A DNA stretch of 64,000 nt from Rhodospirillales bacterium (GTDB lineage Bacteria > Pseudomonadota > Alphaproteobacteria > TMED109), in NCBI GenBank assembly GCA_028824295.1, contig JAPPED010000027.1, forward strand, positions 62,001 to 126,000, in the 5' to 3' direction. How positions within the stretch are numbered: the stretch's first letter is position 1; the number at the start of each line of letters is the position of its first letter. This document shows, in pieces, positions 1 through 64,000 of the stretch. A program made the translations under genes and the position numbers. Under the pieces are notes generated by a model. The model had not been told where the DNA came from. It made no database searches and was given only the letters and a program-made list of their open reading frames with translations.

Positions 1-115
1 GAGGTCGGAACCAAGGCGCCGGCCTCGCCAGTCCTCGTCGACGGCGAGTTGCCCCAGCAGGATGACAAGCACCGGGTCCGGCATGCCGCGGTTGACCCGC
101 CCCAGGTTCTTGCCG
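1..115 (-). pseudogene. GNAT acetyltransferase remnant, runs off the window
   Basis: Read on the minus strand, about 38 codons give RGMPDPVLVILLGQLAVDE followed by WRGRRLGSDL. This is the acetyl-CoA-binding core of the TacT-like GNAT family, in which a MPDP motif precedes a GRLAVD strand and a glycine-rich loop. Upstream of about position 115 the frame stays open, but the residues no longer resemble a GNAT N-terminus, so the 5' half looks lost or replaced. The 3' end lies outside the window. Partner and substrate cannot be judged. Confidence 0.45.
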
Positions 116-420
116 GCGCCACAGTTCGGGACACAGGTTTGGACCGGTGACTGCAATCCGAGAAGTCCGACCAACGTGAAACGGCAATGGTGGCCGAAAG
201 CGGCCGCCGCATGGCGGAAACCGCTTCTAGTCCTTATGTCGCAAGTGCGAATCAAGCCGGCCTCGCCAGCTTAACGAACTGATATCATGACGCTCGGTTC
301 AGGTAGGAGAATCGATAGCGTGTTCCCCCTTGGCCTACCCACGGCAGTTGAGCAATTCCCGGATGGCAGGCTCGAACGCTCAATTTTTCCATTCATGAAT
401 CGTGGACAGGTCCGCGGCCG
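116..420. other. Intergenic stretch upstream of the TonB-dependent receptor
   Basis: No gene is supported here. The short open frames have no recognisable product. No metal- or cofactor-responsive riboswitch and no clear promoter hexamers were seen before the receptor gene. Confidence 0.4.
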
Positions 421-3057
421 ATGAGAGTTTCCGCAGGCACGGCACGTGCCCGGAACGGCTGGTTCTGCCGCACCGTCGGCAGATGCAGCGTCCTCCTGCT
501 CTTGACCGGCACCTTTCTGCCGGGAACAGCGTCCCCGCAAGATCCTGAAATGCTGGAGAACGTAGTGGTGATCGGGCAACGCGCGCCCGGTATCGATCCT
601 CTGTCCTCTCCCACGCCGGTGGAGATTGTCGGCGGCACGGCGCTCGAGGCTTACGGCGGCGAGAGCACCGAAAGCAACCTTGCCCGGACGCTTCCGTCGT
701 ACAATCTCAATCGCGAGCCGATTTCCGACGAGGCGAGCGTTGTCCGGCCAGCACTGCTTCGCGGGCTGCCGCCGGATTCCGTGCTGGTGCTCGTCAACGG
801 CAAGCGCCGACACCGGTCGTCGGTCATCACGGTCTCAAGCGCCACGGCTCCCGGAAGCCACGGCCCGGACCTTGCGGCCATTCCCGGCATTGCGATCGAA
901 CGCATCGAGGTGCTGCGCGATGCGGCGTCCGCGCAGTACGGGTCCGATGCAGTGGCCGGCGTCCTCAACTTCGTGCTGAAGCAGCGTCCCGATACGCAGA
1001 TAGCCGAGGCCCGATGGGGGCGCACATACGCGGGTGACGGGGGTCGCTGGACGCTGGCAGGCCACGCGGGGGTGCCGTTGGCCGACCAGGGGTTCGTTGC
1101 GCTGTCGCTCGAGCGGTCGCATCAGGCGCCGTCGACCCGGTCGGTGCAGCATGCCAGTGCCCGGCAGCTCGCCGCTGCGGGCAATCCGTGGATCAATGAT
1201 CCCGGTTACGGCTACATCGACCATCCGTACGCGCAGACGTGGGGAACGCCTGAGGTGCGCGGCGACTGGAAGACGATGGTGAACGCCGGCCTTCCGCTCG
1301 GCGCTTCGACAGAAATCTACGGCTTCGGCAACTGGCATCGCCGGACCGTGGAAGGCGGGTTCTTCTTCCGCAACCCGGCACGGCGAGGTGGCGTTTTCAG
1401 CCTAGGCGACGAGGTGCTGCTGGCAGACCTTTCCGCGGACCCGACCTCCGTCAGGTGTAGATCCGGACTGGAGCCCGATTCCGGGGACTGGTCGAATCAC
1501 GTCGCGGCGATCCGCCGTTACGTCGAGAACAACCCGAATTGCTACTGGATCGGCACCCAGTTTCCGGGCGGCTTTACGCCCCGGTTCGGCGGCGACGTGG
1601 AAGACGTTTCCTACCATGCCGGCGTGCGCGGCACGTTGCCGAATGACGCTCCATTGCTCTCCGGGTGGGACTGGGATCTTTCGGCCGGAATGGGCCAGCA
1701 CTCAGTCGACTTCTTCATGGAACGAACGATCAACCCGCAGCTGCTGGCCCTCGGTCGCGAGCTGCCGACCAGCTACCGGGTCGGAGGATGGAGCGAGCGC
1801 GACTGGATCGTGGAGGGCAGCGTGGTGGGCCGGCTGGACGTCGGAACTGCCTGGCCGGTGACCGTGGCGCTTGGAACGGAAGTTCGCAACGAGCGCTTCG
1901 AGGTCGTGGCGGGAGACTTCAATTCCACCTTTGTTGACACACGCCTGGGCGGGCTGCGGGAACAGGGATTCGGAATCGGCACGAACGGCTTCCCGGGCTT
2001 CCAGGAACGAACCGCGGGAGCGGCGTCCCGGACGGCTCGGGGCGCCTGGCTGGATCTGTCGACGGATCTGAGTGAAGAACTGTTCGTGCACGGTGCGCTT
2101 CGACACGAACGGCACGAGGGCATCGGCAGCAACACGGACGGCAAGGTGGCCGCACGCTACGACCTGAGCGACGAAATCGCGCTGCGGGCCTCGGTCGGCA
2201 GCGCCTTCCGTGCGCCGACCGTGGGTCAGGCGTCGATCGAGAAAGTGATCACGCAGTTCGTTCCCGACCTGGGCGACCTGATCGACATTGCGACCCTTTC
2301 GGTGGACAACCCCATCGCGATCCTGAAGGGGGCGAAGCCCCTGACGCCAGAGACCGCCCGCTCGGTGAATGCCGGTGTCGTCGCACGCCTGGCCGGTTTC
2401 ACGGTGACGCTCGACGGTTACCAGATCCGGATGAAGGATCGCATTGCGGTGACCTCCGAGTTCGACCTGTCGGAGGGCGACAAGGCGGCCCTTCGCGAGC
2501 AAGGCATCGCAGACGCCGACGCCTATGCCAGGGTGAAATTCCTGACCAATGATTTCGGCACGACCACACGCGGGGTTGACGTGAGCGCTGAGCGGCTGAT
2601 TGCGCACGGGAACGATTCAGCGACGCGCCTCCATGCAGTCTTGAACTGGAATCGGACGCGCGTCGACGGCACGTCCACGCTCCTCAACGCGGGCGAAACC
2701 CTGGCTGCGGAACGGGGCGTTCCCCGGTGGCGCGGCGTGCTAGGGGCGAGCCACGAACGCGGGCAGCTCACCCTTTCCGGTCGCCTGCGACTCTACGGTC
2801 CGTTCACGAACGTCTATTACACCTCCGATCTCTCGTCCGCCCGGGAGGTGGGTACCCACGCACTCTTCGACGCAGAAGTCGCGCTGCGGATCACGGACGG
2901 AATCACGCTGGCCATTGGGGCGGAGAACCTGTTCGACACCTACCCGCCCCGCACCGACGCAAGAGACGGGGAGACGGTCGGACTGCCGTACCTTCGGCGA
3001 TCCCCGTTCGGTTTCGACGGCGGCTACTACTACGCCCGCCTGCGCTGGGAACGGTGA
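421..3057 (+). CDS. TonB-dependent outer-membrane receptor
   Basis: An 878-residue receptor that should import an iron complex, vitamin or other scarce nutrient across the outer membrane using ExbBD-TonB energy. A hydrophobic secretion signal covers roughly residues 20-38 (LLLLTGTFLPGTASP). A TonB-box-like stretch ENVVVIGQR follows at 46-54. Next comes a plug domain with the typical LRGLPPDSVLVLVNGKRRH and the later SAQYGSDAVAGVLNF motif. The remainder alternates strands and aromatic turns, as in a 22-strand barrel, with late AIGAENLFD and ARLRWER. Length fits the family. No TonB, regulator or ABC transporter gene lies nearby, so the substrate is open. The start is the first ATG before the signal peptide; no strong ribosome binding site is evident. 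Confidence 0.93.
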   Translation: MRVSAGTARARNGWFCRTVGRCSVLLLLTGTFLPGTASPQDPEMLENVVVIGQRAPGIDPLSSPTPVEIVGGTALEAYGGESTESNLARTLPSYNLNREPISDEASVVRPALLRGLPPDSVLVLVNGKRRHRSSVITVSSATAPGSHGPDLAAIPGIAIERIEVLRDAASAQYGSDAVAGVLNFVLKQRPDTQIAEARWGRTYAGDGGRWTLAGHAGVPLADQGFVALSLERSHQAPSTRSVQHASARQLAAAGNPWINDPGYGYIDHPYAQTWGTPEVRGDWKTMVNAGLPLGASTEIYGFGNWHRRTVEGGFFFRNPARRGGVFSLGDEVLLADLSADPTSVRCRSGLEPDSGDWSNHVAAIRRYVENNPNCYWIGTQFPGGFTPRFGGDVEDVSYHAGVRGTLPNDAPLLSGWDWDLSAGMGQHSVDFFMERTINPQLLALGRELPTSYRVGGWSERDWIVEGSVVGRLDVGTAWPVTVALGTEVRNERFEVVAGDFNSTFVDTRLGGLREQGFGIGTNGFPGFQERTAGAASRTARGAWLDLSTDLSEELFVHGALRHERHEGIGSNTDGKVAARYDLSDEIALRASVGSAFRAPTVGQASIEKVITQFVPDLGDLIDIATLSVDNPIAILKGAKPLTPETARSVNAGVVARLAGFTVTLDGYQIRMKDRIAVTSEFDLSEGDKAALREQGIADADAYARVKFLTNDFGTTTRGVDVSAERLIAHGNDSATRLHAVLNWNRTRVDGTSTLLNAGETLAAERGVPRWRGVLGASHERGQLTLSGRLRLYGPFTNVYYTSDLSSAREVGTHALFDAEVALRITDGITLAIGAENLFDTYPPRTDARDGETVGLPYLRRSPFGFDGGYYYARLRWER

Positions 3058-3101
3058 CGCGGGGGTTGGTGGCGGACAAGTTCACGAGGCGCCGGGCAAC
3101 T

Positions 3102-3130
3102 CTCCGGAAACCGTCCACCTAGTGGAGCAA
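3102..3130 (+). repeat. Imperfect direct repeat, copy 1
   Basis: This 29-base segment begins CTCCGGAAACCGTCCACC and ends GGAGCAA. It matches copy 2 at 3679-3707 at 25 of 29 positions by hand alignment, in the same orientation. Both copies lie in the gene-free stretch before ada. Confidence 0.5.
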
Positions 3131-3678
3131 CTCGGGTCGCAGCCGCCGTTCAAGCCACCATTTCGTTCCAGGCGATCTCCCAAAGACGCATGATGAGCGG
3201 CAACGTGAACGTTACCGCTCACGTGCCACGGCGGTCAGGAAATGCGTCGACTTCCGAGGCCCGAGCCGCTTCGCACGGTGGTTCCGTCGTCTCGATCTTC
3301 GGGCGGCAGTCAAGGTGACAACTGCCCGGCAGGCCCATCCCGCCGACGATCGCCTTCGCATGGCGTCGGAACAGGCCGCCTGGCCGCGATGCAATCCCGC
3401 TCGACCCCAAGGCAGTGACCAAGACGACCTCGCTCCCGGCGGCCGGTGCGAATTCGACAGGCCAACCACGACTCTCTCCGTGCCAGTGCTCTATCGAGGC
3501 GCCGCTGCGGGACATTTCCATACTTGGTCTCAACTCACGCAGGACTGTAGTCCACGCTGACGGTGGGACCTGGCTTTCGGGGCTTGTACGGGCGTGTCAG
3601 TTCGTGACGCCGGTCTCTTCTACATCGGGAAATTGCCTCCAACGGGGCGGGCAGGCATGACCAACGACGGGCGTCCTC

Positions 3679-3707
3679 CTCCGGAAGCCGTCCACGTAGC
3701 GCAGCAA
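3679..3707 (+). repeat. Imperfect direct repeat, copy 2
   Basis: Second copy of the 29-base repeat seen at 3102-3130, 577 bases downstream. It could mark the ends of a decayed insertion or a small dispersed element. No further copy was noticed in the window. Confidence 0.5.
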
Positions 3708-3846
3708 AGAGCGGATACCCACCTTTAGCGGACAATTCGAGAGCAAGATTCGGGCTGCAAGGCAGTCCCGAACCCGTCAGGGTGCACCATCGCAGCGGGC
3801 GGCCCACAGGGGCGCCAGCACCTAGACAGCCGAGGGGGGAGATATC

Positions 3847-4932
3847 ATGGTCGAACCGCAGAGGGTGCAAACGCAGGTGGCGAAGCGTTTCCGTAGCGAC
3901 GACGAGCGCTGGGCGGCGGTCGTAAGCCGCGACCATGCCGCCGTTGGAACGTTCGTCTACTGCGTCACGACGACCGGCGTCTATTGTCGCCCGGGGTGCG
4001 CGGCCCGGCACCCGCGGCGCGAAAACGTGCGCTTCCACAATTCCTGTCAGGACGCCGAGTACGCCGGCTTTCGGCCATGCCGGCGCTGCCGCCCAAACGA
4101 GCCGCCCCTTGCCGAACGGCACGCGCGGGCGGTGGCGGCCGCGTGCCGCCTCGTCGAGACGGCGGAGGAACTGCCGGATCTCGACGCGCTCGCACAGGCA
4201 GCCGGCATGAGCCGCTTCCACTTCCACCGGGTCTTCAAGGCCGTCACCGGTCTCACGCCGCGCGCGTACGCCGCCGCCCATCGCGCGGATCGGTCCCGTG
4301 AAGCGCTGCGGAGGTCGCGAACGATCACCGAAGCCATCTACGACTCTGGCTTCAACTCGAGCGGACGGTTCAATGCAGCGTCGCCCGAGATGCTCGGGAT
4401 GACCCCCGCGAAATTCCGGGGCGGTGGCGCGGGCGAAACGATTCGGTTTGCCGTCGGCGAGTGTTCGCTGGGTTCGATCCTGGTGGCAGCGACGGCGACG
4501 GGTGTGTGCGCGGTCCTGCTTGGCGACGATCCAGAAGCGCTGGCACATGATTTGGAGGACCGGTTTCCGCGGGCCGAGCTGGTCGGGGGAGACGGTGAGT
4601 TCGAGTCGGTGGTGGCCCAAGTCGTCAGTCTCGTCGAAGAACCTGCGCTCGGTCTCGATTTGCCGCTCGACATCCGCGGGACGGCGTTTCAACGGCGGAT
4701 CTGGCTGGCGCTTTGCGATGTTCCGGCGGGTACGACCGCTAGCTACAGCGAGATCGCCGATCGTGTCGGCTCACCGAAGGCCGCGCGTGCGGTCGCGCGC
4801 GCGTGCGCCGGTAACCCACTCGCCGTCGCAGTCCCCTGCCACCGCGTGGTCCGGAACGACGGCAAGCTCGGCGGCTACCGCTGGGGCGTGGAACGCAAGC
4901 GGGTTCTGCTTGCCCGCGAGGCCTCGTCCTGA
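3847..4932 (+). CDS. ada: Ada: DNA repair methyltransferase and transcriptional activator
   Basis: Bifunctional Ada repairs O6-methylguanine and methyl-phosphotriesters and, once methylated, activates adaptive-response genes. The N-terminal zinc/methyl-acceptor domain has four cysteines at 47, 51 (YCRPGC), 78 and 81 (RPCRRC), with the same 31-residue spacing between pairs as the E. coli protein. An AraC-type helix-turn-helix follows at about 100-180. The C-terminal Ogt-type domain carries the acceptor Cys331 in PCHRVV and the following GGYRWG. At 361 residues it is full length. A strong GAGGGGGGAG ribosome binding site supports the ATG. No alkA or alkB lies next to it, so regulation may be mainly of itself and distant genes. 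Confidence 0.96.
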   Translation: MVEPQRVQTQVAKRFRSDDERWAAVVSRDHAAVGTFVYCVTTTGVYCRPGCAARHPRRENVRFHNSCQDAEYAGFRPCRRCRPNEPPLAERHARAVAAACRLVETAEELPDLDALAQAAGMSRFHFHRVFKAVTGLTPRAYAAAHRADRSREALRRSRTITEAIYDSGFNSSGRFNAASPEMLGMTPAKFRGGGAGETIRFAVGECSLGSILVAATATGVCAVLLGDDPEALAHDLEDRFPRAELVGGDGEFESVVAQVVSLVEEPALGLDLPLDIRGTAFQRRIWLALCDVPAGTTASYSEIADRVGSPKAARAVARACAGNPLAVAVPCHRVVRNDGKLGGYRWGVERKRVLLAREASS

Positions 4933-5152
4933 TTTAGGCGCATTGGGGCGGGGTTGCACCGGCAAGGCTAGTCGTGCGCGGCAACGGCCTGAAGCGATGG
5001 ACGCTTCCAGCGTTCTACGTCACTGATTCTTTGCGGGTGGCGCCCAGCCCGCGGTTGTTCAGCCGACGACGGAGTTCATGGGTAGCTGCTCGCGCGGCCG
5101 GTCGAGATCGCGCAGGCGGAGAATCCAACAGCCCGGACAAACTGGCGTACGC

Positions 5153-5412
5153 GATTGGCGCGGTGAGTGTGACCGTAGCAAGGGCGGGTTCCCGTGGTAG
5201 CGGCTGGCAGTGCCACTGCCCGGTGTCGCCGCACGTGTTGTGGGAGCCGACCTGACCCCACTGATGTCAGCGTCTGGGGGAAGAACAGTGGGCACGATCG
5301 GTGCCCGGAATCTGACGCCCGTGGCACCGGCTTCCACATCGGTCAACGGCTCCGTTCCCTGCGCACCTTCGGGAGCGACCATCGTTTCCACGTTTCTTGA
5401 GCCTGGCCGGCG
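5153..5412 (+). pseudogene. Degenerate TnpB-like (IS200/IS605 OrfB) C-terminal remnant
   Basis: Reading across several frame changes, pieces appear in the order of a TnpB C-terminus: a stretch like W.GE.DRSKGGFP (normally DRWFPSS), cysteine-rich residues, DLTPLMSAS (normally LPLSVR), GHDR, and then ARNLTPVA, which resembles the DVNAARNL end of the zinc-ribbon domain. No single frame is intact. The call rests on motif order only and the limits are approximate. The rest of the interval 4933-5426 holds nothing recognisable. Confidence 0.3.
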
Positions 5413-5426
5413 TTCGTACCGGGAGA

Positions 5427-5960
5427 TCAGCTGCGCGGACGAAACCACATGCGCCGCAACAGCCCGTCCTTCAGCACCAGATGGTGATACAGAGCCGCCG
5501 CGACATGCAGGGCAACCAGGGTCACCAGCGCCGCCGCGATCCAGCCGTGGGCAGCATGCTGAGGCAGCGCTGACAATTCCGCTGGCAGGGTCTCTGCAGC
5601 GCCACCGAAGACGATCGGGAAGAGACCCGCACCAAGGGCGGTGGCAAGCCCGGTAAGCACCATGCCGGCAATGAGCACATAGAAGCCCCGGTGCGTCCAG
5701 TAGGCAATCCGATCCAGAGAGGCGTTGCCGGTGGTCGCGCGCGGCGGTGTGCGGGTTCGCAGGCGCGTGATGAGGCGCAGGATCAGCAGCGCGCCGATCA
5801 CCATGCCCGCGCTCATGTGCCCGGTCAGGGCGAAGATCTTGTCCGGGTTGTCATTAGCCATGTTTTCCAGGATAAGGCCACCGGCGACCAGCGAGATCAG
5901 GACCATCAGTGCCATGACCCAGTGCAGCGTGACGAGAAGGGGGTGGTACCGCTCCATCAA
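5427..5960 (-). CDS. Cytochrome b561 family di-heme membrane protein
   Basis: A 177-residue inner-membrane protein with four hydrophobic helices and the histidine pattern of bacterial b561/CybB proteins: His13 in helix 1 (TLHWVMAL), His48 in helix 2 (LTGHMSAG), His90 at the start of helix 3 (YWTHRGFY) and His152 in helix 4 (ALHVAAALYHH). Such proteins bind two b hemes and pass electrons between quinol and a soluble or periplasmic partner. The ATG has GGGAGC just upstream. It is divergent from a decayed LysR-type gene that may once have controlled it. No dedicated partner enzyme lies next to it. Confidence 0.9.
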   Translation of the reverse strand: MMERYHPLLVTLHWVMALMVLISLVAGGLILENMANDNPDKIFALTGHMSAGMVIGALLILRLITRLRTRTPPRATTGNASLDRIAYWTHRGFYVLIAGMVLTGLATALGAGLFPIVFGGAAETLPAELSALPQHAAHGWIAAALVTLVALHVAAALYHHLVLKDGLLRRMWFRPRS

Positions 5961-6078
5961 TAGCTCCCTTTGGCAGTCGTTTCCTGACTATAGGTTGATC
6001 ACGTAATGGACATAACCTCGAGAAATGCGCACAACTTGCGTTTTCAATGATTAACTCGGGTCGGGAAAGGCCGCTCAA

Positions 6079-6340
6079 GTGGAACACTGGACCGAGTTGC
6101 GCACCGCGTGGCTTGTGGCAAAGCTGGGCACGGTCAGCGCGGCGACTGCGGCGCCTGGCGTTCACTGGGCCACCGTGACTCGCCGGGTCGACTCCCTGGA
6201 GACCGCCTTCGGCGCGCCGCTTTCTCTCTGCCACGCCCGGGGTTACATGCCCACGGCGGCAGGCCAGGCATGCTAGAGGTGGCTAGCCGGGCGGATGAGA
6301 TGTTCACCGAGCTCGAAGAGGCGGACGCGGGGTGGGACCG
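6079..6340 (+). pseudogene. Truncated, frameshifted LysR-type regulator
   Basis: The first 60 codons encode a LysR-family winged helix-turn-helix: VSAATAAPGVHWATVTRRV, then SLETAFGAPLSL and the typical HARGYMPTAAG. The frame closes at 6276. The expected continuation (MLEVASRADEMFTELEEAD) follows in the next frame, showing a shift near 6265. Similarity stops at about 6340, where a TnpB fragment begins. The whole effector-binding domain is missing. It lies divergent to cytochrome b561, the classical position for a LysR regulator of a neighbour. Confidence 0.72.
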
Positions 6341-6343
6341 GGG

Positions 6344-6502
6344 AGCTGCCGGGCGAGTTTTGAGTGCGTGGCCTGCGGCCACGCGGACCTCAACGCGGCC
6401 CACAACACCCGACGTCGGAGACTGGCGCGGCTGCACGACGAGGAGCGTTCGGGTTTGCCGACTCCTGTGACCCGTGAAACGGATCGACGGCTGGCAGCGT
6501 AA
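6344..6502 (+). pseudogene. TnpB (IS200/IS605 OrfB) zinc-ribbon tail
   Basis: An open stretch reads SFECVACGHADLNAAHNT, matching the last zinc-knuckle cysteine pair and the D-x-N-A-A-x-N catalytic end of TnpB proteins. A basic tail and a stop at 6500-6502 follow. Everything upstream of the zinc ribbon is absent. It directly abuts the broken LysR gene, so a decayed insertion or deletion event joined the two. Only this C-terminal piece remains and it cannot be active. Confidence 0.65.
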
Positions 6503-6575
6503 GTTGTCAAGTAATCGACATAAGTCCCAAGTGATCTCGGCGACGGTCGCCAACTGGTGGACAGGAGCATGTGAC

Positions 6576-7100
6576 TTGAATTACCAACTTAACAGCGGAC
6601 TTAAGGTCGGTCTGGCGACATCGCTTGCCCTTTGGACCCTGGCTTTCTGGCTGCCCGCGGGCAATCACGCAGCCGCTGATGAGCCCTCGCGCGCGGCGTC
6701 CGCTCTCTTTACCGGTTGCAATCCGGTGAGCCTCCGCACGTTCTTTCACGCAGCGACCGATGATGCCTCTCGTGTGATCGAGCTCACCACGGCCGACATC
6801 GAGACTGCAGCGGAAAGCCGCCTGCGTGCCGTCACCCTGTTTGATCATGACGCCCCAGACGTTCTCAACGTCCGCGTCATCGCCAACGAAGCAAGCTTCA
6901 ATATGACCGTGGTTTTCCTCAAAGCGATCTACGACCCCCGCTCGAGCGAACCCGGCTCTTCGAGTGCCTGGATCAGGAGCACGGAGGGAGCCCACTTCGG
7001 AGAGGCCGGTCTCATACTGGACGCCCTGGCCGGATTGGTTGACGCATTTCTGGACGAGTTCAGCCGCGCCAACCAGCACGCCTGCGACCAACGCACCTGA
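6576..7100 (+). CDS. Hypothetical exported protein
   Basis: A 174-residue protein of unknown function. I choose the TTG at 6576 because AGGAG ends 8 bases before it and the resulting N-terminus is a signal peptide (LKVGLATSLALWTLAFWLPAG, cleaved around residue 36). The frame also runs upstream to an ATG at 6474, but that would bury the signal and overlap the TnpB remnant. The mature part is mixed alpha/beta with two cysteines (FTGCNPV near the start, QHAC near the end) that could form a disulfide. It ends in an amphipathic helix, LVDAFLDEFSRANQHAC. No family is recognised. A periplasmic location is inferred. Confidence 0.6.
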   Translation: MNYQLNSGLKVGLATSLALWTLAFWLPAGNHAAADEPSRAASALFTGCNPVSLRTFFHAATDDASRVIELTTADIETAAESRLRAVTLFDHDAPDVLNVRVIANEASFNMTVVFLKAIYDPRSSEPGSSSAWIRSTEGAHFGEAGLILDALAGLVDAFLDEFSRANQHACDQRT

Positions 7101-7265
7101 TTCCGGCAGCCTGCTGCCACTTCCCGCCGGCCGGGCGGCGGCTTCGAATTCCACACCCTTGGTCAGCCATGCGGCCCTCGCGATCACCCGGCAGACCAGA
7201 TCCCGGGCTGGCTGAGGAAAACTGGCGGGGAAACGCGCGCGTTTCTTCGCCGCTGGGCATGATCG

Positions 7266-7460
7266 TCAGGATGCCGGGCTGCGGCCCTCCCCTCGCGCAC
7301 GCTCGAAGTGTCGAATTGCGAGCTCGAACTTGTCGCGGCATCCGGTGTTGCAGAACCCGACGACCTGCCCGTCGAACTCGGTGAGCGAATCGGGTTGCAC
7401 CGGCTTGCCCGACCAGGGGCAGGTTTCGTTGATGCAGTCGGCAATGTCGAGAACGGACAT
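7266..7460 (-). CDS. Small YHS/TRASH-like metal-binding domain protein
   Basis: A 64-residue protein with cysteines at 9, 14, 37 and 41 in the order CINETCPWSGKPV and VGFCNTGCRDKF. This is the pattern of YHS-like and related treble-clef domains that bind metal. The start is the ATG at 7460, preceded by GGGAGGGAAG; a longer in-frame reading has no ribosome binding site. Single-domain proteins of this type are widespread in proteobacteria without a proven role; metal sensing or delivery is plausible. The flanking gaps (7101-7265 and 7461-7757) show nothing else. Confidence 0.68.
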   Translation of the reverse strand: MSVLDIADCINETCPWSGKPVQPDSLTEFDGQVVGFCNTGCRDKFELAIRHFERARGEGRSPAS

Positions 7461-7757
7461 CTTCCCTCCCGTAGTGTCGCGGCTGGCCGATCGAGTCTTG
7501 GCGGACGACCGGGCCGAAGTCAAAGCCAGCTTCCCGCTGACCTGACCGGCGCGCCATGATGCCCTGGCCCGTTCGAGAGCGGATATGTCCGGCTGGCGCC
7601 GATCGGATTCCTTCCGATCCGGATGCAGGCGTGTTGCAAGCCTGCGGTGGTGTTACGGAACAGGGACGGCGTCAGGCAAGTCCGGCCTTGCGTTCGCGCG
7701 CGGCGGCGCGCAATCGGTTGAAACCACACGACGGTCGCACCGACGTAGAATCCTCCC

Positions 7758-9098
7758 ATGCCGATGATCTCCGAGGCCAGCCCAGTCGTCCATGCCGACC
7801 CGCTTCCGGACGCGGTCGACGTCGCGGTCATCGGCGCGGGAATCGTTGGCACCGCGACCTCGTGGTTTCTCGCGCAACGCGGAGCGAAGGTCGCCCTGAT
7901 CGAAAAAGGGCGGGTTGCCGGCGAACAGTCAAGTCGCAACTGGGGTTGGGTACGCCAGCAAGGCCGGGATCGGGACGAACTGCCGATCATGATGGAGTCG
8001 AACAGGATCTGGCGGAGCCTCGCGAAGCACACCGGCGAGAAGGATCTCACGTTTACCGGCGCCGGCCTGGTCTATCTGGCCGAGAACCAGCAGGGGCTCG
8101 CCCGGTTCGAGGCGTGGCACGACGTGGCCAGGGAGCACCAGCTCGACACCCGCATGCTCTCACCCGAAGCGGCACGGGAGGCGGCGCCCGGCGTGGAGGG
8201 CCGTTGGATCGGCGGAATGCTGACACCGAGCGACGGGCGGGCAGAGCCGTCCGTCGCGGTACCGGCGCTGGCACGCGCCGCGAAGCGCCTTGGGGTCTCG
8301 ATCACGGAGAACTGCGCGGTCCGCACCATCGACATCCAGAATGGCAGTGTCTGCGGCGTGCACACGGAATCCGGACCCGTCCGGGCCGACCGGGTGGTGC
8401 TCGCGGGCGGTGCCTGGTCGACGTACTTCGCGCGGAACGCCGGACTCGACCTGCCGCAGCTCATTGTGCGGTCCAGCGTGGGACGCACCCACCCGGTGCC
8501 TGACCGTGGACTCCCCAACATCTCCGCGCCGGGGCTCGCCATGAATCGCCGCGCAGACGGTGGCTACACCGTGACGACCGGCGACGTCGTGGAGCATTAC
8601 TTGTGCGCACGGTCGTTCACGAACCTCCCCAAGTTCGTGCCGCTGCTGAAGAAGTCGGCCAGGGAACTGAAGCTCCGGCCAAAGCCTCCGGCAGGTTATC
8701 CGGGCGCATGGGGCGCGAAGACGCGCTGGTCCCCCGAGGAGGTCACGCCGTTCGAGCGGATGCGAGTACTGAACCCACCCCCGTCGGACGAGGTCAGGCG
8801 GCGCCTGGCGAAACGGCTGCTGGAGCGGGCGCCGTGGCTGGACGACGCCGGCGTCGCGGAGATGTGGGCAGGGATGATCGACGTAACTCCCGACGCGGTG
8901 CCCTACATCTGCGAAGTGCCGTCGCCCGCCGGGCTGTTCATCGGCACCGGCATGAGCGGGCATGGCTTCGGGATCGGTCCAGGGGCCGGCCGCGTTCTCG
9001 CAGATCTCGTCCTCGGACGTCCGACCGGCTTCGACCTGTCACGGTTCCGTTTCGAGCGTTTCGCCGATGGCAGCCCCATCGTTCCCGGCCCCTACTGA
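7758..9098 (+). CDS. FAD-dependent amine/amino-acid oxidoreductase (DAO family)
   Basis: A 446-residue flavoenzyme of the D-amino acid/sarcosine/pipecolate oxidase superfamily. The ADP-binding GAGIVG lies at 26-31, with Glu49 positioned for the ribose hydroxyls. The stretch SSRNWGWVRQQGRD at about 58-71 is characteristic of one DAO subgroup. The C-terminal FAD-binding GTGMSGHGFGIGPGAGR is present. It should oxidise a secondary or D-amino acid to the imine. It is followed in the same direction by an acetoacetate decarboxylase-like gene 128 bases on, possibly co-transcribed. The exact substrate cannot be read from the sequence. Confidence 0.88.
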   Translation: MPMISEASPVVHADPLPDAVDVAVIGAGIVGTATSWFLAQRGAKVALIEKGRVAGEQSSRNWGWVRQQGRDRDELPIMMESNRIWRSLAKHTGEKDLTFTGAGLVYLAENQQGLARFEAWHDVAREHQLDTRMLSPEAAREAAPGVEGRWIGGMLTPSDGRAEPSVAVPALARAAKRLGVSITENCAVRTIDIQNGSVCGVHTESGPVRADRVVLAGGAWSTYFARNAGLDLPQLIVRSSVGRTHPVPDRGLPNISAPGLAMNRRADGGYTVTTGDVVEHYLCARSFTNLPKFVPLLKKSARELKLRPKPPAGYPGAWGAKTRWSPEEVTPFERMRVLNPPPSDEVRRRLAKRLLERAPWLDDAGVAEMWAGMIDVTPDAVPYICEVPSPAGLFIGTGMSGHGFGIGPGAGRVLADLVLGRPTGFDLSRFRFERFADGSPIVPGPY

Positions 9099-9226
9099 GG
9101 CGGTTCTACCCTACCGGCGGCCGGCCGGGCTACGGATACCCATGTGCCCGATGTATGGTCGAAGTGTGCACCGACGCCGTGTCTCGCGCTCGGCGTAACC
9201 ACCGCGACCCACACCAGGAGAGATCC

Positions 9227-10075
9227 ATGCCGTACCCGCTGAAACCGGGAACGATGTACATGATGCCGACCCATTTCGGCCCGATGACAGGGCCGCGGCA
9301 GGGACCGGGTGGAAAGTCGGGCGTCTTCTCGCCTGACCAGCGCAAGACCATGACCGTATCGGTGCGCTTCCGGACCGAAGCGGGGCAGGTCGAGCCGTTT
9401 CTGCCGCCCGGCTTCACGCTCGACGGCGAACCGGTGGTCGAGGTGTTTGCCTCCTACATGACACGGATCGCCTGGCTGGCGGGGCGCGGCTACAACGTGC
9501 TCGGCGTGAGGGTGCCGGTGGTCTTCCAGGGCAGCGAGGACCGCGCCGCCGGCCCCTTCCTCATGGTGCTGTGGGAAAATCTGACGGATCCGATCCTCAC
9601 GGGCCGCGAACAGCTTGGCTTCTCGAAGGTCTATTGCGAACTCCCCGAGCCCGTTGAATTCAACGGCGAGACCCACTGCACGGCGAGTTGGCAGGGGTTC
9701 CGCTTCCTCGACATGAAGGTGCGCAATCTGAAAGAGGCCGACCCGCAGGCTGCAGTGTCGGCGCCCGCACCGAACGACGGCGGCACGTTGAGGGGCGTGC
9801 TGCATTACAAGTACATGCCCAAGACCGGCGCCTGGGGTGAAGCGGATGCTGCCTACGCGGTGCTCAGCCCCGCCGCGGATCCGGGTGCAGCGCCGCAGGC
9901 CCTGTACACGGGCGATGGCGAACTCACATTCCACCGGGCTCGCTGGGAAGACCTGCCCACGCAGTACATGATCGTCAACGCCCTTCACGGGCTGGAGATC
10001 AACGAATATCGCGGTGCCACGATCGAGCACCGCGTCGGCGGCGGCGACCTGATCGACCAGCGCATCGTCACGTAG
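9227..10075 (+). CDS. Acetoacetate decarboxylase family protein
   Basis: A 282-residue protein of the ADC family, which forms a Schiff base on a buried lysine to decarboxylate acetoacetate or to run related aldol/hydrolytic chemistry. The region REQLGFSKVYCELPEP matches the active-site segment, with a single lysine in place of the paired lysines of clostridial ADC. The strand PFLMVLWENLTDPILTGRE also fits the family. The ATG at 9227 has AGGAGAGA just upstream; the frame is open further 5' but is antisense-like there. The single active-site lysine makes true acetoacetate decarboxylase activity uncertain. Confidence 0.82.
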   Translation: MPYPLKPGTMYMMPTHFGPMTGPRQGPGGKSGVFSPDQRKTMTVSVRFRTEAGQVEPFLPPGFTLDGEPVVEVFASYMTRIAWLAGRGYNVLGVRVPVVFQGSEDRAAGPFLMVLWENLTDPILTGREQLGFSKVYCELPEPVEFNGETHCTASWQGFRFLDMKVRNLKEADPQAAVSAPAPNDGGTLRGVLHYKYMPKTGAWGEADAAYAVLSPAADPGAAPQALYTGDGELTFHRARWEDLPTQYMIVNALHGLEINEYRGATIEHRVGGGDLIDQRIVT

Positions 10076-10253
10076 GCGAGGGGCCGGACGGTCTGGGACG
10101 CCACTGCCACTGAAACGCCGATCGTGTTGCGCGTCCGACGACCGACCGGCGCGCCGCCAGCAAGCCGGGCTCCTGCCCGCAATCGGAAGCCCAACTACGT
10201 CCAGGCGGCGGGCTTTAGGTGCGGCCGGCCGTCGCCGTTCGCAATGGAAGTGA

Positions 10254-11054
10254 CTACCCGATCCGGCAGCCGGTGCCCCCGTCGACCGGCAGCGCGACCC
10301 CGGTGACGAAGCCGGCCTCGTCGGACGCCAGGTAGAGGGCCGCATAGGCGACATCCCACGCGGTACCCATCTTTCCACCGAGGGGAATCCGCGCGTCGCG
10401 CTCAGCGGCAACCTCCTCCCGAGGGCGGTTCCACGCCCGGGCCCTGGTATCGACCGCCATCGGCGTATCCATCAAGCCGGGCAGGATCACGTTGGCGCGG
10501 ATGCCGTACTCCGCGTTCTGGATGGCGATCTGCTTCGTGAACGCCACCATGCCCATCTTGCTCGCCTTGTAGGCCACCCAGGGATAGGACTCGACGGCGG
10601 CGACCGAGGAGATACTGACGATCGCGCCGGAGCGCTGCTCGCGCATGATCGGGATCGCGTGCTTGCACGCCATGACGGTGCCGCGCAGATTCACTGACAT
10701 CACCCGGTCGAATGCCTCCTCGGTGATCTCGGTCACGCCCGCATCCCCGCCGGCGACGCTGATCCCGACGTTGTTGTGCAAGATGTCGAGGCGCCCCCAG
10801 CGGATCCTGCATTGCTCCACCGCTGCCGCGACCTGTACCTCGCGGGTAACATCAGCTTCGAAGGTTGCGGCTTCACCACCCTCCCCGACGATCATTTCTG
10901 CCGTCTCGGTCGCCGATGTGAGATCGCGATCGACGCACAACACCCGGGCGCCCTCGCGCGCAAAGAGCAGTGCCGTGGCCCGGCCGTTGCCCAGGCCCTC
11001 GCCCGGACTCTGCCCCGCCCCCATGATGACGGCGGTCTTGCCTTCCAGTCGCAT
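10254..11054 (-). CDS. Short-chain dehydrogenase/reductase (SDR)
   Basis: A classical 266-residue SDR oxidoreductase. The nucleotide-binding loop is a long variant, GAGQSPGEGLGNG at 12-24, in place of TGxxxGIG. HNNVG stands in for NNAG at 93-97. The catalytic set is Ser149/150 in VSISS and Tyr162-x3-Lys166. An acidic residue after strand 2 (VDRD) suggests NAD preference. The C-terminus has the usual ASDEAGFVTGVALPVDGG. The gene faces the FAD/ADC pair, so it is separately transcribed. The substrate is unknown. Confidence 0.92.
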   Translation of the reverse strand: MRLEGKTAVIMGAGQSPGEGLGNGRATALLFAREGARVLCVDRDLTSATETAEMIVGEGGEAATFEADVTREVQVAAAVEQCRIRWGRLDILHNNVGISVAGGDAGVTEITEEAFDRVMSVNLRGTVMACKHAIPIMREQRSGAIVSISSVAAVESYPWVAYKASKMGMVAFTKQIAIQNAEYGIRANVILPGLMDTPMAVDTRARAWNRPREEVAAERDARIPLGGKMGTAWDVAYAALYLASDEAGFVTGVALPVDGGTGCRIG

Positions 11055-11902
11055 CGTTCACTTCCCGTTGGGTTCGCAGGGCGGCGCAGCCGCTGGCCAC
11101 AGCGCTAAGCTGATTGGAGTCTGGCAAATGGGATCAGCAGAGCGTAAACCGGCCTGGCGGCTCGCTCAACGGGAATTGCGCGCTCAGGTAACGCCTTCCA
11201 CTAGCCAACCGTCCAGTACCGCCCAAATGGGCCGTTGATCCCGACAGGAGCCGCGGCTTCCCCCTAGTTGCCTGGCCGCCACCCGCGAAACCATGTGCAG
11301 CATGCGTTTCACGGGCCTCACACGCAGCTGCTCCGGTGGGAAAGCTCCTGTGCAGGCAGAGCGTCGGCCGGCAGGCATGGAGAAGCACTTCGTTATCCGG
11401 GTGCTGCCACCACAGTCGTCCAACGGCTTACCGTGGCGACCCGCAACATTTGAAACTTTCAGGATTTCGGAGCGCCTTTACTCGATCCGTTTCAACCACA
11501 TTGATTCGCCGTAACTGCCGATCCCACGTCGCGGCTGTACCCATCCTGGAGGTCATCGCCGCGCTGCTTCGCAAATCGTTCCACGTTCGGAGACCACAGT
11601 GGGCAAGGGGCTCACCGACCGTCAGGGCCCCCGGGGGCATCCCACCAGATACCAGCCCCGGTGAGTCCATCGCGCTGCGACCGAGCACAGCAACTCGCCG
11701 CGGAATTGTGCCACAGGCACCAGTCTCGGAGCCCCCCACCCCACCGGCTAGCCAAATAGTTGACGAAATTAGTAGCCTATCGGGCCGGGCTCCGGGGCGT
11801 GCACATCGAAGCGCATCGTACCGGGTCCCCTATGTTCGCCGCGAGGTCCGGACTCGGCTGTCTCCTGGCCGACGGTCCTGCGGCAGGAGGGAACACTTCC
11901 AC
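11055..11902. other. Gene-free stretch upstream of the SMP-30-like gene
   Basis: About 850 bases without a supportable gene. The frame of the downstream protein is open back to 11336, but that part lacks similarity to the family and sits before a clear signal peptide, so it is not counted as coding. A TTGACG at about 11759 could be a -35 element, but no matching -10 was found. Confidence 0.4.
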
Positions 11903-13015
11903 ATGCACATTCACAGATTGGTTTCGGTAGCCATCGCGGCTGCGGCACTGGCTTGGTCCGCAACCGCGTCGGCCCATGAACACGCCACCTGGTTCCAGGG
12001 CGAGGATGCCGGCTTCCCGGCGCCCACGGGTGCCAGCGACATCGTACCGGAAGGCTCGAAGCTCATGCGCCTGTTTGACGGCGGCTGTGCGCTGACCGAG
12101 GGCGTAGCAGCCGGCCACGACGGCTACATGTACTTCAGTGACATCACCTTCACGAAGTTTTGCCCGGACCCGTCGGGGCTGTACGTGCAGGCCGGCAACA
12201 TCTGGCGCTACGACCCCGCATCCGGCGACACAACCATCTTCCGCAGCCCGAGCGGGATGTCGAACGGCATCAAGTTCGACCGCGACGGCAACATGCTGGC
12301 GGCCCTCGGAGCGGACTACGGCGGTCGCATGCTGATCAAGACCGACATGGCGAGCGGGAAGTCCTACGTCCTGTCCGGCACATACGCCGGCAAGCCCTAC
12401 AACGCTCTCAACGACATCACGATCGACGAGCAGGGCCGGATTTACTACTCCGACCCACGCTACCTGGGTCATGAGCCGGTATTTCAGCCGGGGTTCGCGG
12501 TCTACCGCCTCGACCCTGATGGCTCCGTCGACCGCATCATCACCAACGGTGGCAAGACCAACGGTGTGCTGGTATCGCCCGACCAGTCGACGCTTTATCT
12601 CGTGAGCAACGACAACGGGTGGCTCGGCTTCATGCAGCTTGATGAGACCGACCAGGCGCCCACCGTAGGCCTACACCTGTTGCAGGCCTATGACCTGAAC
12701 GCCGACGGGACGGCGAGCAACCGCCGAGTTTTGGTCGACTATGCCACGCACTACCCCGGGCAGCCTTGCAGCGGACCCGACGGCCTTGTCGCTGATGTCG
12801 ACGGCAATATCTACATCGCCGAGCGTTGCGAGCACCGGCCCGGCATCGCCGTGCGCGACCCCGACGGCAACGAGATCGCATTCATCTCGACCGGCGAGGA
12901 ACTGCCGACCAACGTCGGCTTCGGCCGCGGCGTCGAGCGGAACGTGCTCTACGTGACGTCCGGCAAGAGCCTCTACAAGATCAAGTTGGGCAAGGACGGC
13001 TACGAACTTCCGTAG
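11903..13015 (+). CDS. Exported SMP-30/gluconolactonase/LRE-like beta-propeller protein
   Basis: 370 residues with a clear Sec signal (LVSVAIAAAALAWSATASA, cut near residue 26). A propeller of about six blades of the SMP-30/lactonase type follows. Repeated blade motifs include MSNGIKFDRDGNMLAA, LNDITIDEQGRIYYSDPRY and GPDGLVADVDGNIYIAERC. The metal ligands expected in SMP-30 proteins (Asn and Asp in LNDI and GPDG) are present. It probably hydrolyses a lactone or similar ester in the periplasm. GGAGGGA lies about 10 bases before the ATG. A strong terminator follows the stop codon, so it is likely the last gene of its unit. Confidence 0.85.
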   Translation: MHIHRLVSVAIAAAALAWSATASAHEHATWFQGEDAGFPAPTGASDIVPEGSKLMRLFDGGCALTEGVAAGHDGYMYFSDITFTKFCPDPSGLYVQAGNIWRYDPASGDTTIFRSPSGMSNGIKFDRDGNMLAALGADYGGRMLIKTDMASGKSYVLSGTYAGKPYNALNDITIDEQGRIYYSDPRYLGHEPVFQPGFAVYRLDPDGSVDRIITNGGKTNGVLVSPDQSTLYLVSNDNGWLGFMQLDETDQAPTVGLHLLQAYDLNADGTASNRRVLVDYATHYPGQPCSGPDGLVADVDGNIYIAERCEHRPGIAVRDPDGNEIAFISTGEELPTNVGFGRGVERNVLYVTSGKSLYKIKLGKDGYELP

Positions 13016-13023
13016 CGGTTCGC

Positions 13024-13062
13024 GGGCGGGCGGCGAGTCCCGCCGCCCGCCCCTTTTTTTTT
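13024..13062 (+). terminator. Rho-independent terminator after the SMP-30-like gene
   Basis: A perfect 12-base stem, GGGCGGGCGGCG at 13024-13035 and its complement at 13041-13052, encloses a 5-base loop. A run of nine T follows at 13054-13062. It begins 9 bases after the stop codon. Confidence 0.9.
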
Positions 13063-13072
13063 CTCCCGTCGT

Positions 13073-13981
13073 TCAGACGGGGTGCCAGGTTGCCTCCTCG
13101 CCCGCTCCCTCGGCACGTACCCGTTCTTCCGCCTGCAGGTGCAGCAAGGTGGCGTACACCGACCGGCAGGCCGCGCCAAACAACGCAGGATCGAGTCCCG
13201 CGTAGTTCTCGGCCACGATCTCCGGGATCGGGCGCGGACGGGCGCGCAAGCTCGCCAGCACGCCATCGCAGCGACGCAGCCGGTGCGCCTTCAACGCAGC
13301 CAGAAACCTTCCGGGTTCGGTGATCGCACGGCCGTGGGTCGGCCGCAGCAGGCGGTCATCGTCCTGCAGCAGGCGGTCGAGACTCGCGAGATATGCCGTG
13401 AGATCACCGTCCGGCGGCGAAATGACCGTGCTCGCCCAGCCCATGACGTGATCGCCGGAGAAAAGAGTCCCTTCTTCGGGCAGGCGGAAACACAGGTGGT
13501 TGGACGTGTGGCCGGGCGTATGCACGGCCTGGAGGGTCCAGCCGTCACCCGCCACCGTGTCTCCGTCCGCCATCACCGTGTCCGGCTCAAACGCGGTATC
13601 GGCACCCTCGTCATCCAGACTCGACCCGGCCCCGCCGGCGTGCGGACCACAGCCGTATACCGGTGCGCCGGTCGCCTCGCTGAGCGACGCGGCTGCCGGC
13701 GAATGGTCAATGTGCGTATGGGTCACGAGGATGTGCGACACCACGCGGTCCGCGGTGGCGCGGACCAGGTTCTGCACGTGCTCCGGGATGAGCGGTCCGG
13801 GGTCGATCACCGCCACGTGGTCGCCCGCGCCCACCACGAACGTCGCGGTCCCGTACAGAGTGTACGGCCCGGGGTTGTTCGCCACCACCCGCTGCACGAG
13901 CGGCGACAGGCGCTCGGCCTCGCCGTAGTTGACGTCGTCCTCGCGGACAACGAGGTCTTCCAGTGCGGGAACGGTTGGCAT
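13073..13981 (-). CDS. Metallo-beta-lactamase-fold hydrolase
   Basis: 302 residues with the MBL metal motif HTHIDH (His88, His90, Asp92, His93), a third-ligand histidine in VHTPGHTSNHLCF, and Asp in LFSGDHVMGW. The C-terminal third resembles the winged-helix cap of LACTB2-type hydrolases (YAGLDPALFGAACRSVYATLLHL). These enzymes cleave thioester, ester or phosphodiester substrates; resistance to beta-lactams is not implied. It is convergent with the SMP-30-like gene and shares the short terminator interval. The next gene upstream on the same strand is a penicillin-binding protein, 72 bases away. Confidence 0.9.
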   Translation of the reverse strand: MPTVPALEDLVVREDDVNYGEAERLSPLVQRVVANNPGPYTLYGTATFVVGAGDHVAVIDPGPLIPEHVQNLVRATADRVVSHILVTHTHIDHSPAAASLSEATGAPVYGCGPHAGGAGSSLDDEGADTAFEPDTVMADGDTVAGDGWTLQAVHTPGHTSNHLCFRLPEEGTLFSGDHVMGWASTVISPPDGDLTAYLASLDRLLQDDDRLLRPTHGRAITEPGRFLAALKAHRLRRCDGVLASLRARPRPIPEIVAENYAGLDPALFGAACRSVYATLLHLQAEERVRAEGAGEEATWHPV

Positions 13982-14053
13982 GCAGAGATCCTCGCCGCGG
14001 TAGCGCAGTCTAGGCGACCCGGCCGGCGCCCACCGGCGAGGCCGAAGCTACCG

Positions 14054-15940
14054 CTACGGCGCCAGCGCCTCCTGCATGAAGGCCTGCCAGATCTCCGCGG
14101 GCGGGCCGCCGCCGACGACGCCGTCCATCGGGCCGGAATCATCCCGGCCGATCCACACGCCGCAGACCACGTCGCCGGCGAAACCGATGAACCAGGCATC
14201 CCGGTGATCCTGCGTGGTCCCGGTCTTCCCGAACGCCTGCACGCCGTCGAGGCCGGCCCGGCGACCGGTTCCGCTCGTGACCACGCTCCGCAGCAGGCCG
14301 CGCATCGCCTCGATCGTCGATGCTGACAGACCGTCCCGGCGCGGCGCCGGCGTCCGTTCCCACACTGTCCCCTCGGGTCGGGTGCGGACCTCCACGTACC
14401 CGTACGGCAGGATCGGTGACCCGCCGTTCGCGACCGCCACCAGCGCTGCCGTCATGTCGAGGAGAGTCACTTCGGATACCCCGAGCGCCAGGCTCGGGGC
14501 GTCGTCGAGTTCCGCCGTGATCCCGAGGCGCTCGGCGAGCCGGATCACCCTGCCTCTACCGATGTCCTGCATCAGCCGGACCGCCACCGAATTGGAGGAG
14601 CGCGCGAATGCCTCGCGCAGCGAGATCTCGCCGCGGTAGACGTTGTTGTAGTTGCGCGGGCTCCAGTTCCCCACGGTCACCGGAGCATCACGCACGCGGT
14701 CATCCGGCTGACGGCCGGACTCGAGAGCTGCAAGGTAGACGAAGATCTTGAACGCCGAGCCCGGCTGTCGAGCCGCCTGCGTCACCCGATTGAACTGGGA
14801 GCGAGCGTAGCTTCGCCCGCCGGCCATCGCCAGCACCGCGCCGTCGAGGCTCATGGCCACGAGGCCGCCCTCGATCCCCGGATGATCGGCCAGCCCCGCC
14901 TGCAGGGCCCGTTCGGCCGCCAGCTGCAGGGACGGCACGAGCGTGGCGACGATCTCGACATCCTTGGTCCGGTCACGGGCGGGACCGGTCTGGTTCACGA
15001 CCCAGTCCGCGAAGAAGCGCCCGCCCCAGGCGGTTCCGTCGCCACCCGTCACTTGCGCCGGCCGCTCACGGGCCGCCGCCGCCGCCGAGGCCTCCACGCG
15101 GCCGGCCGCGACCATGGCGGTCAGCACCACCTCCGCCCGGGCTCGCGCGCGATCCGGGTGTCGGGTCGGGGCCAGTCGCGAGGGCGCCCGCAGCAGGCCC
15201 GCCAGCATCGCCGACTGGGCCAGGGTGAGCCGCGCCGGCGTGGTCCCGAAATAGCGGCGCGCCGCGGTCGCGATTCCGTAGGCGCCGGCGCCGAAATAGG
15301 CGCGGTTGAGGTAGCTTGCGAGGATCTCGGCCTTCTCGAAGCGAAGCTCCAGCCAGAAGGCGAGAAGCATCTCCTGCACCTTGCGCTCCAAGGTGCGGGC
15401 CGGGGTCAGGAACGCCAGCTTCGCAAGCTGTTGCGTGATCGTGGAGCCGCCCTGCACCACCCGGCCCGCTCGCCAGTTGGCCAGCGCCGCGCGCCCCAGC
15501 GCCAGCGGGTCGAAGCCCCAGTGCCGGAAGAACCGCCGGTCCTCGATCGCGATCACCGCATCGATCAGCGTCGGCGAGACGTTCTCGAGGTTGACGTAGC
15601 CGCCGTAGACGTCGCCGTATGCCGCGGTAAACGTCCCGTCGGCGGCAAACACGGAGACGCTGCCGGCACGGTCGCCGCCACCCATGTCCGAAATGTCCGG
15701 CAATCCGAGCGCGCACCAGGCGACGAAGCCGAACGTGGCCACCAGGGCCAGTCCGGCCACGCGCGCCACCAGGCGCCCCACGAACCGACCGACGACCGCC
15801 CGCCACGAACGCGGCGGCTCGGAGGGAGCGCGCGGACGCCGCCGTCCCTTGCCGTCAGCTGCCGCCGCGGAGGCTTTCGCGCCCCGCACGCCGGCCTTCC
15901 CTGCCTGCTGTGATGTCGGTCGCAAACGGCGTGACGCCAT
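14054..15940 (-). CDS. Class A penicillin-binding protein (transglycosylase/transpeptidase)
   Basis: A 628-residue murein synthase anchored by one helix at about 60-80 after a basic cytoplasmic tail rich in Arg, Ala and Lys. The glycosyltransferase domain has Glu133 in AIEDRRFFRHWGFD, then GGSTITQQLAK and the EILASYLNRAYFGAGAYGI motif. The transpeptidase domain has Ser395-x2-Lys398 (PGSAFK), Ser448-Ser-Asn450 and Lys572-Thr-Gly (GKTGTT). It polymerises lipid II and cross-links peptides in the periplasm. It follows gyrB by 21 bases on the same strand. The C-terminus is short, without extra domains. Confidence 0.95.
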   Translation of the reverse strand: MASRRLRPTSQQAGKAGVRGAKASAAAADGKGRRRPRAPSEPPRSWRAVVGRFVGRLVARVAGLALVATFGFVAWCALGLPDISDMGGGDRAGSVSVFAADGTFTAAYGDVYGGYVNLENVSPTLIDAVIAIEDRRFFRHWGFDPLALGRAALANWRAGRVVQGGSTITQQLAKLAFLTPARTLERKVQEMLLAFWLELRFEKAEILASYLNRAYFGAGAYGIATAARRYFGTTPARLTLAQSAMLAGLLRAPSRLAPTRHPDRARARAEVVLTAMVAAGRVEASAAAAARERPAQVTGGDGTAWGGRFFADWVVNQTGPARDRTKDVEIVATLVPSLQLAAERALQAGLADHPGIEGGLVAMSLDGAVLAMAGGRSYARSQFNRVTQAARQPGSAFKIFVYLAALESGRQPDDRVRDAPVTVGNWSPRNYNNVYRGEISLREAFARSSNSVAVRLMQDIGRGRVIRLAERLGITAELDDAPSLALGVSEVTLLDMTAALVAVANGGSPILPYGYVEVRTRPEGTVWERTPAPRRDGLSASTIEAMRGLLRSVVTSGTGRRAGLDGVQAFGKTGTTQDHRDAWFIGFAGDVVCGVWIGRDDSGPMDGVVGGGPPAEIWQAFMQEALAP

Positions 15941-15961
15941 CGGGCCTGGCCCCGATTCCGA

Positions 15962-19617
<3,656 letters not shown>

Positions 19618-19628
19618 TCGGGTCCTGG

Positions 19629-22043
19629 TCAGACCCTTATCGGCATGATGACGTGCAGCCTGCCGACCTCTCCGGTGTCGCGGATCACCGCCGGCTGGCC
19701 GGAGGCCTGGAACTCGATGATCATCTCGTCGCCCTGCGCGGTCTGGCAAAACTCCATGAGGTATTCGGACCGAAACCCGATCACGACCGGGTCGCCCCGG
19801 AACGAGCCCTCGAAGACCTCCCGCCCCGCGCCGTGCTGGTGGTCGCCAGCGCTCGCGGTGAGACTCTCCTCGCTCAGTTCGAACCGGATCGCCCGGCTCT
19901 TCTTGTCGGCCACGAGGGCCAACCGTTCGAGGCCCCGTTGAAGGGCCCCGCAGTTGATCTGCAGCGTGCTGTTGCACGTCGTCGGAATCACGCGCTGATA
20001 GTCGGGGAACTTGCTCTCGTGCAGGCGGGTGACGACCACGACATCCGCGACCGCGAGCCGCATCCAGCCGTTCCCCATGCCCACGCCCACGGCGCCGTCC
20101 GAGTCCGCCAGCAGCCGCTCGATCTGCTCGACCGCCTTGCGCGGCAACGTCACGCCCTCCGCCAGCGTCTCCGCCCCCGGCGGGCACTGGCATGCGGCCT
20201 GCGACAGGCGATGGCCATCGGTGGCGCCGGCCCGGAGGAGATGCTGCCCGCCGTCTTCCACGGTGTGCAGGAAGATGCCGTTCAGGTGCATGCGGGCCGG
20301 ATCTCCCGACATCGAGATCCGGCACCAGCTCAGGAGCTGCCGCAGGTCCGAAACGGGCAGTTCGAACACCTGCTGCCACTCCAGATCGTGCAGCGTCGGA
20401 AAATCGTCGGTCGGCAGCGACGGCAGAATGAACTTGCTCTGCCCGGCATCAACGACCAGCCATGCGCCGTCGCCATCCGAATCGCTGCCCGGGGCCAGGG
20501 AGACGCGCACGTCCACGCCCTCCGGCAGCTTGCCGACGACACTGTAGAAAAGGGGTGCCTCGACGGTGGCCGCGCCGGCGCTCTCGACCTGGGCAGCCAA
20601 GCGTTCGGATTCGTACAGCACCTGATTGTCGCCGGCGTCGAACACGACGCTGCCCGCCTCTGCCCGGATCAGCACGTGCGAGAGGATCGGGCGGGTCCCG
20701 ACCCGCTCGACCACGCCGTGCATGTGCGCCAGGGGCGCCAGCAGGGCGCTTCGCCCCTGGGTGAACCGCAGGCCGGCGTCGGATCCGGCGCCGACTTCGC
20801 GCAGGAGCGCTGCATGTCCCTGCGCAGACACGTTGAGCGGCATGACCACGTGCACCGTCTCGTCGCTGGTGGCGCCTCGGATGACCGCCGCGTGCTTGGG
20901 GCTGTCGAACTCCAGGACGAGTTCCGAGTCGGGGATCACGCGGCAGCAGGCCGTCACGTAGTCGCCGTTGAAGCCGATGGCCAGCGCCTTGCCTTCGTAC
21001 TTGACGTTGATCAGCTCGCGGCCGAGGCCGCTGGCCGGATTGCCCGCGCTCAGGATGAGCGTGTCGCCGCCCAACTGAAAGGTGATCCCGCGGCTCTTGG
21101 GATCGGTCACGGCGCTCAGCCGGTCGATGGCCTGCAGCAGGGACTGCCGGTTGACCTGCAGGCGGTTTTCGAGCGACTGGGGGATCACGCGCCGGTAGTC
21201 GGGGAAGCCCCCCTGGCTCAGACGCGCGGTCATGGACACCGAGCCGACGTCCAGTCGCAGCAGGTTGTCGCCCGACCACAGTGCCACGTCGCCGTCCGCA
21301 TTGCGCAGGAGGCCGTCCACCTGTTCGACCGCCTTCTTGGGCAGCGTGATCCCGTCCTTGATCGCGCCGCCGCCCGCCTCCAGCACGTGCGCCGAGCATG
21401 CGAGCCGATGTCCGTCGGTGGCCGCCGCCCGCAGCAGCGTCTTCCCGTCCTCGTCGGCGGTATGCATGAAGATCCCGTTGAGGTGGAGCCGCGCATCGTC
21501 GTCCGACATCGAGACCCGGCAGGAATCGATCAGCCGCCGGAGCTCCGCGGCGGGCAACTGCAGCGGCGCATCCTCGGGCGGCTCGGCGAACTTCTGGAAG
21601 TCGCCCGGGGCCAGTGAGGGCAGGGCAAACGTGCTCCCGCCTGCTTCGATGATCACCCGCTTTTCGGGTTCTCCGCCCAAGGAATCCGGCAGCTCGGTAA
21701 CGGCCCCGTCGGGTTCCGAGCCGGCCGCTTCGGCGACCGGCGTCATCCGCACCTGGATCGCCGTGTTGCGCGGAATCCGGTTCACCAGGTCGTGCAGGAG
21801 ATGCGCCTCGACGGTGGCCTCGCCCTCCTCCTCGACCGTGCCCGTCAGCCGTTCGGATTCGTAGAGGACCTCGTCATCGCAGGCGTCGAATGCGATCGTG
21901 CCGTTCTCCCCGTCCGCGCCGCGCTGCGCCCGAATCAACGTGTGGGCGAGGATCGGCGCGCGCGTGCGGTCGCGGCGTTCCGCCACCCCGTACACGTGCT
22001 TCAGAGGCGCCAGCAGATCCTTTTGATCAAGCGTAAATTTCAT
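19629..22043 (-). CDS. dnaN: Tandem-fused DNA polymerase III beta sliding clamp (double DnaN)
   Basis: One uninterrupted 804-residue frame holds two complete beta-clamp units; normal DnaN has about 370-390 residues. Unit 1 is residues 1-405 (MKFTLDQ to VVMPLNV). A linker of about 18 residues follows, then unit 2 is 424-804 (LRFTQGR to VIMPIRV). Each unit has all three clamp domains and its own client-binding cleft. Unit 1 has ATDGHRL at 208-214, FPDYRRVIP at 280-288 and MPLN at 401-404. Unit 2 has ATDGHRL at 607-613, FPDYQRVIP at 679-687 and MPIR at 800-803. The offset is a constant 399. Hand comparison of 203-288 with 602-687 gives 42 identities in 86 without gaps, so the duplication is old. 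Unit 1 replaces the usual C-terminal arginine with Asn404. The product should fold as a single-chain six-domain ring around DNA. The frame can be read from a GTG at 22088, but family N-termini favour the ATG at 22043. Confidence 0.95.
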   Translation of the reverse strand: MKFTLDQKDLLAPLKHVYGVAERRDRTRAPILAHTLIRAQRGADGENGTIAFDACDDEVLYESERLTGTVEEEGEATVEAHLLHDLVNRIPRNTAIQVRMTPVAEAAGSEPDGAVTELPDSLGGEPEKRVIIEAGGSTFALPSLAPGDFQKFAEPPEDAPLQLPAAELRRLIDSCRVSMSDDDARLHLNGIFMHTADEDGKTLLRAAATDGHRLACSAHVLEAGGGAIKDGITLPKKAVEQVDGLLRNADGDVALWSGDNLLRLDVGSVSMTARLSQGGFPDYRRVIPQSLENRLQVNRQSLLQAIDRLSAVTDPKSRGITFQLGGDTLILSAGNPASGLGRELINVKYEGKALAIGFNGDYVTACCRVIPDSELVLEFDSPKHAAVIRGATSDETVHVVMPLNVSAQGHAALLREVGAGSDAGLRFTQGRSALLAPLAHMHGVVERVGTRPILSHVLIRAEAGSVVFDAGDNQVLYESERLAAQVESAGAATVEAPLFYSVVGKLPEGVDVRVSLAPGSDSDGDGAWLVVDAGQSKFILPSLPTDDFPTLHDLEWQQVFELPVSDLRQLLSWCRISMSGDPARMHLNGIFLHTVEDGGQHLLRAGATDGHRLSQAACQCPPGAETLAEGVTLPRKAVEQIERLLADSDGAVGVGMGNGWMRLAVADVVVVTRLHESKFPDYQRVIPTTCNSTLQINCGALQRGLERLALVADKKSRAIRFELSEESLTASAGDHQHGAGREVFEGSFRGDPVVIGFRSEYLMEFCQTAQGDEMIIEFQASGQPAVIRDTGEVGRLHVIMPIRV

Positions 22044-22153
22044 GGAATCACGTGATCGGAACCGGCCCTGCGGCCGGTGCAGCCACACGTCTTTTCGCGA
22101 CGAGTCTTCAGGGGCGTCAGTTTAGCAGGACGCGCCCCTTCTTGCACCTGGAA

Positions 22154-23467
22154 TCAGTCTAGAATCCAGTGCTTCAGCTTCTCGACGTCCTCCACCAGCA
22201 CGGGCTCGTTCGCGAGCCGTTCGTCGACCCGCCGCGTGGAATGCACCACAGTGGAATGGTCGCGGTTGAACCGGCCGCCGATGTCCGGAAGGCTCATCGG
22301 CGTGAGCTGCTTGCAGAGCCACATCGCCACCTGGCGCGGGCCCACGATGCGGCGCTCGCGGCGGGCCGAGACAAGGTCCCCCCGGCGCAGGCCGTAGTAC
22401 TCCGTGACCGCCTTCTGGATGGCCTCCACCGTCACCCGGCGCTGGTTGGCGCGCAGCAAGTCGGGGAGCGCGTCGCGCACCAGATCGAGCGTCACCGGGC
22501 GCTTCTCGTACTCCGCGTGCGCAACGACGCGCGCCAGTGCCCCGGTCAGCTCGCGGATGTCATTCGTGATCTTCGTGGCCAGGAACTCGAGCGCCGCGTC
22601 GGGAACACTGACCTCGTCGTAGCGGCTGCGGTGCCGCTGCAGGATGCTGAGGCGCAGCTCGTAGGTGGTCGAGCGCAGCTCGGCCAGGAGACCGCCGCCG
22701 AGCCGTGAACGCAGCCGCCGGTCGACGTCCTCCATGTCCACCGGCGCCCGGTCGCCCGAGACGACGATCTGCTTCCCCTCGTTCGAGAGCGCATCGAAGG
22801 TGTGGAAGAACTCCTCCTGGGTCTGGACCCGGCTGGCCAGGAACTGCACGTCGTCGACCATGAAGACATCGACGGTCCGGAAGCGCCGCTTGAACGCGTC
22901 GGTGTCCTTCGCGCGGAGCGCCGCCACGAACTCCGACGTGAACTTCTCGGAGGACAAATAGGCGACGTTGCGTTTCCCGCGCCCGATGATCTCCCAGGCG
23001 ATCGCGTGCATCAGATGCGTCTTGCCGAGGCCGACGCCCCCGGAGAAGAACAGGAGGTTCCGGTTGCCGCTGGTCCGCCCCTCGGCCACCCGCCGGGCGG
23101 CGGCGTAGGCGACCTGGTTGCTCGCGCCGACCACGAAGGAGTCGAACGTCCGCTGCGGATCGAGCACGCTGCCGACATGCGAGGGCGCTGCCGACGGTGG
23201 CGCCTCCCCTGGCGCGGCCGTCCCGTCCTCCTTGACGACGATCTCGACGCGCCGCACCGACGGGTCCGCCGCCGAGCAGCTGGACAGGATCTGCCCGAGA
23301 TACTGGCTCCGCACCCACTGCCGATGGAATTCCGACGGTGCCGCGAGGACCAGCGGGTCGATTCCCGGACCTACCGGTTGCAGCGGCAACAGCCAGTTTT
23401 CGAAGGCCGCCGGACTGATCTCGTCACGGAGTCGGGATTGCGCCGCATGCCAGCAGTGTCCGTCCAT
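22154..23467 (-). CDS. dnaA: Chromosomal replication initiator DnaA
   Basis: 437 residues. Domain I is MDGHCWHAAQSRLRDEIS through SPAAFENWLLPL. A short alanine/proline-rich domain II follows. The AAA+ domain has Walker A GGVGLGKTHLMHA and Walker B VFMVDDVQFL. Domain IV ends with the DnaA-box-binding signature GGRFNRDHSTVVHS. It opens oriC and regulates replication genes. The ATG at 23467 is preceded by GGGAGGAGCG; an upstream in-frame start has no such site. A 110-base gap separates it from dnaN on the same strand. Confidence 0.97.
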   Translation of the reverse strand: MDGHCWHAAQSRLRDEISPAAFENWLLPLQPVGPGIDPLVLAAPSEFHRQWVRSQYLGQILSSCSAADPSVRRVEIVVKEDGTAAPGEAPPSAAPSHVGSVLDPQRTFDSFVVGASNQVAYAAARRVAEGRTSGNRNLLFFSGGVGLGKTHLMHAIAWEIIGRGKRNVAYLSSEKFTSEFVAALRAKDTDAFKRRFRTVDVFMVDDVQFLASRVQTQEEFFHTFDALSNEGKQIVVSGDRAPVDMEDVDRRLRSRLGGGLLAELRSTTYELRLSILQRHRSRYDEVSVPDAALEFLATKITNDIRELTGALARVVAHAEYEKRPVTLDLVRDALPDLLRANQRRVTVEAIQKAVTEYYGLRRGDLVSARRERRIVGPRQVAMWLCKQLTPMSLPDIGGRFNRDHSTVVHSTRRVDERLANEPVLVEDVEKLKHWILD

Positions 23468-23825
23468 CCGGCGCTCCTCCCTTCCGGTCCTGGCACCAAT
23501 TGCCAAGGCCGCACCCAACCCGGCAGGAGCGCCGACTAAGCCCACAAAAACCTATGCGAAACCGTCTGTTAATAGACTTCTGGGGAAGCGCCTTGCTCCT
23601 GCAACGCTTGGCCAGAATAGGACCGGGCCGAGACCTCGCACAAGCGGGGCATTTCAGCAACCTGACCCATTTCTGTCACCGAAACGCAAATTCTTTGTCA
23701 AATCTGGACGATGCCGGAAGAAATAGATTGCTCGCCAAGAAAACGTCGATCAGGGTCCTGTGTTCGTCAAATAAGCGATTCGTTGGGTCCTATAGCAAAA
23801 CGGTTGTTTCAGGCCTCCCGGGGGC

Positions 23826-23841
23826 CCGAACAAATGTTCGG
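23826..23841. promoter_or_regulatory. Inverted repeat CCGAAC-AAAT-GTTCGG
   Basis: A perfect 6-base inverted repeat around a 4-base AT spacer. In form it resembles the LexA (SOS) operator of Gram-positive bacteria (GAAC-N4-GTTC). Alphaproteobacterial LexA normally uses a direct repeat, GTTC-N7-GTTC. It may be a regulator site for dnaA or part of the rpsT 3' structure. Confidence 0.3.
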
Positions 23842-23847
23842 TCGGCG

Positions 23848-23887
23848 CGGTCCGGACCGGCGGTCCGCGGGGAGCGGACCGGTCCGC
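23848..23887 (-). terminator. Cluster of GC palindromes downstream of rpsT
   Basis: Three overlapping symmetric elements occur within 40 bases: CGGTCCGGACCG at 23848-23859; an 8-base hairpin with a 5-base loop at 23861-23881; and the perfect 14-base palindrome GCGGACCGGTCCGC at 23874-23887. They start 41 bases after the rpsT stop. There is no T-run, so classical intrinsic termination is uncertain. A bidirectional RNA structure or protein site is also possible. Confidence 0.4.
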
Positions 23888-23927
23888 CCGGACCGATCGT
23901 TGCGCTGCGGCGCCGGCCGCCGCTGGT

Positions 23928-24191
23928 TCAGGCGAGCGCCCGCACGCGGGCGTTCAGGCGGGACACCTTGCGCGACACGGCACCCAGCCGCAGCACGCCC
24001 TTATTCACGCCACGCCGCATTTCCCGTTCGGCACCACGCAGTGCCTCGTGCGCTGTCTCGTGGTTGCCGGCCTCGAGCGCTTCCTCGACCTTCCGCACGA
24101 ACGTGCGGACACGGCTCATCCGGTTGCGGTTGATCTTCCGGCGGCGACCGTTGGTACGGATGCGTTTCTTCGCGGACGCGTGATGCGCCAT
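23928..24191 (-). CDS. rpsT: Ribosomal protein S20
   Basis: 87 residues, very basic and helical, starting MAHHASAKKRIRTNGRRRK and ending LNARVRALA, as expected for bS20 of the small ribosomal subunit. It binds 16S rRNA early in assembly. It lies beside dnaA on the same strand, a common alphaproteobacterial neighbour pair. Confidence 0.96.
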   Translation of the reverse strand: MAHHASAKKRIRTNGRRRKINRNRMSRVRTFVRKVEEALEAGNHETAHEALRGAEREMRRGVNKGVLRLGAVSRKVSRLNARVRALA

Positions 24192-24249
24192 GGGATTCTC
24201 CGAAAACTACGTGGGAGCGACGCGTTCCTAGCGCCCTTTCGGTCCAGGG

Positions 24250-25023
24250 TCAACGATTCTTGAAGTCGGGCTTGCGCTTGTCGGCGAACGCCCGCATCCC
24301 CTCGCGGCGGTCCTCGGTGGCGAAAGTCGACTGGAACAGGCGCCGCTCGAACCGGATCCCCTCGTCGAGCGTCAGCTGGTACGCCCGGTCCACCGACTCC
24401 TTGGCCATCATCACGGACGGCAGGGACTGCTCCGCAATCTTGGCGGCCACCTTCATGGCCTCGTCCAGCAGCTCCGCTGCCGGGACGACCCGGCTGACCA
24501 GGCCGGCGCGTTCGGCCTCCTCCGCGTCCATCATGCGGCCCGTCAGGACCATCTCCATGGCTTTCGCCTTGCCGACCGCGCGCGGGAGCCGCTGGGTCCC
24601 GCCCGCACCGGGAAAGGTGCCGAGCAGGATCTCCGGCTGGCCGAAGCGGGCGGTATCGGCGGCGAGCACGATGTCGCACATCATCGCGATCTCGCAGCCG
24701 CCCCCGAGCGCATAGCCCGACACCGCCGCCACGATCGGCTTGCGGCAGCGGGACAGGCATTCCCAGGGCTGAATGAAGTCATGCCGCACCACGTCGACGA
24801 ATTCCTTGGCCAGCATTTCCTTGATGTCCGCCCCGGCCGCGAATGCCTTCTCGGACCCTGTCAGGACCATCGCCCCGACGCCGTCATCGCTCTCGAACCC
24901 GTCAAGGGCCGTCGCCAGCTCACCAACCAGTTCGGCGTTGATGGCGTTCAGCGCCTTCGGGCGATCCAGCGTGATCAGCCCGACGCGGCCCCTGATCTCG
25001 GTCTTGATGCAGTTGAACGGCAT
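24250..25023 (-). CDS. Enoyl-CoA hydratase (crotonase family)
   Basis: 257 residues. The oxyanion-hole loops are AFAAGADIKEM and SGYALGGGCEIAMMCD, and the two catalytic glutamates are expected in GGGCE and PEILLGTFPGAGGTQRL. It matches short-chain enoyl-CoA hydratases that hydrate crotonyl-CoA in beta-oxidation. It follows mutM and a small exported protein on the same strand and precedes rpsT, a conserved order in this class. The gene ends FADKRKPDFKNR, the usual crotonase tail. Confidence 0.94.
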   Translation of the reverse strand: MPFNCIKTEIRGRVGLITLDRPKALNAINAELVGELATALDGFESDDGVGAMVLTGSEKAFAAGADIKEMLAKEFVDVVRHDFIQPWECLSRCRKPIVAAVSGYALGGGCEIAMMCDIVLAADTARFGQPEILLGTFPGAGGTQRLPRAVGKAKAMEMVLTGRMMDAEEAERAGLVSRVVPAAELLDEAMKVAAKIAEQSLPSVMMAKESVDRAYQLTLDEGIRFERRLFQSTFATEDRREGMRAFADKRKPDFKNR

Positions 25024-25040
25024 GCTGGATGTCCTCCTGT

Positions 25041-25415
25041 CTAGTGTCCGGGCGACGGCGCGAGAGCATAGTGAACCCGCAACTCGTTGCCTGCCATCAC
25101 CTCGACCGAGATCTTCAGCCGCTCCCCGGACCGGATCGCATCGAGCGCGTCGGGGTCCAGCAGGTTCCAGCCGAACGCCGGGAGGACCGAGCGATAGAAC
25201 GCCCGGACCTCCGTGACCGGCACCACGCCACGCGCTTCGGCCTGGGCCACGCGCCCCGCCGCGGTGTCAAAGTTGAGGCAGCTGTCCGCCGTCTCCACGA
25301 GCCCGGGGGCCAGCGGCAGCTGGTCGACGCACGACAGAAACCCGTCGGCCCGGGTCTCGCCGGCCCCGACGGTCAGTCCAAGGGCCAGGACGCCCGCTTG
25401 CCATGATCGCCTCAT
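25041..25415 (-). CDS. Small hypothetical periplasmic protein
   Basis: 124 residues with a signal peptide (MRRSWQAGVLALGLTVGAGE, cut after about residue 23). The ATG at 25415 has GGAG a few bases upstream; the longer frame overlaps the end of mutM and is unlikely. The mature protein has two cysteines (LSCVDQ and DSCLNFD) and a conserved-looking YRSVLPAFGWNLL segment. No family is recognised. It is sandwiched between mutM and the crotonase gene and so probably co-transcribed. Confidence 0.7.
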   Translation of the reverse strand: MRRSWQAGVLALGLTVGAGETRADGFLSCVDQLPLAPGLVETADSCLNFDTAAGRVAQAEARGVVPVTEVRAFYRSVLPAFGWNLLDPDALDAIRSGERLKISVEVMAGNELRVHYALAPSPGH

Positions 25416-25489
25416 GTTCTCCGTTCCCGCGCTGCGCCGCTTTCGGCCGGCCTTCCCGGAATCTGACACAGTCGGCCGCTGCCTGCCTC

Positions 25490-26320
25490 CTAGCGCTGGC
25501 ACGTCGGACAGTGGAAGGTGGATCGCCCGCCCTGGCGGAACTGGCGAATCGGGCGCGCGCACTCGACGCAGGCCTCGCCGCCGCGCCCGTAGACCAGGAG
25601 CTGGCGCTGGAACCAGCCTTCCTCGCCGCCGATCTGTGCGTGATCCCGGAGCGTCGAGCCGCCGGCGCGAATGGCATCGGCCAGGACCGTGCGAACGCCC
25701 GCGGCCAGCGCTTCCGCACGGCCGGGGCCGATCGTGCCGGCGCGCCGACGCGGGCTGATCCGGGCACGAAACAGCGCCTCGCAGGCATAGATGTTGCCGA
25801 GACCCGCGAGCACCCGCTGATCCAGCAGCGCCGCCTTGATCGGCGCCTCGCGCCCGCGCAGGACCGCGCGCAGCTCGGGGCCGGTGATGCTGAGGGGTTC
25901 GGGGCCCAGGTCCTGGAGGCGTGGGTGGTCCGCGGTGGCAGCGTCCGGCAGGAGGTCGAGCGAGCCGAAGCGGCGCGGATCGCGGAACGTCAGCCTGAGG
26001 GACGCGCCGAGCGGCGAGATGAGGTCGAGCGCGGCGTGGTCGTGCGGGCCGGGCGCCGGGAACGGCGCCGGCTCCAGCAGGAACCGCCCCGACATGCCGA
26101 GATGGAACAGGATCGCAGGTGCGGCTTCCAGCACGATGATCCCGTACTTGGCGCGGCGACGGACGGCGACGATGCGGGCGCCGGTGATCAGGGCGGCGAA
26201 ATCCGGCGGAAACGGGAACCGGAGACCGGGCCCACGCAGCGTGACGCTGCCCACGGTGTAGCCGTAGACCCGGTCCCGGAGCCCCCGGCAGACGGTTTCT
26301 ACCTCTGGCAGTTCCGGCAT
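25490..26320 (-). CDS. mutM: Formamidopyrimidine-DNA glycosylase (Fpg/MutM)
   Basis: 276 residues. After removal of Met1 the catalytic proline begins PELPEVETV. A lysine in KYGIIVL, the helix-two-turn-helix GLGNIYACEALF, and the zinc finger CVECARPIRQFRQGG to CPTCQR complete the family set. It excises 8-oxoguanine and cleaves the abasic site. The start is fixed by MPELPEVE; the preceding 15 codons of open frame cannot be used. It is divergent from ubiE, with an 86-base shared promoter interval. Confidence 0.97.
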   Translation of the reverse strand: MPELPEVETVCRGLRDRVYGYTVGSVTLRGPGLRFPFPPDFAALITGARIVAVRRRAKYGIIVLEAAPAILFHLGMSGRFLLEPAPFPAPGPHDHAALDLISPLGASLRLTFRDPRRFGSLDLLPDAATADHPRLQDLGPEPLSITGPELRAVLRGREAPIKAALLDQRVLAGLGNIYACEALFRARISPRRRAGTIGPGRAEALAAGVRTVLADAIRAGGSTLRDHAQIGGEEGWFQRQLLVYGRGGEACVECARPIRQFRQGGRSTFHCPTCQR

Positions 26321-26406
26321 GCGCTCCTCCGCCCGCTCCGTCCCGGCACGATAGGCCAGCCGCACCGCGACTGCCGTCCGGCCGATGAATGCCCTATGGT
26401 CCGGCC

Positions 26407-27141
26407 ATGCAGACGGTGCCGTTCGGATTTCGCGATGTTGGGCGCTCGGAAAAGCGCGTGCTGGTCGGCGACGTGTTTGCCGGCGTGGCCGCCCGCTACG
26501 ACCTGATGAACGACCTGATGTCCGCCGGCCTGCACCGGGTCTGGCGGCAGGACCTGATGTTGCGGATGACGAAGCGGGACGCCAGCCGAACCCTCGATCT
26601 GGCCGGCGGCACCGGTGACATGGCGTTTCGGATCCGCCGGCGGTTCAGGGGCGCGGCGGTCGTCGTGGCGGACGCCTCGGCCGACATGCTCGGCGTCGGC
26701 CGCGGGCGTGCGTTCGACCGGGGCCTGGTCCGCGAACCGCACTGGATCTGCGCTGACGCGGCGTCCCTGCCGTTCGAGGACCGGACGTTCTCGCAGGTCG
26801 TGTGCGCTTTCGGACTGCGCAACTTCGCCGAGCTGGGGAGTTCGCTCCGGGAAGTCCGCCGCGTGCTGCGCCCAGGCGGGCGGTTCCTCGCGCTGGAGTT
26901 CGCGCCGCAGGCCCGGTGGCTGGACACGCTCTACGAGCGCTACCTGTTCGAGGTGGTGCCGTGGCTCGGCCACGCCGTGGCCGGCCGGCGCGACGCGTAC
27001 GAGTACTTGGCGGAAAGCATCCGGCGGTTCCTCACCCCCGAAGCGATGACCACCGAGCTCGGCGATGCCGGGCTCGGCACGATCCGCGTGAATCGGTATG
27101 CCGGGGGGATCGCCTGCCTGTACAGCGCCCGGCGCACCTGA
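26407..27141 (+). CDS. ubiE: Ubiquinone/menaquinone methyltransferase UbiE
   Basis: 244 residues, a class I SAM methyltransferase that C-methylates the benzoquinol ring in ubiquinone synthesis. Motif I is LDLAGGTGDMAF. The UbiE signatures ARYDLMNDLMSAGLHRVWR and CAFGLRNFAE are present, and the end is YAGGIACLYSA. The ATG at 26407 gives the family N-terminus (FGFRDVGRSEK); another ATG 18 bases upstream is possible. In many alphaproteobacteria ubiB follows, but here an EVE-domain gene comes next. Confidence 0.96.
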   Translation: MQTVPFGFRDVGRSEKRVLVGDVFAGVAARYDLMNDLMSAGLHRVWRQDLMLRMTKRDASRTLDLAGGTGDMAFRIRRRFRGAAVVVADASADMLGVGRGRAFDRGLVREPHWICADAASLPFEDRTFSQVVCAFGLRNFAELGSSLREVRRVLRPGGRFLALEFAPQARWLDTLYERYLFEVVPWLGHAVAGRRDAYEYLAESIRRFLTPEAMTTELGDAGLGTIRVNRYAGGIACLYSARRT

Positions 27142-27163
27142 GCCCGGACCGGAGGTCACCACG

Positions 27164-27589
27164 ATGGCGTATTGGCTCTTCAAATCGGAACCCGGGGCCT
27201 GGTCATGGGACGACCAGGTGAAATGCGGCGACAAGGGCTGCGAATGGGACGGGGTCCGCAACCACCAAGCCTGCAACAACATGAAGGCGATGAACGTCGG
27301 CGACCGCGGCTTCTTCTACCATTCGGTCAACGAGAAGCGCATCGTCGGCGTGGTCGAGGTCATCCGGACCTACTATCCCGACCCGACGGATGCTTCGGGC
27401 CGGTTCGGCATGGTGGACGTACGCGCGGTCACCACGGTCCCCAACCCGGTCACGCTCGCCGAGATCAAGGCGGAACCGCGGCTAGCCGACCTGGCCCTGG
27501 TGCGGCAGTCCCGGTTGTCTGTGGTCCCCGTTGCGGAAGCCCACTGGGACCTCCTTTGCACGATGGCGGGCCTTACCGCCGAGCCGTGA
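27164..27589 (+). CDS. EVE-domain protein
   Basis: 141 residues starting MAYWLFKSEPGAWSWDDQ, the hallmark of the EVE (PUA-like) domain that recognises modified bases in nucleic acids. WDGVRNHQACNNMKAM and GDRGFFYHSV continue the aromatic-cage region. GGAGG lies a few bases before the ATG. The stop overlaps the GTG of the next gene (GTGA), indicating translational coupling with the Rieske protein. The precise ligand in alphaproteobacteria is not settled. Confidence 0.93.
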   Translation: MAYWLFKSEPGAWSWDDQVKCGDKGCEWDGVRNHQACNNMKAMNVGDRGFFYHSVNEKRIVGVVEVIRTYYPDPTDASGRFGMVDVRAVTTVPNPVTLAEIKAEPRLADLALVRQSRLSVVPVAEAHWDLLCTMAGLTAEP

Positions 27590-27951
27590 CGGAACTCACG
27601 ATCCCCGTTGCCGAGATTCCGGACGGGGGCGCCCGGCTGCTCGCCGGATCGGACTCGGGCGATCCCGGCACCATCGTCACGCGCTCCGGCACGCGGGTCG
27701 CAGCGTTCCGGAACGACTGCCCGCATGCGCATCTGCCGCTCGACCTCATTCCCGGGCGCGTCATGGCGCGGGACGGGCGGCACCTGCTGTGTGCCAACCA
27801 CGGGGCGCTGTTCCGGACGAGCGACGGGTTCTGCGTTCGGGGGCCGTGCCGCGGGCGGCGCCTCACCCCGGTCGGTGTCGCGGTCGCCGACGGCCTGGCC
27901 CGTATTACGCCGGGTCCCAGATCACCTCGCGGCGCCCGTCGATCTTCGTGA
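27586..27951 (+). CDS. Rieske [2Fe-2S] domain protein
   Basis: 121 residues. The cluster ligands are Cys45-x-His47 (CPHAHLPL) and Cys69-x2-His72 (CANHGALF), the Rieske pattern. A small soluble ferredoxin-like protein of this kind carries one electron to an unknown partner. It starts at a GTG that overlaps the stop of the EVE gene. Its last 15 codons overlap the 3' end of the convergent Nudix gene by 47 bases. The family fold is complete before the overlap. Confidence 0.85.
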   Translation: MTELTIPVAEIPDGGARLLAGSDSGDPGTIVTRSGTRVAAFRNDCPHAHLPLDLIPGRVMARDGRHLLCANHGALFRTSDGFCVRGPCRGRRLTPVGVAVADGLARITPGPRSPRGARRSS

Positions 27952-28588
27952 ACAGCGGAGTCGGGTGCAGATGCTTGAAATGCGCCGGGTCCGAGCCCCG
28001 ATCCATCATCAGTTTCAGCATGAAGCGGGTCGGGGACGCGAGGGCCAGATCCAGGGTCTCCGACAGCGGGACCCAGACCACGTCATCGAGCTCGGCCGTC
28101 GGCTGCAGGTCGCCCTCGACCGCGTCCGCCGAGGCGGCGAAGAACCGGGCGTGGAACCGGATCGGGCTCTCGGCCGGGGTGATCGCCCGCCCCACGTAGC
28201 GCATGGCTTCGAGGGCCGGGGCCAGGCCGGCCGCCTGCATCATCTTCCAGCCGCCCTCCAGGTCCTCGCCAATCGCCCCCGGCGCACTCAGCATCAGGCC
28301 GGTCTCCTCTACCGTCTCGCGCACGGCGGCACACGCCATGGCCCGGAAGTACTCGCGGTCGACCCCGAATTCGGGCACCCGCGCGGCCCGCTCGACCAGT
28401 TCGGGGGCGAGTTCGCTGGCCGCGCCGACCCGGTAGTCGTCCTGCTCGATCCCGCCGCCCGGAAACACGTAGAAACCGGGCATGAACCGTGCCGACGTCT
28501 GCCGCCGGCCGAGCAGCACCTCGGGCTGCTGCGGGGCATTGCGAATCAGGATGAGGGTGGCCGCGTCGCGAGGGGTCACTTCGGGCAT
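27905..28588 (-). CDS. Nudix hydrolase
   Basis: 227 residues. An N-terminal strand set TLILIRNAPQQPEVLLGRR is followed by FYVFPGGGIE and a Nudix box ending in AAVRETVEETGLML, with an insertion of about 25 residues between PGGG and the RE..EE core, as seen in larger, CoA-pyrophosphatase-like or NUDT19-like enzymes. GGGGAG lies before the ATG at 28588. The substrate cannot be predicted; a CoA ester or nucleotide diphosphate is likely. It is divergent from tadA and overlaps the Rieske gene at its 3' end. Confidence 0.88.
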   Translation of the reverse strand: MPEVTPRDAATLILIRNAPQQPEVLLGRRQTSARFMPGFYVFPGGGIEQDDYRVGAASELAPELVERAARVPEFGVDREYFRAMACAAVRETVEETGLMLSAPGAIGEDLEGGWKMMQAAGLAPALEAMRYVGRAITPAESPIRFHARFFAASADAVEGDLQPTAELDDVVWVPLSETLDLALASPTRFMLKLMMDRGSDPAHFKHLHPTPLFTKIDGRREVIWDPA

Positions 28589-28665
28589 GCAGATCTCCCC
28601 GGAGGACCCGCTGTCATCCTCCGCGCCAGCGCACACCATACCGACGCCGGCGCAATCGGCGACCG

Positions 28666-29121
28666 GTGACGTTCGCGGACCATCCCCTGATGGCCGCGGC
28701 CCTGGCGGAGGCCCGTTGGGCGGCCGAGCGCGGCGAGGTGCCGGTGGGCGCCGTCCTCGCCAACGACGACGGCATCGTTGCCCGGGACGGGAACCGCGTG
28801 GAGGCGCTGGGCGACCCGACGGCGCATGCGGAGATGCTCGTGTTGCGCGCAGGGGCAAGCGCCCTTGGCCGACACCGCCTCATGGGCTGCGACCTCTTCG
28901 TCACGCTCGAGCCCTGCCCGATGTGCGCCCATGCGATCTCGCTGGCCCGCATCCGGCGCCTCTACTACGGCGCCGCCGATCCAAAGGGCGGCGGCGTCGA
29001 GCACGGCCCGATGATCTTCCACAGCACCAGTGCCCACCACGCGCCGGAGATCTACGGCGGGGTCGGCGAGCGGGCCGCGGCGGAGCTGCTCAGGGACTTC
29101 TTCCGGACGCTCCGCGCCTGA
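28666..29121 (+). CDS. tadA: tRNA adenosine deaminase TadA / nucleoside deaminase
   Basis: 151 residues. The zinc-deaminase motifs are His54-Ala-Glu56 and Cys84-Pro-Met-Cys87 (LEPCPMC). VPVGAVL near the N-terminus and YYGAADPKGGGVEHG after the cysteines match TadA, which converts A34 to inosine in tRNA-Arg(ACG). The start is a GTG at 28666. It is divergent from the Nudix gene and convergent with purD. A general guanine/cytosine deaminase of the same family is a less likely alternative. Confidence 0.9.
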   Translation: MTFADHPLMAAALAEARWAAERGEVPVGAVLANDDGIVARDGNRVEALGDPTAHAEMLVLRAGASALGRHRLMGCDLFVTLEPCPMCAHAISLARIRRLYYGAADPKGGGVEHGPMIFHSTSAHHAPEIYGGVGERAAAELLRDFFRTLRA

Positions 29122-29156
29122 CGGCAATACCGGGCCCTGCCCGCCGCGTGAAACGG

Positions 29157-30419
29157 TCAGACCGTGGCGGCGATGTCCCGCCGCCAGACCGCCTCCGGCC
29201 AGTCGATGGCCGCCACCCCGGCGTAGGCGGCGCGGCGGGCCGCTGCGACGTCGCTACCGGTGGCCGTGACCCCGAGCACGCGCCCGCCCGCCGCCACCAG
29301 ACGATCCTCGCGGCGGGCCGTCGACGCCTGGAACACATGGACGTCAGGCCCCGATTGCTCGGCGGCGGCGAGGCCGCGGATCTCGCTCCCCGTCTCCGGT
29401 GCATCGGGATAGCCCGGCGCCGCCATCACCACGCAGACGGCGGGGTCGGGACGGAAGCGGAGATCGAAGTTGTCGAGCTCGCCCTCGAGGGCGGCGACCA
29501 GTCCCGGCACCAGGTCGGAACGCAGGCGGACCAGCAGCGCCTGGCATTCGGGGTCCCCGAACCGGACGTTGAACTCGACCAGCTTGGGCCCGTCTCCGGT
29601 GAGCATCAAACCCGCGTACAGGATGCCCCGGAACGGGGTGCCGCGGCGGGCCATCGTGGCCACGGCAGGCTGAACGATCCGCTCCATGACCTCGGCCCGC
29701 AGCGCGTCGGTCATGGCGGGCGCCGGCGATACCGCGCCCATGCCGCCGGTGTTCGGCCCCCGATCACCATCGCCGATGCGCTTGTAGTCCTGTGCGTCGG
29801 CGAGCATCCGGACGTTGGTCCCGTCCGCGATCGCGAACAGGCTGGCCTCCGTCCCCTCCATGCGCTCTTCGACCACGACGCGCCGGCCAGCCGCGCCGAA
29901 CCGTCCACCGAAGGCTGCGCGCGCCGCGTCGACCGCCTCCCCCATGGTGGCGGCCACCGTGACGCCCTTGCCGGCGGCCAGCCCGTCGGCCTTGATCACT
30001 GGCGGTGCGGCCTGGGCCCGGATGTAGGCGACCGCCGCGTCGGCGGCATCGAACGATTGGCCGGCCGCGCAGGGGATCCCGGCCTCGGCGCAGAGCGAAC
30101 GTGTGAAGGACTTCGATCCCTCGAGGCAGGCCGCGGCGGCCGTCGGGCCGAACGCCCGGATGCCGGCCGCCTCCAGCTGGTCCACGAGCCCGGCCACCAA
30201 GGGAGCCTCCGGTCCCGGCACCACGAGGTCCACCGCCGTCTCCCGGGCAAACGCCACGACGGAAGCGGGGTCGGCCGGATTGCACGCGGCCACCTCGCCC
30301 AGCTCGAGCATCCCGGGATTGCCCGGCACGCACGACAACCGGTCCACCAGGGGTGACGCCGCCAGTGCCCACGCCAGAGCATGCTCGCGACCACCGCTCC
30401 CAATCAGCAGGATGTGCAT
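29157..30419 (-). CDS. purD: Phosphoribosylamine-glycine ligase (GARS)
   Basis: 420 residues beginning MHILLIGSGGREHALAWAL. It is an ATP-grasp ligase for the second step of purine synthesis. The central ATP-grasp region contains PPVIKADGLAAGKGV, VVVEERMEGTEASLFAI and the metal-binding LVEFNVRFGDPECQ. The five extra upstream codons of open frame are ignored because the M at 30419 gives the family N-terminus. It is divergent from xseA with only 48 bases between the starts, a frequent alphaproteobacterial pairing. Confidence 0.97.
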   Translation of the reverse strand: MHILLIGSGGREHALAWALAASPLVDRLSCVPGNPGMLELGEVAACNPADPASVVAFARETAVDLVVPGPEAPLVAGLVDQLEAAGIRAFGPTAAAACLEGSKSFTRSLCAEAGIPCAAGQSFDAADAAVAYIRAQAAPPVIKADGLAAGKGVTVAATMGEAVDAARAAFGGRFGAAGRRVVVEERMEGTEASLFAIADGTNVRMLADAQDYKRIGDGDRGPNTGGMGAVSPAPAMTDALRAEVMERIVQPAVATMARRGTPFRGILYAGLMLTGDGPKLVEFNVRFGDPECQALLVRLRSDLVPGLVAALEGELDNFDLRFRPDPAVCVVMAAPGYPDAPETGSEIRGLAAAEQSGPDVHVFQASTARREDRLVAAGGRVLGVTATGSDVAAARRAAYAGVAAIDWPEAVWRRDIAATV

Positions 30420-30467
30420 CGCTGGTCCTCCCACCTGCGCCGGCGCCGGATCAGTAGTATCCCGCGC

Positions 30468-31922
30468 ATGGACATGCGCACCGGCTCCAACCTACCCGAG
30501 TACTCGGTCAGCGAGCTCGCGGAGCAGATCAAGGGCACGCTGGAAGAGGCATTCAGCCGCGCGCGCGTGCGCGGCGAGATCTCCAGTTTCTTCCGCTCAA
30601 GCGCCGGACATCTCTACTGGACCCTCAAGGATGACCGCAGCGGCCTCAAGTGCGCCTGCTTCCGGTCGGCCGCGCAGCGTCTCTCGGTGCACCCGGAAGA
30701 CGGGCTCGAAGTGGTCGTCACCGGCCGGGTCAGCACCTACGGACAGCGCTCCGAGTACCAGCTGATCGTCGATTCGGTCGAGGTCGCTGGCGAGGGCGCC
30801 CTCCTGAAGATGGTCCACGACCGCCGCGAGCGGCTCGCCGCGGAAGGACTGTTCAACCAGGACCGCAAGCGCCCCATCCCCTACCTGCCGTCGGTGATCG
30901 GCGTGGTCACGTCCGAGCAGGGTGCGGTCATTCATGACATCCTGCACCGCCTGCGCGAGCGGTTCCCGCGCGAGGTTGTCCTGTGGCCGGCGCTCGTCCA
31001 GGGCGAGGGTGCCGCCGAGCAGATCGCGGCCGGGATCGCATTCTTCAACAGCCTCGGGCAGGACGGTCCGGTCCCCCGGCCCGATGTCCTGATCGTCGGG
31101 CGCGGCGGCGGCAGCGTCGAAGATCTCATGGCGTTCAACGAGGAGAACGTCGCGCGGGCGATCGCGGCGTCGGAGATCCCCGTGATCTCGGCGGTCGGCC
31201 ACGAGACCGATACCACGATCGCGGATTTTGCCGCCGACCTCCGCGCGCCGACCCCGACCGCGGCCGCCGAGATGGCGGTGCCCGTCCGGGCCGAACTCCT
31301 GGCCAACCTCATGGCCACGACGGCGCGGCTCGCAGCCGGCCTGCAGCGCGCCGCCGCCGCACGGCAGCATCGCCTCGAGGCGGTGCGCCAGCGGCTGGCC
31401 CGGCCCTCGACGCGCATTGAGCGGCTCACCCAGCGGGTCGATCATGCGTGGAACCGGGTCACGGCCGACGGCGGCCAGCGTGTCGAGCGCCTCCGCACGG
31501 CGCTCGCACAGGTATCGGGGCGCCTCCGCACGCCCACGGACCAGGTACGCGCCCTGCGCGAGCGCGCCGGCGCCGCGCTCGCCGCGGCTAACCGGGGCAT
31601 CGACGCCCGTTTCGGCAACGCCGGATTGCGCATGCAGCTGACCGCCGACGCGGCGCGACTCCGGGACCTCGCCGCCCAGCGCGTCGAACAGGCACGCCGC
31701 CGGTGGACCGCGCAGGCCAGGCTGCTGGAAGCTTCCAGCCACAAGCGGATCCTGGAACGCGGGTTCGTGATCGTGCAGAGCGAACAGGAAACGGTGATCC
31801 GGCGGGCTGGGGATCTCGCGACCGGACAAACCGTGACGCTGCTGTTTCAGGATTCACCGCCGGGCGAGCCGACGCCCGCGCGGATCGTCGAACCGGGACC
31901 CATTTCCGACGCCCAGCCATGA
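30468..31922 (+). CDS. xseA: Exodeoxyribonuclease VII large subunit
   Basis: 484 residues. The N-terminal OB fold contains VRGEISSFFRSSAGHLYWTLKD. The catalytic core has IGVVTSEQGAVIHDI, RGGGSVEDLMAFNEENVARAI and SAVGHETDTTIADFAAD. A long coiled-coil segment runs at about 280-430, and the C-terminal strand motif ILERGFVIVQ follows. With XseB it degrades single-stranded DNA. Its stop overlaps the start of the next gene (ATGA). Confidence 0.97.
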   Translation: MDMRTGSNLPEYSVSELAEQIKGTLEEAFSRARVRGEISSFFRSSAGHLYWTLKDDRSGLKCACFRSAAQRLSVHPEDGLEVVVTGRVSTYGQRSEYQLIVDSVEVAGEGALLKMVHDRRERLAAEGLFNQDRKRPIPYLPSVIGVVTSEQGAVIHDILHRLRERFPREVVLWPALVQGEGAAEQIAAGIAFFNSLGQDGPVPRPDVLIVGRGGGSVEDLMAFNEENVARAIAASEIPVISAVGHETDTTIADFAADLRAPTPTAAAEMAVPVRAELLANLMATTARLAAGLQRAAAARQHRLEAVRQRLARPSTRIERLTQRVDHAWNRVTADGGQRVERLRTALAQVSGRLRTPTDQVRALRERAGAALAAANRGIDARFGNAGLRMQLTADAARLRDLAAQRVEQARRRWTAQARLLEASSHKRILERGFVIVQSEQETVIRRAGDLATGQTVTLLFQDSPPGEPTPARIVEPGPISDAQP

Positions 31923-32746
31923 CGGGCCGTGCGGCCGCCCCGGCCCTGCTGCTTCTGCTCGCCGCCGTTCCGGTACAGTCCGCGACCGTGACCGGCCAGC
32001 CCGTCGAGGGCGGCCTGCTATTCGTGCAGGGCGCGCCCGGCACCACGGCATCGCTCGACGGCAAGCCGATCCCGGTGGCGCCGAACGGTTCGTTCCTGGT
32101 CGGGTTCCACCGGGATTCGCCGCGATCCGTGGTCCTGCGCATCCGCGAGCCCGAGACGGAGGAGCAGCGCATCGAGCTTCAGGTGGCCCAGCGCGAGTAC
32201 GGCGAACAGCGGATCGACGGGCTGCCGTCCGGCCTGGTCACCCCGCCCACCGACATCCTGCAGCGGATCCGGGACGAAGCCGAACGGGTCCGCGAAGCTC
32301 GCGCCGCGCCGGTCATCACGCCGCACTACCTGGACGGCTTCGAGTGGCCGGCCGACGGGTGCATCACCGGCGTCTACGGCACCCGGCGGATCCTCAACGG
32401 CGAGCCCCGCCAGCCGCACTACGGGATCGACCTGGCCGCACCGCGCGGCACCCAAGTCCGGGCAGCCGGCGACGGCGTCGTGGCTATGGCCGAGCGCGAC
32501 CTCTACTTCAGCGGCGGGACGCTGATCATCGCCCATGGACAGGGCCTGACCTCGACCTATCTGCACCTGTCGTCGATCTCGGTCGACCGCGGCGACCGCG
32601 TCCGCAAGGGAGACCCTGTGGCGACGGTCGGATCGACCGGGAGAAGCACCGGCCCCCACCTGGACTGGCGGTTCAACTGGCAGAACGCGCGGCTTGATCC
32701 GGAGCTGATCGTCCCGGCCGGCCCGAACCAGCGGCAATGCGACTGA
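31919..32746 (+). CDS. Exported M23-family (LytM) metallopeptidase
   Basis: 275 residues with a signal peptide (APALLLLLAAVPVQSA). A small beta domain (about 25-100) is followed by the LytM catalytic domain with zinc ligands in PHYGIDLAAPRGT, HLSSI and HLDWRFNW. These enzymes cut peptidoglycan cross-links or activate amidases from the periplasm. The ATGA overlap with xseA shows translational coupling. All three metal-ligand motifs are intact, so activity is expected. Confidence 0.93.
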   Translation: MTGRAAAPALLLLLAAVPVQSATVTGQPVEGGLLFVQGAPGTTASLDGKPIPVAPNGSFLVGFHRDSPRSVVLRIREPETEEQRIELQVAQREYGEQRIDGLPSGLVTPPTDILQRIRDEAERVREARAAPVITPHYLDGFEWPADGCITGVYGTRRILNGEPRQPHYGIDLAAPRGTQVRAAGDGVVAMAERDLYFSGGTLIIAHGQGLTSTYLHLSSISVDRGDRVRKGDPVATVGSTGRSTGPHLDWRFNWQNARLDPELIVPAGPNQRQCD

Positions 32747-32857
32747 CGGCGGCGCGTTTCCCGACGGTCCGCCGGGGACCCCGTCGGGCACCCGGCGCAG
32801 GCCCGGTCGCGGCGGCGCCCGCCGCGGTTCGGCCGGTCCGGCGGTAGACCGGCCGGC

Positions 32858-33619
32858 ATGCAGGACACCGCTCCGCGTCCGCCGGCAGATGCGGCCTTCG
32901 GACTCGAGGGCTCCACGGCCATCGTCACCGGCGCAGGGCGGGGCATCGGCCTCGGTATCGCCAGACGTTTGCAGGCGCTCGGGGTCGTAGTTTCCGGGTG
33001 GGATGTCCGCCCCGACTTTGAGGATCCGGCGCCGTTCGCCGAACGCCGGCAGGCGGACGTCGCCGACGAACGCTCCGTCCAGGCGGCGTTCGCGGCCACG
33101 CTCGACGCCCTCGGCCGGGTCGACATCCTGGTCAACAACGCCGGCGTCAACGGCCCGACGAAGCCGCTGGCCGAGTACTCGCTCGACGAATGGAACCGGG
33201 TCCTGGCGGTCGACCTGACGGGCGTGTTCCTCGGCTGCCGGGCGGTCATCCCGCACATGCGCGAACGCAGGTACGGACGGATCATCAATGTCGCCTCGAT
33301 CGCCGGCAAGGAAGGGAACCCGGGGGCCAGCCCCTACGGAGCGGCCAAGGCGGGCGTACTCGGCCTGACCAAGGGCCTGGCCCGCGAACTCTGCGATGCC
33401 GGCGTGACCGTCAACTGCGTGACGCCGGCGCTCACGGAGACCGCCCTCCTCGACGGCCTCGATCCGGGTTACCTCGCCGACCGGCAGGCGTGGATTCCGA
33501 TGGGGCGACTGTGCACGGTCGAGGAGATCGCCGACATGGTCGCGTGGGTCGCCAGCCCGCGCTGCAGTTTCACCACGGGCGCCTGCTTCGACGTGAGCGG
33601 CGGGCGCGCCACCTACTGA
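32858..33619 (+). CDS. Short-chain dehydrogenase/reductase (SDR)
   Basis: 253 residues, classical SDR: TGAGRGIG at 24-31, NNAG at 93-96, catalytic Ser147 and Tyr160-x3-Lys164, and a FabG-like tail (FTTGACFDVSGGRATY). The acidic end of strand 2 (GWDVR) suggests NAD. No pathway partner lies next to it, so the substrate is open. It is convergent with yciB; the short gap holds nothing else. Confidence 0.93.
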   Translation: MQDTAPRPPADAAFGLEGSTAIVTGAGRGIGLGIARRLQALGVVVSGWDVRPDFEDPAPFAERRQADVADERSVQAAFAATLDALGRVDILVNNAGVNGPTKPLAEYSLDEWNRVLAVDLTGVFLGCRAVIPHMRERRYGRIINVASIAGKEGNPGASPYGAAKAGVLGLTKGLARELCDAGVTVNCVTPALTETALLDGLDPGYLADRQAWIPMGRLCTVEEIADMVAWVASPRCSFTTGACFDVSGGRATY

Positions 33620-33668
33620 GGACGGGGAGCGTCGCCGGCCGGTCGCGCGGACAGGTCCGGTCCCAGTG

Positions 33669-34262
33669 TCAGTTCGGCGATTCGCCCGGTGTCGTGGCGG
33701 CCTTCTGCTCGCGGAGGATCAGCGGCATCTGGAGGCCGGCGAACAGCAGGGTGAGCGGCAGGATCCCGAACACCTTGTAGCTCACCCAGGTGTCGGTCGA
33801 GAACGACCGCCAGACCACTTCGTTGAGCACCGCCAGCAGGACGAAGAACCCGATCCATCGCCACGTGAGCACCCGCCAGGCGGCATCGCGGAGCTGGATT
33901 CCGGCGGCACCGAACAGGTACTTCACCAGCAGCTTGCCGCGCGCCAGACCGCCCGCCAGCACCGCAGCGAACAGCAGTGAGACGACGGTCGGCTTGATCT
34001 TGATGAAGAAGGCATCGTCGAAGACGAGCGTCAGGGCGCCGAAGAACCCGACCAGCACCGCCGTTGCCACCGGGATCGGCGGAATACGGCGTTCGGCCAG
34101 CCACAAGATCACGGTGGCGATGACGGTCGCGACGACGAGGACCCCCGTCGCGGGCAGGATGCCCCAGAGGTAGTTGGCGACGAAGAACACGAGCAGCGGG
34201 ACGAAGTCGACCGCCGTCCGTACGTGTCCCGGCAGCGCGTGGCCGTTCCCTCCCGCCGTCAT
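33669..34262 (-). CDS. yciB: YciB/IspZ-type inner-membrane septation protein
   Basis: 197 residues with five to six hydrophobic helices. Family motifs include VDFVPLLVFFVANY, FFIKIKPTVVSLLFA, GKLLVKYLFG and WRWIGFFVLLAVLNEVVWR. YciB proteins help maintain the cell envelope and division. The ATG at 34262 overlaps the mtaB stop (ATGA). In related bacteria it often follows mtaB and ftsY; ftsY is not present here. Confidence 0.94.
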   Translation of the reverse strand: MTAGGNGHALPGHVRTAVDFVPLLVFFVANYLWGILPATGVLVVATVIATVILWLAERRIPPIPVATAVLVGFFGALTLVFDDAFFIKIKPTVVSLLFAAVLAGGLARGKLLVKYLFGAAGIQLRDAAWRVLTWRWIGFFVLLAVLNEVVWRSFSTDTWVSYKVFGILPLTLLFAGLQMPLILREQKAATTPGESPN

Positions 34263-35491
34263 GCGGCGCACAGCCTTCGGCCCACGGCCTCGACCCGCCG
34301 CTTAACGATCGATCCCGGCGCCGCGCCGGGGACGGCCGCCGGCAGGTAATCCTCGGTCCAACCGAGTCCGCCCTCGCCCTCCACCAGGATGGCGGCCACG
34401 GTGCCCGTGCGGTCGCGGAGGCGGCGCCGAAACATCCGCTCGCCGGCCGTGCGCAGGGCCTTGCCGCGCGCCTGCCGGGTTTCCGGGGCCACCTGCGGCA
34501 TCCGCGCGGCCGGCGTGTCAGGCCGCGGGGAGTACGGGAACACGTGAAGGTGCACGAGCCCGAGTCGTTCCACGGCGGCCAGCGTGTTCGCAAACATGGC
34601 GTCGGTCTCGGTGGGGAAGCCCGCAATGAAGTCTGCCCCGAACGCGGTCTCCGGGCGCGCTGCCCTGACCCGCTCCAGCAGGCGCTCGGCCTGCTCCGGC
34701 GTGTGCCGCCGGCGCATGCGCTTGAGGATCATGGGGTCGTGCGACTGCAGGCTGAGATGCAGGTGCGGCATCAGACGCGCCTCCTCGGCGAAGCACCCGA
34801 TCAGCGCATCGTCCAGCTCTGCGGCGTCGACCGACGACAGCCGCAGGCGGGGAAGCTCGGGAACATCGCGGAGGATCCGGCGCACCAGCTGGCCGAACGT
34901 CACCGGGCTGGCCAGGCCGGCACCGTAATCGGTGAGGTCCACGCCGGTCAGCACGACTTCCGGCACGCCACGCCGCACGGCGTCGCGGACCTCGGCCACG
35001 ACCGCCTCGGGCGGCACGCTGCGGCTGGGGCCGCGCCCGTACGGGATGATGCAGAACGTGCAGCGGTGATCGCAGCCGTTCTGCACGGGCACAAAGCTCC
35101 GGGTCCGGCCGGTGAGCGTGCCCACGCTCCCGGCCACGGCCCGGATGTCCGCCGTCGCCGTCACCCGCGATCCGGCCGGCAGGTCCGCCGCCCAGGTGGC
35201 CGCCCTGAGCTTCTCCTCGTTGCCGACGACCGCGTCGACCTCGGGCATGGCCACGAACGATTCCGGATCGGTCTGGGCCGCGCACCCGGTCACCACGATG
35301 CGGGCGTCGGGCGTCTCGCGGCGCACCCGGCGCACCGTCCGCCGTGCCTCGCGGACGGCGCTCGCCGTCACGGCGCAGGTGTTGACGATGACGGTGTCGC
35401 GGAGCCCCGAGGCCGCGGCATGGCGGTCGATGACTTCCGACTCGTGACGGTTCAGCCGGCATCCGAATGTGACCACCCGGGCGACCGTCAC
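34259..35491 (-). CDS. mtaB: tRNA t6A37 methylthiotransferase MtaB
   Basis: 410 residues, a radical-SAM enzyme that adds a methylthio group to t6A37 of tRNA. The N-terminal UPF0004 domain has three cluster cysteines (TFGCRLNRHES, VNTCAVT, VTGCAAQ). The radical-SAM cluster is NGCDHRCTFCIIPYGRG. The C-terminal TRAM-like region is present. It starts at a GTG that overlaps the dapF stop (GTGA) and ends in an ATGA overlap with yciB, so dapF-mtaB-yciB form a coupled operon. Confidence 0.96.
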   Translation of the reverse strand: MTVARVVTFGCRLNRHESEVIDRHAAASGLRDTVIVNTCAVTASAVREARRTVRRVRRETPDARIVVTGCAAQTDPESFVAMPEVDAVVGNEEKLRAATWAADLPAGSRVTATADIRAVAGSVGTLTGRTRSFVPVQNGCDHRCTFCIIPYGRGPSRSVPPEAVVAEVRDAVRRGVPEVVLTGVDLTDYGAGLASPVTFGQLVRRILRDVPELPRLRLSSVDAAELDDALIGCFAEEARLMPHLHLSLQSHDPMILKRMRRRHTPEQAERLLERVRAARPETAFGADFIAGFPTETDAMFANTLAAVERLGLVHLHVFPYSPRPDTPAARMPQVAPETRQARGKALRTAGERMFRRRLRDRTGTVAAILVEGEGGLGWTEDYLPAAVPGAAPGSIVKRRVEAVGRRLCAA

Positions 35492-36348
35492 AGCAGCGCT
35501 TCCTCGGGAACTTCACCGCGGAAGCTGAGCTCCGCGTCACCGGTCATGCAGACACGTCCATCGGATTCGCGCCACTCGATGTCCAGGACGCCCCCGTCGA
35601 GAAAACGCACTGCCGCAGACCGGTCGCTGATGCCGAGCCGGTGCCCCGCCACCAGCGCCGCGCAGGCCCCGGTGCCACAGGCCCGGGTCAGGCCCGCGCC
35701 CCGTTCCCACACCCGCATCGTGATCCGGTCGCGGGCCGGGTTCCCGGTGGTCGTGTCGCGGTCCATGCAGATGACCTCAACATTCGTCTGCTCGGGAAAC
35801 AACGGGTGATGTTCCAGTTCCGGGCCCAGCTTGGCAAGGTCGATGTCCCGGAGGCGGTCGGCAACGAAGACCACGTGCGGGTTGCCGACGTTGACGGCAG
35901 CGCCGCCCTGCAGGGGGCCGGCGACGAGGCCGAGGTCGAGCGTGTCCCGCGGTGCCGCGAGCGGAATCTGGTCCCAGTCGAATGCCGGCGGGCCCAGTTC
36001 GACCGTCACGTGTCCGTCCGTTCGCGGCAGTGCCGTGATCACGCCTGCCGGCGTGTCGATCCGCACCTCGCGTCCCGGGGGGACCTCGTCGGCGAGCAGG
36101 CGCCCGATGCACCGGGCGGCATTGCCGCAGGCTTCGGCGGAACTCCCGTCACGGTTGAAGATGCGCATGGCGACGTCGGCCGCGCCGGCGCCCGGTTCAA
36201 GCAGAATCAGCTGATCGAACCCGATCCCCGTGCGGCGCTCGGCCAGCTGCGCGATCCGGCCGCGCGCCGGCTCGAGCGAACGACGCCGCGCATCCACGAT
36301 GACGAAATCGTTGCCAAGCCCGTGCATCTTTGTAAACGCGATGGTCAT
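35488..36348 (-). CDS. dapF: Diaminopimelate epimerase
   Basis: 286 residues. The two catalytic cysteines lie in SSAEACGNAARC and TRACGTGACAA. The N-terminus is TIAFTKMHGLGNDFVIVDA. It interconverts LL- and meso-diaminopimelate for lysine and peptidoglycan. The ATG at 36348 precedes the family N-terminus; the open frame upstream has no similarity. It is the first gene of the dapF-mtaB-yciB operon. Confidence 0.97.
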   Translation of the reverse strand: MTIAFTKMHGLGNDFVIVDARRRSLEPARGRIAQLAERRTGIGFDQLILLEPGAGAADVAMRIFNRDGSSAEACGNAARCIGRLLADEVPPGREVRIDTPAGVITALPRTDGHVTVELGPPAFDWDQIPLAAPRDTLDLGLVAGPLQGGAAVNVGNPHVVFVADRLRDIDLAKLGPELEHHPLFPEQTNVEVICMDRDTTTGNPARDRITMRVWERGAGLTRACGTGACAALVAGHRLGISDRSAAVRFLDGGVLDIEWRESDGRVCMTGDAELSFRGEVPEEALL

Positions 36349-36796
36349 GACGGTCAGAGCCAGCGGTGGGACGGCTATGCATAGATAGAGACGCCGAAGG
36401 CCTCTGCCAACGGTTGCGGCAGACCGCGATGACGTCGGAAGCAAGGCGGAGGAAGCATTCATCGGCCGCGGCCAGTGCGCAAAGACTGGCCCCGGCCGGG
36501 CGCTGCAGCCACGGTTGCCAACGCGGGAACGTTCATGCCCCGCGTATTCGGTTCGCAGGAAACCCGCCTACCCGGACTGGGATGGGAACCGCAATCCACG
36601 GGCCGGCGGAGGGGAATGCCCGCTCGTCACGGCCTCGGTTTCTCGGTGCTTGTTCCCCTTCGGGATCGCTCGCCAACTAGTGACAGCCTGGTGCGGTCCG
36701 TGGCGGCAACGGAGTTCACGTGGTAGCCCCGACCTCGGCGAGCCGCGACCAGCCTGCTCGTGCCGGCCGCTTCAGCCGGCCGGCGGTCTTCCTAGT
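36349..36796. other. Intergenic stretch between dapF and the ABM-domain gene
   Basis: About 450 bases with no supportable gene on either strand. The open frames seen are unrelated to known proteins and have no ribosome binding sites. The dapF promoter must lie in its left part, but no confident hexamers were found. Confidence 0.4.
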
Positions 36797-37111
36797 TCAG
36801 GCCGCCGTCAGGACGTGCACCGCGCGCTCGGCGATCAGGTCCTTCGTCTTGGCCGCGTACTCGCGCATGTGCGGCGACGCGGCGTGCGCCATCAGCGCGT
36901 CGAGGCTCGCCCATTTCTCGACCACGACGAACGAATCGTCTCCGAAGCGGGTCTGGAATCGGCCGACATCGTCAGCATCGACGGTCGCCGTGTACTCGAT
37001 GCAGCCGTCTTCCGCATGGACCGCCGGCACGTTGGCCTGAAACGCTTCGAGAACTTCTCCGCGCAGGCCGGGCTTGGCCTTGATCACGGCCACTACGTGA
37101 ATCGTCGACAT
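36797..37111 (-). CDS. Antibiotic biosynthesis monooxygenase (ABM)-domain protein
   Basis: 104 residues with the ferredoxin-like ABM fold: MSTIHVVAVIKAKPG, then a helix with VPAVHAEDGCIEYTAT, and FVVVEKWASLDALMAHAASPHM. Members act as cofactor-free quinol monooxygenases or heme-degrading enzymes. The start at 37111 is preceded by a purine-rich GGAAGTGGAAG. It is divergent from ctpA. Confidence 0.85.
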   Translation of the reverse strand: MSTIHVVAVIKAKPGLRGEVLEAFQANVPAVHAEDGCIEYTATVDADDVGRFQTRFGDDSFVVVEKWASLDALMAHAASPHMREYAAKTKDLIAERAVHVLTAA

Positions 37112-37280
37112 CGAATTTCTTCCACTTCCAAGGCTTCCGGGCGCCCCGACGCTACTCGCGGTCCGTACCCGTCGCAAGCCCCCGTGAGGCCTAGCCCGCC
37201 GCGTCCCGACCGACTAGATTAGAAATTCAAGATTGCCTTATCGGAGAGGCGGGGCGGCTTGCCTGCGCCTTAGCACTGAC

Positions 37281-38645
37281 ATGACCGTGACCCGCTTGAC
37301 CCGCACGGGCCTCCACTTTGGCGCCGGCGCCCTGGCAGCACTCCTCGTGGTGCTCATGGGAACGTGTGCGCCCAACCAGCAGAGCAGTGCCGGCACCACG
37401 AGCAGTGAAACCTACCGGCAGCTGGACCTCTTTGGCCAAGTCTTTCAACGTGTTCGTCAAGACTACGTGGAATCGGTCGACGACCAGACGCTCATCCACG
37501 CCGCGCTCAACGGGATGCTGCAGGCACTCGACCCCCACTCCAGCTACATGAGCGCCGACCAGTTCGAGGAGATGCAGGTCCAGACCAGCGGTCGCTTCGG
37601 CGGGCTCGGGATCGAAGTGACGATGGAGAACGGTTTCGTGAAAGTCGTCGCGCCCATCGACGACACGCCCGCCTACCGAGCCGGGGTGCTTTCCGGCGAC
37701 CTGATCACCCATATCGACGATGAGGCCGTGCTGGGGCTGACCCTGTCCGAGGCCGTCGACCGCATGCGGGGCGAGCCGAACACCGAGATCGTGATCCGCG
37801 TGAGCCGGCCCGGCATCGAGCCGTTCGATGTCACCATCGTCCGGGAAATCATCCACGTCCAGTCGGTGCGGTCCCGGGCCGAGGGCGACATCGGCTACAT
37901 CAGGATCAGCTCCTTCACCGAGCAGACCAAGTCCGGCGTCAAGAAGAGCGTCGAGGAACTGCGCTCGGAAATCGGGCCCGGCAACATGCAGGGCATCGTG
38001 CTGGACCTGCGGAACAACCCGGGTGGTTTGCTGACACAGGCCGTCGCGGTGGCGGACTTCTTCCTGGACCGCGGCGTCATCGTGTCGACGCGGGGCCGGA
38101 GCAACCAGCCCGAGCAGCAGTTCACCGCGACCACCGGGGACATCGCCGAGGGCCTGCCCATCGTGGTGCTCGTGAACGGCGGCTCGGCCAGCGCCAGCGA
38201 GATCGTATCGGGCGCGCTGCAGGACCACGGGCGCGCGATTCTGATGGGCACGAAGACCTTCGGAAAAGGCTCCGTGCAGACCGTCCTCCAGCTCGGCGAA
38301 CACGGCGCCATGCGGCTGACCACGGCCCGGTACTACACCCCCCAGGGACGCTCCATCCAGTCGACCGGAATCTCGCCGGACATCGAGGTTCCGCTCGCCC
38401 GCATCGAGGTCCTGGAGACCGGCGCCGCCCGGAGCGAGGCCACGCTCCGGAACGCCCTCGAGAACGAGGACACGGACACGGCCGAGGACCCGACCAGCGA
38501 GGACCCGGCCAGCGAGGACCCGGCCAGCGAGGAGCCGACCGAAACCGTCGAGGTGGTCGCCGATCCTGCGGTCGAGGACTATCAGCTGCAGCGGGCGCTC
38601 GACCTGCTCCGCGGCCTGGATCTCTTCCGGCCGAAGGCGGCCTGA
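37281..38645 (+). CDS. ctpA: C-terminal processing protease CtpA (S41 family)
   Basis: 454 residues with a signal or lipoprotein-like start (LAALLVVLMGTCAP). A PDZ domain lies at about 105-180 (GGLGIEVTMENGFVKVV). The S41 catalytic region has the nucleophile in NGGSASASEIVSGAL and the general-base lysine in TFGKGSVQT. It trims periplasmic proteins at their C-termini. The last 60 residues contain an acidic repeat, EDPTSEDPASEDPASEEP, encoded by a 15-base tandem repeat. ATG at 37281. It is followed by rppH after 15 bases. Confidence 0.95.
   Translation: MTVTRLTRTGLHFGAGALAALLVVLMGTCAPNQQSSAGTTSSETYRQLDLFGQVFQRVRQDYVESVDDQTLIHAALNGMLQALDPHSSYMSADQFEEMQVQTSGRFGGLGIEVTMENGFVKVVAPIDDTPAYRAGVLSGDLITHIDDEAVLGLTLSEAVDRMRGEPNTEIVIRVSRPGIEPFDVTIVREIIHVQSVRSRAEGDIGYIRISSFTEQTKSGVKKSVEELRSEIGPGNMQGIVLDLRNNPGGLLTQAVAVADFFLDRGVIVSTRGRSNQPEQQFTATTGDIAEGLPIVVLVNGGSASASEIVSGALQDHGRAILMGTKTFGKGSVQTVLQLGEHGAMRLTTARYYTPQGRSIQSTGISPDIEVPLARIEVLETGAARSEATLRNALENEDTDTAEDPTSEDPASEDPASEEPTETVEVVADPAVEDYQLQRALDLLRGLDLFRPKAA
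38484..38540 (+). repeat. 15-base tandem repeat in the ctpA tail
   Basis: Units GAGGACCCGACCAGC (38484-38498) and GAGGACCCGGCCAGC (38499-38513, 38514-38528) are followed by a partial diverged unit to 38540. Each whole unit encodes E-D-P-(T/A)-S. The 15-base period keeps the frame, so copy-number change would lengthen or shorten the acidic tail without breaking the protein. Confidence 0.85.
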
Positions 38646-38660
38646 CCCGCCCGACCACCG

Positions 38661-39134
38661 ATGCACGACGGTCTCTACCGGCCGGCCGTAGGAATTCTGC
38701 TGCTCAATCCGGACGACAAGGCGTTCGTCGGACAGCGCATCGATACGGCGGGCGCCTGGCAGCTCCCCCAGGGCGGCATCGACCAAGGCGAAGACCCGGA
38801 GGCCGCCGCCTTCCGTGAGCTTCGGGAGGAAACGGGGGTCGCCTGCGCGGAAGTCATCGCCAGATCTCGCGGCTGGCTCCACTACGACCTGCCGGCTGCG
38901 CTCGCCGGCAACCTGTGGAAGGGGCGCTACCGGGGGCAGCGGCAGAAGTGGTTCGCGATGCGGCACACCGGCCCCGAATCGGAAATCGACATCCGCCCAG
39001 GTGGCGAGTTCTCGGCATGGCGCTGGGTGTGTCCGCGCGAGCTGCCGGACCTGATCGTGCCCTTCAAGCGGGCGATGTACGTGGAGTTGCTCGTCGAGTT
39101 TGCTGACGTCCTGCCGCCGGCCGTGCGTAACTGA
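38661..39134 (+). CDS. rppH: RNA pyrophosphohydrolase RppH (Nudix)
   Basis: 157 residues. The Nudix box GGIDQGEDPEAAAFRELREE (continuing TGV) is complete. RPAVGILLLNPDDKAFVGQR and WKGRYRGQRQKWFAM are typical RppH/NudH segments. It removes pyrophosphate from mRNA 5' ends to start decay. It lies downstream of ctpA. In other alphaproteobacteria this pair commonly sits next to atpC; here 7.5 kb of accessory DNA separates them. Confidence 0.94.
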   Translation: MHDGLYRPAVGILLLNPDDKAFVGQRIDTAGAWQLPQGGIDQGEDPEAAAFRELREETGVACAEVIARSRGWLHYDLPAALAGNLWKGRYRGQRQKWFAMRHTGPESEIDIRPGGEFSAWRWVCPRELPDLIVPFKRAMYVELLVEFADVLPPAVRN

Positions 39135-39183
39135 TCGGGTCCCGCTCCGCGGCACGGCGCGGACAGGACGAGCTAGCGGGCGG

Positions 39184-39420
39184 CTAGTCCCGTCCGAGCT
39201 TCGCGTACCACCTACCGTCCTCGGCCTGCCAGCATCGCACCAGTCCATCGTGCGCCAGCTTCTGGCCGACGAAGCGCGCAGTGGCCCACGCATCCTCGTC
39301 GCCGGCGATCGCCGACCAACCCGCCTGCTCGGCGACCGCGGCAGTCGACACCTCTTCTCCCGAGTGCTCGAGCAACACCTTGAGGAACTGGACCTCCAGG
39401 TTCACGGTCGAGTCAGGCAT
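39184..39420 (-). CDS. Small winged-helix-like hypothetical protein
   Basis: 78 residues from the ATG at 39420 (a GTG at 39432 is also possible). The sequence MPDSTVNLEVQFLKVLLEHS, then STAAVAEQAGWSA and VGQKLAHDGLVRCWQ with GRWYAKLGRD, looks like a compact winged helix. No family is recognised. Its start overlaps the end of the excisionase-like gene upstream, so the two form one unit. Confidence 0.55.
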   Translation of the reverse strand: MPDSTVNLEVQFLKVLLEHSGEEVSTAAVAEQAGWSAIAGDEDAWATARFVGQKLAHDGLVRCWQAEDGRWYAKLGRD

Positions 39421-39655
39421 CTGCTTTCCCACCGACCTTCGTGTCTCTCACCATGTCCTGCCGCGTCCCTGCCCAGGCGTTGAGGTCCGACAACCGGTAT
39501 CGGACCGCACTCCCGAACTTGTAGTAGGCAGGTCCGAGCCCCCTGCTCCGCCAGCGGTCGAGGGCGCGCGGGGACAAACCGAGAATCTCGGCCGCCTCGC
39601 GCGGCCGCAGGAATCGGTTGCCGAGCGCCGCCTGATCAAATCGATTCACAAGCAT
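39413..39655 (-). CDS. Excisionase/AlpA-like helix-turn-helix protein
   Basis: 80 residues. The core FLRPREAAEILGLSPRALDR, then GLGPAYYKFGSAVRYRLSDLNAW, is the MerR-like HTH_17 fold of AlpA regulators and phage excisionases. Such genes usually belong to prophages or integrated elements and control excision or element genes. It is followed by an overlapping small gene. No integrase is seen nearby, so this is either a solitary regulator or a leftover of an element. Confidence 0.75.
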   Translation of the reverse strand: MLVNRFDQAALGNRFLRPREAAEILGLSPRALDRWRSRGLGPAYYKFGSAVRYRLSDLNAWAGTRQDMVRDTKVGGKADA

Positions 39656-40176
39656 TCCTCATCGCGACATGCGAATCCCGCCGTGCTGCATTCCGGCGCC
39701 GGTGCAGCAGACCGGCGCGAAACACTGACCCGGATCAGGAACGGTACACAGCTTCCCATCACTATTGCGTATCCAGATGGCGAAAACCCGTAACGTTTCC
39801 ATATCTGCGGGAGTTCGTCAGGCAGACCACGCCACTGCGACGGCTCGGCGTTGCGCCCGATCTTGGTGCCGGCCTGGCGGGACGAATCCGCTAAACGCGC
39901 CTGCCGGGACGCCGCCCTCGCAGTGACGGGCTGCCAAGCGTGTGCGACTTGCCTAGTCCCAGCAGGCGCGGTGCCCGCGGGATTCCTGCGGACCGGGGAG
40001 CCGTGGTGGGCGGACCGTCATCCCGGCGGACGCCCAGAAGAAGCTTCACCGAAGGGACGCGGGCCGCATGGCACGCCTCGCCGACAGCACCGGCGCGACC
40101 ATGCGAAGTGCGGCGCCCCAGGCGGCGGCCGCCCGGACGTCAGGGACCAGAGCGCGGCGGCAACGGCGCAGCGATG
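39656..40176. other. Gene-free stretch between the HTH gene and the fused kinase
   Basis: About 520 bases with no supportable gene. A long plus-strand frame extends from here into the kinase gene but is its antisense shadow. The 39656-39850 part should hold the HTH gene promoter. No att-like repeat was recognised. Confidence 0.4.
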
Positions 40177-42525
40177 TCAGCGGCCGTCCTGCCCCGCCAT
40201 CCGGTAGCCGACGCCCCGCACGTTGAAGATCCAGATCGGATCCGCCGCGTCCTCGCCCAGCTTCGCCCGAAGCTTCTTGACGAAGTTGCGCACAAGATTG
40301 ATGTCGGCCCCCTCGCGCCCGTTCCGCCAGACCTGGCGCATCAGGGTCTCGTAGGTGACAACGCGTCCGGCGCTCAGCGAGAGCACGCGCAGCAACTCGT
40401 ATTCCGTGGCGGTGAGGGTCACCTCGCGGTCGGCCACCAAGACGCGGCGCGCATCGTAGTCGACGGTGAGCGCGCCGAGCACGAACGGGTCAGGCCGTTC
40501 GGTGCGGCGGAGCGCGGCGGCCACCCTGGCCACCAGCTCGGTTCGCGAGAAGGGCTTGACGATGTAGTCGATGGCACCCGCCTCGAGGGCTCTGGCCACG
40601 GTTTCATCACGACCGTAACCGGAGATGAACACGACCGGCAGCTCCGCGAGTTCCGGGACGCCCTGCATCAGCGCGATGCCGTCGGTCCCGGGCAGCATGA
40701 GGTCGAGCAGGACCAGGCTCGGCTTCTCGGCGCGGATGATCTGCGCGAGATCCGCGTGATCACCCGTCACGAGCGGGGCGTAGTCGGCCGCGCTGAGTGC
40801 GTCGCGCACGAAGCGCAGCGTCTCCGGATCGTCGTCCACCACGAGGATGCGGGCAGGGGCACGCGGCGCCGACACTTGGGGGCGCCCCGCGCTACGGGCG
40901 GCTTCGCTCACATGAACGTCGTCGACCACCGGCAGCGTGAACGTGAAGCGGCTGCCGTGGCCGGGGCCGTCGCTCTCGGCCCGGATGCGGCCTCCATGCG
41001 CCTCCACCAGCCCCTTGCAGATGACAAGCCCAAGGCCGGTTCCCGCCGTCGTGCGCGGGCCGTCGGGGCCGGCGTACTTGCGGAAGAGTTGGGGCAGCTG
41101 CTCGGGTGCAATGCCCCGGCCCTTGTCAGAAACCGAGACCGCGACATGCACTCCCTCGCGCGCGGCCGAGACCTGGATGGGCGCCGACTCCGGAGACTGC
41201 CGAGCAGCGTTGGACAGCAGGTTGTTCAGCACCTGCACGACGCGCCGCCGGTCGGCCATCACCCCGGGCAGGTTTTCTGGCAGGTCCATCAGCACCGTGT
41301 GTCGACCGCCGCCCGAGAGGAACGTGTTCCGCGCCCGGTCCACCAGCGCCGCCACTTCGGAGGGTTCCGGCGACACCGAGAGCGTGCCCGCCTCGATGCG
41401 TCCCGCGTCAAGCAGTGCGCCGATGAGGCCACGCATATGCCCGGCCTGCTCGTGGATGACGCGATGGAACTCGTGCATCTCGGCCGCATCAAGTTCCGAC
41501 GCCTCTTCCAGCAGGGTGGCAGCCGAACCCTTGATAGCGGCGAGCGGTGCCCGCAGCTCGTGGCTCACCATGCCGAGGAAGTCGGCCCGCAGCCGCTCCA
41601 GCTCCTTGAGCGGCGCCATGTCCTGCATGGTCACGACCATCGACGCCACGGTGCCGTCCTCGGCATGGATCGGTGTCCCGTTGACCAGCATTGATACGCT
41701 TCGCCCGTCCGGGACCGAGAGCACGATCTCCTCGGCACGCACCGTCTCACCGATGCGGAGCTGCTGGGCGAAGGAGAACTCTTTCAGGGACACTTCACGA
41801 CCGTCGGCCCGCCGGAAGGAAATCACTCCCAACAGATCCTCCACCGGCCGGCCCGGCATGCGCAGGCCCTCGACGATGCGTCGCGCCTCCCGGTTGATCA
41901 ACACTGCTTCGCCGCTCTGGGCGTCGAAGACCACGACGCCCACCGGCGAGGTCTCGACCAGCGCCTCGAGGTCAGCCCGCGCGCGCTGTTCGTCGCGGTG
42001 GGTGCGGGCATTGACGATGGCTGTCGCCGCCTGGGAGGCAAACAGCACCAGCACCTCCTCGTCCTCCTCGGTGAACGCCGGCGCCCCTTCCTTCTCGGCG
42101 AGGAAGAAGTTGCCGACGTCCGTGCCGCGGTGACGCATGGGCGTGCCCTGGAAGGTATTCGAACGCATCAAGTCCGTTGCGAACCCGAGCGACTGGACGA
42201 AATCCGGGAGATCAGTCAGCCGGATCGGCCCGGGCAGGTTGCGGAAGTGCGCAAAGAGCCTCGGCCCGTCGGGCCACTCGATGAGCTGCTGGAGCTCCTC
42301 TTTCGTCAAACCGGAGGAGACGAAATCCACGGCCGTGCCGGTGTCGTCCACGGTCGTGATCAGGCCATAGCGCGCGCCGGTGAGCGCACGAGCGCTGTCA
42401 ACCGCCTCCTGCAGGACCGTGGTGACGTCGAGGCTCGCACTGATGCGCAGGATCGCAGCGCTAAGCGAGGAGAGGCGCTCGCGCAGCGCCTGGATCTCCC
42501 TTGCGGAAGCGCCGGTCGTGGTCAT
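40177..42525 (-). CDS. Cytosolic histidine kinase fused to a complete OmpR-type response regulator
   Basis: 782 residues carrying sensor, kinase, receiver and DNA-binding effector in one chain. A GAF domain lies at about 30-180 and a PAS domain at about 185-305. The HisKA H-box is SHELRAPL with His322. The HATPase has NNLLSNA at 434-440, DKGRGI at 467-472 and GTGLGL. The receiver (559-675) has acidic residues 564-566, phospho-acceptor Asp608 and Lys657. An OmpR/PhoB winged helix at about 690-778 ends in VRNFVKKLRAKLG and FNVRGVGYRM. No transmembrane segment is present, so it senses a cytosolic or diffusible signal. The ATG at 42525 is preceded by GAGAGAGGAAA. It is a natural one-polypeptide two-component system. 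Target genes are unknown. Confidence 0.93.
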   Translation of the reverse strand: MTTTGASAREIQALRERLSSLSAAILRISASLDVTTVLQEAVDSARALTGARYGLITTVDDTGTAVDFVSSGLTKEELQQLIEWPDGPRLFAHFRNLPGPIRLTDLPDFVQSLGFATDLMRSNTFQGTPMRHRGTDVGNFFLAEKEGAPAFTEEDEEVLVLFASQAATAIVNARTHRDEQRARADLEALVETSPVGVVVFDAQSGEAVLINREARRIVEGLRMPGRPVEDLLGVISFRRADGREVSLKEFSFAQQLRIGETVRAEEIVLSVPDGRSVSMLVNGTPIHAEDGTVASMVVTMQDMAPLKELERLRADFLGMVSHELRAPLAAIKGSAATLLEEASELDAAEMHEFHRVIHEQAGHMRGLIGALLDAGRIEAGTLSVSPEPSEVAALVDRARNTFLSGGGRHTVLMDLPENLPGVMADRRRVVQVLNNLLSNAARQSPESAPIQVSAAREGVHVAVSVSDKGRGIAPEQLPQLFRKYAGPDGPRTTAGTGLGLVICKGLVEAHGGRIRAESDGPGHGSRFTFTLPVVDDVHVSEAARSAGRPQVSAPRAPARILVVDDDPETLRFVRDALSAADYAPLVTGDHADLAQIIRAEKPSLVLLDLMLPGTDGIALMQGVPELAELPVVFISGYGRDETVARALEAGAIDYIVKPFSRTELVARVAAALRRTERPDPFVLGALTVDYDARRVLVADREVTLTATEYELLRVLSLSAGRVVTYETLMRQVWRNGREGADINLVRNFVKKLRAKLGEDAADPIWIFNVRGVGYRMAGQDGR

Positions 42526-42970
42526 TGGGTTTCCTCTCTCGTCGGCCAGGTGCAGACGCGGGCGCGGGGTCGTCCTCGACGCGATGTCGCCCGGCCGCCT
42601 TGCGCCCGGCGACCCGGTACCGCCGCATCGACCGCAATCGAGCGGATTCATCGAGCGTTTACGAAAAGAATACGAGCTTCGTCAACGCCGATACGTTCAA
42701 GCTACGGTGGTTTCGGTGACGGCACCAAAGTCAGGCGAGGATTCAGGCGAGGTCGCGCGTTCCCAAGCAACGTGTCCGCAGGACGACGGGGGTGCGCGGC
42801 CGACCCGGCTTCGCGATGGCTCGATGCAACCGAGGCAGGTCTGCCCGGCCGCTTCCGGGTAGCCGGCCGGGCCGGCACCAAGCGCCGTCGCACCAAGAGC
42901 TCGATGTGGCGGCGCGGTGCCCAGCAGCCAAGCCGTACCGGCCTTCTTCGCCGTCGTCTGCGAGACCCCG
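42526..42970. other. Intergenic stretch upstream of the fused kinase
   Basis: About 445 bases with no supportable gene. Both neighbours are on the minus strand, so the kinase promoter lies here and the exported protease gene ends here. Nothing else is recognised. Confidence 0.4.
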
Positions 42971-44389
42971 CTAGTACTTTTGCTTCAGAAACGTCTTGGC
43001 AGGGCCAAAGTCATGCTGCGCTGCCTCATCCAGCCACCGGCGGGCCAGAACCTTGTCCGTCGGCGTAGCCCATCCGAAGTAGTGCCAGCGGCCCATGTCA
43101 TACATTGAGGGGATGTCGTTTCGTGACGCCAGGTCACGAAGAATCCGGAACGCCTCCGGGAGGTTCTGGTTGACCCTGAGGCCGGCGACGTACATGTCCA
43201 CCAGTTCCACCTGGGCGCGCCAGAACCCTCCTTCGGCGGCCTCCAGCAGGGCCTCCACGTCGTGTCCGAGAGACGAATCGATCCGACGGACGGTGCTTTT
43301 CAGTACTGTCCCCATCTCGTACTGAGCCCAAGGGTCGCCCTGCAGGGACAACGCGCGCACCCGAAGCGCCTCCTCCTGGAAACAGCGCCACAATTCGCGC
43401 GCCTTGGAGCAGTCGGTGCCCAGATCGCCGGCAAGCAATTGCCGCACGTACTTTGTCTTGATTCCGTAGACGACATTGCTGGCGCCCAGGAACGTGACCC
43501 CCACCAACCCATCGTCGTTCAGGATCGGACCTCCGCTCATACCGATGAGATGCGGAAACCGTGACGACGGGACCGCAAATGCGAACCGATCGGCATCGTT
43601 GTACGCGGCGCCAGACGGCCGTACGGACGACCCTGCTGACAGTATTCCGTTGCGATAACCCACCGCCGTCAGCTCCCCTAGTGGCTCGGACCAGCAACGG
43701 ACGTCGAGGTACTCATCGACGGGTACAGCCGTTCGGAACTCGGCCAGGTCACGCGTGATGCTGACACGGCCTATCTGCGACACCTCGACCAGCGGGGGAT
43801 TTCCCTTGCGAAAAAGGTACAGACGGCCGCGGAAGTTACCGCGTGCGTAATTGTCGAACAGGACATGGAAGCTGGTAACGAAGCGATTGGGGCCGACGGC
43901 AAAGGCCGTTCCCAGATAGTCCTTGAACCTCACATGGCTCGCACCCGGTCGCCACCGCTGCAACCGCCACACGGCGCGACGGGCGTCCTCCGACCCGTTG
44001 ATCGGTTGTCTGCAGGCGGCATCCCCGGAAATGCCCCCGTCGTCGGACGGCCCGGCCTCGGTCAGCAGTCGCCCGAAGGCAAGGGCTGCACCGCCGCCAG
44101 CCCCTCGAATCCCTATCCGGTCGCCCGTTTCGCTGCTGGCAGCTACTCTCACTCTGGGCCCCTGTCGCCCGACCATTCCATGACTGGTGCCCGGGGCACT
44201 TCGCAGGCTTGCGCGCTCTGCCGCCCACATGACGCGGGTGTTCCCGGGCGCGCTGGGTCCAAGCTCGTAGCTGTAAATCTCACGGAACGGTTCCTCGCCG
44301 AAATCCTGTGCGTGGACCATGCCGCACGGCACGGCGGAGGCGAGGGCAGCGGATGCCGCAAGCACGGCGATGCTCAGCGTCCTGGTCAT
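42971..44389 (-). CDS. Exported trypsin-like serine protease with Sel1-like repeats
   Basis: 472 residues. The signal is MTRTLSIAVLAASAALASAV (cut around 27). A trypsin-fold domain at about 125-320 has the triad His175 (VTSFHVLFDN), Asp214 (TRDLAEF) and Ser285 (GMSGGP). It is followed at about 340-472 by two to three Sel1/TPR-like helical repeats (GDPWAQYEMGTVL, GGFWRAQVELVDMYVAG, IPSMYDMGRWHYFG). Sel1 repeats normally bind partner proteins. The ATG at 44389 starts the signal peptide; the 180 open codons upstream have no similarity. It has no PDZ domain, unlike DegP. Confidence 0.82.
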   Translation of the reverse strand: MTRTLSIAVLAASAALASAVPCGMVHAQDFGEEPFREIYSYELGPSAPGNTRVMWAAERASLRSAPGTSHGMVGRQGPRVRVAASSETGDRIGIRGAGGGAALAFGRLLTEAGPSDDGGISGDAACRQPINGSEDARRAVWRLQRWRPGASHVRFKDYLGTAFAVGPNRFVTSFHVLFDNYARGNFRGRLYLFRKGNPPLVEVSQIGRVSITRDLAEFRTAVPVDEYLDVRCWSEPLGELTAVGYRNGILSAGSSVRPSGAAYNDADRFAFAVPSSRFPHLIGMSGGPILNDDGLVGVTFLGASNVVYGIKTKYVRQLLAGDLGTDCSKARELWRCFQEEALRVRALSLQGDPWAQYEMGTVLKSTVRRIDSSLGHDVEALLEAAEGGFWRAQVELVDMYVAGLRVNQNLPEAFRILRDLASRNDIPSMYDMGRWHYFGWATPTDKVLARRWLDEAAQHDFGPAKTFLKQKY

Positions 44390-45497
44390 TTGGAGCCGCC
44401 CGCAACGTCGGATTGGGAAGCCCGACATGCCGAAGAATGTGCTCTGGTTGCCTGTGGCGACGAGTTGGACGACGGTCGGGAGTGCGGGCCGGGCCTCATA
44501 GGTCGCTCCCAACACCTTTTCCCTCAAACGACCGTACGGTGCAAATGGCTTGGAATCCGTGAATGAACTTGGGCGGCGGCACTCGCCGCGCACCTCCCGG
44601 AACCCATCGGGAACCGCGGCCCGGCTTCTGATCGCCGAGTCACGAAGCGCACGATAACAAACCAGCGCTCGGTAGCAGTTGCGGAGCGGCGGGCATGAGC
44701 GGTTGGGGGCTGGTCGCCGCACCGCAGTTGTCGAGGTCACCGCCACGCGGGGGCGAGCCAGGCGCTGAGCTGGTCGGTCGGGGCCGGTTGGACGGTGAGG
44801 CCTAGAGGCCGATCCCACCGACCCGAGCCGCGCAGCTGCGGGCGCTAACTGGCCGGCAAGGCGCCTGAAAGGGGGCCGACCAGCTGCTCTCCGTGGCTGC
44901 TTGGTAACCACTATCAGCATGTCCAATTGAACCGCCGCGGTGTCCGCGCCGCCGTCTGCTTGTCAGGATGTCCATACTTCATCCTGCGGCGCTTCCGCGT
45001 GACGGGAGGCGACCAGCGTCGGTGGCGCTGATCTTCCGACTTCCCACTCATTTCCATTCAAATCTTGCAGCCGCCGCGCAAGCGCGGTGCTTCCCGCGGC
45101 CGCGTCGCGACCCCTTATGCGCCTGGCAACCGACAGACGACGTGCTGCGCAGACAAGCTATGACTTACGCATTCTGTCTAGATACTGCGCATTTGTTTCC
45201 GAAAAGTGCCTTTTGCCGCGTCTTGATGTAGTTATGCTGCATCCGTAGCCACGACCTCGGACGGGAGCTGCGATCATTCCAGTTGACAACGGCACAACGA
45301 TAGGTGTCACCAGCCCACCTCCGCTCGGTCGGTTGCCCTGCCGGACCTGTGGTCGTGTGCGCTTCCCGGATCTCGCTGCAAGTGTTTATGACTCCGTGCG
45401 AGATCTCATTGACATCATTGGTGCCGGGACACCATCGTCAGCGCAGAGGCCAGGCCGAGGCGCGTCCACATTGGGCGACCATCGGAAAACCGGCACT
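44390..45497. other. Gene-free stretch of about 1.1 kb
   Basis: No supportable gene on either strand. Frames at 44968-45231 (plus) and 45333-45497 (plus, open upstream of the lipoprotein) lack ribosome binding sites and similarity. A TTGACA occurs at 45283-45288 but no -10 element stands at the right distance. The length suggests decayed sequence inside the accessory block. Confidence 0.4.
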
Positions 45498-46478
45498 GTG
45501 AAACCGGTAGCGAACGTTCTCGCTGTCATTCTGGTGCTAACGGCGAGCGCCTGCGCGGGGATCGGCACCTCACCGCCACCACCCGACCAGGACGGCATCA
45601 GTTTCGAAAGAAACTCGGAGTTCTCCGGCCCGAGCCTGCGGGTGTTCGTGCAGCTCGACGACGGCGGCGAAGCGTCCGTCAACACGGTGGACGATGCCAT
45701 TGCAACCCGGTCCGGTAGCACGCCAATTCCCGGCCATCAGGCACGGAACTGGACATTCGTCAAGGACGTGGAGCGCGGCACGTCGGTGGTCTATGCGCTG
45801 GTGAGCTGGGACCCTGACAATCCGGCCGACTACCTGATGGCCGGCTGGTGGGCCCAGTTTCCCGGTCAACACGTTCCGGAACTGTCGTTCAGGGATTCCG
45901 CCCAGTATGCCATCGCGGACGGCCCCGAGACGGACCCCTCGTCACCTCCCGATTTGCCGCTCGAGGGACAGGCGACCTATACCGGCCAAGCTGGCGGGCT
46001 CTACACGTATCTTGCGGGAAGTGACTGGGGAGAAGATGAAGGCGCCTACGTGATCGACGAGTACGAAGGCGTGATCACGATTGCGGCGGACTTCGCCGAC
46101 GCTACCATGAGCGCCTGCATCGGCTGTTCAGGCGATCTTGTCACCCGCCGGGCGCATTTCGGCATTTTCCTTGGAGACGAATTGCGCGACGTGCAGGGCA
46201 TCGCCGCCGATTATGAGCTGCACTTCGGCGAAACGGCCTTCAAGCCGGACGGCACGTTCGTATACGACGACGTCATGGTGCGGCACCCTGAAAGAACCGT
46301 CACGCAGTCCGAGGGGTACTGGGGCGGGACGCTTTCCAACATTCCCGACGAGGCCGGTCATCCCCGCCTGGTGGCAGGATTCAGCGGTGCGGAATTCGAG
46401 GAAAGCGACGGCAGCGTCGGTGACTTTGTGGGAACGTTCGTCGCGCTAAGTGAGGCCTCGACGGCATCGGCGCCGTGA
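45498..46478 (+). CDS. Putative surface lipoprotein with TbpB/fHbp-like beta-barrel
   Basis: 326 residues. A GTG start at 45498 gives a lipoprotein signal with the cysteine in LVLTASACAG (residue 19). The C-terminal half has the spacing of the small beta-barrel of transferrin-binding-protein-B-like lipoproteins: ATYTGQAGGLYTYL, then GVITIAADFADATMSACIG, TAFKPDGTFVYDD, GYWGGTLSN, and the closing LVAGFSGAEFEESDGSVGD to FVGTFVAL. Two cysteines, ACIGC, may form a disulfide. The family call is from strand pattern, not a clear motif. No Slam translocon gene is visible nearby. A GTG start and anchoring are inferred. Confidence 0.55.
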   Translation: MKPVANVLAVILVLTASACAGIGTSPPPPDQDGISFERNSEFSGPSLRVFVQLDDGGEASVNTVDDAIATRSGSTPIPGHQARNWTFVKDVERGTSVVYALVSWDPDNPADYLMAGWWAQFPGQHVPELSFRDSAQYAIADGPETDPSSPPDLPLEGQATYTGQAGGLYTYLAGSDWGEDEGAYVIDEYEGVITIAADFADATMSACIGCSGDLVTRRAHFGIFLGDELRDVQGIAADYELHFGETAFKPDGTFVYDDVMVRHPERTVTQSEGYWGGTLSNIPDEAGHPRLVAGFSGAEFEESDGSVGDFVGTFVALSEASTASAP

Positions 46479-46608
46479 ATCGGTCGATGGCACGGGAAAT
46501 CGGGGAAGCCGGCGCCTGAACCCATACGGTGTGCCGACGCCACAGTCTGAAGTCGAAACGGGACGCCGTGCATACCCGGGCAGACGGCGCACATCTCCCC
46601 CAACGGGC

Positions 46609-47028
46609 TCAGTCGGCTGCTGCGCGCCTCGCCGTCGCCACCTCGAGCGCCTGTTCGGCCCGTTCGCGCACCGCTTCGTCCGGGCCGTTTTCCGCCTCGC
46701 GGAGGGCGGCTTCCGCATCGGCGACCGCCCGGTCCGCCGCCGCCGCGTCGAGGTCGGACACCGGGACCGCCTCGTCCGCCAGGATCAGGCAGTGCTCTGG
46801 TCCGGCCTCCGAGAATCCGCCGGTGACGAAGTAGCATTCCGGCTCGGAGTCGAACGTCGCGTGCACCTGCACCGTTCCCGGGCGCAGGGCCGACAGGATC
46901 GGCGCATGATCCCGCAGCACGCCGAACTCGCCCTCCGACCCGGGTACCACCACCATCTCGGGCGTGGCCGCCAGCAGCGTCGCCTCCGGCGTGATCAGCT
47001 CGAGATCGATCAGCGGAGCGTCCGCCAT
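46609..47028 (-). CDS. atpC: ATP synthase F1 epsilon subunit
   Basis: 139 residues starting MADAPLIDLELITPEATLLA. The N-terminal beta-sandwich includes PGSEGEFGVLRDHAPILSAL and the C-terminal part is an alanine-rich helix pair. It couples and inhibits the rotary motor. It follows atpD by one base. It is the last gene of the atpHAGDC cluster. Confidence 0.95.
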   Translation of the reverse strand: MADAPLIDLELITPEATLLAATPEMVVVPGSEGEFGVLRDHAPILSALRPGTVQVHATFDSEPECYFVTGGFSEAGPEHCLILADEAVPVSDLDAAAADRAVADAEAALREAENGPDEAVRERAEQALEVATARRAAAD

Positions 47029-47029
47029 G

Positions 47030-48484
<1,455 letters not shown>

Positions 48485-49369
48485 CTACAATGCTTCCGAG
48501 CCCGAGATGATCTCGATGAGCTCCTTGGTAATGGCCGCCTGGCGTTGCCGGTTGTACGACAGCTCCAGCCGGCCGATCATGTCGCCGGCGTTCCGGGTGG
48601 CGTTCTCCATCGCCGTCATGCGCGCGCCTTGCTCGCCGGCGGCGCTCTCGAGGAACGCCCCATGGATCTGAACCGCGAGGTTGCGCGGCAGCAGGTCGGC
48701 GAGCAGCTCGTCCTCTCCGGGCTCGAATTCGTGCAGCGCGCCGGCGGCCGGCTCAGCTGCCGGCTCGTCCGATTCCGGAGCCGTCCGCGGAATGATCTGC
48801 GTCTCCGTGACGACCTGCGACATCGCCGAGCGGAACCGGTTGTAGTGCATCGTGCAGGTATCGAACCCGTCGTCCGCGAACAGGTCGAGAATTTCCGCCG
48901 CGACCGCCTCGGCTTCCGAAAACGGCAGGTCACGGCCCGGCGGCAGCAGCCGGTGCCCCACGATCCGCTGGCCGTGCGTGCGGCGCAGCAGGTCGTAGCC
49001 CTTGCGGCCCACGCAGAAGATCTTCGCTTCGATGGAATCCTCGGCGAGCGCCATGATCTTCCGCCGCGCCGCCCGGACCACGCCCGAGTTGAAGGCGCCG
49101 CAAAGGCCGCGGTCGGCCGTGATCACCAGCAGCAGGCAAGCCTGGTTGCGGCCCGTCCCGGCCAGCAACGGCGGGGCGTCCTCGGGCGCAACCGTCCCTG
49201 CCAGCCGCGCCACCATCGCCTCCATCCTGGCTGCGTACGGCCGCGCGCGCTCGGCGCGTTCCTGCGCCCGGCGCAGCTTTGACGCCGCCACCATCTTCAT
49301 CGCCTGCGTGATCTTCCGGGTGGACCGGACGCTGCTGATCCGGGTCCGGAGTTCCTTGAGGCTCGACAT
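48485..49369 (-). CDS. atpG: ATP synthase F1 gamma subunit
   Basis: 294 residues, the rotor shaft. The N-terminal helix is MSSLKELRTRISSVRSTRKI followed by TQAMKMVAASKL. The central part contains LLLVITADRGLCGAFNS. The C-terminal helix ends ITKELIEIISGSEAL. It lies 24 bases after atpA. Length is normal. Confidence 0.98.
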   Translation of the reverse strand: MSSLKELRTRISSVRSTRKITQAMKMVAASKLRRAQERAERARPYAARMEAMVARLAGTVAPEDAPPLLAGTGRNQACLLLVITADRGLCGAFNSGVVRAARRKIMALAEDSIEAKIFCVGRKGYDLLRRTHGQRIVGHRLLPPGRDLPFSEAEAVAAEILDLFADDGFDTCTMHYNRFRSAMSQVVTETQIIPRTAPESDEPAAEPAAGALHEFEPGEDELLADLLPRNLAVQIHGAFLESAAGEQGARMTAMENATRNAGDMIGRLELSYNRQRQAAITKELIEIISGSEAL

Positions 49370-49393
49370 CGCCGGCGGATTTCCCGAAGTGTC

Positions 49394-50923
49394 CTAGCCG
49401 AAGCTCGCGACAAACCGGTCGAGGGCGCCGCGGAGCTTGCCGTCGGTATCGTCCGAAATCTCCCCATCGTCGCGGATCGCGGCCAGAATGTCGCCGTGCT
49501 CGGTCCGCAGCAGGGCCAGCAGTCCCTCCTCGAACTTCTGGATCTGGTCGGTTTCGATCGCGTCGCAGTAGCCGTTCACCCCGGCGAAGATCACGCAGAC
49601 CTGCTCCTCCACCGGGAGCGGCGTGTACTGCCCCTGCTTGAGCAGCTCGGTGAGGCGGGCGCCCCGCTTGAGGAGCCGCTGCGTCGAGGCATCGAGGTCC
49701 GAGCCGAACTGGGCGAACGCCGCCATCTCGCGGTACTGGGCCAGCTCGAGCTTGATGGTGCCAGCCACCTTCTTCATGGCCTTGACCTGGGCGGCGGAGC
49801 CGACCCGGCTCACGGACAGGCCGACGTTGATGGCGGGCCGAATGCCTTGGTAGAAGAGATCGGTCTCGAGGAAGATCTGGCCGTCCGTGATCGAGATCAC
49901 GTTGGTGGGGATGTAGGCGGATACGTCGTTCGCCTGTGTCTCAATGATCGGCAGCGCCGTCAGCGATCCCCCGCCCTCCGCGTCGGACAGCTTGGCCGCG
50001 CGCTCCAGCAGCCGGGAATGCAGGTAGAACACGTCGCCGGGATAGGCCTCGCGCCCTGGTGGGCGGCGCAGGAGCAGCGACATCTGCCGGTAGGCAACCG
50101 CCTGCTTGGACAGGTCGTCGTAGATGATGAGGGCGTGCTGCCCGTTGTCGCGGAACCATTCGCCGATGGTGCAGCCGGTATAGGGGGCCAAGTACTGGAG
50201 CGGGGCGGGTTCCGACGCCGTGGCGGCCACGACGCAGGTGTAGTCCATGGCACCCGCGTCCTGCAGGGTGCGCACTACCTGGGCCACCGTCGATCGTTTC
50301 TGCCCGATCGCGACGTAGATGCACTTGAGGTGCTTTTCGATGGGACCGCGCGCGTTGATGTCTCGCTGGTTGATGATGGTGTCAACCGCGAGCGCGGTCT
50401 TCCCGGTCTGGCGGTCACCGATGATGAGCTCGCGCTGACCGCGGCCGATCGGAACCAGAGAATCGATCGCCTTGAGCCCGGTCTGCATCGGCTCGAAGAC
50501 CGACTGCCGTGCAATGATGCCGGGCGCCCGGACGTCGACCGAACGCCGCTCCGTGACTTCGATGTCGGACCCGCCGTCGATCGGGTTGCCGAGCGAGTCG
50601 ACCACCCGGCCGAGCATGTTGGGGCCAACGGGGGCGTCCACGATCCGCCCGGTCCGCTTGACCGTATCGCCCTCGCGGATCGAGCGGTCATCACCGAAGA
50701 TGACCACGCCGACGTTGTCGGCTTCGAGATTGAGCGCCATGCCGACGATGTTGCCGGGAAACTCCACCAGCTCTCCGGCCATGACCTCGTCCAGACCGTA
50801 GATCCGGGCGATACCGTCCCCGACCGCAATCACTTCACCGACTTCGGCGACTTCAGCGCCGGTCTCGAAATCCTCGATCTGCTGCTTGAGGATCGAGGAA
50901 ATTTCGGATGCGCGAAGATCCAT
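49394..50923 (-). CDS. atpA: ATP synthase F1 alpha subunit
   Basis: 509 residues. The Walker A is [17 protein letters not shown]. The family stretches [20 protein letters not shown] and [17 protein letters not shown] are intact. Its ATG directly abuts the atpH stop. It forms the alternating ring with beta subunits. Confidence 0.98.
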
Positions 50924-51502
50924 CTACGCGGCTCCCTTCATGGCATGGGCAAGCGACTGGAGTTGGGTCTGGAGCGAGCCGTCCACCCGGATCGAACCCA
51001 CCCGCACCACCAGACCACCGAGCAGTTCGGGGTCGACCTCGGTGCGGAGCGCCACCCGACGTCCGAGCGCCTCGGCCAGGGCGGCGCGGATGCGACCCGT
51101 CGTGGCGTCGTCAAGGTCGATGGCGGTTTCGGCGATCGCCTCGACCTCTCCCCGGCGTTCGGCCGCCAGGGCCCGGAACCGGCGAACGATGGCCGGCAGC
51201 GCCCCCAGTCGGCGATTCCGGGCCAGTACGCCGACGAAGTTCCGCACCAGCGGGTCCGACCCCATCGCGTCGAGGATGGCCGACATGGCGCGTTCCTGAT
51301 CCGCCCGGGCCACCACGGGGCTCCGGATCAGACGGCCGAGGTCGGCGCTGCCGGCCGTGAGGGCAAGCACCGCTTCCAGACCTTGTTCGGTTCGCTCGAG
51401 CGCATCGCGTTCCTCCGCGATGGCAAACAGCGCAGACGCATAGGGGCCTGCGAGGCTCGCGAGCCCCTCGGAAGAATCAGCCAAGACCGCGTCCGGACGC
51501 AT
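50924..51502 (-). CDS. atpH: ATP synthase F1 delta subunit
   Basis: 192 residues. The N-terminal helical domain is [19 protein letters not shown] and the tail contains [21 protein letters not shown] followed by [16 protein letters not shown]. It joins F1 to the peripheral stalk. It is the first gene of the operon, with the promoter in the 223-base divergent gap shared with thiolase. The start at 51502 has no perfect ribosome binding site but gives the family N-terminus. Confidence 0.95.
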
Positions 51503-51725
51503 GGGTGGAATGGGACTGTGGGCGCCCGGAGGGTGCGCGCCGTGCGCAACGGATTCGGACAGCCTCCGGCAAGGGACTTTTCGTAGCACAGGGCTGATTC
51601 TCCTGCAACTGCCAACCGGCGGCCAGGGCTTCCGTGCGGCTTGCGCCCGGGGTGGCTGCCCCGGTCCGCTGCTTTCGGGTTCCGGTAGGATTGGTCCTTC
51701 ATTCCGATCCCACCCGGAGCCTGTC

Positions 51726-52931
51726 GTGCCCGAAGCCTTCGTCTGCGATTCCGTCCGCACCCCCATCGGTCGCTTCGGCGGCGCGCTCTCGAGTGTCCGC
51801 CCCGACGACCTAGCGGCCCACGCCATCCGCGTTCTCATGGATCGGCACCCGAAGCTCGATTGGGAAGCGATCGACGACGTGATGCTGGGGTGCGTGAACC
51901 AGGCCGGCGAGGACAACCGGAACGTGGCCCGGATGGCGCTGTTGCTCGCCGGGCTGCCGGAGTCGGTGCCGGGCAGCACCGTCAACCGCCTCTGCGGATC
52001 GGGATTGGACGCCACGGCCCAGGCGGCGCGATCGATCCGCACCGGCGAGCATGCGTTCGTGCTGGCCGGCGGCGTCGAGAGCATGTCGCGCGCTCCGTTC
52101 GTCATGCCGAAGGCCGAGCATGCCTTTTCGCGCGCGGCCAGGATCGAGGACACCACGATCGGTTGGCGCTTCGTGAACCCCCTGATGGAAAGGCTGTACG
52201 GAACGGATTCCATGCCGGAGACCGCCGAGAACGTTGCTGAGGAGCACCAGGTCAGCCGGGCTGACCAGGATGCCTTCGCGCTCCGGTCGCAGCAGCGGGC
52301 GGCAGCTGCCGCGGCGGCCGAGCGCATGGCCTCGGAAATCGCCCCGGTCGAGGTACCCCAGCGCCGGGGAGCGCCGCTCACCGTTGCCGAAGACGAGCAC
52401 CCACGTCCCGGCACTACGCTGGAGGGCCTCGCCAAGCTTCCGGCACCGTTCCGCGAGGGCGGCACGGTCACGGCCGGCAACGCGTCCGGGGTCAACGACG
52501 GCGCCTGCGCGCTCGTGCTCGCCTCCGAGGAAGCCGTCGAGGAACATGGACTTACGCCCCTTGCGCGGGTCGTTGGTGCGGCCGTCGCCGGTGTCCCGCC
52601 GCGGGTCATGGGCATGGGACCCGCCGCCGCCGTGCCGAAACTCCTGGATCGCGCCGGTGTCAGCCTTGGCGACGTCGATGTGATCGAGCTGAACGAAGCC
52701 TTTGCCAGTCAGGCGCTGGCGTGTCTCCGCCAGCTCGGGCTCCCGGACGACGCGGAGCATGTCAACCCGAACGGCGGCGCCATTGCGTACGGCCATCCGC
52801 TCGGGATGTCGGGCGCGCGCCTCGCCATGACGGCCGCTCGGGAACTCGCGGCACGCGACGGCCGGTATGCGGTCTGCACCATGTGCATTGGCGTCGGACA
52901 GGGAATCGCGCTCCTGCTCGAACGCGCCTGA
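51726..52931 (+). CDS. Acetyl-CoA C-acyltransferase (thiolase)
   Basis: 401 residues. The acyl-accepting Cys90 lies in [11 protein letters not shown]. The C-terminal His and Cys motifs are [19 protein letters not shown] and [32 protein letters not shown] is typical of the beta-ketoadipyl/acetyl-CoA group. It starts at a GTG, divergent from atpH. It may serve beta-oxidation or aromatic degradation. The neighbours do not decide between these. Confidence 0.95.
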
Positions 52932-52950
52932 GGTCCCAGGGGGCGGCTAG

Positions 52951-52977
52951 GGCCCCGGGGGGCAAGCTCCCGGGGCC
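52951..52977. terminator. GC hairpin between convergent thiolase and fumarase genes
   Basis: Perfect 9-base arms (GGCCCCGGG and CCCGGGGCC) enclose a 9-base loop, starting 19 bases after the thiolase stop. No T-run follows, so it is an untypical terminator; it could act from both sides. The rest of the gap to fumarase holds nothing recognisable. Confidence 0.5.
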
Positions 52978-53180
52978 GGGCGACCAGCCGACAACGGGGG
53001 ACCCTTACATCGGCACTATCGGTGAGTTTTCATCCGGCACTGACACGCGTGCGGCACCTCCGCCGAAATACCGCTGTGCACCGCGGCTCGGCTCCGCCCC
53101 CCGCCAGCAAAGGCTATGGCGAACCCAGCCCGCTTCCCGATTTTCCGGGCACCAGCGCAGCCTCCAAGATCGGGATGGCT

Positions 53181-54800
53181 TCAGGACAGCCCGAACTCTT
53201 CGAAGAAGTCGTTCCCCTTGTCGTCGATCACGACAAAAGCCGGGAAGTCCTCGACCTCGATCCGCCAGACCGCTTCCATGCCGAGTTCCTCGTAGGCAAG
53301 GCACTCCACCTGCCGAATGTTGCGGGCCGCGAGCTCAGCGCCCGGGCCGCCGATCGAGCCGAGGTAGAAGCCGCCGTGGGTGCGGCACGCATCCACGACC
53401 GCCCGCGACCGGTTCCCCTTCGCGAGCATCACAAGGCTGCCGCCCGCCGCCTGAAACTGATCGACGTAACTGTCCATCCGCCCGGCCGTGGTCGGCCCGA
53501 ACGATCCCGTCGCGAAACCGGCCGGCGTCTTGGCCGGGCCCGCGTAGTAGACCGGATGGTTCCGGATGTAGTCAGGCAGCGCGCCTTCGCGCTCGAGGTG
53601 ATCCTTCAGCATCCCGTGGGCCATGTCGCGCGCGACCACCATCGGACCGGACAGCGACAGGCGGGTTCGTACCGGATGCTTGGCCAGTTCGGCCCGGATC
53701 TCCGCCATCGGTCGATCGAGATCGATCTCGACTGCCTCGCCCTCGAGCACCTCGTCCCCCACCTCGGGCAGGAAACGCGCTGGATTTCGCTCAAGCTCCT
53801 CCAGGAACACGCCGTCAGCCGTGATCTTCGCGCGTGCCTGGCGGTCGGCGCCGCAGCTCACGCCGACGGCGATCGGCAGGCTCGCACCATGCCGCGGTAG
53901 CCGGATGACCCGGACGTCGTGGCAGAAGTACCGGCCGCCGAACTGGGCGCCGATGCCGAAGGACCGCGTCATCTCCAGCACCGCCTGCTCCATCTCGCGG
54001 TCGCGGAATGCACGCCCCTGCTCGGTCCCGTCGGCCGGCAGATCGTCCAGCTCCCGGCAACTCGCGAGCTTCAGGGTCTTCATGGTCATTTCCGCCGAGA
54101 GCCCGCCGATCACGACGGCGAGGTGATACGGGGGGCACGCGGCCGTGCCGATCGACCGGATCGGTTCCTCCAGGAACTCGAGGAGACGGCCTGTGCGCAT
54201 GACCGACGGCATCGCCTGGTAGAAAAAGGACTTGTTGGCGGACCCCCCGCCCTTGGCGATGAACAGGAACTCGAACGCATCGCCGTCATCGGCATGCAGG
54301 TCGATCTGCGCGGGCAGATTGGTGCGGGTGTTGACCTCCTCGTACATCGAGAGCGGGGCCAGCTGGCTGTAGCGGAGGTTGGTCTCCGTGTAGGCCCGGT
54401 AGATGCCCCGGGAAAGGGCCTCGCGGTCGTTGCCGCCGGTCCAGACCTGCTCCCCCTTGTGCCCGATCACGATCGCGGTGCCGGTGTCCTGGCACATGGG
54501 GAGGACACCGCCCGCCGCGGTGTTCGCGTTCTTGAGGAGCGTCAACGCGACGTAGCGATCATTCGACGACGCCTCCGGGTCATCGAGAATGGTCCGCAGC
54601 TGCGCAAGGTGGGACGGACGTAGGAAATGGGAGATGTCCTGGAACGCGGTGAATGCCAGGTGCTCCAATGCGACCGGATCGACCGCGAGCGCGGAACGGC
54701 CCCGGAGCGTCAGGGCTTCCACGTGGTCGCCGGTCAGCTTGCGGTACGCCGTCGAGTCCGCCTCGCGCGGGAACAGTTCCGAGTAGCGAAACTCCGTCAC
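53181..54800 (-). CDS. Class I (iron-sulfur) fumarate hydratase
   Basis: 539 residues, the oxygen-sensitive 4Fe-4S fumarase of the TCA cycle. The substrate and cluster region contains [47 protein letters not shown] and the late [18 protein letters not shown]. It starts at a GTG whose last bases form the stop of sspB (GTGA), so fumarase translation is coupled to sspB. Length is normal for the fused alpha-plus-beta form. Confidence 0.96.
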
Positions 54801-55342
54801 GCTGGTTCCCCGTCCTCGCGCCGCGACGGCGACAAGCCACGACGGGTCCGGAAGGCCTCCAGGGACACCACGCCGTCCTGGCGCTCGGCACCCTGTTCCG
54901 AGGCGGTGTCGCCGGCCGGTGCAGAGGCGTTGTCGCTTTCGGCCGATGCTTCCGCATCCGGCTTCGGCACTTCCGGCGCAAACCGTACCGCGAACTGGGC
55001 CGCGGGGTCCATGAACGCGGTCATGGCCGCGAACGGCACCGTCAGGGACGCGGGGATACCGCCGAACGCGAGGTCGACCCGAAACTGTCCCTCTTCGACT
55101 TCGAGACCGGAGAACTGGTGCTGGAGGACAATGGTCATCCGTTCGGGATACTGGCTTCGCAGGAATTCCGGCAGGGCAACGCCGTCGGCGGTGGTGTCGA
55201 ACTCCACGTAGAAGTGGTGATCACCCGGCAACCCCTCTTCCGCTACCCGTTTTAGGGCGCCGCGCGCCACGTCGCGCATGGCCTGCAGGGTGAGCGCCTC
55301 GTAGTCGATGAGCCGGGAGATCTGCGGGGGACGGTCGGTCAC
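54797..55342 (-). CDS. sspB: SspB-like ClpXP adaptor for ssrA-tagged proteins
   Basis: 181 residues. The tag-binding fold contains [63 protein letters not shown] and [11 protein letters not shown], as in alphaproteobacterial SspB. A flexible acidic stretch leads to GVVSLEAFR near the C-terminus, the expected ClpX-docking motif. It delivers ssrA-tagged proteins to ClpXP. A GTG at 55342 is chosen as start from family length; an ATG at 55366 is an alternative. The tmRNA gene ends 48 bases upstream, so co-transcription is possible. Confidence 0.92.
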
Positions 55343-55390
55343 GGGCGCATACAGGCAACGGAACAACGGATCGGGAAACGTAGCTTTGAT

Positions 55391-55726
55391 GGGGGCTTCT
55401 GTTGCCAGGTGCCCCCGAACCCCGCCCTACCGTGTGAAGCGGAAGGGACTTGGAACTGTCGTTCCTCTCACTGGTTAGGCAGCGAGAGCAACCTCACGAC
55501 TGTTGTCGTTGGCAGTTATGAATTCGGTCCGTCGCGGCGGTACCATGCCGGGCGAAAGACCTCATCTTTCAGCGGCTGTCGATCCTGGATCGCCCCCGTT
55601 GGCCGACCGTGTGGGAGGTCGGGAAACTGGTGGAGGCGCCGGGCACTGCCCCCGGGTCCAACTCGCCTATTACATGAGCCGTTTATCGCCATAGCCGGCC
55701 GAAGCCGGCACCCACAAGATAGGCGC
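55391..55726 (-). ncRNA. ssrA: Circularly permuted two-piece tmRNA
   Basis: Read on the minus strand, the acceptor piece comes first (about 55726-55628). GCGCCTAT pairs with ATAGGCG to form the long stem. A T-arm (CCCGGGGGCAGTGCCCGGCG) follows, and it ends CGCCTCCACCA. A loop of about 30 bases follows and is presumably removed. The coding piece starts near 55597 with GGGGGCG, complementary to the acceptor 3' end (7 pairs, one G-U). The tag frame at 55513-55478 reads ANDNSREVALAA with stop TAA at 55477-55475. The piece ends in a hairpin GGGGGC to GCCCCC at about 55416-55391. It rescues stalled ribosomes with SmpB and tags the product for ClpXP. Permuted tmRNA genes are typical of Alphaproteobacteria. 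End points are approximate. Confidence 0.93.
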
Positions 55727-55798
55727 GTACCCCTTGGCGGGCAACGTATTCCGCTGATCGTGCCCCCGGACGTGGTGCCGGAGCGACCGCGGCTTCCT

Positions 55799-56176
55799 TC
55801 AGGCTGCCAGAGTCGGAACCTGATAGAGAGTGATGTGCGCATCACGCGTGACGAGGACCAGTCCCTCGATCCGCGCCTGCGCAACCAGCAGCCGATCGAA
55901 CGGGTCTCGATGATGCACGGGAAGTTCCCCGGCTTCTTCGGCGTGCCGGAACGTGACTGCCAGCGGCTCGAAACCTTCACTCAGTAGCACCGACTCCAGC
56001 GCGGGTGGCGCCTGCAGCTTTCCCAGCGCCCGCTTCAAAGCAATCTCCCAACCGCTCGCTGCGCTGACGAACACCTCATTGCGCCGGTCTACCACGGCCG
56101 CACGGGCATCCGCGCCAAGTCGTTCAGGGTCGGAAAGCGCCCAAAGCAGGACATGCGTGTCCAGCAGAAGACGCAC
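55799..56176 (-). CDS. vapC: VapC-family PIN-domain toxin ribonuclease
   Basis: 125 residues. PIN-domain acidic residues are Asp6 (LLLDTHVLLWAL), Glu44 (SGWEIALK), Asp91/94 (HRDPFDRLLVAQA) and Asp112 (LVTRDAHI), which bind Mg for RNA cleavage. It follows its antitoxin gene after two bases, the normal antitoxin-first order. All catalytic positions are intact, so it should be active if freed. The target RNA is unknown. Confidence 0.93.
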   Translation of the reverse strand: MRLLLDTHVLLWALSDPERLGADARAAVVDRRNEVFVSAASGWEIALKRALGKLQAPPALESVLLSEGFEPLAVTFRHAEEAGELPVHHRDPFDRLLVAQARIEGLVLVTRDAHITLYQVPTLAA

Positions 56177-56178
56177 GT

Positions 56179-56433
56179 TCAGTCTTCTGGTTCAGGGAAG
56201 ACCGTGGAGCCGTAGAAGAGGTCGGAAACCGCTGACGGGGTTTCGTCGAAATCCGGGGCCATCCAGATTTTTCCCCGCAACGTCCCAAGCTTGCGACGGG
56301 TTCGCGCCTTGCGATACGGCTCCAGTCGCAGCCAGGGCTCACCCGCCTTCGCGATGACAATCTCCTCGCCCTCCCACGCAAGCCGGCCAAGCCGCGATAG
56401 CTGCGATTTTGCCTCATGCATGTTCACCTTCAT
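56179..56433 (-). CDS. vapB: Phd/YefM-type antitoxin (VapB partner)
   Basis: 84 residues beginning MKVNMHEAKSQLSRL, the DNA-binding N-terminus of Phd/YefM antitoxins. EEIVIAKAGEPWLRLEPY continues the fold. The C-terminal part, MAPDFDETPSAVSDLFYGS, is the usual toxin-wrapping segment. It should neutralise the PIN toxin and repress the operon. An upstream ATG four codons earlier is possible. Confidence 0.9.
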   Translation of the reverse strand: MKVNMHEAKSQLSRLGRLAWEGEEIVIAKAGEPWLRLEPYRKARTRRKLGTLRGKIWMAPDFDETPSAVSDLFYGSTVFPEPED

Positions 56434-56458
56434 CAATCCCTCCATTACTCATCGCCTA

Positions 56459-56477
56459 AGTCGGACTAAGTCTAGTC
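56459..56477. promoter_or_regulatory. Overlapping inverted repeats upstream of vapBC
   Basis: AGTC-G-GACT at 56459-56467 overlaps GACTA-AGTC-TAGTC at 56464-56477. The site lies 26-44 bases before the antitoxin start, where an autoregulatory operator would be expected. This is inference from position and symmetry only. Confidence 0.35.
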
Positions 56478-56550
56478 AGTTGACGTCAGCTTGTCGATGA
56501 CAGCCAGGAATCGAAAGCACGGGGCCCACCGACAGCGTCCTGCGGACCCT

Positions 56551-57807
56551 CTATCGGAGTTCGGGGCTCCTCGACGACCCCGAGACCCGCAACCGCAGCA
56601 TGTTGAGCAGACTGATGACCGCGTATTCGCGCACGCGACGGCGGTCGCCGGGCAGGCGTACCTGTACCGCCTCGGCGCTCCCGCCGTGCGCGAGCCCGAG
56701 AAACACCGTGCCGTGCGGGTGCCCTTCCTGCTCCGCCGGCCCAGCGACACCGGTGGTGGCGATCCCCACGTCGGCACCGAGACGCTCACGCACGCCACGC
56801 GCCATCGCTTCGGCGGCATCGGCGGAGATCACCGGTCCTTCGGGCACGCCGAGGACATCGAACTTCACCTCGCTCGCGTATGACACCAGGGCTCCCCGGA
56901 AGACGTCGCTTGCGCCGGGCACCGCCGTGAGTCGCGCGCCCACCAGGCCGCCGGTGACCGACTCGGCCACCGCGAGGGACAGTCCCCGCTCGCGCAGCAG
57001 ATCGAGTATCGCCGATTCCATGGTCTGCTCATCGGCGGCGAAGATCGCGTCGCCGACGATGCCGCGCACGTTCGCCTCCTCGCGGGCGATGATCGCTTCC
57101 GCCGCCTCGGCGTTCTCAGCCTTCGCGGTGATGCGGATCTTGAGGCCCTCGATGCCGCTGGCCTGGAAGGCGATGGTGGGGTTGCCGGCACGGTCGAGCG
57201 CGTCGATCCGTACCGCCAGCAGCTCCGCGAGGCGCGATTCAGTCTCACCCCAGCTCTTCAGCACTCGGCTCTTGATCACGGCGGTCACCCCGGCCCGCCG
57301 CTTGAGGTCGGGGAGGATCGTCCCCGCCATCATCTCGCGCATCTCGAATGGCACGCCCGGCACCGCGTAGATCACCTGCTTCCCCAGCGGGCAGACGAGG
57401 CCGGGGGCGGTGCCCGGCATCTCGGGGATGAACGAGGCCCCGATGGGACAGTCCGCCTGGCGCAGATTGTTCTCGGTGAAGTGGCGCCCGCGCGCCTCAA
57501 AGCCGCGGCGAATCTTTTCTCCCATGGCGTCGTCGCGGACCAGCGCCACGCCCATCACTTCGGCGATGGCTTCACGCGTGATGTCGTCCTGGGTCGGCCC
57601 GAGCCCGCCACACAGGATGACGGCGTCGCTCCGGTCAAGCGCACGCCGGATGGTGTCGACGATCCGCACCTGGTTGTCCCCGACCTTCACCTGGAAGTGG
57701 GAATCGATCCCCGCCTGCGCGAGCTGCCCGCCCATCCACGACGAATTGGTGTCGACGATCTGTCCGAGCAGCAGCTCGGTCCCCACTGCGACGATCTCGC
57801 AACGCAT
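56551..57807 (-). CDS. cinA: CinA: competence/damage-inducible protein with nicotinamide-nucleotide amidase domain
   Basis: 418 residues. The N-terminal MoCF-like domain (1-170) has EIVAVGTELLLGQIVDTNS, ILCGGLGPTQDDITREA and IYAVPGVPFEMREMM. The C-terminal PncC amidase domain (about 255-405) has LAVAESVTGGLVGARLTAVP and TTGVAGPAEQEGHPHGTV. It deamidates NMN and possibly acts on ADP-ribose. Both domains are complete. Confidence 0.95.
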   Translation of the reverse strand: MRCEIVAVGTELLLGQIVDTNSSWMGGQLAQAGIDSHFQVKVGDNQVRIVDTIRRALDRSDAVILCGGLGPTQDDITREAIAEVMGVALVRDDAMGEKIRRGFEARGRHFTENNLRQADCPIGASFIPEMPGTAPGLVCPLGKQVIYAVPGVPFEMREMMAGTILPDLKRRAGVTAVIKSRVLKSWGETESRLAELLAVRIDALDRAGNPTIAFQASGIEGLKIRITAKAENAEAAEAIIAREEANVRGIVGDAIFAADEQTMESAILDLLRERGLSLAVAESVTGGLVGARLTAVPGASDVFRGALVSYASEVKFDVLGVPEGPVISADAAEAMARGVRERLGADVGIATTGVAGPAEQEGHPHGTVFLGLAHGGSAEAVQVRLPGDRRRVREYAVISLLNMLRLRVSGSSRSPELR

Positions 57808-58034
57808 ACCCCGGCGCTCCCGTGACGATGCCCCATGACGCGGCGCGCCATGCTACCCGCCGGGGTCCCGATCTGCGGGCACGAGGATCTCGACGGGCTT
57901 GCGGCACCTAGATCCCGGCCGCAACGGCCTGCCACATTCGCCGGTCGAGCCTGGCAAGAAGAAGGTGCCGAGGCGGCCGGGTGGCCGCGTGGGTCCGAGG
58001 CGCGAACCCGGATGGGCGGTCCGTGGCGGTCCGG

Positions 58035-59768
58035 TCAGGCGCTGCCACGCCGGCGGCGTTCCGCGTCATCCCAGGCGCTCAAGGGCTGGTAGTCCGGGAC
58101 GACGCTCAGGCCCTTGGTCGCGTCGGACGAGACGTCGCGCGACGTCACCACGTCGATCACCGCCGGCGCGTTCTCGAGCCCGCGCCGGATCGCATCGGCC
58201 AGCTCGGACGGATCCTCCACCCGCTCGCCATGGGCGCCCAGCGCCCGCGCCATGGCAGCGTAGTCGGAGTGGGCCAGCTCGGTTCCCACGATCCGCCCGG
58301 CGTAATTGACCTCCTGGTCGTAGCGTTCGATGTTCCAGCCGGCGTTGTTCGAGATGATGAAGACCGCCTGCGCCGCGTGCCGCACGGCGGTGTCGATCTC
58401 CATGGCATTGATCCCGAAGGCACCGTCACCGGTGACGCAGATCACCTGCCGCCGGGGGAAGGCCAAGGCGGCGGCGATGGCGAAGGGGACGCCGACGCCA
58501 AGACAGCCGAATGTGCCGGCGTCGAGATACGTCGTGGTCTGCAGTCCAATCCGCGCGAAGCTGAGAAAGTCGCCGCCGTCGGCGATACCGATGCAGTCGG
58601 GCGCGGAAATCTCCCCGATCGCCCTGAAGATCGCCATCGGATGGATCTTGCCGTCCTCGCCGGCCTGCGGTCCCGGGTCATTGCGCCCCCTCTCGGTCCG
58701 CTCCCGGTGCTTGGCCCGAAGGCCGTCGGCCCACGCGGTGTCCAGCCCGCCGGCATCGTCGCGAAGCTCCTCCGCCAGGGCCGCCAGGGCCGGCCCGACC
58801 GAGGCCAGCACTTCGGGCGCGCCGCGACGGTTGTCGTTCAGGTCGCTGGCCGTATCCGCGATGCGCATGAAGCGGGCATCGGGAAACACGCCGGGGGACC
58901 CGTACGCGAGCTGGTAGTCGAGCTTCCGGCCGAGCGTGATCACCAGGTCCGCCTGGGACATGGCGGCCGAGCGGACGGCACCGACGATCGACGGGTGATC
59001 CGGCGGGACCAGCCCGCGGCTCTCCTGCGTGTCGAGATACAGCGCGCCCGTGACGTCGAGAAAGCTGCTCAGCTCGTCGTCGGCGCCGCGCGCTCCCCGC
59101 CCCGAAATTGCCAGCGGACGCCGGGCTTCTCGAATGGCAGCGGCGGCCTCGGCGATCGCCCCGGGATCGGGAGCGATCTTGCGCGGCGGCTTCGGCGCCA
59201 GCCATTCATCGAGCACCAGTGTCGGCGGGACCGACTCGCGGAGCACGTCCGTCGGAATCTCCAGGTAGGCCGGTCCGGGCTCGCCGCCGTCGCCGGTCGC
59301 GCAGGAGATCGCCAGGTCCAGCTCGCGAATGACGTGCTCCGGGACGCGGGCCGTCCGCGCATACCGGGTCACGGGTGCGAGCAGAGCGACGTGCGGGACG
59401 TCCTGGAGCGGGCCCATGTTGGCCTGCGCCCGCGTCGTGCAGCCGCCGATCAGCAACACCGGAACGCGGGCGAGGTCGGCGTTGGCCATGCCGGTGACGC
59501 AGTTGGTCACCCCTGGCCCTGCCGTCGCCATGCAGACCCCCAGTTCGCCGGTCAACTCGGCGTGGGCATGCGCCATGTGCACCGCCGCGCCCTCGTCGCG
59601 CACGTCCACGATTGGAATTCCGAGCTGGGCGATGCGGTCCCAGATCGGCTGAATGTGGCCTCCCTGGAGACCGAACACGCGGCCGACGCCGCGGCGCTGC
59701 AGACACTGCGCGACCCAGGCGGCGACGTTGTGCGGGTCGGAATTGAGGTCCGTTCGCGGGCTGTTCAC
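58035..59768 (-). CDS. Thiamine pyrophosphate-dependent enzyme (acetolactate synthase large-subunit family)
   Basis: 577 residues with three TPP-family domains. The glutamate-containing [19 protein letters not shown] and [19 protein letters not shown] mark the N-terminal Pyr domain. The C-terminal PP domain has the Mg/TPP motif [13 protein letters not shown] followed by [10 protein letters not shown]. Typical relatives decarboxylate 2-oxo acids or oxalyl-/2-hydroxyacyl-CoA. The GTG at 59768 has GGGAGCAG a few bases before it; the longer start would overlap the ligase. It follows the acyl-CoA ligase closely. That pairing recalls 2-hydroxyacyl-CoA lyases, but the substrate is not shown. Confidence 0.88.
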
Positions 59769-59793
59769 AGAGCTGCTCCCAAGGTTCCGGCGG

Positions 59794-61344
59794 TCAAGCG
59801 CGGTCGCTGCCGCCAAGCATGTCGCGAAGCTTGCGGTGGAGGATCTTGCCGGTCGAATTGCGCGGCATCTGGTGGGCCTCGAGGAAGACGATCTCGCGCG
59901 GCCGCTTGTAGCTGGCGAGGCGTTCCCGCGACCAGTCCATCAAGGTCTGTGCGTCCGGCGCCTGGCCCGGTCTGGGCACAACTGCGGCCACCACGCGCTG
60001 GCTCCATTTGGGGTCGGCCACGCCCACCACCGCGACGTCACGTATGGCCGGATGCTCGCTCAGGACCTGCTCGACCTCGGTGGGGTAGATGTTCTCGCCG
60101 CCGGAGATGATCAGGTTCTTCTTGCGGTCAAGGAGCCGGATGTAGCCGTCGTCGTCGCGCAGCGCGACGTCGCCGACGGAAAGATAGTCGCCGCGGAACG
60201 CGGCGTCGGTTTGCTCGGGCAGGTTCCAGTAGCCCTGGAACTGGTACGGGCTCGACGAAAAGAGCTCCCCGGGTTCGCCGTCGGGGACTTCGTTCCCGTC
60301 GTCGTCGAGCAGCCGGACCGGCGCGGAACCGACCACTTCACGGCCGACTGTGCCCAGATGATCGAACTGTTCGTCCGGGTGCAGCGTTGTCACCCAGGCC
60401 GCTTCGGTCGAGCCGTAGAGCTCGTACAGCCCCGAGTTCGGAAACATCTCGATGATCGCCCGCTTGGTCTCAGCGAAGGCGGTGGCTGAGGAGACGACGA
60501 GTTTCTCGACCGATCTGACGACCTGATGCGATGACGCGACGTCCTGCATCATCGCGTAGTGGGTGGGGACAAGAGAGGAAAAGGTTATCCCTTCGCCCAA
60601 GGTCGCGAGACACAATTCAGGGTCGAAGCTCGACCGGGAGAAGATCGAGATGGTGGCGCCGCAGTAGAGGGACGCGGTGAAGAAATTGAGCGAGTTGGCA
60701 TGACACATCGGCATGACCAACAGCGTGTTGTCCCGCCGGTGGAGCCGGAACTCGATCTCGCTCATCAGGCCCACCATGGCCATGTCGGCGTGGCCGCGGA
60801 TGGCGCCTTTCGGGTTTCCGGTGGTGCCGGACGTGTACATCAGGCACCAAGGGTCGTGCGGCGCCGCAACGGTCTCGGGCTCGGTGGCCGCGGCGGCCGC
60901 GATGAGATCCTCGTAGGCCGTGTAGCCCGCGGGGGCATCGCTGCCGAAGAGAATGTACCGATCTGCCGGGAGGTCGAGGTCAGCCCGAATGGTCTCGATC
61001 GTGTCCCGGAGCGCATCCTCCACCAGGATCGTGGCAGCCCCGCAATCCCTGATGATGTAATCGGCTTCCGGGGCGGTCAGGCGGAAATTGATGGGGACTG
61101 CGACCAGCCCTGCCTTGGCCACGGCCGCGTAGATTTCGGCCCATTCGAGACGGTTGTAGGACAGGACCGCGACGCGGGCCCCCTTGGCAAGGCCGAGGCC
61201 GAGCAGCGCATTGGCGAGCCTGCATGCACGCGCGTTCCACTGCGCGTAGGTCAGCGTCCGCTCGAGGTCGCGCGCACCCGTGGCTTCGGGCCGGAGGCGC
61301 GCGTGCGCGCGAAGTATCTCTCCCGCATTCAAGAGGACTGCCAT
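59794..61344 (-). CDS. AMP-dependent acyl-CoA synthetase/ligase
   Basis: 516 residues. The ANL-family P-loop is [29 protein letters not shown] is the acyl-AMP motif. [20 protein letters not shown] and [14 protein letters not shown] precede the C-terminal domain with the catalytic lysine in [15 protein letters not shown]. It activates a carboxylic acid to its CoA ester. It is the upstream gene of the pair with the TPP enzyme. Confidence 0.94.
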
Positions 61345-61909
61345 TGAACTCTTTTCTCCGAAGAGGTTTCCGCCGCCGCCGGACGGCCATCAGGCAACTA
61401 CGTTGGCAGCCCCACTCCCGGCCGAACCGTCCGGCCGGACAAGGGCATCATGCAGCCGGTTCGCGTATCCAACTGGTGTCCGTGGCATCGCCGTGCCGGA
61501 CCAAGATCGTTCCCGTCGCCCGGACACAGCGCGAGACCACGGCCCGCCCGAGTTTGTGATCGCACGATCACCCCTGATCAGCGGCGGACCCCGGCCCACC
61601 GGTGCAGGGCGCGTAACGTAAGCCGTTGTCGCCCGAAGTTCGACCCCCTCCGGACCGACTGTTTCTCGAGCGCAGAATCACCCGATCGTCAACGATCCGG
61701 CATCGGACCGTCCTGCCCTGGGAGAACGCGGCCACCGTGGCAATCCGGAAACTCCCCCGAGCAGCTTTCGCGCGGGGAACGGCAGCGCGCTTCACCGTTT
61801 CCGGCCCACTGCCCGGACTGGCGTGCCCAGCCTCGACCGGATCGTTGCTCCACGGTAGCAACGGTGATTCGGCTACAATTCGATGCTTGGTCCGCGGGGG
61901 AAACAGATC
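61345..61909. other. Divergent gene-free stretch before the aldolase gene
   Basis: About 565 bases between divergent genes, with no supportable open frame. TACAAT at 61874-61879 could be a -10 element for the aldolase gene, 31 bases before its ATG, but no -35 hexamer stands at the right distance. A promoter for the ligase operon must lie at the left end. Confidence 0.35.
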
Positions 61910-62695
61910 ATGACGGTCACGGCAGTTCGCGGCTTTCCCAATTCATCGTTGCGCAGCCGGGTCAGTGAGGGCGAATGGCGGACACGAGTTGATCTCGCTG
62001 CCGCCTATCGGCTGGCTCACCTGTACGGCTGGACGACATCGCTGATCTACAACCACATCTCGGCGCGGATTCCGGGGACCGATCACCATTTCCTGCTGAA
62101 TCCCTTCGGCCTTCGGTGGGACGAGATCACGGCGTCCAACCTCGTGAAGATCGATATCGACGGGAACGTTCTCGACGACACCCCGCACGAAATTAACAGT
62201 GCCGGCTACACCATCCACAGCGCCGTCCACCTTGCCCGGGAGGACGCGATGTGCGTCATGCACACCCACACCGAGGCGGGCATGGCGGTCTCGGCCCTGG
62301 AGGACGGCCTCACCTATACCAACCAGGACTCGATGATGTTCTACGGTCGCGTCGCGTACCACGACTTCGAGGGCCTCGCATTCGATCTCTCGGAACGCGA
62401 ACGGCTGGTGCGCGATCTCGGCGACAAGAAGGTCATGATCCTTCGCAACCACGGCCTCCTGACCACGGGGGTGTCGGTGGCTGAGGCCTGGGTCCATATG
62501 TTCTACCTTGAGAAGGTGTGTTCGACGCAGCTTGCGCTGCAGGCGGCAACGGCATCGGGCGCCAAGATCCGGCATCCGTCAGCGGAAGTCTGCGAACGGA
62601 CGGTTCAGCAATACGGAAACCAGGGGTGCGGCGAGCGCGAGTGGCCCGGGTTGCTGCGCCAGCTCGACCAGGCGGGAGTCGACTATCAGCAGTGA
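61910..62695 (+). CDS. Class II aldolase/adducin family protein
   Basis: 261 residues. The zinc histidines lie in CVMHTHTEAG and LRNHGLLTTG. YNHISARIPGTDHHFLLNP and EINSAGYTIHSAVHLAR complete the fold. Members cleave or form C-C bonds in sugar phosphates or decarboxylate small acids. The ATG at 61910 gives the family-like N-terminus; an ATG nine codons upstream is possible. No sugar kinase or isomerase lies nearby, so the substrate is open. Confidence 0.92.
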   Translation: MTVTAVRGFPNSSLRSRVSEGEWRTRVDLAAAYRLAHLYGWTTSLIYNHISARIPGTDHHFLLNPFGLRWDEITASNLVKIDIDGNVLDDTPHEINSAGYTIHSAVHLAREDAMCVMHTHTEAGMAVSALEDGLTYTNQDSMMFYGRVAYHDFEGLAFDLSERERLVRDLGDKKVMILRNHGLLTTGVSVAEAWVHMFYLEKVCSTQLALQAATASGAKIRHPSAEVCERTVQQYGNQGCGEREWPGLLRQLDQAGVDYQQ

Positions 62696-62951
62696 GGGCG
62701 GGCAACTGAGGTCGACTGGACGGTCCTCCGCCGTCCGCTGAGCATTCGCAGCCTCGTTCCGAACGCACAGCCCCCTTCGGCGGGCGTTGTCCGGCCACTC
62801 CGCATTGACTCTGGCCTGAATCCCGACAGCGACACGGCGCTCGACGATGGGCCGTCACCTTCAAGAGGCCGGACCAAGTGCTCCCTGATTCACTCCGGCA
62901 AATCGGATCGACATCGCGCCTTGGCACAACCGCCCTTCGGGTAGGTGGACG

Positions 62952-64000
62952 CTAGTTCCAGAGTGCCGAGATGGGGACAGCGGCCATCCGGTCACCGAAC
63001 GGCACGGTGACGTCGTGGTCGTACAGCACCAACCCCAGCACAAACTGTTCGCCGCACGCATCGGCAAGGCGGCGAAGGCCTGAGAAATCTCCGCTGACAG
63101 CGGTGGCCGACGCCTTCACCTCGATTCCCACGACCCTTCCAGCGCCGTCTTCAATGACAATGTCGACTTCGTTGCGCTCCTTATCGCGGAAGTGGGAAAA
63201 CGCGTACCTGTCGCCTGCCCAACTCGCAAGCTTAAGGATTTCTCCGAACACAAAGCATTCCAAAAGCGGCCCGAACGACGCCCTGTTTCTCCTAAGGTGG
63301 TCAAGAGAGAGATTCCTGAGTGCAGCGAGCAGACCGGCGTCCAGAAAGTGCAGCTTGGGAGACTTTACCAGCCGTTTCAGGGTGTTGCTGTGCCAAGGTT
63401 GCAGGGTCTGAACGAGATACAAGTTCTCGAACACGCCGACATACTTTTGTGTCGTCACGTGACTCATGTTGAGCGAAGATCCGATGCGTGAGTAGTTCAC
63501 GAGTTGCCCGGCGTGCTCGGCCAGCACACGCAGCAATCGGGGCATCTGGCTCAATTGGCCGACGCGGGTGATGTCGCGGACGTCGCGTTGGACAATGGCC
63601 TCGACGTAGTCCAGGTGCCATTCCCGCCGACGGCGCCTGCCGGCGCGGGTCAGGGCCTCCGGATACCCCCCCGCCAAGACCAATTCCCAGAGTTCATCGC
63701 CCACGACCGGTGTGCCGCCCTCCGGGAGTTCGCCTGTAAACACGCTGTCCAAGAACGTGTATCCGCGTCGACGGATCTCCGCCTGCGCCAACGGCAGCAG
63801 GCGAAGAATTGCCATGCGTCCGGCGAGCGAATCCGCCACTTGTGGAAGAACCATCAAGTTTGCCGACCCGGTGAGCAGAAACCGCCCCGGAATTGGACGT
63901 GTGTCGACCGCAAGTTTGATGGCCAATATCAGGTTCGGAGCGCGCTGCACCTCGTCGATCACTGCCCGGTCCAGGTTGCGTACAAAGCCCACGGGATCGC
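62952..64000 (-). CDS. DUF4143-type AAA ATPase, N-terminus outside the window
   Basis: At least 349 residues; the 5' end with Walker A lies beyond the right edge. Walker B AVIDEVQRAPNLILAIK and the sensor FLLTGSANLMVLPQV are seen, followed by LVLAGGYPEALTR and a winged-helix part. The C-terminal DUF4143 nuclease-like domain contains GPLLECFVFGEILK, FRDKERNEVDIVIED and VVGIEVKASATA. The D...E.K pattern is that of the PD-(D/E)XK fold. These proteins are common solitary accessory genes of unproven function; defence or element maintenance has been proposed. The intergenic part before it (62696-62951) shows nothing. Confidence 0.9.
   Translation of the reverse strand, partial: DPVGFVRNLDRAVIDEVQRAPNLILAIKLAVDTRPIPGRFLLTGSANLMVLPQVADSLAGRMAILRLLPLAQAEIRRRGYTFLDSVFTGELPEGGTPVVGDELWELVLAGGYPEALTRAGRRRRREWHLDYVEAIVQRDVRDITRVGQLSQMPRLLRVLAEHAGQLVNYSRIGSSLNMSHVTTQKYVGVFENLYLVQTLQPWHSNTLKRLVKSPKLHFLDAGLLAALRNLSLDHLRRNRASFGPLLECFVFGEILKLASWAGDRYAFSHFRDKERNEVDIVIEDGAGRVVGIEVKASATAVSGDFSGLRRLADACGEQFVLGLVLYDHDVTVPFGDRMAAVPISALWN

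Follow-up and report, generated by a model that had tools for sequence, protein, structure and literature searches.

A natural gene for a single-chain beta clamp, in which two complete DnaN units are fused in one reading frame, is real and conserved in a genus of uncultured Alphaproteobacteria. The preliminary description of this DNA had read the product as a natural single-chain clamp, probably the sole one of its genome, in which the linker tethers one seam and leaves the other free. This core reading is supported, but not proven, by the conservation of the fusion in the genus, the lack of any other detected dnaN, the selection acting on both halves and structure prediction. The gene lies in the window, i.e., the whole stretch of 64,000 nucleotides that was analysed, and is composed as follows:

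19629..22043, minus strand: fused dnaN gene, 804 amino acids, two complete beta-clamp units, 86.2 kDa predicted
21585..22043, minus strand: unit 1 domain I, residues 1-153
21669..21734, minus strand: within unit 1 domain I, acidic insert whose length varies, residues 104-125, disordered by prediction
21195..21584, minus strand: unit 1 domain II, residues 154-283, with AATDGHRL and FPDYRRVIP
20829..21194, minus strand: unit 1 domain III, residues 284-405, with C-terminal MPLNV; predicted tethered seam with unit 2 domain I
20772..20828, minus strand: linker, residues 406-424, SAQGHAALLREVGAGSDAG, 19 residues
20769..20771, minus strand: codon of residue 425, at the position of the old start codon of unit 2
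20388..20771, minus strand: unit 2 domain I, residues 425-552
19998..20387, minus strand: unit 2 domain II, residues 553-682, with GATDGHRL and FPDYQRVIP
19632..19997, minus strand: unit 2 domain III, residues 683-804, with C-terminal MPIRV; predicted free, openable seam with unit 1 domain I

The frame begins with MKFTLDQK at 22043 and continues uninterrupted over 804 codons until it reaches a stop at 19629-19631. In an alignment with E. coli beta, unit 1 comprises residues 1-405, the linker 406-424 and unit 2 425-804; the domain boundaries are approximate, as they derive from alignment to the E. coli domain limits (120/244). A Pfam search returns PF00712, PF02767 and PF02768 twice each, and the NCBIfam model TIGR00663 (dnan) also matches twice, with a whole-protein E-value of 2.9e-118 and 395 bits against a curated cut-off of 137.65. 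Domains I, II and III thus occur in order, twice, with the curated cut-off exceeded, which meets membership of the DnaN superfamily and confirms the earlier claim of two complete three-domain units in one frame. Of the two copies of domain I, that of unit 1 is the more divergent, scoring 36 bits to PF00712 versus 60 for its counterpart in unit 2, and the two units share 42.4% identity over 380 aligned residues. A linker of about 18 residues had been announced; a linker is indeed present, with a measured length of 19. The difference between MPLN in unit 1 and MPIR in unit 2, also pointed out beforehand, is real and fixed in all eight aligned orthologs.

The fused gene occupies the normal place of dnaN, as was proposed from the start, in the order dnaA-dnaN-recF-gyrB that is the same in relatives and in E. 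coli:

22154..23467, minus strand: dnaA, upstream neighbour of the fused dnaN
18466..19617, minus strand: recF, downstream neighbour, 11 bases past the dnaN stop
15962-18466: gyrB, after recF

A promoter and terminator scan gave nothing useful. Elsewhere in the window, an 834-residue frame (40180-42681, minus strand) carries GAF, PAS, HisKA, HATPase, receiver and Trans_reg_C domains, which amounts to a complete two-component system, DNA-binding output included, in one chain, and a tmRNA gene (55384-55722, minus strand) encodes the tag peptide ANDNSREVALAA.

The fusion is found at full length and without stops in all six genomes of the genus that have the locus (the source genome and five others); the seventh genome, G005, is uninformative, its assembly lacking the whole dnaA-recF region. 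Seven further records from a separate collection, with accession prefixes starting in JAJ or being VXPW or JAGWAT, contain the same stop-free fusion. Ortholog proteins are either about 97-98% or 88-89% identical. Judging by their titles, all genus genomes are drafts assembled from environmental DNA, which leaves room for an assembly or sequencing error that joined two genes. This objection fails because the same fusion recurs in the seven further records and the five other genus genomes and is under strong purifying selection: the junction is found again in records of different accession series and in two diverged clades, with synonymous divergence reaching about 0.55 at a low dN/dS. Such an error, which had been named beforehand as a refutation together with a stop between the halves in other isolates, is ruled out by these independent stop-free assemblies, and we leave it next to no credence.

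Among the records carrying the fusion are jk18 bins, jk18 being a label for Ircinia sponge metagenomes (PMC9531527). Several members of the genus come from sponge studies, and it resides partly in sponge microbiomes. Two records, L033 and L035, are titled Thermoanaerobaculia and Vicinamibacteria, yet contain the dnaN region of this genus at 98% and 88% protein identity, respectively; their titles or bins look wrong.

Outside the genus, none of the 20 genomes from other genera of the same family in which a dnaN was detected has a fused one; all have single frames of 371-410 residues. No other fused clamp occurs among the matches listed for a class sample of 240 and a phylum sample of 160 genomes. 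A second look at 24 genomes whose matches scored low or were multiple did not reveal one either, lower-ranked matches being covered in part. Note that this sampling was limited to Alphaproteobacteria and Pseudomonadota and included no other phyla. Long open frames in G093 and G113 proved to be single DnaN genes, the latter apparently frameshifted. Matches of a tblastn search in phages and plasmids were discarded as well, the places listed spanning about 1.1 kb, i.e., single clamps matched by both halves; no fused clamp was found in viral contigs. Another alphaproteobacterium (G078) carries two additional dnaN copies, diverged and equal in score, at positions 1038980 and 1792464 of its 1.79 Mb contig C2; L070 covers the first.

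The fused DnaN is probably the only clamp of its genome. A second, normal-length dnaN had been put forward as a possible refutation; a search of the source genome (3.02 Mb, 35-contig draft, 97.9% complete) with the PF00712 profile and with the fused protein found none, the profile matching exactly twice, both times inside the fused frame. If the fused gene encoded a mere side clamp, a normal dnaN doing the essential work would have to hide in the roughly 2% of the draft genome that is missing, and several clamps do occur in some bacteria (PMC8357120). Nonetheless, the fused gene occupies the dnaA-dnaN-recF-gyrB place and is under strong purifying selection, and a second clamp is absent from each of the six genus genomes with the fusion as far as these searches reach, leaving the side-clamp explanation scarcely tenable.

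Between species of the genus, dN/dS ranges from 0.04 to 0.19 and is similar in both units, while synonymous divergence amounts to about 0.55 at most. Selection is thus observed on both halves, and judged by these ratios neither is decaying. When the halves are split and placed in a tree together with 29 single clamps of Alphaproteobacteria, they group as fully supported sisters, and an AU test rejects two other groupings (p-AU near 0.0003). Because the two branches are very long, attraction, of which the tool gives a warning, cannot be excluded from the tree alone, and each half placed alone has no clear kin. Shared changes at near-invariant positions (for example S145, D149, A151, H154, T194, Q202, G219, L270 and G302) and a one-residue insertion at the VLYESE motif common to both halves point in the same direction as the tree. 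Of 97 columns that are near-invariant in single clamps, both halves keep 52 and both have lost 28; a further 11 are lost in unit 1 alone and 6 in unit 2 alone. Reciprocal loss between the halves was rejected as a statistical pattern, since losses are more often shared than reciprocal. The simplest origin is one tandem duplication of dnaN with in-frame fusion in the ancestor of the genus, followed by strong divergence that has left two client clefts and two halves of the DNA channel no longer identical. Units 1 and 2 are only 31-38% identical to class relatives, which share 63-67% among themselves. For GyrB the corresponding values are 57-60% versus 65-70% and for RecF 44-48% versus 50-55%; measured by protein identity, DnaN has diverged far more than these neighbours.

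The codon of residue 425 is CTG in the window and in L033, L034 and L038, and ATG in L035, L036, L037 and L039. Since the clade of the window has lost the old start, unit 2 need not be expressed on its own from there, and the CTG codon fits a start that would no longer serve. An internal start for unit 2 was dropped as a required feature because ATG is retained in one clade only, and an AG-rich stretch upstream of it is too distant to be a ribosome site.

Six clamp domains in one polypeptide would close on themselves as a single ring, the replicative clamp. AlphaFold2 models of the window protein (pLDDT 83.3, pTM 0.76) and of the L039 ortholog (pLDDT 82.2, pTM 0.75) suggest that the mutual arrangement of the halves is defined, a judgement from pTM made without a control. 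Halves lacking a fixed arrangement are expected to give a clearly lower pTM. Compared with solved clamps, model residues 423-804 (unit 2) reach Z-scores of 28-30 (VIA-align); against Bartonella DnaN (6ptr_B), unit 2 scores Z 30.5 with an rmsd of 1.5 over 371 residues. The test for the beta-clamp fold is thereby met on unit 2, and the unit 1 model has similar secondary structure. The dimer-seam residues F106, L108 and E304 are kept in both units. The replacement of the charged seam residues R103 and E298 in both units speaks against such a ring, although these residues are not universal in other clamps. At position 272, unit 1 has A and unit 2 has L, which would give the free seam the bulkier residue; this is weak evidence because relatives mostly have T. 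With the dimer-seam residues kept in both units, the sequence does not exclude rings formed between chains, either from two fused chains that each contribute one kind of unit or as larger assemblies. Both units are equally constrained, however, the models of two orthologs, with pTM near 0.75, suggest that the arrangement inside one chain is fixed, and a 19-residue linker is inferred to favour self-closure, so that inter-chain rings appear very unlikely.

A further possibility is that the fusion is a polyprotein whose linker is cut, the working clamp being a two-chain heterodimer of units 1 and 2. The linker has a low pLDDT of about 63-65, and in an engineered E. coli tandem clamp the linker was cut in vivo (PMC3022782). 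On the other hand, no cleavage site was noticed in the linker (without a systematic search), its length is constant in all eight orthologs, and free units could also homodimerise, leaving no obvious reason to keep the fusion. Cleavage is not impossible, but we regard it as unlikely. The one-polypeptide condition is met at the gene level, and persistence of the uncut chain in cells is inferred. We hold with good confidence that the single-chain ring, with one tethered and one openable seam, is the working form; its closure is read from pTM only, in the absence of protein data.

In such a ring, the seam between domain III of unit 1 and domain I of unit 2 adjoins the linker and would stay tethered, whereas the seam between domain III of unit 2 and domain I of unit 1 would be free, and it is here that the clamp loader most likely opens the ring. 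The placement of this gate is an inference from the tethered seam staying shut, with the caveat that a 19-residue tether by itself would not forbid opening at the other seam. In E. coli loader structures, the ring opens where domain III of one subunit meets domain I of its partner, and this domain I loses order in open states (PMC11044049); delta, docked in a cleft, distorts the seam (PMC11139829). The loader would, by analogy, sit on the domain III side of unit 2, and domain I of unit 1, which has the disordered acidic insert, would be the flexible leaf of the gate. Loading, the encircling of DNA and the binding of Pol III are likewise inferred, as no biochemistry is available.

The client clefts were compared over eight aligned orthologs (E. 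coli numbering). Residues R152, L155, T172, G174, H175, L177, P242, V247, V360, M362 and P363 are kept in both units of all eight. The test for the client-cleft core (L155, T172, G174, L177, P242, V247, V360 and M362) is met, as these residues are identical in both units and all eight orthologs. Four other positions, invariant or nearly so in single clamps, differ in a fixed manner: unit 1 keeps R24 and N320 and has R365 replaced by N and P346 by A, whereas unit 2 keeps R365 and P346 and has R24 replaced by V and N320 by R (P346 is the alphaproteobacterial residue; E. coli has S). These fixed differences at the cleft rim and on the DNA-facing side make asymmetric roles of the halves plausible but unproven, and such a division of labour remains an inference. 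That the two clefts favour different partners is only suggestive without data on partner preference. The full proposal, a natural single-chain clamp with a fixed gate and two specialised clefts between which partners sort, is a tentative one to which we give somewhat less than an even chance. If it were true, the loader would always act at one seam and polymerases and repair partners would be sorted, making a directional toolbelt that is impossible for a homodimer.

On the partner side, the clamp motif of DnaE is QSSLF or QASLF in all seven genus genomes and is of an ordinary type, and the clamp-loader delta gene holA is present in all seven. The cleft motif SLD of delta (ISLDG in the whole genus, holA loci L076, L071-L075 and L077) was rejected as special because relatives vary widely at this position (SLM, SMM, SFD, AMT). 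The source genome (G000) and G004 are without the strong Y-family polymerase (DinB-like) match of G001, G002, G003, G005 and G006; an ImuB-like match is kept in six of seven or all genus genomes and a second DnaE in all.

Bacterial clamps are described as homodimers, in which a mutation alters both protomers together. Since the protomers mutate together, the questions of which cleft serves which partner and which seam opens are beyond simple mutation. Means of studying clamps of defined heterodimeric make-up in vivo have been lacking, and the engineered tandem clamp was set aside since its linker was cut (PMC3022782). A natural covalent pseudo-dimer, maintained while a genus diverged, has its own codons for each cleft and seam, which makes the toolbelt and single-gate questions directly testable. 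More generally, fusion lets two normally identical clamp halves differ, and evolution can thus break the symmetry of a core replication ring, here in an alphaproteobacterial genus. In the open-access literature, with subscription journals mostly outside the scope, only engineered single-chain clamps and no natural one were found; a survey of how clamps evolved speaks of gene duplications and never uses the words fused, fusion or tandem (PMC8357120). A natural single-chain clamp is likely, though not proven, to be new to the literature.

The fused protein shares domain order, fold, cleft core and gene neighbourhood with bacterial DnaN (TIGR00663; E. coli beta 2pol, Caulobacter 6izo, Bartonella 6ptr). 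Known DnaN proteins are homodimers of about 370-residue chains with identical clefts, whereas here two different units form one 804-residue chain; the classical homodimer criterion of one unit of about 370 residues per chain and identical chains is not met, the units being 42% identical and no other clamp gene having been detected. Compared with the engineered tandem E. coli clamp, which is artificial and cut at its linker in vivo (PMC3022782), the present one is natural, with diverged halves and a 19-residue linker. An engineered single-chain PCNA likewise has all its ring units in one polypeptide and leaves one seam unconstrained, but it is a trimeric clamp of the PCNA type with artificial 11-residue linkers (PMC2824762). 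Finally, archaeal heterotrimeric PCNA, for example that of Metallosphaera, is likewise a ring of non-identical paralogous units, but these are of the PCNA type, unfused and encoded as separate genes and chains (PMC4894655).

Follow-up and report, generated by a model that had tools for sequence, protein, structure and literature searches.

We identified a fused dnaN gene in which two complete β-clamp units are encoded by one open reading frame of 804 amino acids. The gene lies in a 64,000-nucleotide stretch of the genome of a Rhodospirillales bacterium, which is referred to below as the window. The fusion as such is confirmed. Its product is very probably a single-chain clamp that forms a closed six-domain ring, in which the linker between the units serves as a third interdomain connector, one of the two interfaces is tethered, and the other acts as the gate. 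When the whole genome (3.02 Mb, 97.86% complete, 0.28% contamination) was searched with profiles, PF02768 matched nowhere but at the two places in the fused gene, which is the sole DnaN found in this genome.

Architecture of the fused dnaN gene

The Pfam profiles PF00712, PF02767, and PF02768 were each found as two stretches in the 804-residue chain, and the NCBIfam profile TIGR00663 (dnaN) likewise matched in two stretches, with 395 bits compared to a cut-off of 138. Each unit thus carries in sequence all three clamp domains that define the DnaN family, and the units are 41.5% identical to each other. The canonical β clamp, by contrast, is a homodimer with one unit per chain. The gene order in the window, dnaA-dnaN-recF-gyrB, is that of E. 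coli; recF and gyrB were named from sequence and gene order. The features are compiled in Table 1.

Unit 1 ends with MPLNV at residue 405 (MPMRL in E. coli DnaN), and unit 2 starts with L425. A preliminary description of this DNA had placed the linker at residues 404-424 of the 804-residue frame (NVSAQGHAALLREVGAGSDAG) and had estimated it at about 18 residues. Its view of the linker as the connection between the last strand of unit 1 and the first strand of unit 2 holds; however, in the alignment N404 and V405 are the counterparts of the C-terminal R365-L366 in E. coli DnaN and hence part of unit 1. This leaves a strict linker of 19 residues, 406-424, so that the earlier length and interval were off by one to four.

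Table 1 Features of the fused dnaN locus. Positions refer to the window, those preceded by C27 to the contig.
Feature	Position	Strand	Basis
Fused dnaN, 804 aa, two complete β-clamp units	19632..22043	minus	Open frame and Pfam/NCBIfam profiles
Stop codon of fused dnaN	19629-19631	minus	
Unit 1, residues 1-405, domains I, II, III	20829..22043	minus	Pfam and E. coli alignment
Linker, residues 406-424, SAQGHAALLREVGAGSDAG, 19 residues	20772..20828	minus	
Unit 2, residues 425-804, domains I, II, III	19632..20771	minus	Pfam and E. coli alignment
PF02768 (domain III) of unit 1, last strand entering the linker	20835..21194 (C27:82835-83194)	minus	
PF02768 (domain III) of unit 2, predicted to meet domain I of unit 1 across the openable interface	19635..19994 (C27:81635-81994)	minus	
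Codon 425, CTG (Leu) in the window, probable fossil start	20769..20771	minus	
Rim loop of unit 1, residues 102-127	21663-21740	minus	
dnaA open frame, upstream neighbour	22154..23545	minus	PF00308 at C27:84682-85164
gyrB, beyond recF, rate control	15962..18466	minus	Sequence and gene order

Occurrence of the fusion

Six further genomes of this genus of uncultured bacteria were available, and in five of them the fusion is present, with two PF02768 matches in a single frame of 830 or 837 amino acids. The sixth, G005, is without a match to the fused protein, and its best DnaA-domain match reaches only 2.4e-6, compared to about 1e-56 or better-ranked in the other six genomes. Since neither a clamp match nor a strong dnaA match was present, the origin region (dnaA-dnaN) is probably missing from this assembly. 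In a collection with one genome per species we found seven loci, all of them fused and 88-98% identical to the window; five are those of the five genus genomes, while L033 and L035 are additional. Altogether, seven distinct fused sequences are available, including that of the window. L033 and L035 (98% and 88% identical to the window) stem from metagenome-assembled genomes labelled Thermoanaerobaculia and Vicinamibacteria (Acidobacteriota), and the other five fused-dnaN contigs from such genomes labelled Alphaproteobacteria or Rhodospirillales. The Acidobacteriota labels probably reflect mislabelled or mixed bins.

In other genera of the family, 20 of 21 genomes have one match each, in frames of 371-410 amino acids, and G020 has none. 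Outside the genus, the fusion was not seen in samples of 289 genomes of the class and 249 of the phylum (judged for all but G429 of the phylum sample); the two samples overlap with each other and with the genus and family survey. A clamp match was present in 272 genomes of the class sample and missing from 17, G005 included. Seven genomes of this sample have at least two matches, and two lie in a frame with room for two units only in G000 and G003, which belong to this genus. The clamp matches of G029, G077, G078, and G201 are located on separate contigs or at separate places, and both matches of G059 fall inside one frame of 372 amino acids. The phylum sample yielded a match in 247 genomes and two matches in six, of which only G000 is known to be fused; for four of the others, the frame around the best match is no longer than 453 amino acids. 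Long frames with a single match only were seen in G093 (873 amino acids), G511 (754), G481 (680), and G258 (642). G078 also harbors, besides a stronger clamp match, two equal-scoring weak matches to DnaN domain III in 615-residue frames (G078:C2:1038206 and G078:C2:1793280).

The fused protein further matched 92 records of the phage collection and 222 plasmid records, all with less than 60% identity. In each of the 24 phage and plasmid matches listed (all but 80 and 210 of the records, respectively), the two matching pieces together lie on 1.0-1.2 kb of DNA; these 24 were rejected as fusions, because a clamp of ordinary length matches both halves of the query.

Predicted ring geometry and interfaces

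A full-length AlphaFold prediction on a seven-row alignment gave a pLDDT of 48.6 and a pTM of 0.31 and was not used, seven near-identical sequences being too few rows for a model of the whole chain. We therefore rely on a partial model of residues 1-553, which covers four of the six domains (unit 1, the linker, and domain I of unit 2) and for which 72 single clamps, taken from the 80 loci found on viral contigs, served as additional alignment rows. This model has a pLDDT of 87.4 and a pTM of 0.84. Because unit 1 makes up 405 of the 553 residues (73%) and could by itself give a pTM of about 0.73, the higher value implies, in our reading of this summary score, that domain I of unit 2 is placed confidently across the linker. 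The confidence of AlphaFold may also reflect memory of clamp rings. Compared to Caulobacter 6izo_A, the modelled unit 1 has a Z-score of 34.3 and an rmsd of 1.9 over 369 residues. The 50 matches listed in VIA-align are single β chains aligned over residues 1-405, and the 50 listed in Foldseek are all β clamps. Fold comparison of the model thus confirms unit 1 as a β clamp and is silent on the geometry of the linker joint. Entry 3K4X, which we take to be the single-chain PCNA, is not among the PDB fold matches listed.

In the model, the linker is partly helical (helix 407-416), with block pLDDT values of 74 and 67 at residues 401-420. From the last strand of unit 1 (396-400) to the first strand of unit 2 (426-430) there is a gap of 25 residues, whereas the strand gaps at the two natural connectors between the domains of unit 1 measure 17 and 18 residues. 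As the three clamp domains share a single topology and the subunits join head-to-tail (PMC11139829), the linker joint would need about the same reach as these connectors. The linker looks long enough to span it, in agreement with the preliminary description, and 11-residue engineered linkers suffice in single-chain PCNA (PMC2824762).

We propose that the chain would fold head-to-tail into a single closed six-domain ring, with the 19-residue linker acting as the third interdomain connector from domain III of unit 1 to domain I of unit 2. This interface would be permanently tethered, and the gate would consequently lie between domain III of unit 2 and domain I of unit 1. Both ring closure and opening solely at this gate are what we infer from the data at hand. 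Cryo-EM of the E. coli clamp loader showed that only one interface is opened, that the subunit supplying domain III to this interface moves, and that domain I of the other subunit is without significant density there (PMC11044049). The earlier proposal that the fusion would leave the loader only one interface to open calls for a correction: there would be no reduction from two openings to one, since the E. coli loader already opens a single interface. What the fusion would do is to fix which interface can open and to end the equivalence of the two units. Because of the behavior of the domain III donor and of the opposite domain I in E. coli, unit 2 would be the moved subunit, and domain I of unit 1, with its long rim loop, the mobile domain. 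Going by the structures of clamp-delta complexes, the loader subunit delta would sit on unit 2.

F106 and E304 of the interface are conserved in both units. Most of the interface ion pairs of E. coli are missing from both units, and they are also variable in single-unit relatives. Position 272 is Ala in unit 1, Leu in unit 2, and Thr in all 30 single relatives; in E. coli, I272A together with L273A leads to a weaker dimer (PMC11139829). Judged by this one position, the tethered interface looks relaxed and the free interface reinforced. Ala272 would also suit a chain that pairs with a second copy, in domain-swapped or open concatemers, instead of closing on itself. We nevertheless consider such pairing unlikely, as the linker looks long enough for self-closure, tethering should favor the intramolecular interface, and the four-domain model appears to place domain I of unit 2 with confidence.

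Rim loop, binding clefts, and clamp partners

The units of the proposed single-chain ring differ in domain I, which has 158-163 residues in unit 1 compared to 133-135 in unit 2, 125 in E. coli, and 125-128 in the 30 single clamps. Most of the additional length of unit 1 is accounted for by the rim loop, with 34-39 residues in unit 1 (seven sequences), 17-19 in unit 2, 10-11 in the 30 singles, and 9 in E. coli. The rim loop of unit 1 is poorly conserved, has low model confidence, and is located near the predicted gate.

Subsite I of the binding cleft, for which we used the 12 residues listed in a 2024 review (PMC11139829), consists of R152, L155, T172, G174, H175, R176, L177, P242, R246, V247, V360, and M362. 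All 12 are identical to E. coli in both units in three fused sequences (window, L035, and L039). With respect to subsite II (N320, Y323, P363, M364, and R365), Y323 and P363 are kept in both units, while the differences are K344, L364, and N365 in unit 1 and R320, G344, and I364 in unit 2. At position 346, beside the listed residues, unit 1 carries Ala; unit 2 and 30 of 30 singles carry Pro. Subsite II has, by these alignments, drifted differently in the two units. In E. coli β, the cleft was abolished via residues whose equivalents in unit 1 lead directly into the linker (PMC3022782), so that the unit 1 cleft, as aligned here, adjoins the joint.

The genome encodes one delta above the family cut-off and two alpha-type polymerases above theirs. 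QSSLF in the main Pol III alpha looks like a candidate clamp-binding motif, and the side of the clamp partners looks ordinary as far as examined. The second alpha-type DNA polymerase (L049, G000:C33:17816-20749, a 1143-residue frame) is a possible further clamp client and presumably resembles DnaE2.

A more far-reaching reading, which we put forward tentatively and with more doubt than conviction, is that of an obligately asymmetric β clamp. Since the linker would leave the contact of unit 2 domain III with unit 1 domain I as the sole gate, the cleft of unit 2 might be the site of the loader (delta), and unit 1 might be specialized for polymerases or repair partners. The traits of unit 1 that belong to this reading are the long rim loop, a subsite II altered at the exit to the linker, and a possibly relaxed tethered interface (Ala272).

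Linker conservation and origin of the fusion

In a comparison among relatives, as the preliminary description had called for, the linker is 19 residues long in all seven distinct sequences, which share the core HAALL.EVGAG and are free of internal stop codons. Between the window and L039, dN/dS is 0.153 for unit 1, 0.314 for the linker (19 codons only), and 0.124 for unit 2, and both units are under purifying selection. Across comparisons, the dN/dS of the linker (0.19-0.31) is similar to that of the loose rim loop (0.14-0.27). Between the two clades of fused sequences, pN is 0.12-0.17 in the linker, 0.06-0.07 in the units, and 0.17-0.18 in the rim loop, i.e., the letters of the linker change two to three times faster than those of the units. 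Given a pN above that of the units and a dN/dS like that of the rim loop, it is the length and the core of the linker, and not its whole sequence, that appear clearly held. Taken together, the interpretation given in the preliminary description is partly supported.

Four of the seven distinct sequences (L035, L036, L037, and L039) begin unit 2 with an ATG codon, and in the first three of these the linker contains AGGAGGT, which ends 22 nt before this ATG. The clade of the window, with the remaining three sequences, has CTG at this codon and is without AGGAGGT. We regard the ATG and the AGGAGGT as probable fossils of the start of a second dnaN copy. The same two elements would also fit a scenario in which two separate clamp proteins are still made, from an internal start at the old ATG or by cleavage within the linker, and then dimerize, leaving the fusion as a remnant. 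Such a scenario seems quite improbable, and an internal start at unit 2 unlikely, as the distance of 22 nt is too large for an ordinary ribosome site and both units are intact in the clade of the window despite the absence of ATG and AGGAGGT; moreover, linker length is invariant and the frame unbroken in seven of seven sequences. An assembly or binning error, by which adjacent dnaN copies or a frameshift were read as one gene, can practically be dismissed, for although all seven loci derive from metagenome-assembled genomes, the same fusion recurs in six genomes of the genus with equal linker length in seven sequences diverged to 88% identity, no stop, and purifying selection on both units.

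In a tree of 45 rows, units 1 and 2 each form a monophyletic group (100/99) and are sister clades (100/100); the stem of the fused clade amounts to 3.6 changes per column. Where exactly the fused clade attaches is unsure, given the very long branch of E. coli and the unusual make-up of unit 2. The window's GyrB shares 53-61% identity with that of ten genomes of the family and class, whereas unit 2 of the clamp reaches only 31-39% with the same ten; among seventeen single clamps of the family and class, one shares 49-71% identity with the other sixteen. This comparison suggests that the clamp, unlike GyrB, went through a burst of change. The single-chain clamp most likely arose when dnaN was duplicated in tandem on the stem lineage of the genus and the first stop codon was subsequently lost.

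Relation to known clamps and significance

The fused clamp shares domain content, gene order, subsite I, and the fold of unit 1 with DnaN (TIGR00663; E. coli 2POL, Caulobacter 6IZO). Known DnaN clamps are homodimers of one chain of about 370 amino acids, whereas here two diverged units lie in one chain. A natural fused DnaN was not found among the titles, abstract openings, and passages listed from open-licence papers. Duplicated dnaN genes are known as DnaN-1 and DnaN-2 of Bacillus, which share about 40% homology and resemble the present case in the duplication, but are unfused, separate genes (PMC3290774). Other duplicated clamps are likewise encoded by separate genes, and the text of PMC8357120, on duplicated clamps, contains none of the words "fused", "fusion", and "tandem".

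Engineered single-chain PCNA, in which three monomers are connected by two 11-residue linkers, crystallizes closed with DNA; it resembles the fused clamp as a covalently joined ring with one free interface and differs in being man-made, in consisting of three two-domain units, and in having linkers that are disordered in the crystal (PMC2824762). The fused clamp, by comparison, is natural and bacterial and consists of two diverged units. Two non-equivalent clefts per ring are also a feature of the engineered E. coli heterodimers betaC/beta+ and betaC/beta159, with which one cleft appears to be enough for viability (PMC3022782). These heterodimers are non-covalent mixtures of mutants, while in the fused clamp the non-equivalence is encoded by one gene and subsite I is present in both clefts.

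Among the matches listed, a fold search of a viral library gave clamp and PCNA-like proteins and one long protein of HCIV-1 (Haloarcula californiae icosahedral virus 1). VP1 of this virus is a virion protein of 1608 amino acids with two predicted PCNA domains (PMC4958249); it thus has more than one clamp module in a natural chain and differs from the fused clamp in being a structural protein of the virion, not a replicative clamp. The BFVD model of an 804-residue HCIV-1 piece aligns with our model with a TMq of 0.67 and an rmsd of 8.3 over 666 columns, and this TM-score is higher than that of every single clamp among the matches listed (at most 0.63). Judged by its size, the piece is probably the first half of VP1 (L138:3472-8298). 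Against this background of separate duplicates, engineered joined clamps, and viral tandem PCNA domains, we class the fused DnaN as a variant of the β clamp and not as a canonical member.

The symmetric homodimer has been regarded as an invariable trait of bacterial clamps, and the fused dnaN departs from it. The need for both clefts has previously been probed with the engineered heterodimers (PMC3022782). In the fused gene, the two units are genetically separable, so that a mutation of a single cleft or a single interface can be made on one plasmid, and the question of which subunit the loader grips can be addressed in the same way. If a divided labor of the two units held true, heterotrimeric PCNA would have in this clamp a bacterial counterpart encoded by one gene. 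Overall, the finding suggests that an essential ring can be rebuilt through tandem duplication and loss of a stop codon.
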